IMG/VR virus record: IMGVR_UViG_3300006737_000167
Location: 1-26,130 of that record
Strand: one strand, 5' to 3'
Source of the DNA: a virus
Length of the DNA stretch: 26,130 nt
The position numbers were made by a program, and so were the translations under genes. Positions 1-26,130 of this stretch are shown here, one piece after another. The notes beneath the pieces were generated by a model, which worked only from the letters and a program-made list of their open reading frames with translations, was not told the origin of the DNA and made no database searches. The first letter of the stretch is position 1. Each line of letters starts with the position of its first letter.

Positions 1-236
1 TGAATACTATACAGGGACATTTACATACTCAATGTTATACGGAACACTATGTAGGACAAAATCATAGGGTATTCGGTACTCAGGTAGGTTGCGGTATAAA
101 TCAAAAATCTTATGCTATGGCTTATGCTAAGTATGGTAAGAAACCTGTAATAGCGTGTTGCGTACTTTTAGACAATGGTAGTCTACCAATTAACCTCCTT
201 ATGCCCCTAGGAAGCCCTCAGAAGCCCTCTCTTTAA
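1..236 (+). CDS. calcineurin-like metallophosphoesterase, C-terminal fragment
   Basis: This open frame enters from the left edge (codons begin at base 3) and stops at TAA 234-236, so only about 77 C-terminal residues are visible. They include a G-H-L-H-T segment near the start, the GHxH metal-binding motif of calcineurin-like phosphoesterases, followed by HRVFGTQVGCGI and YAMAYAKYGKKP. That tail is typical of phage phosphoesterases with two-metal active sites. Such enzymes cleave phosphodiesters in nucleic acids or cyclic nucleotides; the true substrate is unknown. The last codons contain a short tandem repeat (GAAGCCCT twice, around 210-228). The next gene starts over 200 bases later, so this may end an upstream operon. 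The N-terminal metal ligands lie outside the window and cannot be checked. Confidence 0.75.
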   Translation, partial: NTIQGHLHTQCYTEHYVGQNHRVFGTQVGCGINQKSYAMAYAKYGKKPVIACCVLLDNGSLPINLLMPLGSPQKPSL

Positions 237-466
237 CTTTCATATATTTTCAATACAAACACCTACCAAAAGGGTTAAAATGCCTCAGAAGTTAAAAAAA
301 CTTTTATAAGGGGTATTGTGAACATTTTAATACAACTAGTATTAGCACAAATTGTTCAAAACTTTCCAACAAATTTTTGTTCGTTTCGTTTGGTCGTTCC
401 AATTTAATTTTTGAATATTTGTTCCATCATTTCGGCAATAATGCCATCAAACTAAAAATATTGAAA
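237..466. other. A/T-rich non-coding gap between operons
   Basis: About 230 bases separate the phosphoesterase stop from the first ATG of the next gene. No convincing gene is visible, although an in-frame TTG at 377 could extend the downstream gene by 30 residues of poor-looking sequence. The gap holds a nested dyad (319-358). A weak promoter-like pair is also present: TTTG at 389-392, then AATATTTG at 414-421, 21 bases apart, one mismatch from the Bacteroidota -7 consensus TAnnTTTG. I see no canonical terminator with a U-run. The region plausibly contains the promoter for the rightward operon, but this is inference. Confidence 0.4.
319..358. repeat. nested inverted repeat (possible operator)
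   Basis: TGAACA (319-324) is complementary to TGTTCA (353-358). Inside it, TAATAC (328-333) pairs with GTATTA (339-344) around a 5-base loop. The two dyads have slightly different centres. This could be an operator for a repressor or a weak RNA hairpin. There is no U-run after it, so an intrinsic terminator is unlikely. Confidence 0.3.
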
Positions 467-622
467 ATGACTATTTATCACCTAAAAAACGAAAACGAAT
501 TATTTGAGAACATCTATGACTTAGTAGATTATGTAATATCTGCAGGTATATGCCCTAGTGTAGAGTTTTATAAGAATGGAGAACCTATGGGAGAATATGC
601 AGAGGACTTTATAGTAGCGTAA
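467..622 (+). CDS. small hypothetical protein (51 aa)
   Basis: The protein is unrecognised. I chose the ATG at 467 because an ACTAAAAATA leader (451-460) sits just upstream, as at several other starts here, and because the longer frame from TTG 377 adds residues unlike a normal N-terminus. The product MTIYHLKNENELFENIYDL... is acidic, mostly helical by appearance, and ends YAEDFIVA. It has no membrane segment or signal peptide. Its stop codon (620-622) falls inside stem I of the hammerhead ribozyme, so translation of this gene could disturb ribozyme folding. It is the first gene after the non-coding gap and may open the early operon. Function unknown. Confidence 0.5.
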   Translation: MTIYHLKNENELFENIYDLVDYVISAGICPSVEFYKNGEPMGEYAEDFIVA

Positions 623-735
623 ATCTGATGAGCCTAGAAAGGCGAAACTAGGGAGGGTTAGTAATTTTATTTAATAACCTCAGCAGTTATACTTTGTGTG
701 TAATTACAATTCCCCCCCTAGTCATTTACTAACTA
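612..735 (+). ncRNA. type I hammerhead self-cleaving ribozyme
   Basis: All catalytic-core elements are present in order. Stem I is GUAAAU (619-624) paired with AUUUAC (724-729). The core CUGAUGA is 625-631. Stem II is GCC (632-634)/GGC (641-643) with loop UAGAAA, followed by core GAAA (644-647). Stem III is ACUAGGG (647-653) with CCCUAGU (716-722), then an A/C mismatch and GGG/CCC (655-657/712-714). C723 is the unpaired cleavage nucleotide, giving a canonical GUC triplet cut between 723 and 724. Stem I continues past an internal loop (616-618/730-731) with UAGU/ACUA (612-615/732-735), where natural hammerheads make loop-loop contacts. The stem III loop is long and itself folds: GUAAUU/AAUUAC (661-666/702-707) and AUAAC/GUUAU (674-678/686-690). 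Because stem I is the open end, this is type I. Cleavage would leave a 26-nt leader before the ATG at 750. Confidence 0.92.
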
Positions 736-749
736 AAAATATAAAAATT

Positions 750-980
750 ATGAGTAATATGAGTTATTGTAGGTTCCAAAACACTAGTAACGACCTACAG
801 GATTGTATAGATGCAATCGAGGAGATGAATAATAACAACGGCCGAAACGGATATGACGAGCCACTATCTAATGATGAGCAAGAGGCTTTTAGAAGTATGA
901 TAGAAATGTGTAGAACATACCTAGAATTTTCTGAGGAGTTGTTAGATACAATAGATAATGACGAAACATATAACGACTAA
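750..980 (+). CDS. small acidic phage protein, MSYCRFxNT type (76 aa)
   Basis: The predicted product begins MSNMSYCRFQNT and continues with an acidic, helical body (DLQDCIDAIEEM...). Short proteins beginning MSYCR(F/M)xNT with a following DLxDC are common in phage genomes, but I know of no assigned function. The ATG at 750 is preferred to the upstream GTG at 696, because 696 lies inside the ribozyme's stem III region while an A-rich leader (AACTAAAAATATAAAAATT) directly precedes 750. ATG 759 is an alternative. The gene is the direct downstream neighbour of the hammerhead, so its mRNA 5' end would be set by ribozyme cleavage. Its stop overlaps the next start by one base (TAATG), which suggests coupled translation. 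Confidence 0.7.
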   Translation: MSNMSYCRFQNTSNDLQDCIDAIEEMNNNNGRNGYDEPLSNDEQEAFRSMIEMCRTYLEFSEELLDTIDNDETYND

Positions 981-1891
981 TGAGTAAAAAATCAATAGTC
1001 TATAAAATGATTACCGAGATGGTAATTGAGGGACTTAAAACAGAGGGCTTAGAATGGTTTAAGCCGTGGACTAGTAACGGCGAAATAGTTATGCCTAGAA
1101 GTTATACTAGTCAATCAGAATATAAAGGGTTGAATATGATGTTGTTATCTAGCCATATGCGACATAACAATATAGAGAACCCTAATTTTATAACCTACAA
1201 ACAGGCTCACGAACTAGGAGGAACGATAAAGAAAGGTTCTACTAGTGTACCTGTAATATGGTGGGTTGTATCTTACTGCTACGAGGGTAAATGGTATAAT
1301 GACGCTAAAAAACTACCTGTTGCTACTAGCCATAAAGATGTGTACGAAAATTGGACTCCTAGATATTATAGAGTATTTAGTATTACTGATACCGAGGGTA
1401 TTAAGGATATGAAATGGGTAAAACCTAAACCTACTAACAGAAAGAAGTTTAACCCTATAAAGAAAGCAGAGGCTATTTATGATAAATACCCTAAACGACC
1501 TGCCTTAATGATAGGAGGAACTAGAGCATTCTATTCTCCTACTACTGATGCTGTAAGTATGCCTAATGGTATTGACTTCAAAACATCTGACGACTACTAT
1601 AAAACTTTATTTCACGAACTAGTACACTCTACAGGACACGAATCTAGATTAAATAGATTAGAGAGAACACGATTCGGAACTGAGAAATACTCTAAGGAGG
1701 AACTAGTAGCCGAGATGGGAAGTATGTTTCTAGTAGCAATGACAGGAATAAGTCCTCAGGACTCCTCTCTTAACTCGCAAGCGTATATTAACGGATGGGT
1801 TAAGAAACTAACGAACGAGCAGGAGATGGTAATTCAGGCTAGTTCACAGGCACAAAGAGCAATAGAATTATTAACGAAAAACATAAACTAA
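980..1891 (+). CDS. ardC: ArdC-like antirestriction protein (ssDNA-binding domain + zincin peptidase)
   Basis: The 303-residue protein has the two-part ArdC layout. The N-terminal region (about 1-135) resembles the ssDNA-binding ArdC-N domain, with the typical EWFKPW, YKGLNMMLL and FITYKQAHELGG segments. The C-terminal region (about 155-300) is an MPTase-PolyVal-type zincin with HELVH at 212-216 and a downstream EELVAEMGSMF (240-250) that supplies the third zinc ligand and a helix. In plasmids such proteins protect incoming DNA from restriction, and phage homologues are often encoded early. It follows the previous gene with a one-base overlap and precedes a very acidic small protein by one base. 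An early anti-defence role is an inference from family and position; whether it cleaves a host protein is unknown. Confidence 0.88.
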   Translation: MSKKSIVYKMITEMVIEGLKTEGLEWFKPWTSNGEIVMPRSYTSQSEYKGLNMMLLSSHMRHNNIENPNFITYKQAHELGGTIKKGSTSVPVIWWVVSYCYEGKWYNDAKKLPVATSHKDVYENWTPRYYRVFSITDTEGIKDMKWVKPKPTNRKKFNPIKKAEAIYDKYPKRPALMIGGTRAFYSPTTDAVSMPNGIDFKTSDDYYKTLFHELVHSTGHESRLNRLERTRFGTEKYSKEELVAEMGSMFLVAMTGISPQDSSLNSQAYINGWVKKLTNEQEMVIQASSQAQRAIELLTKNIN

Positions 1892-1892
1892 A

Positions 1893-2150
1893 ATGTGGAT
1901 ATTTGATAAATTAAATAGCGTAGATGGATATGACATCTATTGGCTACACGAGAAAGATACGAAAGGTATAGATGAGGACGAATTATATGTAGATGAATAT
2001 AGGTTTTATGATGATTGCGAGGAAATAGTGAAAGGAGGGACGGAGGGCTTTGCTAACTACATAGTGCCTGATGAAATGCTAGATGAATGGAAAGAGGAGG
2101 CTAAAGAGGAGGACGAGGATTGGATAGACTTACAAAAAGAATTGTATTAA
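1893..2150 (+). CDS. very acidic hypothetical protein (85 aa)
   Basis: I do not recognise a family. About 29 of 85 residues are Asp or Glu against roughly 8 Lys/Arg, giving a strong negative charge. There are several Trp and Tyr residues, and the C-terminal segment WKEEAKEEDEDWIDLQKELY is probably helical. It starts one base after the ArdC-like gene, so it is almost certainly co-expressed with it. Small acidic phage proteins beside antirestriction genes are sometimes DNA mimics that block restriction or repair enzymes. That possibility fits the charge and position but is only inference. No cysteine pairs, signal peptide or membrane segment are present. Confidence 0.7.
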   Translation: MWIFDKLNSVDGYDIYWLHEKDTKGIDEDELYVDEYRFYDDCEEIVKGGTEGFANYIVPDEMLDEWKEEAKEEDEDWIDLQKELY

Positions 2151-2165
2151 CTAAATAATAATAAA

Positions 2166-2291
2166 ATGACTAGAGAAAGATGGCTATGGTATCAGAAAGA
2201 GATACAAAGATTACAAGAACTAGATAAACTAATTACTAACAGAGTAAGGGCAACCTACTCACTAAAAACTAAAAATGATGGAAAAAATTAA
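2166..2291 (+). CDS. very small hypothetical protein (41 aa)
   Basis: A short frame begins at ATG 2166 after an A/T-rich leader (ACTAAATAATAATAAA) and ends at TAA 2289-2291. It overlaps the next gene by 17 bases, an overlap size seen elsewhere in this window. The peptide (MTRERWLWYQKEIQRLQELD..., then ITNRVRATYSLKTKN) looks like one amphipathic basic helix. It fills what would otherwise be a 124-base gap in a region where genes are packed end to end. No family is recognised; it is supported only by leader, spacing and plausible composition. Confidence 0.5.
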   Translation: MTRERWLWYQKEIQRLQELDKLITNRVRATYSLKTKNDGKN

Positions 2292-2571
2292 AGATGGTAA
2301 ATTTGAGGTACACGAGGTAAAAACAACTATTAAGGAGTATAACGCAGGTGATTTACCTGCCTACTTTAAATGGGAATGCGGACTTAATCCGTGGTATATG
2401 AGGGCTAGAGTAAAAGATGGTAGGGTAGTTTGCGACCAAATTAAAGAAACATACGAGGGACTAGAGTATGGGTTCTCTACACTAGGTTCTACTTTTTCAA
2501 CATCTAATAAACCTATAACAGAGGACGAGTGGAGGAATGTTATGCATAGGTTAGTAAAACAACTAGGCTAA
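2275..2571 (+). CDS. hypothetical protein (98 aa)
   Basis: No family is recognised. Two adjacent ATGs (2275 and 2278) follow repeated ACTAAAA leaders at 2261-2274, so the true start may be either. The protein is mixed alpha/beta in appearance, with the segment YFKWECGLNPWYMRARVKDGR that could be a small beta-rich core and a C-terminal helix ending WRNVMHRLVKQLG. It overlaps the next gene by one base (TAATG). Its place in a run of small early genes downstream of ArdC suggests host take-over or anti-defence, but no sequence feature supports a specific job. Confidence 0.7.
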   Translation: MMEKIKDGKFEVHEVKTTIKEYNAGDLPAYFKWECGLNPWYMRARVKDGRVVCDQIKETYEGLEYGFSTLGSTFSTSNKPITEDEWRNVMHRLVKQLG

Positions 2572-2789
2572 TGGAACATATAGAGGACTTTAGATACATT
2601 AGTGAAATATGGTCGTTTCAATGTTTTGAAAACGAGGTATATTTAGGAGTAAAAATAATGAGTGAGAAAGATAACGAACCTGACATTAACTGCACACTAG
2701 TATTCAGCACTATGGAAATACTTAAAAGTGGTATATCTGATAAAGCATACCTAAAAGAGCAGTTAAATAAACACATAGATAAGATATGA
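2571..2789 (+). CDS. hypothetical protein (72 aa)
   Basis: An unrecognised small acidic protein. It begins at the ATG overlapping the previous stop by one base and ends overlapping the next ATG by four bases (ATGA), so it is surely part of a translationally coupled series. The residues suggest an N-terminal beta region (ENEVYLGVKIM, NCTLVFS) followed by a helix (MEILKSGIS...LKEQLNKHIDK). No motif or catalytic residue is evident. Function unknown. Confidence 0.65.
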   Translation: MEHIEDFRYISEIWSFQCFENEVYLGVKIMSEKDNEPDINCTLVFSTMEILKSGISDKAYLKEQLNKHIDKI

Positions 2790-3112
2790 TAGAGAGAAAA
2801 ACATTCAATACTATAGAGATGAATAGGCGAGATAAAGTAATTATTCAGCATTCATTTCATATAGAGGGAGATATAGAGATTGATTGGGGTAAAGCAATAT
2901 GTATTAAATATAATGATGTTGCTAAACCTCAATGGATACCTAAATCAGCAATAAAGATATTATCTAAAACAATATTACCCCCTACTGATTACCATAGGGA
3001 GAGGGCAGTTTATATTGTAGATGTTGCTGAATGGTATAAAGAGAAAAATAGATGGTATTATAGGGAAAGCCGAAACCCTGCAACAGTAGGCACAATATCT
3101 AAAAATCAATAA
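2786..3112 (+). CDS. hypothetical protein (108 aa)
   Basis: Unrecognised. It overlaps the previous gene by four bases (ATGA) and stops two bases before the next start. The sequence is probably beta-rich (IEGDIEIDWGKAICIKY, PQWIPKSAIKILS), with a WIPKSA segment of the sort that occurs in small OB-like or SH3-like phage proteins that sit beside single-strand binding proteins. That likeness is weak. The C-terminal part is basic and aromatic (EWYKEKNRWYYRESR), compatible with nucleic-acid contact. The SSB-like gene follows directly, so a role in recombination or replication is possible but unproven. Confidence 0.65.
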   Translation: MIERKTFNTIEMNRRDKVIIQHSFHIEGDIEIDWGKAICIKYNDVAKPQWIPKSAIKILSKTILPPTDYHRERAVYIVDVAEWYKEKNRWYYRESRNPATVGTISKNQ

Positions 3113-3114
3113 AT

Positions 3115-3540
3115 ATGGATATTAAAACTAGTAAAATCAAAGAAGTGTATAACATTAGTGAGCCGTTCGGTCAGTATCAGACACTCTACCATAAGTTAGT
3201 TATGGAGAATGGAGATAAGATTGACATAGGTAAAAACGCTAAACAAGAAGTAGGTAAAGAATTGTCTTATACCATTACAGGTGATATAGGGCAGCATCCT
3301 TTCACTAAGGCAAAATCTGCTAATCCTAATTGGGAGGGTAATAAATCGTTCCCTAAAGCAAGTGGAGGAGTAAGCAATCAAACAGGAGAGCAAATCGCTA
3401 GAATGAATTGCGTAACTAACTCTTTAGCGTTTTGTAAAGGTTCAAATTGTAGCGAGGAACATATACTTAAAACGGCAGATTACTTTTTTAAGTATGTAAC
3501 TACAGGTGAGATACCTAAGTCTGATGAAAACCCATTTTAA
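3115..3540 (+). CDS. putative single-stranded DNA-binding protein-like
   Basis: The N-terminal half (about 1-60) looks like a beta-rich OB-type core: KIKEVYNISEPFGQYQTLYHKLVMENGDKIDIGKNA followed by a KELSYTITGDIG strand pair. This is common in small phage replication accessory or SSB-like proteins. A disordered-looking linker (KAKSANPNWEGNKSFPKASGG) leads to a helical C-terminal region (GEQIARMNCVTNSLAFCKG... ILKTADYFFKYVTTGE) of the kind that also occurs in phage recombination mediators. The protein ends DENPF, reminiscent of the acidic, Pro-Phe tails through which SSBs recruit partners. It directly precedes the DnaA-like and replication-initiator-like genes. The assignment rests on pattern and context only; an alternative is an unrelated OB-fold protein. 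Confidence 0.5.
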   Translation: MDIKTSKIKEVYNISEPFGQYQTLYHKLVMENGDKIDIGKNAKQEVGKELSYTITGDIGQHPFTKAKSANPNWEGNKSFPKASGGVSNQTGEQIARMNCVTNSLAFCKGSNCSEEHILKTADYFFKYVTTGEIPKSDENPF

Positions 3541-3541
3541 G

Positions 3542-4057
3542 ATGAGGAAAATATCACTAACAGACAGTGCAAGAGTTAAGGATATTGCTAATAGAGCAGC
3601 AGAGGTATTAAATATACCTTTGACTGCCCTGTTTAGTAAAACTAGAAAGCAAGATGTTCAACTTTGTAGAATGGCAGTATCTAACATATGCAGACAAGAG
3701 GGAATACACTACCTAGATATTTCAGATGTATTAGAACGAGATAGGACTAGTGTATATCATTATGAAACAAATCACGAGGACTTATACGATACTTGGCCTA
3801 AGTATCAGAGGCTTTTTGATACGCTTCACGGACATATATATGATAATCCTAGGCAAACCCTTAATAAATCACAAATGCGTAAGATGTTGGCTAAAGAGGG
3901 TATCAGACATAACAAACGAGGTAGAGTAGGTATTTACTTAAAAAGTGGGACTAGTAAATATGACTTTAATGTTAGATACCCTGAATTTTGTAGAGTAGCC
4001 GATACAATACGAGAAGTTTTAGGGGAATATGAATTTGATATGGAAATTAGCTTATGA
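3542..4057 (+). CDS. DnaA domain IV-like DNA-binding protein
   Basis: Residues about 8-70 resemble the DNA-binding domain IV of DnaA. An IANRAAEVLNIP helix is followed by FSKTRKQDVQLCRMAVSNICR (compare the S..R......R..A segment of DnaA) and ISDVLERDRTSVYHYETNHE. In DnaA the last part corresponds to the IG..FGRDHTTV..A signature that contacts the DnaA box. No AAA+ ATPase domain is present; the rest (about 80-170) is unrecognised and basic in its middle (QMRKMLAKEGIRHNKRGRVG). The ATG at 3542 is chosen because it follows the previous stop by one base; ATG 3524 and GTG 3506 are alternatives that would overlap the SSB-like gene. It could recognise the phage origin or act as a transcription regulator. 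Confidence 0.65.
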   Translation: MRKISLTDSARVKDIANRAAEVLNIPLTALFSKTRKQDVQLCRMAVSNICRQEGIHYLDISDVLERDRTSVYHYETNHEDLYDTWPKYQRLFDTLHGHIYDNPRQTLNKSQMRKMLAKEGIRHNKRGRVGIYLKSGTSKYDFNVRYPEFCRVADTIREVLGEYEFDMEISL

Positions 4058-4704
4058 TACAATTACTAAGCAGTTCAGCATTTCTAATCGTTAACAAGCA
4101 ATTAGCGAAACAGATAGGATTAAAAGCGACAGTACTTTTAGCCGACTTAATATCAAAGCGAGAATACTTTAGCGAACAAGATATGGATAGCGATTGGTTC
4201 TTTAATACTGAGGAAAACATAACACGAGATACTACACTATCAGCCCATCAGCAAAGAGAGGCCTTAAAAATACTTAAGGCACAGGGTTGTATAGCCGTAG
4301 AGCGTAGAGGTTTACCTGCAAAGAACTACTTCCGTATATTTGAAGCACAAGTCCTTCAATTATTGAATAACAAGTCCGTAACTAATCAGTCAACATTTAA
4401 TAAGAATAAAGAAATAATAATTAAGAATAATAAGTTCCTTATAAGACGAGCAGAATTTGTTGAATTAGTTATGGCAAGTACCTATTCTGAACAAATGAAA
4501 GACGAGTTTATTGCGTACTGGACTGAGCCTAACAAATCGCTAACAAAGATGCGTTTTGAGTTAGAAAAGACCTATGACCTAGGCCGACGCTTAGTTACTT
4601 GGCAGAAACGCTCTCAGCAGTGGGAAAAGAAAGAAACTAAGTCAATGAAAGGCAAGTTAGATAAACAACTAGATGAATATCAAAAAGGAAAAGAATTATT
4701 ATGA
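4054..4704 (+). CDS. winged-helix replication initiator-like protein
   Basis: The N-terminal region (about 1-100) has the layout of a phage replication initiator winged helix. A short helix (KQLAKQIGLKATVLLADLISK) is followed by WFFNTEENITRDTTLSAHQQREALKILKAQGCIAVERRGLPAKNYFRI, ending in the beta-hairpin wing. After a low-complexity Asn/Lys linker (about 105-130), the C-terminal part has FIAYWTEPNKSLTKMRFELEKTYDLGRRLVTWQKRS. Similar segments occur at the C-termini of phage replication proteins that load helicase. It overlaps the DnaA-like gene upstream and the next gene downstream by four bases each, forming a replication cassette. Specific contacts (origin or helicase) are inferred. Confidence 0.7.
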   Translation: MIQLLSSSAFLIVNKQLAKQIGLKATVLLADLISKREYFSEQDMDSDWFFNTEENITRDTTLSAHQQREALKILKAQGCIAVERRGLPAKNYFRIFEAQVLQLLNNKSVTNQSTFNKNKEIIIKNNKFLIRRAEFVELVMASTYSEQMKDEFIAYWTEPNKSLTKMRFELEKTYDLGRRLVTWQKRSQQWEKKETKSMKGKLDKQLDEYQKGKELL

Positions 4705-5093
4705 TTAAAGATATGACACTAGACGAGTTAAAGCATAAGTGTTATGACCTAATAGCACAAACGAATTTAGAATTAGGTTATAATACCGATGCTAAAACTA
4801 TGGTTGCTTATGCTAAAACACTAGCATTAGACTTTACTAAAGAGGTTAGGTTCTCTAGATTATACTTTGAGGATATACAAGAAGCATTTAGACTAGGGGT
4901 TAGATATAGTGATGAAAAACAATTCCTAAACATACCAACTTTCTATCGTTGGATTAGGAAACATAAAACAACTATTGATAATGCCTATTATAAAGTACAT
5001 ACTCAGAACGCTAAACCTGAACAGGTAATGTATTATAGAAATACACCTAAATTATTAAATAACACTAAAAAATTAACAAATGGAAAACAATAG
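4701..5093 (+). CDS. hypothetical replication-module protein (130 aa)
   Basis: No named family is recognised. The protein is basic and helical, with YFEDIQEAFRLGVRYSDEKQ and FLNIPTFYRWIRKHK, a segment type I associate with small proteins beside initiators in Bacteroidota phages. It starts inside the stop of the initiator-like gene (ATGA overlap) and its own end overlaps the next gene by 14 bases. The position suggests a partner of the initiator, for example a helicase loader or its regulator, but there is no Walker motif and nothing in the sequence proves it. Confidence 0.65.
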   Translation: MIKDMTLDELKHKCYDLIAQTNLELGYNTDAKTMVAYAKTLALDFTKEVRFSRLYFEDIQEAFRLGVRYSDEKQFLNIPTFYRWIRKHKTTIDNAYYKVHTQNAKPEQVMYYRNTPKLLNNTKKLTNGKQ

Positions 5094-5481
5094 TAAAGAT
5101 GCACAAATGTATCTAAAAAACATCGGTAGAATAGCAGACGCTATGGAAATTATGGCTAAGGCTAAAATTAACCCTAAAATGAAGTTGAGTAAAGAGGAGT
5201 TAAAATGTAACAAATCATTAGAGGAAAAATGTTGCAAATTGGAGGAGAAATGCTCTAAAAAAGAAATGGTATGTAATTGGTATGATTCATTCGCTTCATA
5301 TATTCAAGAATATGACACAGGGGTTTATAATAGTGCTTGTGAATATGCTGATGAAGTTGAGGGTACTGATATTATGGATTGGAGCGATGGGTTAAGGAGT
5401 CAATGTTGCGGAGCTAAAATCATTGAGGGAACCGATTTATGTAAAGATTGTAAAGAACATACAGGAATAGATAATAATTAA
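5080..5481 (+). CDS. cysteine-rich hypothetical protein with zinc-ribbon-like C-terminus
   Basis: An unrecognised 133-residue protein with about ten cysteines. A lysine/glutamate-rich helical region with KCNK, KCCK, KCSK and MVCNW (about 40-67) is followed by an acidic central part. The C-terminus (LRSQCCGAKIIEGTDLCKDCKEH) has the CC...CxxC spacing of a zinc ribbon. The central cysteines sit at intervals that would put them on one face of a helix and could bind a second metal. It overlaps the previous gene by 14 bases, and 11 A-rich bases precede the next start. The zinc-ribbon end suggests nucleic-acid or protein binding; the function is unknown. Confidence 0.65.
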   Translation: MENNSKDAQMYLKNIGRIADAMEIMAKAKINPKMKLSKEELKCNKSLEEKCCKLEEKCSKKEMVCNWYDSFASYIQEYDTGVYNSACEYADEVEGTDIMDWSDGLRSQCCGAKIIEGTDLCKDCKEHTGIDNN

Positions 5482-5492
5482 AAACTAAAAAA

Positions 5493-5852
5493 ATGACTTT
5501 AATAATACAAGATATAGTGCTTTATGAAAAGCAAACTAGTGCAAAACAACATACAGACGCATCAACAGGGTACAAGTATATGGACACTACTGAAAATGCA
5601 ATGAGTTATAGAATTATTGGAACTAAAGAACAATGCGAAAATACACCTGAGGAATGGGTAATAGATGAGGTATTCTCTTACGCTAAGGAAGTTAAGGGTA
5701 GTTATTGGGAGGGTATAGTATTTAATGATGACCCTAATAGTAGAAAACCTACACTAGCAGAATATAATGCTAAATGGGAACAAGACTACGCTAGATATGA
5801 AAAAATGTATCTAGAGAATGGAAGTAAATTACTAATACTAAGGACTTCATAA
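5493..5852 (+). CDS. hypothetical protein (119 aa)
   Basis: Unrecognised. The start follows an AAAACTAAAAAA leader (5482-5492), typical of this genome. The protein has a likely beta region (MTLIIQDIVLYEKQ, MSYRIIGTKEQ) and a helical C-terminal half rich in Trp, Tyr and acidic residues (TLAEYNAKWEQDYARYEKMYLENG). It overlaps the following start by one base (TAATG). No enzyme motif is visible. It lies among small early/middle genes between the replication cassette and NinG. Confidence 0.65.
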   Translation: MTLIIQDIVLYEKQTSAKQHTDASTGYKYMDTTENAMSYRIIGTKEQCENTPEEWVIDEVFSYAKEVKGSYWEGIVFNDDPNSRKPTLAEYNAKWEQDYARYEKMYLENGSKLLILRTS

Positions 5853-6073
5853 TGAACATACCAAAATATTACATAGGTAAACACCATAAATACGAGGCTA
5901 GGAAAGTTATTGAGGATTGGGACTTAACCTACAATATAGGTACTGCAGTAACATATCTACTTAGGGCTAACCTGAAACACGCTAATCCTGAGGAGTGTAT
6001 AGAGAAAGCAGCAAATCACTTGATATTTGAACTAGAAAGATTACAATTAACTAAAAATAAAGATAATGACTAA
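5852..6073 (+). CDS. DUF3310-like small phage protein
   Basis: The 73-residue protein fits the DUF3310 (SaV-like) pattern: a short N-terminal stretch (PKYYIGKHHKYEARKVIEDWDL), then NIGTAVTYLLRANLKHANPEECIEKAANHLIFELERL. The family consensus has a Y/H-rich start, a GNAIKY(L/I)xR-like helix and a K-rich helix. Here the second position reads IGTAVTYLLRANLKH, a recognisable variant. The family is widespread in phages and often annotated as a nucleotide-kinase-like domain, but its biochemical role is not established. It overlaps the next gene by eight bases. Confidence 0.65.
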   Translation: MNIPKYYIGKHHKYEARKVIEDWDLTYNIGTAVTYLLRANLKHANPEECIEKAANHLIFELERLQLTKNKDND

Positions 6074-6398
6074 ACACTTTTTTAACACTAACAAATCTAA
6101 TCAACAGGAGGCCGTTGATAAAACTAAGAAAAATGCCTCACAAGAGGACAAAGTTTATGCTATATTTGAACGATATAAAAAATTACCTTGCAGTAAGGTT
6201 TATCAAATTTATTGTTCAGAGAATGTGCCTAAATTTTTTCAACCTCCTAAGTCTAGTATAAACCGAGCAATGAGCAATTTGGCTTATGACGGAAAGTTAC
6301 AGAAAACAACGGAGTTAACACGAGGAATGTATGGGGCTATGGAACACTATTACGAGATAGTTCGTTACTCAGAGGACACGCAAACTAGCTTATTTTGA
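6066..6398 (+). CDS. winged-helix-like hypothetical protein
   Basis: After a polar N-terminus (about 1-25), residues 27-90 look like a helix-turn-helix with wing: DKVYAIFERYKKLPCSKVYQIY, PKSSINRAMSNLAYDGKLQKT and a final strand region (RGMYGAMEHYYEIVRY). The SSINRAMSNL stretch would be the recognition helix. Similar small wHTH proteins occur beside NinG in phages; they may be regulators or replication accessories. The gene overlaps DUF3310 upstream by eight bases and NinG downstream by four (TTGA). DNA binding is predicted from pattern only. Confidence 0.6.
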   Translation: MTKHFFNTNKSNQQEAVDKTKKNASQEDKVYAIFERYKKLPCSKVYQIYCSENVPKFFQPPKSSINRAMSNLAYDGKLQKTTELTRGMYGAMEHYYEIVRYSEDTQTSLF

Positions 6399-6790
6399 GG
6401 AAAAAGAAGTCGTTACCGAAGTTAAAAGCCGAATTGGATAAATGGTTTAGTCTTTACATAAGATTGAAACACGCTGACCATACAGGAGCAGTTAGATGTT
6501 TCACTTGCGGTAAATTACATCATTATAAGGATATTCAGAACGGACACTTTCAAAGTAGAAAGTATCTAGCAACGAGGTTTGACGAGGATAATTGTCGGCC
6601 TCAATGCGTATCCTGTAATATATATAACTACGGAGAGCAGTATAAATTCGCTACAAGATTAGGGGCTAAAAAGGCTCACGAAATGTTCAAAAAGGCTAGG
6701 CAGACTGCTAAATGGATGAGGGTAGATTATGATGAGAAAATCAGTTATTACAAATCTATTGTTAATAAGTTTCTAACAGAGTTAGGATAA
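6395..6790 (+). CDS. ninG: NinG/Rap-like recombination protein (HNH-type nuclease fold)
   Basis: The sequence matches lambda NinG (Rap). LDKWFSLYIRLKHAD at 14-28 is followed by a zinc-binding CFTC (35-38), the GHFQSRKYLATRFDEDNCRPQC core (50-71) and CVSCN (71-75). Family members are structure-specific endonucleases that process branched recombination intermediates. The protein is shorter than lambda NinG because N-terminal sequence is trimmed, but the catalytic-looking GHF and the cysteine set are complete. The start is a TTG whose bases overlap the upstream TGA (TTGA), a start codon used less often here. It likely acts in phage recombination with the SSB-like and NinB-like proteins. Confidence 0.88.
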   Translation: MRKKKSLPKLKAELDKWFSLYIRLKHADHTGAVRCFTCGKLHHYKDIQNGHFQSRKYLATRFDEDNCRPQCVSCNIYNYGEQYKFATRLGAKKAHEMFKKARQTAKWMRVDYDEKISYYKSIVNKFLTELG

Positions 6791-6806
6791 GTGTAAAAAT
6801 TTGTTA

Positions 6807-6814
6807 TAGGTTTG
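6807..6814 (+). promoter_or_regulatory. Bacteroidota-type -7 promoter element (TAGGTTTG)
   Basis: TAGGTTTG matches the TAnnTTTG -7 consensus of Bacteroidota sigma-ABfr promoters exactly. It lies in the only gap (6791-6819) of this part of the genome and just before the GTG start at 6820. No good TTTG -33 element lies at the usual distance upstream; TTTG at 6800-6803 is too close. If used, transcription would begin at about 6820, giving an almost leaderless mRNA. Confidence 0.3.
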
Positions 6815-6819
6815 TTGTA

Positions 6820-7191
6820 GTGTTAAAGAAGCCTATTTGCATATCGATTGAACACTCGGTTCTAGTTAAAGATTATTTAACTACTCTAGTTAACGCTATT
6901 GAGGAAGTAACAGGCACTAATAAGGCAAAGTTTCAGGACTACATAGATGTATTGAATATAGTTATAGAACATCATAACGGCTATAAAAAGCATTATGAGG
7001 AGGCTACTAACTATTATGACTTTATGAGCATTATACCTACTAATATGAGTATAATGACAACAGGTTTTTTAGCAGGTATAGAAACGAAACGAAACGCAAA
7101 GAAAGCAAGAGCATATAGATTATACCTAAATAACTATGCTTTTGAGATGGTAGATAGGTTGAACAATCTAAGACTACAATCAGATGACTAG
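6820..7191 (+). CDS. hypothetical helical protein (123 aa)
   Basis: Unrecognised. It begins at GTG 6820; no other in-frame ATG occurs until about residue 68, so GTG is the best start. The product is mainly helical, with an Ile/Glu/His stretch (YIDVLNIVIEHHNGYKKHYEEA) and a basic C-terminal region (IETKRNAKKARAYRLYLNN). The codons for the latter contain three tandem GAAAC units (7081-7095). It may be the first gene of a middle/late transcript because it follows the only -7-like element in a gap. Its stop overlaps the sigma-like gene by eight bases. Confidence 0.6.
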   Translation: MLKKPICISIEHSVLVKDYLTTLVNAIEEVTGTNKAKFQDYIDVLNIVIEHHNGYKKHYEEATNYYDFMSIIPTNMSIMTTGFLAGIETKRNAKKARAYRLYLNNYAFEMVDRLNNLRLQSDD

Positions 7192-7753
7192 GATATATAT
7201 ATTACTAGGCAATTTACGGCCTAAATATGTAGCCTACGCAAAAAGATATTCTAGAGATAAATTTGAAATAGATGAGGTAGTTCAGGAGTTGATGTTATAC
7301 TTTATGAATATGAACCCTGATACACTAAAAGCAATCTATAAAAAAGATGGAGAGAAAGGCCTAGTAGGGTATGGTTGTGTAGTTATTAGACGAAGTTTAA
7401 CTAGTCCTAGAAGCCCTTATTTTTATAAAATAGATAAATATTACACTAGAATAAGCAGTTTATACGGCACTCATTCATCACAAGACCATAAAGATATAAA
7501 GAACGCACTAGAGAACATTCCTAACCCTGATGATACAGGAGTACCAGAGTTTGAACGACTAGAGGAGATAGATGCAATACTAGATACGATGTATTGGTAT
7601 GATAGAGATGTATTTAAGTTATACTACTATGAGGGGAACACTTTAGATAGCCTAGCAAAGAAAACAAAGATAAGCAGGAATAGTCTTTTCACTACTATTG
7701 ACAATGTAAGGAACAAAATTAAAACTATACTAAATGAGCGTAAAGAGGAATAG
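7184..7753 (+). CDS. RNA polymerase sigma-70-like factor
   Basis: The 189-residue protein has a two-domain sigma layout. Residues about 8-75 resemble region 2: helical, with EIDEVVQELMLYFMN, matching the D..Q....F of core-binding region 2, then a basic helix YGCVVIRRSL. Residues about 130-185 resemble region 4: WYDRDVFKLYYYEGNTLDSLAKKTKISRNSLFTTIDNVRNKIK, a helix-turn-helix of the type that contacts the -35 element. The length and spacing fit an ECF-type factor with a divergent linker. Phage-encoded sigma factors redirect host polymerase to middle or late promoters; the location between replication and packaging genes fits. A non-sigma HTH regulator cannot be excluded. Confidence 0.65.
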   Translation: MTRIYILLGNLRPKYVAYAKRYSRDKFEIDEVVQELMLYFMNMNPDTLKAIYKKDGEKGLVGYGCVVIRRSLTSPRSPYFYKIDKYYTRISSLYGTHSSQDHKDIKNALENIPNPDDTGVPEFERLEEIDAILDTMYWYDRDVFKLYYYEGNTLDSLAKKTKISRNSLFTTIDNVRNKIKTILNERKEE

Positions 7754-8159
7754 GTTTTTTGCCCCTAATGATGTTTATAAAGAAAGGCTAGATATATGCA
7801 AATCTTGTGATAGATACTTTAAGTTAACAGGCACTTGCTTAGAGTGTGGATGCTTTATGCGAGTTAAAGCAAAAATTGCTCCTATGAGTTGCCCTAACAA
7901 ACTATGGTTAAGTACCGGAGAGGTACTCCCTGTTAGTCAGGAGTTACCTTTAGACTTAATTCAAGAAGTAAAAGAAATATGGCCTTTAATGAAAAACAAA
8001 CGATTAGATAATCACGAAATAAAGGCTCAGGTAATTGAGTTATATAATACTATCTATGGAACAGGTTATAGTAAAGGAACGAATTGTAGCAGTTGCCTAA
8101 GAAGTATATGGGAGGGATTACATAAAATAATAGAAAATGAGGAGCGAAAAACAGAATAG
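7734..8159 (+). CDS. zinc-ribbon protein, DUF6171-like
   Basis: The N-terminal part (1-60) carries CKSC (22-25), CLECGC (35-40) and a further Cys at 53 in a MSCPNKLWLS segment. The arrangement resembles small phage zinc-binding proteins with R..IC..C......CxxCGCf...K....CP..kW. The C-terminal part (about 70-130) is helical with a second CxxC (118-121, NCSSCLRSIWEGL). Two metal sites are therefore plausible. It overlaps the sigma-like gene by 20 bases and the next gene by 23 bases, so all three are probably translated together. Its job may be DNA or protein binding in late-gene control, but no function is established. Confidence 0.65.
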   Translation: MSVKRNRFFAPNDVYKERLDICKSCDRYFKLTGTCLECGCFMRVKAKIAPMSCPNKLWLSTGEVLPVSQELPLDLIQEVKEIWPLMKNKRLDNHEIKAQVIELYNTIYGTGYSKGTNCSSCLRSIWEGLHKIIENEERKTE

Positions 8160-8364
8160 ATACTATTTTAAGTGTATAGTTTTACTACTAGGCAACGAAC
8201 TTGGCTACCATAAGTTTGAAATGCACGAACTACTAAAGAATAAATTTCTTGCTGAACCTAGCAAAGATTTAGATAAAGGGGAGTTTAATCAATATTGTGA
8301 GCAGATTAGAATATGGGCTCAACAAGAATTATCTATTAGAATACCCCTACCAAATGAATGTTAA
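8137..8364 (+). CDS. NinB-like recombination protein
   Basis: The 75-residue protein matches the small phage NinB-like pattern R...QNRYYF...V..L...LGY...EMH.LLK..FL...S..L...EF..Y...IR.WA..EL...IP.PN: here QNRYYFKCIVLLLGNELGYHKFEMHELL, then DKGEFNQYCEQIRIWAQQELSIRIPLPNE. NinB of lambda binds single-stranded DNA and affects recombination. It is shorter than lambda NinB, consistent with the short-form family common in phages. It overlaps the upstream zinc protein by 23 bases. With NinG and the SSB-like protein it would complete a recombination set. A 35-base A/T-rich gap follows it before the ParB-like gene. Confidence 0.65.
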   Translation: MRSEKQNRYYFKCIVLLLGNELGYHKFEMHELLKNKFLAEPSKDLDKGEFNQYCEQIRIWAQQELSIRIPLPNEC

Positions 8365-8399
8365 TAAATTCTCTTAACTAATATAAAACAACAATAATT

Positions 8400-8972
8400 A
8401 TGAAAATGAAAATCAGCAAGTTAGTCCCTAATGACGATAACCCTAGGGCAATTAAAGACAGTAAATTTAAGAAACTAGTAAAAAGTATTCAGGACTTCCC
8501 TCAAATGCTTGACCTAAGGCCAATAGTGGTAAATGAAAAGATGGTTATACTAGGAGGAAATATGAGGTACAGGGCTTGTATTGAGGCAGGACTAAAAGAA
8601 ATACCTGTAACTATCGCTAAAGGATTAACTGAGGAACAGGAAAAAGAGTTTATAGTTAAAGATAATGTAGCATTCGGTGAGTGGGATTGGAGCGAACTAG
8701 CGAATAAGTGGGACAATGTTTCTCTAGGTGAGTGGGGTATGGATGTATGGCAACCTGAGGAGGTAGTAGATTACGCTATACTAGATGACTTAAACTTAGA
8801 TGAGGAAGTTGAGGAGAAAACTAGAGCAGTAAAACGAGCAATACAAATAGAGTTTAGTAGCGAGGATTACGATGAGGCTATGGACTTATGTGGTATCTAC
8901 AGAAAGAATGATGTATATATAGGAGGGTTAGTCCTCAAAACACTACTAGAGAATAAGCCTAGTGTGGATTAA
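8400..8972 (+). CDS. ParB/sulfiredoxin-like domain protein
   Basis: The N-terminal half is a ParB/Srx-type domain. ISKLVPNDDNPR (5-16) is followed by PIVVNEKMVILGGNMRYRACIEAGLKEIPVTI (41-72), including the GGNMRYRA signature corresponding to the G.RR..A nucleotide-binding core. A C-terminal segment (about 147-185: AIQIEFSSEDYDEAMDL... VYIGGLVLKTLLENKP) resembles the tail seen in phage ParB-like proteins beside DNA-modification genes. Proteins of this fold can bind nucleotide and act in nuclease or modification roles. No separate methyltransferase domain is fused. Its 3' end overlaps the PLP enzyme by 11 bases, and it heads the predicted hypermodification cassette. A DNA-nicking or modification-accessory role is inferred. 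Confidence 0.75.
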   Translation: MKMKISKLVPNDDNPRAIKDSKFKKLVKSIQDFPQMLDLRPIVVNEKMVILGGNMRYRACIEAGLKEIPVTIAKGLTEEQEKEFIVKDNVAFGEWDWSELANKWDNVSLGEWGMDVWQPEEVVDYAILDDLNLDEEVEEKTRAVKRAIQIEFSSEDYDEAMDLCGIYRKNDVYIGGLVLKTLLENKPSVD

Positions 8973-9897
8973 CACTATATATGACTTAACCCCTATTGAA
9001 CTAAAAGGGGGTATGCACTTTAAAAGGGACGATAAATTTGCCCCTAAAGGTTACGGACATATCAATGGTTCTAAACTAAGGCAATGTTTATGGTTAGTAG
9101 ACAAATGGAGAAAAGAAAAGAACATTAGGGGAGTAGTTAGTGGTTCAGTATCACAAAGCCCTCAACACGCTTTTATATCAGAAATATGTAAACATTATGG
9201 TATAGGTTGCGTTATTGCTTACTCTAAAAAGAATATTGACAAAAGTCCTTACCTAAAACTTGCACAAGAGAACGGAGCAAAACTAGTCTATTCTAAAGTA
9301 GGTTACGCTAAAACACTAGGAGCAATAAGCAAAAAATTACTAGATGTATTACCTAATCACGAGTTTTTAGAAACGAACATTACCCTAGAACACTCCTGTA
9401 ATACTTGGGAGGATATTGAAGCATTTCATTTAGTAGGAGCAGAACAGGTTAAAAACATACCTAGCGACATTAAGCGAATTATAATCCCTTGCGGTTCTTG
9501 TAATTCTGTTACTAGTATATTATATGGGTTAATTCTATACCCTAAACCGAATATAAAAGAAGTGCTACTAATGGGTATTGGTAATCACGGCTCAAAGAAT
9601 ATCGGCTACATAGAACATAGATTAAAGAATATTTGTGCTTGGAAAGGCATAAGTATAGATAATAAATTTGACTTTAAATTCAAAAACGACACTACTAAAG
9701 AGATTGTTCTTAAATACCATAACCTAAACGGCTCAGGGTTTTGTACCTATACCGACACTATGGATGAACAGATTGAGGACTTGGTATTTCACCCTAGATA
9801 TGAGGGAAAGGTAATTAGGTTTATGAGGGCTAACCTAATGAAATATTGGAATAAAGAATCGTTATTTTGGGTAGTAGGAAGTGATATAAACTTATGA
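8962..9897 (+). CDS. fold-type II PLP-dependent enzyme (TrpB/ACC-deaminase-like)
   Basis: The 311-residue protein has a tryptophan-synthase-beta-like layout. The probable Schiff-base lysine is K38 in HINGSKLRQCLWL, comparable to GGNKxRK of the ACC deaminase/D-cysteine desulfhydrase group. A substrate-binding segment SGSVSQSPQHA (60-70) follows, then a helix leading to YLKLAQENGAKLVYS (97-111). The phosphate-binding loop is an unusual PCGSCNS (176-182) rather than GTGGT. The start is GTG 8962, overlapping the ParB-like gene by 11 bases; the stop overlaps the next start by four. Phage thymidine-hypermodification pathways include PLP enzymes, so it may remodel an amino-acid adduct on DNA. The chemistry (elimination, replacement or decarboxylation) cannot be read from sequence. 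Confidence 0.8.
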   Translation: MWINTIYDLTPIELKGGMHFKRDDKFAPKGYGHINGSKLRQCLWLVDKWRKEKNIRGVVSGSVSQSPQHAFISEICKHYGIGCVIAYSKKNIDKSPYLKLAQENGAKLVYSKVGYAKTLGAISKKLLDVLPNHEFLETNITLEHSCNTWEDIEAFHLVGAEQVKNIPSDIKRIIIPCGSCNSVTSILYGLILYPKPNIKEVLLMGIGNHGSKNIGYIEHRLKNICAWKGISIDNKFDFKFKNDTTKEIVLKYHNLNGSGFCTYTDTMDEQIEDLVFHPRYEGKVIRFMRANLMKYWNKESLFWVVGSDINL

Positions 9898-11387
9898 AAG
9901 ATTATAGATTAAACGAAAACAGACGGCAAGTATTCCTAGACTTTTATGAATACCATCTAAAGTACCGAGCGCATCCTGGAGCAGTCTACTATGCATTCCC
10001 TTACATATTTGACAAACTAGATATGAATATGGAGCAGAAACTATGGTTTGTATTCATCAATGGTTGTAGTCAGAATGTAGTAACTACTTATGCCCTATAT
10101 AAAAAGTTCCCTAATTTAGCCGAACTAGATGTTAAAGAATTTAGCGACTACTTTAGAAAGCATTATGATAAACTAGGTTGGGACACGGACAGACGCTATG
10201 TAAAAAACAAACTAGAGATATGCGTTCAAAGTTATCTAGATAACCTTAAAGGACAAAGTCAAGAACACTTCTTTAGAATTATAGGTAATACAAATGATAA
10301 ATACGCAAACTTTGGTAGGATATGGCATAAAATAATGAACGACTTTGCCTACTTTGGTAGGTTAGCAACCTTTAGTTATATGGAGTATCTAAGACTAGCA
10401 GGGGTTTATGTTGATTGTAACGACCTGTTTCTAGAGGATATTTCAGGAAGTAAATCACATAGAAACGCTTTATGTAAAGTTCTAGGTAGGGACGATTTAG
10501 ATTGGACTAAGGATAATGAGGTAACTTATGACGAAACTACTATTGCTTGGTTAAAACAAGAGGGAGAGAAATTACTTAACGAAGCAAAGGAAAAGATTAC
10601 CCACGAGGACTTATCTTACTTCACGCTAGAAAGTACCCTATGTTGTTATAAATCGTGGCACAGGGTTAACAGGAGGTACCCGAATGTGTATAATGATATG
10701 TTCTTTGACAGGATAAAAAGAGCAGAACGCTTATGGCCTAGTATGGATTATTCAATCTTTTGGGAGGCTAGGGAGAAATATCTACCTGAACACTTGCGAC
10801 TAGAATGTAATCCACTAGACAAAGGACTACACAAATCAAAACAAAATCACTATAGACTAACAGGAGAAGTAATTATGATGGAAAACGAGGGATATAAAGT
10901 AACTAATAAGCCGTGGATTAGAAACACAATACTAATTATAGGACAATGCGGAGTAGGTAAAACTTGGGTAATGAAACAATTACTTAGGGAGGAAAACAAA
11001 ACATTCAAACTAGGTATGTTTTCATTTCACGAAACAGACAAATACATAGTAGTCGGCAAATATGATAACTCAACTTTTGAGGGTAGCGATAAATTATCTA
11101 TGGCCGTTATGCGAGATTTACCTAAAATGCTTGGTTACATAAAGGCTAGGGGAAAGATTGGAGTATTTGAGGGAGATAGATTTACCAATAGCAAATTTAT
11201 AGAGAAAGCAGAACCCCTAATCATTAGAATAAAAGGAGATGGGAAACTAGGTAGAGAAAAACGAGGCTCAAATCAGACCGAAAGACACCTAAAGAGTATA
11301 GCAACAAGAGTAGGCAATATACAAGCCCATCAGGAACTAGATAACTCAACTAAAACAATTACTTACCTAAACAAAATACTATGCTAA
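9894..11387 (+). CDS. fused helical domain + P-loop 5-hydroxymethyluracil DNA kinase-like protein
   Basis: Two parts are visible. Residues 1 to about 300 are helical and resemble the HMUDK_hel/aGPT-PPlase-type helical domain of phage base-hypermodification enzymes: FYEYHLKYRAHPGA near the start, FGRLATFSYMEYLR at 154-167 and EDISGSKSHRNALCKVLGRD at 181-200. Residues about 340-497 form a P-loop kinase with Walker A GQCGVGKT (350-357), a VVGKYDNSTFEGSDKLSM segment, EGDRF (426-430) and RGSNQTERHLKSIATRVGN. This pattern matches 5-hmdU DNA kinases, which phosphorylate the hydroxymethyl group of 5-hydroxymethyluracil in DNA. The helical half may bind DNA or carry the transfer activity that replaces the phosphate with an amine nucleophile. 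Which of these it does is unresolved. It overlaps both neighbours (4 and 7 bases). Confidence 0.8.
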   Translation: MKDYRLNENRRQVFLDFYEYHLKYRAHPGAVYYAFPYIFDKLDMNMEQKLWFVFINGCSQNVVTTYALYKKFPNLAELDVKEFSDYFRKHYDKLGWDTDRRYVKNKLEICVQSYLDNLKGQSQEHFFRIIGNTNDKYANFGRIWHKIMNDFAYFGRLATFSYMEYLRLAGVYVDCNDLFLEDISGSKSHRNALCKVLGRDDLDWTKDNEVTYDETTIAWLKQEGEKLLNEAKEKITHEDLSYFTLESTLCCYKSWHRVNRRYPNVYNDMFFDRIKRAERLWPSMDYSIFWEAREKYLPEHLRLECNPLDKGLHKSKQNHYRLTGEVIMMENEGYKVTNKPWIRNTILIIGQCGVGKTWVMKQLLREENKTFKLGMFSFHETDKYIVVGKYDNSTFEGSDKLSMAVMRDLPKMLGYIKARGKIGVFEGDRFTNSKFIEKAEPLIIRIKGDGKLGREKRGSNQTERHLKSIATRVGNIQAHQELDNSTKTITYLNKILC

Positions 11388-12196
11388 AAATCAACCTAGA
11401 TGAACTTAAAATCGAACACCCTTTCAAAAGAAATGATAAATGCCCTTATACAGAGCCTAATATTACTGACACTTGCCTCCTAGAAGCAGATGGCGAGGTA
11501 ATAGGGTTTTATATTAAAGATTTAGATGATGTTAGTCCTAAGATGGCACAACTACTAGGAATTGCAAACGCTGAATTTAGGAGCGAACGAGTACCTAAAC
11601 AATTTATAGATAGAATGGCAACAGTAGTCCTAGAGGGAACAAGAGCAGAGGCTAGGGAAAAAGGAATGACTCAATGGAGTACAATGCTAGGTAGTATTCC
11701 TCCTCAACCTGTTATGAAACGAAACTACAGGAATCAGGCACAAATACATAGAGTAGAGAAAGCACAACTATTCGTTAAAGCAATGATGGGTATAGCCCTA
11801 GAGAGCGAGAATGTATTTAAGAAGTTAGCCCCTCATCTATGGGAGCAACAAATGAATTGCGTTAAAGATGTAGATAAAGAATGGAGGTTCGGCAATATGT
11901 TCACTAGTGGTATATGTAACTTTAACATAGCAGTAGATTACCATCAAGACATTAGAAACATAGTAGGCTCGTTAAATGTTATTCTAACTAGACGAAACAA
12001 CGCTAACGGAGGTTGCCTAAATGTACCTGATTATAACGCTACATTTGAACAGGGCAATAACTCAATGTTAGTTTATCCTGCTTGGAGAAATATGCACGGA
12101 GTAACACCTATTGAACAATTTGATGAGGAGGGATATAGGAATAGTTTTATACTTTATTCACTAAAAGCATTTATAGATGGAGATGGACAAAAGTAG
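11381..12196 (+). CDS. TET/JBP-like 2OG-Fe(II) DNA dioxygenase
   Basis: The 271-residue protein has the iron and 2-oxoglutarate ligands of the double-stranded beta-helix fold: H188-x-D190 (DYHQD), distal H239 (RNMHGVTPI) and R253 (GYRNSFILYS). A GGCLNVPDY strand (210-218) and a preceding LNVILTRR segment are also typical of phage TET/JBP proteins. The N-terminal region (TCLLEADGEVIGFYIKDLDD, then AEFRSERVPKQ) also matches phage family members. Such enzymes hydroxylate the methyl group of thymine (JBP) or 5-methylcytosine (TET) in DNA. No cytosine C5 methyltransferase is visible here, and the kinase beside it acts on 5-hydroxymethyluracil, so thymine is the more likely substrate. The gene overlaps the kinase by 7 bases and the terminase small subunit by 20. 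Confidence 0.85.
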   Translation: MLKINLDELKIEHPFKRNDKCPYTEPNITDTCLLEADGEVIGFYIKDLDDVSPKMAQLLGIANAEFRSERVPKQFIDRMATVVLEGTRAEAREKGMTQWSTMLGSIPPQPVMKRNYRNQAQIHRVEKAQLFVKAMMGIALESENVFKKLAPHLWEQQMNCVKDVDKEWRFGNMFTSGICNFNIAVDYHQDIRNIVGSLNVILTRRNNANGGCLNVPDYNATFEQGNNSMLVYPAWRNMHGVTPIEQFDEEGYRNSFILYSLKAFIDGDGQK

Positions 12197-12527
12197 ACAC
12201 ATAAAAAAGGAAGCCGTATTAAAAGCCCTAGAAAGCAGTTTAGGGGTTGTAACAGTAGCGTGTAGGAAACTTGACTTACCTAGAAGCACTTTTTACAAAT
12301 GGTTAAAAGAGGACGAACAATTTGCTAGGGAAGTAAAAGAGATTGAAAACATAGCCCTAGACTTTGCTGAAAGCCAACTACACGAGCAAATATCAGATGG
12401 TAACACCTCAGCAACTATTTTCTACCTAAAGACAAAAGGCAAGAAACGAGGCTATGTAGAACGAAACGAAGTAGACTTAACAGGAACTAAACCTATTAGA
12501 ATAAACTTTAACCTAGATGATGAATGA
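12177..12527 (+). CDS. terS: terminase small subunit-like protein
   Basis: The N-terminal region has a helix-turn-helix (LESSLGVVTVACRKLDLPRSTFYKWLKED) typical of terminase small subunits and Fis-like DNA binders. It is followed by a long helical segment (IENIALDFAESQLHEQISDGN) and TSATIFYLKTKGKKRGYVER, a signature common in phage TerS-type proteins. The small subunit recognises the packaging site and regulates the large subunit. It lies immediately upstream of the large subunit, overlapping it by 11 bases, and overlaps the dioxygenase gene by 20 bases. A second in-frame ATG at 12183 is an alternative start. Identity is strengthened by context. Confidence 0.85.
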   Translation: MEMDKSRHIKKEAVLKALESSLGVVTVACRKLDLPRSTFYKWLKEDEQFAREVKEIENIALDFAESQLHEQISDGNTSATIFYLKTKGKKRGYVERNEVDLTGTKPIRINFNLDDE

Positions 12528-13845
12528 TGACTTCATTGATATTGACGCTAAATTTACATCTACTCAAAAGACTGCAATTAAATACCTGTATGACAAGACT
12601 ACTAGGGAGATATTATTCGGAGGAGCAGCAGGAGGGGGTAAATCTTGGATAGGTTGTGCGTGGGTAATATCCCTATGCGTTGAATACCCTAACACTAGAT
12701 ACTTAATTGGTAGAAGTAAACTAGATGCTTTAAAGAAAACAACTCTAAATACTTTCTTTGAGGTATGTAAGTTATGGGGTTGTATTGCTAATGTTCATTA
12801 TACATTTAACGGCTCATCTAACATAATTACCTTTTGGAATGGTTCTGAGATAATCCTAAAGGACTTATTTTTATACCCTAGTGACAGGAACTTTGATAGT
12901 CTAGGGAGTATGGAATTAACAGGGGCTTTTATTGATGAGGCCAATCAAATAACTGAGAAAGCAAAGAATGTAGTCGCTAGTAGGCTAAGATACAAACTAG
13001 ATGATTATGATTTAATCCCTAAACTACTAATGACTTGTAACCCTGCAAAGAATTGGACTTATACTGAATACTACAAGCCTAGTAAGGAGGGAACACTTGC
13101 AAAGCACAGGAAGTTCATTCAATCCCTAGTAGATGACAATGAGTACATATCTAAACATTATAAAGCACAATTAGAAACCCTAGATGAGTTATCTAAACAA
13201 AGATTGTTATTCGGTAATTGGGAGTATGACGCTACTAACGATTCACTAATTGATTATGATGCTATTGTTAATTTGTTCTCTACTAACGGAACAGATGGTG
13301 ATAAATACATAACTTGTGATGTGGCTCGTTTTGGGAGCGACAGGACGGTAATAATGTTATGGTTAGGCCAACATATTGCAGAAGTGAGAAGTGTGCTTAA
13401 AACGGCTATAAATGAGGTTGTGGAGTTAATCAGGGCTATGCAACAAACTCACGAAGTTAAATTGAGCAATATAATCGTTGATGAGGACGGAGTGGGAGGA
13501 GGGGTTGTAGATTATCTAAGATGTAGGGGGTTCGTGAATAACGCTACTGCCCTAAAGAAAGAAAACTATCAAAACCTTAAAACACAATGCTACTATAAAC
13601 TTGCTGAACGAATAAACACAGGCCAAATAGGTATAACTTGTAATGATGTAAACATTAAAAATCATATCATTGAGGAACTAGAACAGGTTAGAAGTAAAGA
13701 CGCTGATAAAGACAATAAGTTAAAATTGCTACCTAAAGAACAGGTAACATCAATTATAGGCCGTTCACCTGACTACTCAGATGCTATGGCTATGAGGATG
13801 TATTTTGAAATAGATGGTAATTTTGGAAAATACTTTGTACAATAG
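12517..13845 (+). CDS. terL: terminase large subunit
   Basis: This 442-residue protein is the packaging motor ATPase and nuclease. The N-terminal ATPase has Walker A GGAAGGGKS (35-43) and Walker B LTGAFIDEAN (133-142) with D139/E140, followed by a MTCNPAKNW coupling segment (171-179). The C-terminal RNase H-like nuclease shows its acidic residues at D267 (ITCDVARFGSDRT), D321/D323 (IIVDEDGVGGG) and D418/D421 (SPDYSDAMAMRMYF). All motifs are intact and the length is normal for the family. It follows the small subunit in the usual order. After its stop the portal is not found; instead a strong RNA stem and the tail genes begin. Confidence 0.95.
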   Translation: MMNDDFIDIDAKFTSTQKTAIKYLYDKTTREILFGGAAGGGKSWIGCAWVISLCVEYPNTRYLIGRSKLDALKKTTLNTFFEVCKLWGCIANVHYTFNGSSNIITFWNGSEIILKDLFLYPSDRNFDSLGSMELTGAFIDEANQITEKAKNVVASRLRYKLDDYDLIPKLLMTCNPAKNWTYTEYYKPSKEGTLAKHRKFIQSLVDDNEYISKHYKAQLETLDELSKQRLLFGNWEYDATNDSLIDYDAIVNLFSTNGTDGDKYITCDVARFGSDRTVIMLWLGQHIAEVRSVLKTAINEVVELIRAMQQTHEVKLSNIIVDEDGVGGGVVDYLRCRGFVNNATALKKENYQNLKTQCYYKLAERINTGQIGITCNDVNIKNHIIEELEQVRSKDADKDNKLKLLPKEQVTSIIGRSPDYSDAMAMRMYFEIDGNFGKYFVQ

Positions 13846-13846
13846 A

Positions 13847-13908
13847 TGAAAACCCCCTACCTTTAGAGAATGGCTAATACGACAAGATAAGATAGTAGGG
13901 GGCTTTCA
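13847..13908 (+). ncRNA. strong structured RNA element after the terminase gene (unknown type)
   Basis: UGAAA (13847-13851) pairs with UUUCA (13904-13908), then an A/C mismatch, then CCCCCUAC (13853-13860) pairs perfectly with GUAGGGGG (13895-13902). The enclosed 34 bases contain a small UUAG/CUAA hairpin (13863-13866/13874-13877). The stem is too strong to be accidental in this A/T-rich genome. There is no U-run after it, so it is not a standard terminator. It lies in the 127-base gap between packaging and tail genes. An unknown regulatory RNA, processing site or a barrier for exonucleases is possible. Confidence 0.6.
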
Positions 13909-13972
13909 GTAACTAAAAATATGGGCAAATATACAATAATAAACTAAATAACAAATAAATCTCTTATATATT

Positions 13973-14638
13973 ATGAAAGTAAATGTAACAAAAGATGGGA
14001 AACAGACTGAATACAATGTTATTGATTCGTGGGACGATGTAACATTAGAGAAATGGGCAGAGTTAATCCGTGGGACTAGCTCAGGGCAAACAGAGGCACA
14101 GAACGCAGTACATACAATACAAACCCTAAGCAGTATTCCTGAGAACATTATAAAGGAGTTAAATTTAACTGATGTTGCTAAGTTAGTAGGCAAGTTAGCC
14201 GAAATACAACAAGATAAACAAAGCAACCTAAAACATAGAATAAAGATTGATGATGTAGAATATGGCTTCCACCCTAACCTAGAGGAGATAACGCTAGGAG
14301 AATGGGCTGATATTGAAACATATATTCAGGACAATATGACTGATAATCTACATAAAATTATGGCAGTTCTTTATAGGCCTATCTTAGAAACAGATGGTAA
14401 CTTTTATACAATAGAAAGATATGAAACTAAGAGTAAACAGATGAGGGAGCAAAAATTTAAGCAGATGAAGGCTAGTGAGGTAGAAAGTGCCCTGCTTTTT
14501 TTTTGGACTTTAGGAAGCGAACTATTGAATCTTTTGCCGTGGTATTTAACGGAGAAACTGAAGAATCAGACGAGCAAGAGCCTACAGGAAGAAACAATGA
14601 CGAGGAGTTTAGTAGACGATGGGGTTGGTTCGGAGTAA
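13973..14638 (+). CDS. tail assembly chaperone (G-type frame)
   Basis: A 221-residue protein with helical regions. The central GFHPNLEEITLGEWADIETYIQDN, an IMAVLYRPI segment, and LLFFWTLGSEL near residue 176 are typical of tail assembly chaperone proteins in flavobacterial phages. Tail chaperones are usually made as a short G form and a longer G-T form by -1 ribosomal frameshifting, and a perfect slippery sequence is present at 14497-14503. The start is ATG 13973 after a 127-base gap. The G form ends with a charged tail (TRSLVDDGVGSE). It would bind the tape measure during tail assembly, although the tape measure lies some 7 kb downstream, an unusual distance. Confidence 0.6.
   Translation: MKVNVTKDGKQTEYNVIDSWDDVTLEKWAELIRGTSSGQTEAQNAVHTIQTLSSIPENIIKELNLTDVAKLVGKLAEIQQDKQSNLKHRIKIDDVEYGFHPNLEEITLGEWADIETYIQDNMTDNLHKIMAVLYRPILETDGNFYTIERYETKSKQMREQKFKQMKASEVESALLFFWTLGSELLNLLPWYLTEKLKNQTSKSLQEETMTRSLVDDGVGSE
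14497..14503 (+). promoter_or_regulatory. candidate -1 ribosomal frameshift site (T TTT TTT)
   Basis: Nine consecutive T (14496-14504) contain the heptamer T_TTT_TTT in the zero frame of the upstream gene, where codons are CTT TTT TTT TGG. A -1 slip joins codon 177 of the chaperone to the overlapping frame (TTG GAC TTT AGG...) that runs to 14796. The predicted fusion is about 274 residues. Any downstream stimulatory RNA structure is not obvious by eye. Confidence 0.6.
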
Positions 14639-14796
14639 TGTATAGATTAACAAATGGAGATATTACTAATTTACATACAATAATTGAAATGAATCTCTAC
14701 GAGTGCTTAACTTGGTTATGTTATGAAACTGACCTAGACGAAGTAACTAGAGAACAACAAAGACAAAACAGAGCAAAATATGGCCAATCTATTTAG
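14503..14796 (+). CDS. tail assembly chaperone extension (T-type frame)
   Basis: This frame has no ATG, only a TTG exactly at the slippery T run, and overlaps the upstream chaperone by about 135 bases in the -1 frame. It encodes an acidic linker (NGETEESDEQEPTGRNNDEE) followed by FSRRWGWFGVMYRLTNGD, ITNLHTIIEMNLYECLTWLCYE and an Arg/Gln-rich end. The segment GD.T......I.......CL..L.YE matches T-extensions of tail assembly chaperones. It is therefore most likely the C-terminal part of a frameshift fusion rather than a separate protein. It overlaps the next gene by 17 bases. Confidence 0.6.
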   Translation: MDFRKRTIESFAVVFNGETEESDEQEPTGRNNDEEFSRRWGWFGVMYRLTNGDITNLHTIIEMNLYECLTWLCYETDLDEVTREQQRQNRAKYGQSI

Positions 14797-15319
14797 AAAC
14801 AGGACAAGCACAAGCAAAACAGATGAAGTACCCTATAACAGTATTAGGACTAAAACATACAATAACATAGTAGAAACTATTTTATGTATTGCTCATAAGC
14901 ACAGGTTCATTCAAGATGTTAATGCAGGGGATATATGGGAGATTGACCTAGAAAAGAACACGCTATTCCCTTACTTTCATTGTACAACTACAAGCGTTGA
15001 CGCTAGAGAGGGAACATTAGCGTTTAATTTTCAATTCTTTATAATGGACTTAGTAGAACCTCATCAAAGTAATGAACAACAAGTATTATCAGACACCCTA
15101 TCAACCCTTTTAGATATTCTAGAAGTGTTAAAAGAGGGTACAGACTTAAACGATAATCAACATATATGGGGTATTGGAGAACATACTTTAGAGCCGTTCT
15201 CAGAGCGTTTTGATAATGCCGTAGCAGGTTGGGTAGTCAATGTGCCGATAATGGTTCAGAGGGCAGTATGTAATCCTGAATTAGTCTTTGAGGATAGTGG
15301 TAAATCGTGTATACAATAA
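14780..15319 (+). CDS. putative tail terminator/completion protein
   Basis: The 179-residue protein has a likely alpha/beta core: an N-terminal helix region (TYNNIVETILCIAHKHRFIQDV), a strand region (LAFNFQFFIMDLVEPHQSNEQQ), then VLSDTLSTLLDILEVLKEG and LEPFSERFDNAVAGWVVNVPIMVQRAVCNPE. A pattern of N-terminal helix, central beta strands and a W-V-x-x-V-P-I strand near the end is what I associate with tail terminators and completion proteins of flavobacterial siphoviruses. Family membership is not certain. It sits between the chaperone extension (17-base overlap) and the tail protein next door. Its probable place is at the head-proximal end of the tail tube. Confidence 0.5.
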   Translation: MANLFRNRTSTSKTDEVPYNSIRTKTYNNIVETILCIAHKHRFIQDVNAGDIWEIDLEKNTLFPYFHCTTTSVDAREGTLAFNFQFFIMDLVEPHQSNEQQVLSDTLSTLLDILEVLKEGTDLNDNQHIWGIGEHTLEPFSERFDNAVAGWVVNVPIMVQRAVCNPELVFEDSGKSCIQ

Positions 15320-15338
15320 AAATAACAAATAACAAATT

Positions 15339-15857
15339 ATGGCAAATTTAACAACAACAATTACAGAGTCAATTACTCTAAATGGAGCAACAAGAGGCTC
15401 AACACAATCAGTAGTCATTTCAGACATAGATAAAACTGCTGAAAAGATAGTAGAGTGTCCTGGAGGTAGCAAAACAGGGGCAGAAACAATTATAGGGAAT
15501 TGGGCTAAGGCAACTAATTCAGCAGCTAAATACCAATCTTATAATTATTCTAACTCAAAATATATAAGGGTTACTAACCTAGACGCAGAACAGAGTATTG
15601 AAGTAGGTTTCGTATCTAATGGTATGGATGACCAATGTGCAGAGGGAGAAGCAACTCTAGATAGTTATAGAGTAAAACTACACGCAGGTCAATCGCATAT
15701 TTTATGGGATAGTGCAACAGGTAAAAAGGGAGAAACAACTGCTCCTAGATTTACATCAGTCGCTTTAACTAACTTATCTTATATAGTGATATTCAATCCA
15801 ACATCAGGAGAAACGGCTAGAGAGGTTTTAGTAGAACTATTTGTAGCAGGACAATAA
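15339..15857 (+). CDS. putative major tail/structural protein
   Basis: A 172-residue beta-rich protein beginning MANLTTTITESITLNG and containing repeated Ser/Thr-rich strands (YIRVTNLDAEQSIEVGFVS, SYIVIFNPTS), ending in LVELFVAGQ. Its beta-rich composition and location just after the terminator-like gene suggest a tail tube or virion surface protein, but no family is firmly recognised. The start follows an ATAACAAATAACAAATT leader. The stop overlaps the next start by one base (TAATG). It could instead be a decoration protein; mass spectrometry of particles would decide. Confidence 0.5.
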   Translation: MANLTTTITESITLNGATRGSTQSVVISDIDKTAEKIVECPGGSKTGAETIIGNWAKATNSAAKYQSYNYSNSKYIRVTNLDAEQSIEVGFVSNGMDDQCAEGEATLDSYRVKLHAGQSHILWDSATGKKGETTAPRFTSVALTNLSYIVIFNPTSGETAREVLVELFVAGQ

Positions 15858-16426
15858 TGCAAACTAAGGCTACTCATCGTTACCTAAAGAACTTTGCTCA
15901 AAGAGTTGTTTATGCTGCTAAGAATATAGTAAAGAATAGCAAACACTCAGGCAAGTTATTAGATTCATTAAAGTATTCTCTAGTTAAAACTGACAAAGGT
16001 TTCTCAGTTAAATTCCTTAGTGCTGAACACGGAAATTTTATGGAGAAAGGAGTTTCAGGAACGGAGAAAAGAGTCTACTATAAAGATATTAAAGGTAAGA
16101 GGAGGCAAAGCCCTTTTAAGTTTAAGAAACAACCCCCTAGTAAAGCAATAGACAAATGGGTAGCGAGTAAAGTGTCAGGAGCAAGAGATGAGGAAACAGG
16201 GAAATTTATCCCTAGAAAGAGTTTGACTTTTTTAATAGGTAGAAGTATGAAACGATATGGAATACCTGTAGTTCAACTAGGGGCAAGTCCTGACCAACAT
16301 ATGCGTAGGGGCTTATCTTATTACACTAAACCCCTAAAAAAGAACCTAAAAGACTTCCCTAAAGAGTTGATGTTTGCATTTAAAGAGGATTTACTAGCAG
16401 GAATTAAAGAAATAAAAACTAAATAA
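15857..16426 (+). CDS. putative neck/tail-completion protein (HK97 gp10-like)
   Basis: A 189-residue, strongly basic protein (AKNIVKNSKHSGKLLDSLKYSLVKT, then KGKRRQSPFKFKKQPPSKAIDKW, and a Lys-rich C-terminal helix). The segment SLKYSLVKTDKGFSVKFLSAEHGNFMEKGVSGTEK resembles the beta-sheet core of HK97 gp10-like head-tail connector or tail-completion proteins. These form neck rings that join capsid and tail. The family call is tentative. It begins one base inside the preceding gene and ends one base before the next gene, so it is embedded in the tail operon. Confidence 0.45.
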   Translation: MQTKATHRYLKNFAQRVVYAAKNIVKNSKHSGKLLDSLKYSLVKTDKGFSVKFLSAEHGNFMEKGVSGTEKRVYYKDIKGKRRQSPFKFKKQPPSKAIDKWVASKVSGARDEETGKFIPRKSLTFLIGRSMKRYGIPVVQLGASPDQHMRRGLSYYTKPLKKNLKDFPKELMFAFKEDLLAGIKEIKTK

Positions 16427-16427
16427 T

Positions 16428-17975
16428 ATGGCAATTAAAATAGAGCAACAGCCTAAACCTGATTTGCAAATGGCAGGTCAGCAACTAATATGGGCAGTGA
16501 GCCACGACCAAATACTACTAAACGAAAATAATGTTAAATTCATTTGTAATGTGCATATGAGTAGAACACTAATAGGAGCAGCCCCATCATCATCTAACCT
16601 AGTAGCAACATTAAAAACTAGCCCTAATAGTGCAGGTAGTGGTATATTTGATTTACAAAGAGTAGCAGACGCTTATGTTAGCCCTACCTATGAGGGAGGT
16701 TCTGTTTCAGTAGATGACGCTTTATATAAATCTAAAGCACAGGGAATAGCCTACGCACAGAAAGCCCCTCACTCAATACATAACATAGATTTTTTTGCTA
16801 CTAACAATCATAACACCTGTTATCTATGGCCAACATTTGATATTGAATACCTAGATAATTCAACAGGTTATATAGAAATAGATAAAACAGAAACAACCTA
16901 TGGAGAAATAAAGATGGTATGGAACGCAGTTTTACAAGACACTAATCCATTAGGTTATTCAGAGGATAGTAATGGGGCTTTTACGATGGGCTTTTACCTA
17001 CAAAACAAGCAATATCACGATGGTTCAGGCGATTACATTATAAGAGGGGTAGGAGGAAAAGGAAGTGAAATAGGAGGACGCTTTTTAAGTAATATGCCTG
17101 AGGTTCAAAGTATACACCCTAACGACTTTGGTACAGTAGCATTCTTTAATTGTTTAACTATTGGAATAGATGAGGATTGTCAGACAATGCCTAGTAACGC
17201 TCCTGACTTTAATATAGAGGGGATTAGGAGAGAATTTTTTGATTCAGCAGGTAATTCACTACTAAACGAATTTTATGCTAATGTTAAAACATCAGGAGGA
17301 GCAAAAACTCATTCTACTAGTTGGGATAGTTCAAATAACATAGTTTATTTCGGACACGGCCTAGGTAACTTTCAACAAAGAGGAGGAACAATACCTGCTA
17401 ACGCTGCCTACTATGAGGTTTGTGCAGCACAAGATACAGGAGATAGGCCTGAATGTGTTAGTAGAACATATAGGTTCAATATAATTAAAAACGATTGTAA
17501 AGGTTTTGAAAGGATTAGATTAGCGTGGTTAAACAGGCTAGGGACTTGGGATTATTTTACATTCACTAAAAGGAACACTAGAACAGTAAAAACAAAGCAA
17601 AAATACTACCATCAGTTATCAGGTACTTGGAATGAAAGAGTGTATTTACCAAAAGACCATCTAGGAGGAAAGAAAGTATACAAGAATGATTCACGAGAAA
17701 CATTAACATTAAATACGGACTATATGACTGAGGAGGAGGGAAAGTGGCTAGAGGAATTGTTTACTAGCCCTCAGGTATTTATACTTAACCCTTATGACGC
17801 TAATAATAAGCATACAGGAGGGCAACCCTATACTTATATTCATAGGTTCGTTGAGCCGTGTGTTATATCTAGCAAATCATTTAAGCGTAAATCTATGGCT
17901 AATGATGGACCAACTAAAATGATGTATAAACTTCAAATAGAAAAGAGTCAACCTAAGAACATACAACAATCATAA
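16428..17975 (+). CDS. large tail structural protein, function unknown
   Basis: The 515-residue protein is a structural-type sequence with many glycine, serine and aromatic residues. The N-terminal region reads like a repeated beta domain (ISHDQ..., VKFICNVHMSRTL). In the middle, ANAAYYEVCAAQDTG is followed by CVSRTYRFNIIKNDCKGFERIRLAWLNRLGTWDYFTFTKR (about 345-385), a motif I associate with Bacteroidota phage tail proteins. Its position between the neck-like protein and the hub/fibre gene suggests a tail-tube, tip or baseplate component. No enzyme motif is evident. It is adjacent to the next gene with a 3-base gap. The exact role is unknown. Confidence 0.6.
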   Translation: MAIKIEQQPKPDLQMAGQQLIWAVSHDQILLNENNVKFICNVHMSRTLIGAAPSSSNLVATLKTSPNSAGSGIFDLQRVADAYVSPTYEGGSVSVDDALYKSKAQGIAYAQKAPHSIHNIDFFATNNHNTCYLWPTFDIEYLDNSTGYIEIDKTETTYGEIKMVWNAVLQDTNPLGYSEDSNGAFTMGFYLQNKQYHDGSGDYIIRGVGGKGSEIGGRFLSNMPEVQSIHPNDFGTVAFFNCLTIGIDEDCQTMPSNAPDFNIEGIRREFFDSAGNSLLNEFYANVKTSGGAKTHSTSWDSSNNIVYFGHGLGNFQQRGGTIPANAAYYEVCAAQDTGDRPECVSRTYRFNIIKNDCKGFERIRLAWLNRLGTWDYFTFTKRNTRTVKTKQKYYHQLSGTWNERVYLPKDHLGGKKVYKNDSRETLTLNTDYMTEEEGKWLEELFTSPQVFILNPYDANNKHTGGQPYTYIHRFVEPCVISSKSFKRKSMANDGPTKMMYKLQIEKSQPKNIQQS

Positions 17976-17978
17976 CCT

Positions 17979-20900
17979 ATGGCAGTTCAACTAATTTTAT
18001 ACCCTCAACAATACTCAGGTTACCATCAGTTACCCTCAAATGTAGCCTCAGGGACTACTACAACAGGTAGTGGAAGTTCAACAGGAATAGCAGTTGGACC
18101 AACTAGTACACTACCATCAACTACAATACCTAACTTGGTTGCAGATGGTAAGTTTGTAAACGGCATAACAAATACCTCAATTTCTACTTCTTTTAGCTCA
18201 GGAGTTAAAGACAAACTAACAAATAGTCCAACACCTATTGGAGCGTGGGAGGGTTACTCAGAGGCAGGAAATGGTAGTTTCGTGGTTAAGTCAGGTTTCA
18301 TTAGTCAGACGAATACATCAGGCTCAGCAAAAAGAGCATCATTAACTACTAATGTAAACGGATTACAAAAAGGAGTATTGTATAGGTTAGTTATTGATAT
18401 AAAATCAAGCACGGCAACAAACGCTAGATTATCATTAGGTAGTGATAACAAAGAGTGGACGGAGGCAAGTCCTAAATCTAGAACATCAGGTCAAATGAGT
18501 CATCTAGGTAGGTTAGGTAAAGTAGATGGTTTTTTTAATGTAGATACAGGTCAAGCAATACGCAATCCTTTATCTAGCCCTATCTCTACACAAATGAGGG
18601 TAGGTATAAACTTTACATCAGAAGCCCCTGTAGAAAATCTAATGGTAAACATAGAATCAGATGGGGGGCAAGTAAATATAAATCAAGTAGGAGTATATGT
18701 TAGTCCTGATATAAATGTGGCTACTAACGCAGGAAATAGTGGACCAATTATTAGTAGTGGTGGACCATTAGTATCACAACCTTTAGTAAGCACATATCTA
18801 GTAGATGGGCAGGTTATTTGTGATTTATACAAAGACCAATCAATACCCTTAAATTTATCTATTGACAACTTCAAGAATGTAGATGAAAAGATTGCTAGTT
18901 ATTCTAAATCATTTATGTTACCTAACACTAAAAGGAATAATGTAATTTTCTCTCACTATTTTGATGTTACTAGAACACAAAATCACGACCCTTATGTATT
19001 TAATGCTTATGCTAAAACTAGGGCTAAGATTAAAGATGATGGAATACTAATATTTGAGGGTTGGATGAAGCTAATCAATGTTCAGGAGAAAGACGGACAG
19101 GTTAGTTATAATGTTAATTTGTATAGTGAGCCTACAACCTTTTGCGATTACTTAAAGAAGCGTAAATTATCGGACTTAAATCTAGATGAATTAGCACACG
19201 ATTATGACTTTGATAATATAACTGACTCTTGGACTAGTGCTTGGAATCCTGGAATACAATTACATAATCCCCTAGCCCCTAATTCACCTGCAATAATTTC
19301 TGACTTTGCTTATAATTCAGGTATAACAGACAGAACCTATGTTATAAAATACCCTATGGTAAATTGGATGGGTATGTATCAAGTAGCCGACTTTACTGCT
19401 ATTGGACCTCCTGCATATCCCTCTTTGGGTTTTATATCGTTTGGACTAGAGTCATTGTTTAGGCCGTGGGTAAGTGCAAAATACTTGCTAGATAAGATGT
19501 TTAATGATACTCCTTTTACTTATGAAAGTCAGTTTCTAGATAGTGCAAAATTCAGGAAGTTATTTATGGACTTTAATTGGGGAGGGGAATCATCTACTAT
19601 GAATAATGAATGGGACTTTGAGTATGAAGTAGAGGACACTCCTGAATCAACATCTAATCTAGATTGGAAAACTATCAACTTCCCTATGGTAGTTAATGAA
19701 AGTACGGCAGGAATAGCCTATGAATACTTTGATAACACGACAGGAGTATTAGAAGCAAATAGTGATAATATCAATTTTATAATTAAGGCTCAGAGCATTA
19801 AATTTAAGCGTAGTCACTTTGACGGAGATGGTTCTTGGAGGGTATTAGTAACTCCTGTTTCAGGAGCACCGTATGTAGCAGAACAAGACCCTATTGATTG
19901 GTTTGATTCAGCACAAGCATTTCACGCTACTTTAGGTTCAGTTGCTATTGTAGGTAGTGGTTATCCTGAAAGGTTTCAATGCGGTAGAGTATGGGAAAGT
20001 GCCTATGTTAATGGTTTAATGACAGGGGATAAACTAGAAATACAATTCGCTAAAACTAGTGGAACAGGAACAATAGAAGTATCTAAAAATGATGGTAACT
20101 TTAATTGGGTAGTAGGTAGTTCATCTATTGATTGCGACTTTTGTGGCGACCAAAATACAGGTAAATCAGTAGTTAAAATGTCAGTAACAGGAGGAACGAC
20201 AGGTATAACTACTATGATGAAAGGTAAAAGAGGTACTATGGGGCAGTATGAATTTTGGAAAGGCCTTAAAGATATGTTTAACCTAATTACAATGCAGTCA
20301 GACAAAAGGCCTAATCACCTAATAATTGAGCCTTATAATGATGTGTTCTTAAATAATCCTGACACTAGATTGCACGATTGGACTAACAAAATAGATGAAT
20401 CAAACATAAAACACGCTCCCCTAAACAAAATACCTGCTGTTAGTATATTTAATTACAAGCACGATAAAAGCGATTATAGGTTGCAGAAATATAAAGAGGC
20501 TCTAGGGGGTTATGAGTATGGAGAAAAGACTTATGAGGCAGGGAGTACCTTTTTTAGCCTACTATCAGGGACTAAAAAGTTAACTAACAAAACATTCTCA
20601 CCTACTGTATGTGCGCATATTAGCCCTTTATTTACTGATTATATTATACCTAATATCTACAAAACAGACGAGGGACAATATAAAGCGTTTGATAATCAAC
20701 CTAGAATACTTTGGGATAACGGATTAAAGTTTGCCCTAAACAATAACTATATATGTATAATTTTTGGAGTACAAACCTTTTTCGGCTTTACTTTTACTCC
20801 TGCACAAAATGCTTATCTACAATTTTCACATACTGAACATACCCCTACTGTGCCTTATAGTCACGATTTGAACTATGGAGAATGCCCTTTAGTGAGTACT

Positions 20901-21134
20901 ATGGGACCAACTCCTACCGACAACCTGTTTAATGTATATTGGAAGCCCTACTATGATGAATTATACAACCCTGATACTAGAGAATTAAAATTAAAAATAG
21001 CCCTAAACCCTCAGGATATTGAGGACTTCAATTTTTATGACTATGTTCAGATTAAATCTAGACGATACAGGGTAAACAAAATACAATATGCATCAGGAGA
21101 ACTATCTAAAGTTGAACTAATATTACTTACCTAA
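17979..21134 (+). CDS. large tail tip/hub protein with N-terminal carbohydrate-binding-like domain
   Basis: This 1051-residue protein appears multi-domain. Residues about 1-45 are a Gly/Ser/Thr linker (TTTTGSGSSTGIAVGP). Residues about 45-245 look like a jelly-roll carbohydrate-binding module (LVADGKFVNGIT, GLQKGVLYRLVIDI, INQVGVYVSP). From about 265 on, STYLVDGQVICDLYKDQSIPLNLSIDNF and SKSFMLPNTKRNNVIFSHYF start a beta-rich section resembling baseplate or hub proteins of Bacteroidota phages. The C-terminus (YDYVQIKSRRYRVNKIQYASGELSKVELILL) is a typical final domain. It overlaps the next gene by one base. It likely forms the tail tip and may hold host-binding surface; which part contacts the receptor is unknown. 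Confidence 0.6.
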   Translation: MAVQLILYPQQYSGYHQLPSNVASGTTTTGSGSSTGIAVGPTSTLPSTTIPNLVADGKFVNGITNTSISTSFSSGVKDKLTNSPTPIGAWEGYSEAGNGSFVVKSGFISQTNTSGSAKRASLTTNVNGLQKGVLYRLVIDIKSSTATNARLSLGSDNKEWTEASPKSRTSGQMSHLGRLGKVDGFFNVDTGQAIRNPLSSPISTQMRVGINFTSEAPVENLMVNIESDGGQVNINQVGVYVSPDINVATNAGNSGPIISSGGPLVSQPLVSTYLVDGQVICDLYKDQSIPLNLSIDNFKNVDEKIASYSKSFMLPNTKRNNVIFSHYFDVTRTQNHDPYVFNAYAKTRAKIKDDGILIFEGWMKLINVQEKDGQVSYNVNLYSEPTTFCDYLKKRKLSDLNLDELAHDYDFDNITDSWTSAWNPGIQLHNPLAPNSPAIISDFAYNSGITDRTYVIKYPMVNWMGMYQVADFTAIGPPAYPSLGFISFGLESLFRPWVSAKYLLDKMFNDTPFTYESQFLDSAKFRKLFMDFNWGGESSTMNNEWDFEYEVEDTPESTSNLDWKTINFPMVVNESTAGIAYEYFDNTTGVLEANSDNINFIIKAQSIKFKRSHFDGDGSWRVLVTPVSGAPYVAEQDPIDWFDSAQAFHATLGSVAIVGSGYPERFQCGRVWESAYVNGLMTGDKLEIQFAKTSGTGTIEVSKNDGNFNWVVGSSSIDCDFCGDQNTGKSVVKMSVTGGTTGITTMMKGKRGTMGQYEFWKGLKDMFNLITMQSDKRPNHLIIEPYNDVFLNNPDTRLHDWTNKIDESNIKHAPLNKIPAVSIFNYKHDKSDYRLQKYKEALGGYEYGEKTYEAGSTFFSLLSGTKKLTNKTFSPTVCAHISPLFTDYIIPNIYKTDEGQYKAFDNQPRILWDNGLKFALNNNYICIIFGVQTFFGFTFTPAQNAYLQFSHTEHTPTVPYSHDLNYGECPLVSTMGPTPTDNLFNVYWKPYYDELYNPDTRELKLKIALNPQDIEDFNFYDYVQIKSRRYRVNKIQYASGELSKVELILLT

Positions 21135-22036
21135 TGGATTATAAAAGAGGATATACAATAAAACCTAGCACAATAAGGAGTAGTGGAATAGTAGACTTTA
21201 CTAACAACGCAGGAGATAAATGTGTTGCTAATCAGGTAACTTGCGAGGCCTATGGTTATAGATGGGATAACGCTACTAAAACTTGTAGAGCATTTACAAC
21301 GGCTATGAAAGCAGGTGGAGAAATTATAGATAAAGAGGATAAAGAAAATAGAACGGCAAACACTATTGCAGGAGCAGGTAATGAAGTAACGAAAGGTTCA
21401 TATAACGCTTTATTCGGTCAGGCAAATCATTTGAAAGGTTCAAATATAAATTGTCTAGCCTCAGGCTACGCTCATACAACGAACGCTAACTTGTCTAGCA
21501 CTCGTGTTACAGGTCAAAATGCGTTAGTTCAGAGGCAAGCAGAGGACGCAATCGGTGGAGGTGATTGGATTGGTGATGGTAGTGCAGGTCAATTACAAAC
21601 ATCTACTATACAAGCAAATTGTAGAACGGCAGGAACAACCCCTAGCGTATATTGGACTAATAACGCAAGAAATGCTTATATACCTATACAACCTAATTCT
21701 ATGATAGGGTTTGTTGTTTTTAGGCAATCATTAACTATGGTAACTGCAGGTGAGGGAGAGGAGGGTTGTACCCTAGGTAGTTATAATTATGATGAACTTA
21801 GATATTCAGCAATAGTAAGGGCAAACGGACAAGCAACAATATGTTCAGCAGGTTCAGCTAGTATATGTAATAGTGGAATGACGGCAGGAACATTAACCCT
21901 AGAACAAATAACTACAACTGAGGGAGAAGTTACTACCTATGGTGATTTAAGGTTTGTTCAACAGGGAACAGGATGTGATAATTTACATCATTTAGTAATA
22001 ACAATACACGAATGTAGAAGTATGTTCGACTTATAA
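21134..22036 (+). CDS. putative tail fibre/appendage protein with beta-roll-like region
   Basis: A 300-residue protein. Its middle has ANTIAGAGNEVTKGSYNALFGQ followed by NHLKGSNINCLASGYAHTT, a repeated GxxN/G-spaced pattern of the sort seen in left-handed beta-roll or trimeric fibre proteins. The C-terminal half (VYWTNNARNAYIPIQPNSMIGFVVFRQSL, YSAIVRANGQATIC) looks like a head domain. Several cysteines (about ten in total) are unusual for a fibre and could form disulfides or bind metal. It starts one base inside the hub gene. The likely role is receptor binding or attachment to the tail tip; sequence alone does not prove it. Confidence 0.5.
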   Translation: MDYKRGYTIKPSTIRSSGIVDFTNNAGDKCVANQVTCEAYGYRWDNATKTCRAFTTAMKAGGEIIDKEDKENRTANTIAGAGNEVTKGSYNALFGQANHLKGSNINCLASGYAHTTNANLSSTRVTGQNALVQRQAEDAIGGGDWIGDGSAGQLQTSTIQANCRTAGTTPSVYWTNNARNAYIPIQPNSMIGFVVFRQSLTMVTAGEGEEGCTLGSYNYDELRYSAIVRANGQATICSAGSASICNSGMTAGTLTLEQITTTEGEVTTYGDLRFVQQGTGCDNLHHLVITIHECRSMFDL

Positions 22037-22047
22037 ACGACAAAGAT

Positions 22048-24123
22048 ATGAGTAATGAATCAATGAATTTTAATCTAGATAGCAATATCGGTGATGCTGC
22101 TAAAGATGCTGATAAGTTTACAGGCTCGGTTAAACAAGCACAACAGGCCGTTAACGATTTAACTAAAAATCTAGAAATACAAAATAATGTAATTAGTGAT
22201 TTAGAGAAAGATGTTTCTGACTTAGAGAAAAAGATGATAGATACTCCTAAGTCGGCTATGGGTTGGAATGACTTAAATAAAACACTACAAAAGACTAAGA
22301 TAGAATTAAGGGACGAAAAAGACGCACTAAAAGACCTGAACGCAGAAATGAAAACTGCTGAGGGAAACCTTAAAAACGCTACAAAAGAACAGGAAAACTT
22401 AGAGAAAGGAGCAAAGAAAGGAGGAGGGGCTATGGGTATCTTAAAAGGAGGTATCAAAGGAGTAGGAATGGCACTAAAAGCAGCAGGAATAGGGTTAGCA
22501 ATAGCAGTATTTGCAGCACTAAAAGAGGCAGTTGAAAGGAATCAAACTGCTATGAATGCTATTAACGCAGTTGTAGGGACAGTATCTGCAACTTTTAATC
22601 AGGTTGTAGGAGTAATTACCGATGTGGTTAAATGGGTTAGTCAGAGTGAGGAAAGATTTAACGGATTAGGGGCAGTGTTAAATGGAGTGGTAACTTTAGC
22701 GATAACTCCCTTAAAACTAGCGTTCTTTGGAATTAAGTTGGCACTTCAATCAGCAGCATTAGCGTGGGAAAAATCGTTTTTTGGAGGTGGAGATGAGGCT
22801 AAAATAAAGAAACTAACTGCAGGAGTTAAAGAAACTCAAACAGAAATAAAACAAACTGCAGCAGACGCAGTAGAAGCAGGTAGCGATATTATAACTAATT
22901 TCGGTGATGCCGTAAGTGAAATAACGGCTATTGCAACAAAGACGGCAGACGGAATAAAGACTATTAGTGTAGCAGCAAATTATGAAGCGAGTAAATCAGC
23001 AGTTCAGGCTAAGAATAACGCAGCACTAGCAGCAGTAGAGATACAGGGTTTAATAGAAAAATACGATAGACAAGCCGAACAACAAAGGCAAATTAGAGAT
23101 GATGTTTCTTTATCTATGGAGGAAAGGATAGCAGCTAACACTAGATTAGGAGAAATACTAGATGAACAATCAACGGCTATGCTTAAACAGGCAGATATTA
23201 AGATAGCAGCAGCTAGAGAGGAATTATCATTAAATTCAGATAACCTAGACTTACAGGTAGCGTTAAAAGAGGCTATAAACGAAAGGGCAGCAATAGAGGC
23301 TCAAATAACAGGTTTTAGGTCGGAACAATTAACTAACATTAACGCATTACAATTAGAACAAGAAGCCCTAGAGCAAGAAGCACACGACGCTAAGATGGAA
23401 AGGGAACAGATATTGCAAGATTTAGTTAATGAAAATATGTTAGAGGCAATAGATAATGTTCACGAGAAAGCCCTCAAAGAGTTAGAAATACAAAAGCAAA
23501 AAGAATTAGATAGTTTATCTAGTTATGAAAACTACGAAGCATTAAAGGCTCAGATAGATAAAAAATACGATAAGAAACGAGAGAAAATAGAAACTCAGAA
23601 GCGTAAGGCCGATAAAAAGATGGCTAAGTTAGATATGAAAGGGAAGTTAGATATTGCTTCACAAACCTTTGATAACCTAGCGACACTTATGGGTAAAGAA
23701 AGTAAAGCAGCTAAGGCAGCAATGGCAGCTAGTGCAACTATTAGTGCAATTCAGGGAGCAGTATCAGCATTCGCAGCTATGGCTCCTATTCCTTTTGTTG
23801 GACCTGTTTTAGGAGGGATTGCAGCAGCAGCAGCCCTAGCGAGTGGTTACGCTAATGTAAAACAAATCTACGCTACTAAAACTCCGGGAGGAGGAGGAGG
23901 TGGTGGAGGAGGGGGAGGAGGAGGAGGAGCCTCAGCCCCTGATATATCGGCAGCAGCAGAAACGGCAGCAGATGAGGGTAGTGTTGCTCCTCAGATGGTT
24001 GGAGGTTCATTTGAGTTAGGTAGTGGTACGGCACCTGAGGCAGCTAAAGCATATGTAGTAACTGATGAAATGACTGATTCACAAGACCAATTAGCAGGTA
24101 TTAGGAGGAGAGCATCAGTATAA
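22048..24123 (+). CDS. tape measure protein
   Basis: The 691-residue protein is dominated by long charged coiled-coil helices (about 1-120 and 300-540). Two hydrophobic stretches are present: GILKGGIKGVGMALKAAGIGLAIAVFAALKEAV (about 130-165, split in the sequence) and ISAIQGAVSAFAAMAPIPFVGPVLGGIAAAAALASGY (about 565-605). A run of 14 glycines (about 613-626) and a short acidic end complete it. Such composition, size and position are typical of tape measure proteins, which set tail length at about 0.15 nm per residue. Here that would be roughly 100 nm, a siphovirus scale, as an inference. The gene is followed by a 37-base A/T-rich gap. Confidence 0.85.
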   Translation: MSNESMNFNLDSNIGDAAKDADKFTGSVKQAQQAVNDLTKNLEIQNNVISDLEKDVSDLEKKMIDTPKSAMGWNDLNKTLQKTKIELRDEKDALKDLNAEMKTAEGNLKNATKEQENLEKGAKKGGGAMGILKGGIKGVGMALKAAGIGLAIAVFAALKEAVERNQTAMNAINAVVGTVSATFNQVVGVITDVVKWVSQSEERFNGLGAVLNGVVTLAITPLKLAFFGIKLALQSAALAWEKSFFGGGDEAKIKKLTAGVKETQTEIKQTAADAVEAGSDIITNFGDAVSEITAIATKTADGIKTISVAANYEASKSAVQAKNNAALAAVEIQGLIEKYDRQAEQQRQIRDDVSLSMEERIAANTRLGEILDEQSTAMLKQADIKIAAAREELSLNSDNLDLQVALKEAINERAAIEAQITGFRSEQLTNINALQLEQEALEQEAHDAKMEREQILQDLVNENMLEAIDNVHEKALKELEIQKQKELDSLSSYENYEALKAQIDKKYDKKREKIETQKRKADKKMAKLDMKGKLDIASQTFDNLATLMGKESKAAKAAMAASATISAIQGAVSAFAAMAPIPFVGPVLGGIAAAAALASGYANVKQIYATKTPGGGGGGGGGGGGGGASAPDISAAAETAADEGSVAPQMVGGSFELGSGTAPEAAKAYVVTDEMTDSQDQLAGIRRRASV
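23885..23929 (+). repeat. G-rich run encoding a polyglycine tract
   Basis: A run of GGA/GGG/GGT codons within the tape measure gene encodes 14 consecutive glycines. Such a G-rich strand could form a G-quadruplex in DNA or RNA, which is striking in an otherwise A/T-rich genome. The protein tract is probably a flexible linker between the hydrophobic region and the C-terminus. Confidence 0.8.
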
Positions 24124-24160
24124 CAAATCAAATAATCATTAATTAAATCTATTATTTATT

Positions 24161-24790
24161 ATGGCAATAAAAGGAAAAAAGAAAACTAAGATAACTGAAC
24201 TAGTTATTTCAGAGGATAGCAGGGAATTGGCTATTGATGCTATTAGCCTAGTGTCTGAACCTGCGATTGAAGTAGACTTTATCTATTTTGGTAAAGAGAA
24301 ACATAACCTAACATTCAGTAAAATAGACGAGGAAAAGAGGGAGTTAATTAGCCCTGCACTTATTCCTAACAAGCAAATATTCAGGTATGACCCTAATACT
24401 GATTCAGAATACTATGTTTACTTTAGCAACAAAACAGTAAAACAGGCCTCAGAAATGTATCTAAGATACAATAATCATCATAAGGCTACATACCAACATC
24501 AAGATAGAATATCAGGTATTTTAACTACTGAATCTTGGATTAAAGAGGGTAAGGAGGATAAGTCCCATAACTATGGTTTTAACTTACCTGAGGGGACTTG
24601 GTTCGTTAAGATGAAAATTGATAACGATGAAATATGGGATAGAATAAAAGCAGGTGAGTTAAAGGGAGTATCTATTGAGGGTTACTTTGTAGATAAACTA
24701 GAAACTATGAGTAAAAAACAACCGACTAACGATGAAGTGTTAGAAGCATTATTAACTATAATTAAAGAAAATAAAGATGACAAAAAATAG
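24161..24790 (+). CDS. XkdF-like head maturation protease (S78_2 type)
   Basis: The 209-residue protein matches the putative phage serine protease XkdF group. AISLVSEPAIEVDFIYF (27-43) is the typical N-terminal motif. A region with YNNHHKATYQHQDR (103-116) supplies the candidate histidine (H106 or H107), and WFVKMKIDNDEIWDRIKAGELKGVSIEGYF (147-176) holds the candidate nucleophile S171 in GVSIEG. Phage head proteases cleave scaffold and capsid N-termini during maturation. It starts after an A/T-rich gap and overlaps the next gene by 14 bases. Downstream are a scaffold-like and the capsid gene, which is the expected order for head genes. Catalytic identity is from pattern. Confidence 0.75.
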   Translation: MAIKGKKKTKITELVISEDSRELAIDAISLVSEPAIEVDFIYFGKEKHNLTFSKIDEEKRELISPALIPNKQIFRYDPNTDSEYYVYFSNKTVKQASEMYLRYNNHHKATYQHQDRISGILTTESWIKEGKEDKSHNYGFNLPEGTWFVKMKIDNDEIWDRIKAGELKGVSIEGYFVDKLETMSKKQPTNDEVLEALLTIIKENKDDKK

Positions 24791-25262
24791 ATACTACACT
24801 AAATTAGCAGAGGCTAAAGTACAAAAAGTAGAATTAGGTGAATTACAGGACTTAGAGCAGTTGGTAAAAGAAGTAAAATCGCTACACGATAAGGCAGTAA
24901 AAGCAGCATCTAAAGCAGATGGTGAGGCTAATCAGATAACGGCACTTACTAAGCGTTTTGAGGACAGGAAAGCAGATATGCTTAATATGAAAAAGGACGC
25001 AGTAGGAATAAAAAAGAACGCTACTAAAAATGTTATGGAAATGAGGGACGCTATGAGTAAACTTGAATCTAAAGCAGCTAGAGCAGGGCAAATCATTAAC
25101 AATATGAAAGTAGTAGAAAAAGAATTAGGAGTAAATGTTCCTGGACTTAAATCAGCAGACGCTTCATTAGAGAAAAACTACACTAGTGCATTCGGTTATG
25201 TGTCAGAAGTTGAGGACAGAAGTCAGAAAGCATTTGCTCACGATAGCGACATATTTAGATAA
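24777..25262 (+). CDS. coiled-coil head-region protein (161 aa)
   Basis: A helical protein with heptad-rich stretches (VQKVELGELQDLEQLVKEVKS, then MSKLESKAARAGQIINNMKVVEKEL). No family with known function is recognised. The overall Lys/Glu-rich, Gly-poor composition and length resemble small structural or scaffold-like proteins found between the protease and the capsid gene in Bacteroidota phages. It overlaps the protease by 14 bases, so production is coupled. It ends before a 75-base gap. A role in head assembly is inferred from position. Confidence 0.65.
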   Translation: MTKNRYYTKLAEAKVQKVELGELQDLEQLVKEVKSLHDKAVKAASKADGEANQITALTKRFEDRKADMLNMKKDAVGIKKNATKNVMEMRDAMSKLESKAARAGQIINNMKVVEKELGVNVPGLKSADASLEKNYTSAFGYVSEVEDRSQKAFAHDSDIFR

Positions 25263-25337
25263 AAATCAAATAATGTTTAACCTATTCTCTTATCTATTAA
25301 GGAATAACTAATATTAGTATTAAAAAAAATCATAATT

Positions 25338-25961
25338 ATGAACTTGAAAGAACAAATTTTAGTTGCTCTTGGCTTAGACTCAAATGTTAAGTTAGAGTGG
25401 CAAGCGAAGCTAACAGACGGTACCATAGTCGTTAGTTCTGCTGATGAACTAGACGCAGGTGTAGATATAGCCGTATTAACAGAGGACGGCACGACAATGC
25501 CTTTACCTGTTGGTGAATATGAAACTGAGGAGGGTATTGCTTTTCGTGTAGATGAGGAGGGTATCGTTGCTGAGTTATTAACTGAGGAAACAGAGGAGGA
25601 GGCTCCTGCTGAGGAGGAAGAAGTAGTAGAGGAAGAAGTTGAAGCTAGTGAGGACACTAGATTACCTAAAAAAGTTAAAGAAACTACTGAGGTAGAATTT
25701 AACGCTGATACATTTAAAGCAGAGTTATTAGATGAGGTTACTAAAATAGTTACTGATTTAATTTCACAAGCAGTAGGTACAGTAAAAGAGGAAAAAACAG
25801 ACCTAGAGGAAAAAGTTGAGGAGTTATCTAAAGAACCTGCAACTAAACCTGAGGGACTAAATAAATTTAGTAGTAATACTAGAATAAAAAGAGAAGTATC
25901 AAAACAAGAGTGGAAAAATATGACTACTAAAGAAAGATACCACTATAACCTAAATAAATAA
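25338..25961 (+). CDS. putative scaffold/head assembly protein with acidic segment
   Basis: Residues 1 to about 80 form a likely beta-rich domain (LEWQAKLTDGTIVVSSADELDAGVDIAVLTEDGTT, MPLPVGEYETEEGIAFRVDEEGI), which I recognise as a recurring type beside the capsid genes of flavobacterial phages. Residues about 80-105 are extremely acidic (EETEEEAPAEEEEVVEEEVE). The C-terminal half is helical (FKAELLDEVTKIVTDLISQAV, EEKTDLEEKVEELSK) and ends with a basic tail that could contact capsid. This arrangement suits a scaffold cleaved by the upstream protease, as an inference. An A/T-rich 75-base leader precedes the start and 28 bases separate it from the capsid gene. Confidence 0.6.
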   Translation: MNLKEQILVALGLDSNVKLEWQAKLTDGTIVVSSADELDAGVDIAVLTEDGTTMPLPVGEYETEEGIAFRVDEEGIVAELLTEETEEEAPAEEEEVVEEEVEASEDTRLPKKVKETTEVEFNADTFKAELLDEVTKIVTDLISQAVGTVKEEKTDLEEKVEELSKEPATKPEGLNKFSSNTRIKREVSKQEWKNMTTKERYHYNLNK

Positions 25962-25989
25962 CACAAATTAAAATTAAAAAAAATTAACT

Positions 25990-26130
25990 ATGAGTTTATC
26001 AATTACATCAAACTTCACAGGCGACCACGCAGGACAATACCTAGCGGCAGCATTAAAAGCAGCTAAATCGTTAGATTATTTAACTTTAGTGGAAAATGTT
26101 AAGTTTAAGAGAAACATTTCATTACTAGCA
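25990..26130 (+). CDS. major capsid protein, N-terminal fragment
   Basis: The window ends within this gene; 47 residues are visible (MSLSITSNFTGDHAGQYLAA, then ALKAAKSLDYLTLVENVKFK). The N-terminal pattern S.NFTG..AGQY...A....K.LD......NVKFK is what I associate with the capsid proteins of Bacteroidota tailed phages. Its place after the protease, coiled-coil and scaffold-like genes supports the call. The start follows an AAAATTAAAAAAAATTAACT leader. The rest of the protein, and any portal gene, lies outside this window. Confidence 0.75.
   Translation, partial: MSLSITSNFTGDHAGQYLAAALKAAKSLDYLTLVENVKFKRNISLLA

Follow-up and report, generated by a model that had tools for sequence, protein, structure and literature searches.

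Organization of the locus

The window analyzed here is the whole 26,130-nucleotide stretch of IMG/VR virus record IMGVR_UViG_3300006737_000167. Near its start, three genes (467-622, 750-980, and 980-1891) are all encoded on the plus strand, and a predicted hammerhead ribozyme lies between the first two of them, close to the downstream start codon. The features of the locus, all on the plus strand, are listed below.

467-622, plus strand: upstream gene of 51 aa with its stop codon TAA (620-622) in stem I; relatives in locus L434 (66%) and contig G001 (43%)
612-735, plus strand: complete type I hammerhead ribozyme with extended stem I, identified by descriptor, by a free minimum free energy (MFE) structure that is the hammerhead fold, and by covariance model (37.3 bits)
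612-618, plus strand: 5' strand of lower stem I (612-615, four pairs with 732-735) and 5' side of the internal loop (616-618, AGC)
619-624, plus strand: stem I 5' strand GUAAAU, pairing with 724-729 (6 bp, checked base by base)
625-631, plus strand: catalytic core CUGAUGA (C3 to A9, with G8 at 630), from sequence and descriptor
632-643, plus strand: stem II, GCC/GGC, with loop UAGAAA (635-640)
644-646, plus strand: core GAA (G12 at 644), from sequence and descriptor
647-722, plus strand: stem III (647-653/716-722 and 655-657/712-714) with a folded insertion at 658-711
721-723, plus strand: cleavage triplet GUC, with predicted cleavage at 723/724, from sequence and descriptor
724-729, plus strand: stem I 3' strand AUUUAC, the opening bases of the 3' cleavage product
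730-735, plus strand: 3' side of the internal loop (UA, 730-731) and lower stem I (732-735)
724-749, plus strand: AU-rich leader of 26 nt that predicted cleavage would leave on the downstream mRNA, read from sequence and typical of the class
750-980, plus strand: downstream gene of 76 aa, phrog_8760, with ATG at 750; conserved in many phages
980-1891, plus strand: ArdC-like antirestriction protein, a relative of which is encoded directly behind the orthologous hammerhead in G001

The phrog_8760 gene thus stands between the ribozyme and the ArdC gene in the window. The invariant core CUGANGA ... GAA(A) is present at 625-631 and 644-647 and is surrounded by three helices of 6, 3 to 4, and 7 bp, with stem I open toward the rest of the transcript. 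Stem II comprises three G-C pairs (632-634/641-643) and possibly an extra U635-A640 pair, while stem III consists of 7 bp followed by an A654/C715 mismatch and the pairs 655-657/712-714. The cleavage triplet, which must have the form NUH (H not G) and adjoin stem III, is GUC at 721-723. A sequence-only reading of the window had described a type I hammerhead with all core elements, three stems of these lengths, and an internal loop in stem I, and had placed cleavage at 723/724, the upstream stop codon inside stem I, a long and further folded insertion in stem III, and a 26-nt leader in front of a small phage gene. A base-by-base check found every one of its coordinates correct, the GUC is correctly placed by both sequence and descriptor, folding within 658-711 is likewise predicted, and the small gene belongs to the phrog_8760 family. 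On its sequence and modeled fold, the element is a type I hammerhead, as had been observed, and its activity is predicted.

Elsewhere in the window, a PALP-like enzyme (8962-9897, below the Pfam cut-off) adjoins an amino acid:DNA transferase (ADDT; 9894-11387, Pfam 82.6 bits), and this pair of neighbors suggests that thymines of the phage DNA are hypermodified. As the window is a fragment, the full phage may hold further hammerhead copies.

Folding, descriptor, and covariance analyses

The descriptor, which combines the core, the three helices, and a correctly placed cleavage base, matched the 26-kb window only once, at 612-735, and the same full descriptor gave 0 matches in 40 dinucleotide shuffles. 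For 612-735 the unconstrained MFE was the same as that constrained to the hammerhead fold (-28.0 kcal/mol), while the MFE structure computed with added flank (600-740) kept stems II and III and opened stem I; in the model, flanking sequence can compete for stem I. Moreover, the energy of 612-735 was only modestly lower than that of shuffled sequences (z = -1.6), and fold energy by itself is unremarkable and not evidence for the ribozyme.

A covariance model built from 89 other phage hammerheads, with the window left out, gave the element a score of 37.3 bits (E = 5.5e-8), contributed largely by the core and stem II because the model does not accommodate the long stem III. When a second hammerhead was sought in the window with this model, the next best site reached 12.2 bits (E = 0.64). 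Rfam, on the other hand, gave no match in the window at gathering cut-offs and, under an E-value threshold, no more than a partial type III match (24.1 bits, E = 0.004), which was rejected as the identity of the element because the type I layout is complete. The cut-offs of RF00163 and RF00008 also miss all hammerheads in five multi-copy phage loci (L012, L017, L033, L063, and L088), and the blank Rfam result was therefore not taken as a sign of absence. The curated score is a database criterion that does not define a ribozyme, and it is not diagnostic here because clear phage hammerheads also fall below it. Since the standard cut-offs overlook these ribozymes, annotation of phage genomes relying on them misses them.

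Relatives of the locus

Contig G001 (31 kb, containing L063) is distantly related to the window: its ArdC is 43% identical, the upstream gene has a homologue there (43%), and the two have many structural genes in common. G001 carries four hammerheads, one of which lies between the upstream-gene homologue and ArdC. This orthologous ribozyme has the stem I AUUACU/AGUAAU, a stop codon at the edge of stem I, a 27-nt leader, and a short stem III, and because its stem sequences differ from those of the window, the structure has been kept by compensation. Compensatory changes in homologous phages, which the sequence-only reading had set as a check on itself, are seen in this orthologue and in about 100 other hammerheads. 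In addition, members of the phrog_8760 family occur directly behind hammerheads in the otherwise different phage G026, as well as in L419, L425, and L426, where three near-identical copies have a 34-nt leader.

Among loci fetched only for their gene relatives, a hammerhead was found in 12 of 80 for ArdC and 6 of 80 for phrog_8760, frequencies that are not taken as enrichment next to ArdC; two of the 12 ArdC loci (L286 and L346) came from contigs already in the hammerhead set. All 26 of the 26 model matches near ArdC and phrog_8760 genes were on the sense strand. The ribozyme is not essential to these genes, because many homologous gene pairs occur without a hammerhead. The upstream gene has its closer relative (66%) in L434, whose sequence can be aligned with that of the window until just past the stop codon, where a AAAAGGGG/CCTCTTTT hairpin followed by a T run (2150-2190) occupies the place of the ribozyme. 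Read from sequence in this one example, the hairpin would be a terminator-like element replacing the ribozyme after a homologous upstream gene. A DNA-level search of named phages with window positions 300-1300 returned no match, and the model found no hammerhead in the named phages bearing relatives of ArdC or phrog_8760 (YuA, FBKp34, CcrKarma, CRP-804, and two spring-water phages).

Hammerheads in viral and cellular genomes

IMG/VR was scanned with a pattern limited to the core, stem II, and a downstream GTC of unspecified position, and at least 120 stretches matched. Stem I was not part of the pattern, and an element was counted as type I when it had a stem I of at least 5 bp and a stem III of at least 4 bp. 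Among the matches listed, 102 of 123 non-redundant sequences had stems I and III, compared with 2 of 615 in a shuffled-flank control. The remaining ones among these 123 were nine type III hammerheads, four weak type I hammerheads, and eight that were neither; the idea that matches without a good type I fold are split ribozymes was rejected, given the nine type III and four weak type I cases. The same pattern in bacterial and archaeal genomes gave 117 matches, including 21 type I, 2 weak type I, and 23 type III hammerheads. In an alignment of 89 phage hammerheads from the matches listed, 99.1% of cells were paired and double changes occurred in 13 of 15 pairs; because pairing had guided the choice of this set, the independent, non-circular test is the shuffled-flank comparison. 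The IMG/VR sample consists of the matches listed and is not random, and related phages inflate the counts. Hammerheads prove to be very common at gene junctions of bacterial viruses, among which that of the window is a typical one and not unique.

The loops of the window element, whose putative contact would favor fast cleavage, also follow a wider pattern, with UAGAAA in loop II matched to UA after stem I, as in the subclass with nAnAAn loops. UA follows stem I in 22 of the 26 hammerheads with such a loop II, and 7-nt loops go mostly with AA (loop II class versus UA or UU, Fisher p = 3e-13, for sequences that are not independent).

Several further observations came from these searches. The type III hammerheads found in phage contigs by the same scan (L029, L041, L055, L058, L060, L092, L094, L116, and L119) include several that directly precede start codons, and apparently they share the role of the type I ones. 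G026 (39.8 kb; L126/L127) and G016 (L128) hold 13 model matches in one 40-kb contig and, in the other, nine along a series of small genes. In L021, L026, and L120, hammerheads have an 11-bp stem III, and its arm bears repeats of a GAGACCGCAAA/GAGTCCGCAAA-like motif that the contigs share.

Stop-to-start geometry

Gene positions around 178 phage hammerheads from the matches listed were taken from a simple open reading frame (ORF) caller. By this caller, 127 of the 178 lay between two genes on the strand of the ribozyme, 15 were inside an ORF, and 10 were at contig edges. Stem I or the core contained the upstream stop codon in 98 of 140 cases among the matches listed, compared with 79 of 794 random intergenic positions. 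Similarly, the leader from the cleavage site to the start codon was 20 to 28 nt long in 65 of 136 cases among the matches listed, compared with 48 of 865 random positions, and that of the window measures 26 nt. The CUGAUGA core itself provides two in-frame UGA stops, some phage hammerheads occur without an upstream gene ending nearby, and the peak in leader length may come partly from tight packing of the ribozyme against the ribosome site.

Stem I was near-uniform within a phage, with 76% identity within versus 49% between phages, and 15 of 16 contigs with at least three hammerheads each (e.g., L088, L128 [G016], and L089) exceeded the between-phage mean. Stem II and the upstream flank, unlike stem I, were not uniform within a phage. 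Because stem I is near-uniform, processed mRNAs from a single phage would begin with shared bases.

Proposed function and alternative explanations

Hammerhead cleavage products bear 5'-hydroxyl and 2',3'-cyclic phosphate ends, and a 5'-hydroxyl blocks phosphate-dependent decay. We consider it probable that the element serves in intercistronic mRNA processing, by which the upstream message would gain a protected 3' end and the downstream one a short 5'-hydroxyl leader. As we infer the events, from cleavage and the chemistry of the ends in the cell to the consequences for stability and translation, they would run as follows. The ribozyme would fold across the junction of two cotranscribed genes, and the shared transcript would cut itself after C723. 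The upstream message would then end in the stem II and stem III hairpins with a 2',3'-cyclic phosphate, resisting 3' exonucleases, while the downstream message (the phrog_8760 gene, then ArdC) would begin with a 5'-hydroxyl and the short AU-rich 26-nt leader. Such a leader would free the downstream start codon from upstream structure, and the 5'-hydroxyl would slow decay by pathways dependent on a 5' phosphate. The ribozyme would thus act as a processing and insulating element, a task for which a terminator and a promoter could serve otherwise.

The observations counted for this processing role are the complete fold with its core, stems I and III in the relatives, the compensated G001 orthologue, the recurrent geometry of stop codon and leader, the sense-strand matches, the terminator-like hairpin of L434 instead of a ribozyme, and the matched pair of loop II and internal loop typical of the subclass. 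Related prophage hammerhead arrays cleave in vitro, and one set does so in Escherichia coli as well (PMC3088659). Support for the processing role is limited by the modest z score of -1.6, by the competition of flanking sequence for stem I, and by the many gene pairs without a hammerhead.

The modest z score also leaves room for a chance or decayed hammerhead-like fold without activity, but the energy of 612-735 is set against an intact invariant core, the absence of descriptor matches in 40 shuffles, the compensated orthologue, the matched loop pair, and the typical position, which make such a fold highly improbable. More deserving of attention, although still unlikely, is a translation-gated switch, in which ribosomes terminating at 620-622 would set the formation of stem I and hence cleavage and downstream expression, in either direction. 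The stop codon lies inside stem I here, overlap with stem I or the core recurs in 98 of 140 cases among the matches listed versus 10% at random, and two in-frame UGA stops are found within the CUGAUGA core; however, phage gene packing accounts for the overlap, and some hammerheads occur without an upstream gene ending nearby. Moreover, a terminating ribosome would cover the 5' strand of stem I and the core and should block cleavage only briefly. Because of this footprint, a ribosome at 620-622 would be expected to hold cleavage back, not to favor it. The sequence-only reading had suggested that ribosomes finishing the upstream gene could open the ribozyme; the overlap with the stop codon is real and recurrent, while the opening is putative and not supported as stated.

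With 54 nt, the stem III insertion (658-711) is a long one for which folding is predicted, and a few other phage hammerheads have long, repeat-bearing stem III arms (L021, L026, and L120), which might point to a ribozyme regulated by a ligand or a protein with the insertion as its sensor. Such regulation seems very unlikely, given that stem III length varies freely in the class with no common sensor domain, that no homologue of the insertion was found and nothing credible in Rfam, and that the G001 orthologue has a short stem III; there is no sign of a conserved sensor. An RNA ligase joining cleaved segments into circular or spliced RNAs would find suitable ends, as a 5'-hydroxyl and a 2',3'-cyclic phosphate suit RtcB, and tandem hammerheads do bracket single genes in several phages. 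This window, however, has a single hammerhead, RtcB was not found in 19 hammerhead-bearing phage records (many of them fragments) while the control matched 9 of 14 genomes, and Perreault et al. sought such products and found none (PMC3088659), so that ligation has very little probability.

Beyond intercistronic processing at this locus, it is possible, though we would not call it probable, that hammerheads are a general dedicated gene-junction module of tailed phages, combining the stop overlap, a 3' end, and a 5'-hydroxyl leader of set length for the next gene. If this were true, the processed mRNAs would carry a phage-specific 5' tag. For many phage junctions, the geometry predicts that a 5'-hydroxyl end lies some 25 nt ahead of the start codon and that a 3' cyclic phosphate end falls just past the upstream stop. 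The geometry makes the general idea of transcript processing specific.

Comparison with known systems

RiboJ-type synthetic insulators were derived by engineering a plant satellite ribozyme and adding a hairpin; placed in the 5' leader, their hammerhead cuts the mRNA back to a short and fixed 5' end. The ribozyme of the window, in contrast, is natural and intercistronic and overlaps the previous stop codon. The core and helices of Rfam Hammerhead_1 (RF00163) and Hammerhead_3 (RF00008) are common to the window element, which differs in scoring below the curated cut-offs, like the multi-copy phage hammerheads tested. The HHphage ribozyme of haloviruses HF1 and HF2 also lies just upstream of the start codon of an early phage gene (PMC3088659), but it is a variant hammerhead 13 nt from that codon, whereas the core in the window is of the standard form and the leader is 26 nt long.

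Hundreds of bacterial hammerheads, many of them in prophages, were described by Perreault et al. in 2011, including prophage clusters that flank single genes, for which cutting of long phage transcripts into gene-length mRNAs was proposed, and hammerheads adjoining the antirestriction gene ardA (PMC3088659). The main text of that article yielded no mention of stop codons or ribosome sites, and neither the stop-to-start geometry nor the within-phage uniformity of stem I was found in the literature outside subscription journals and preprints, where they may be reported. The geometry of a stop codon in stem I and a leader of 20 to 28 nt is quantified here over about 140 junctions among the matches listed. 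Compared with the prophage and phage type I hammerheads of 2011, the window element has the same core, type, and position between genes and likewise an antirestriction neighbor, ArdC instead of ardA, while it differs as a single copy in a 26-kb fragment and in its longer, folded stem III (PMC3088659). Knowledge of phage hammerheads at gene boundaries dates back to 2011 (PMC3088659), and the window element adds another of that kind.
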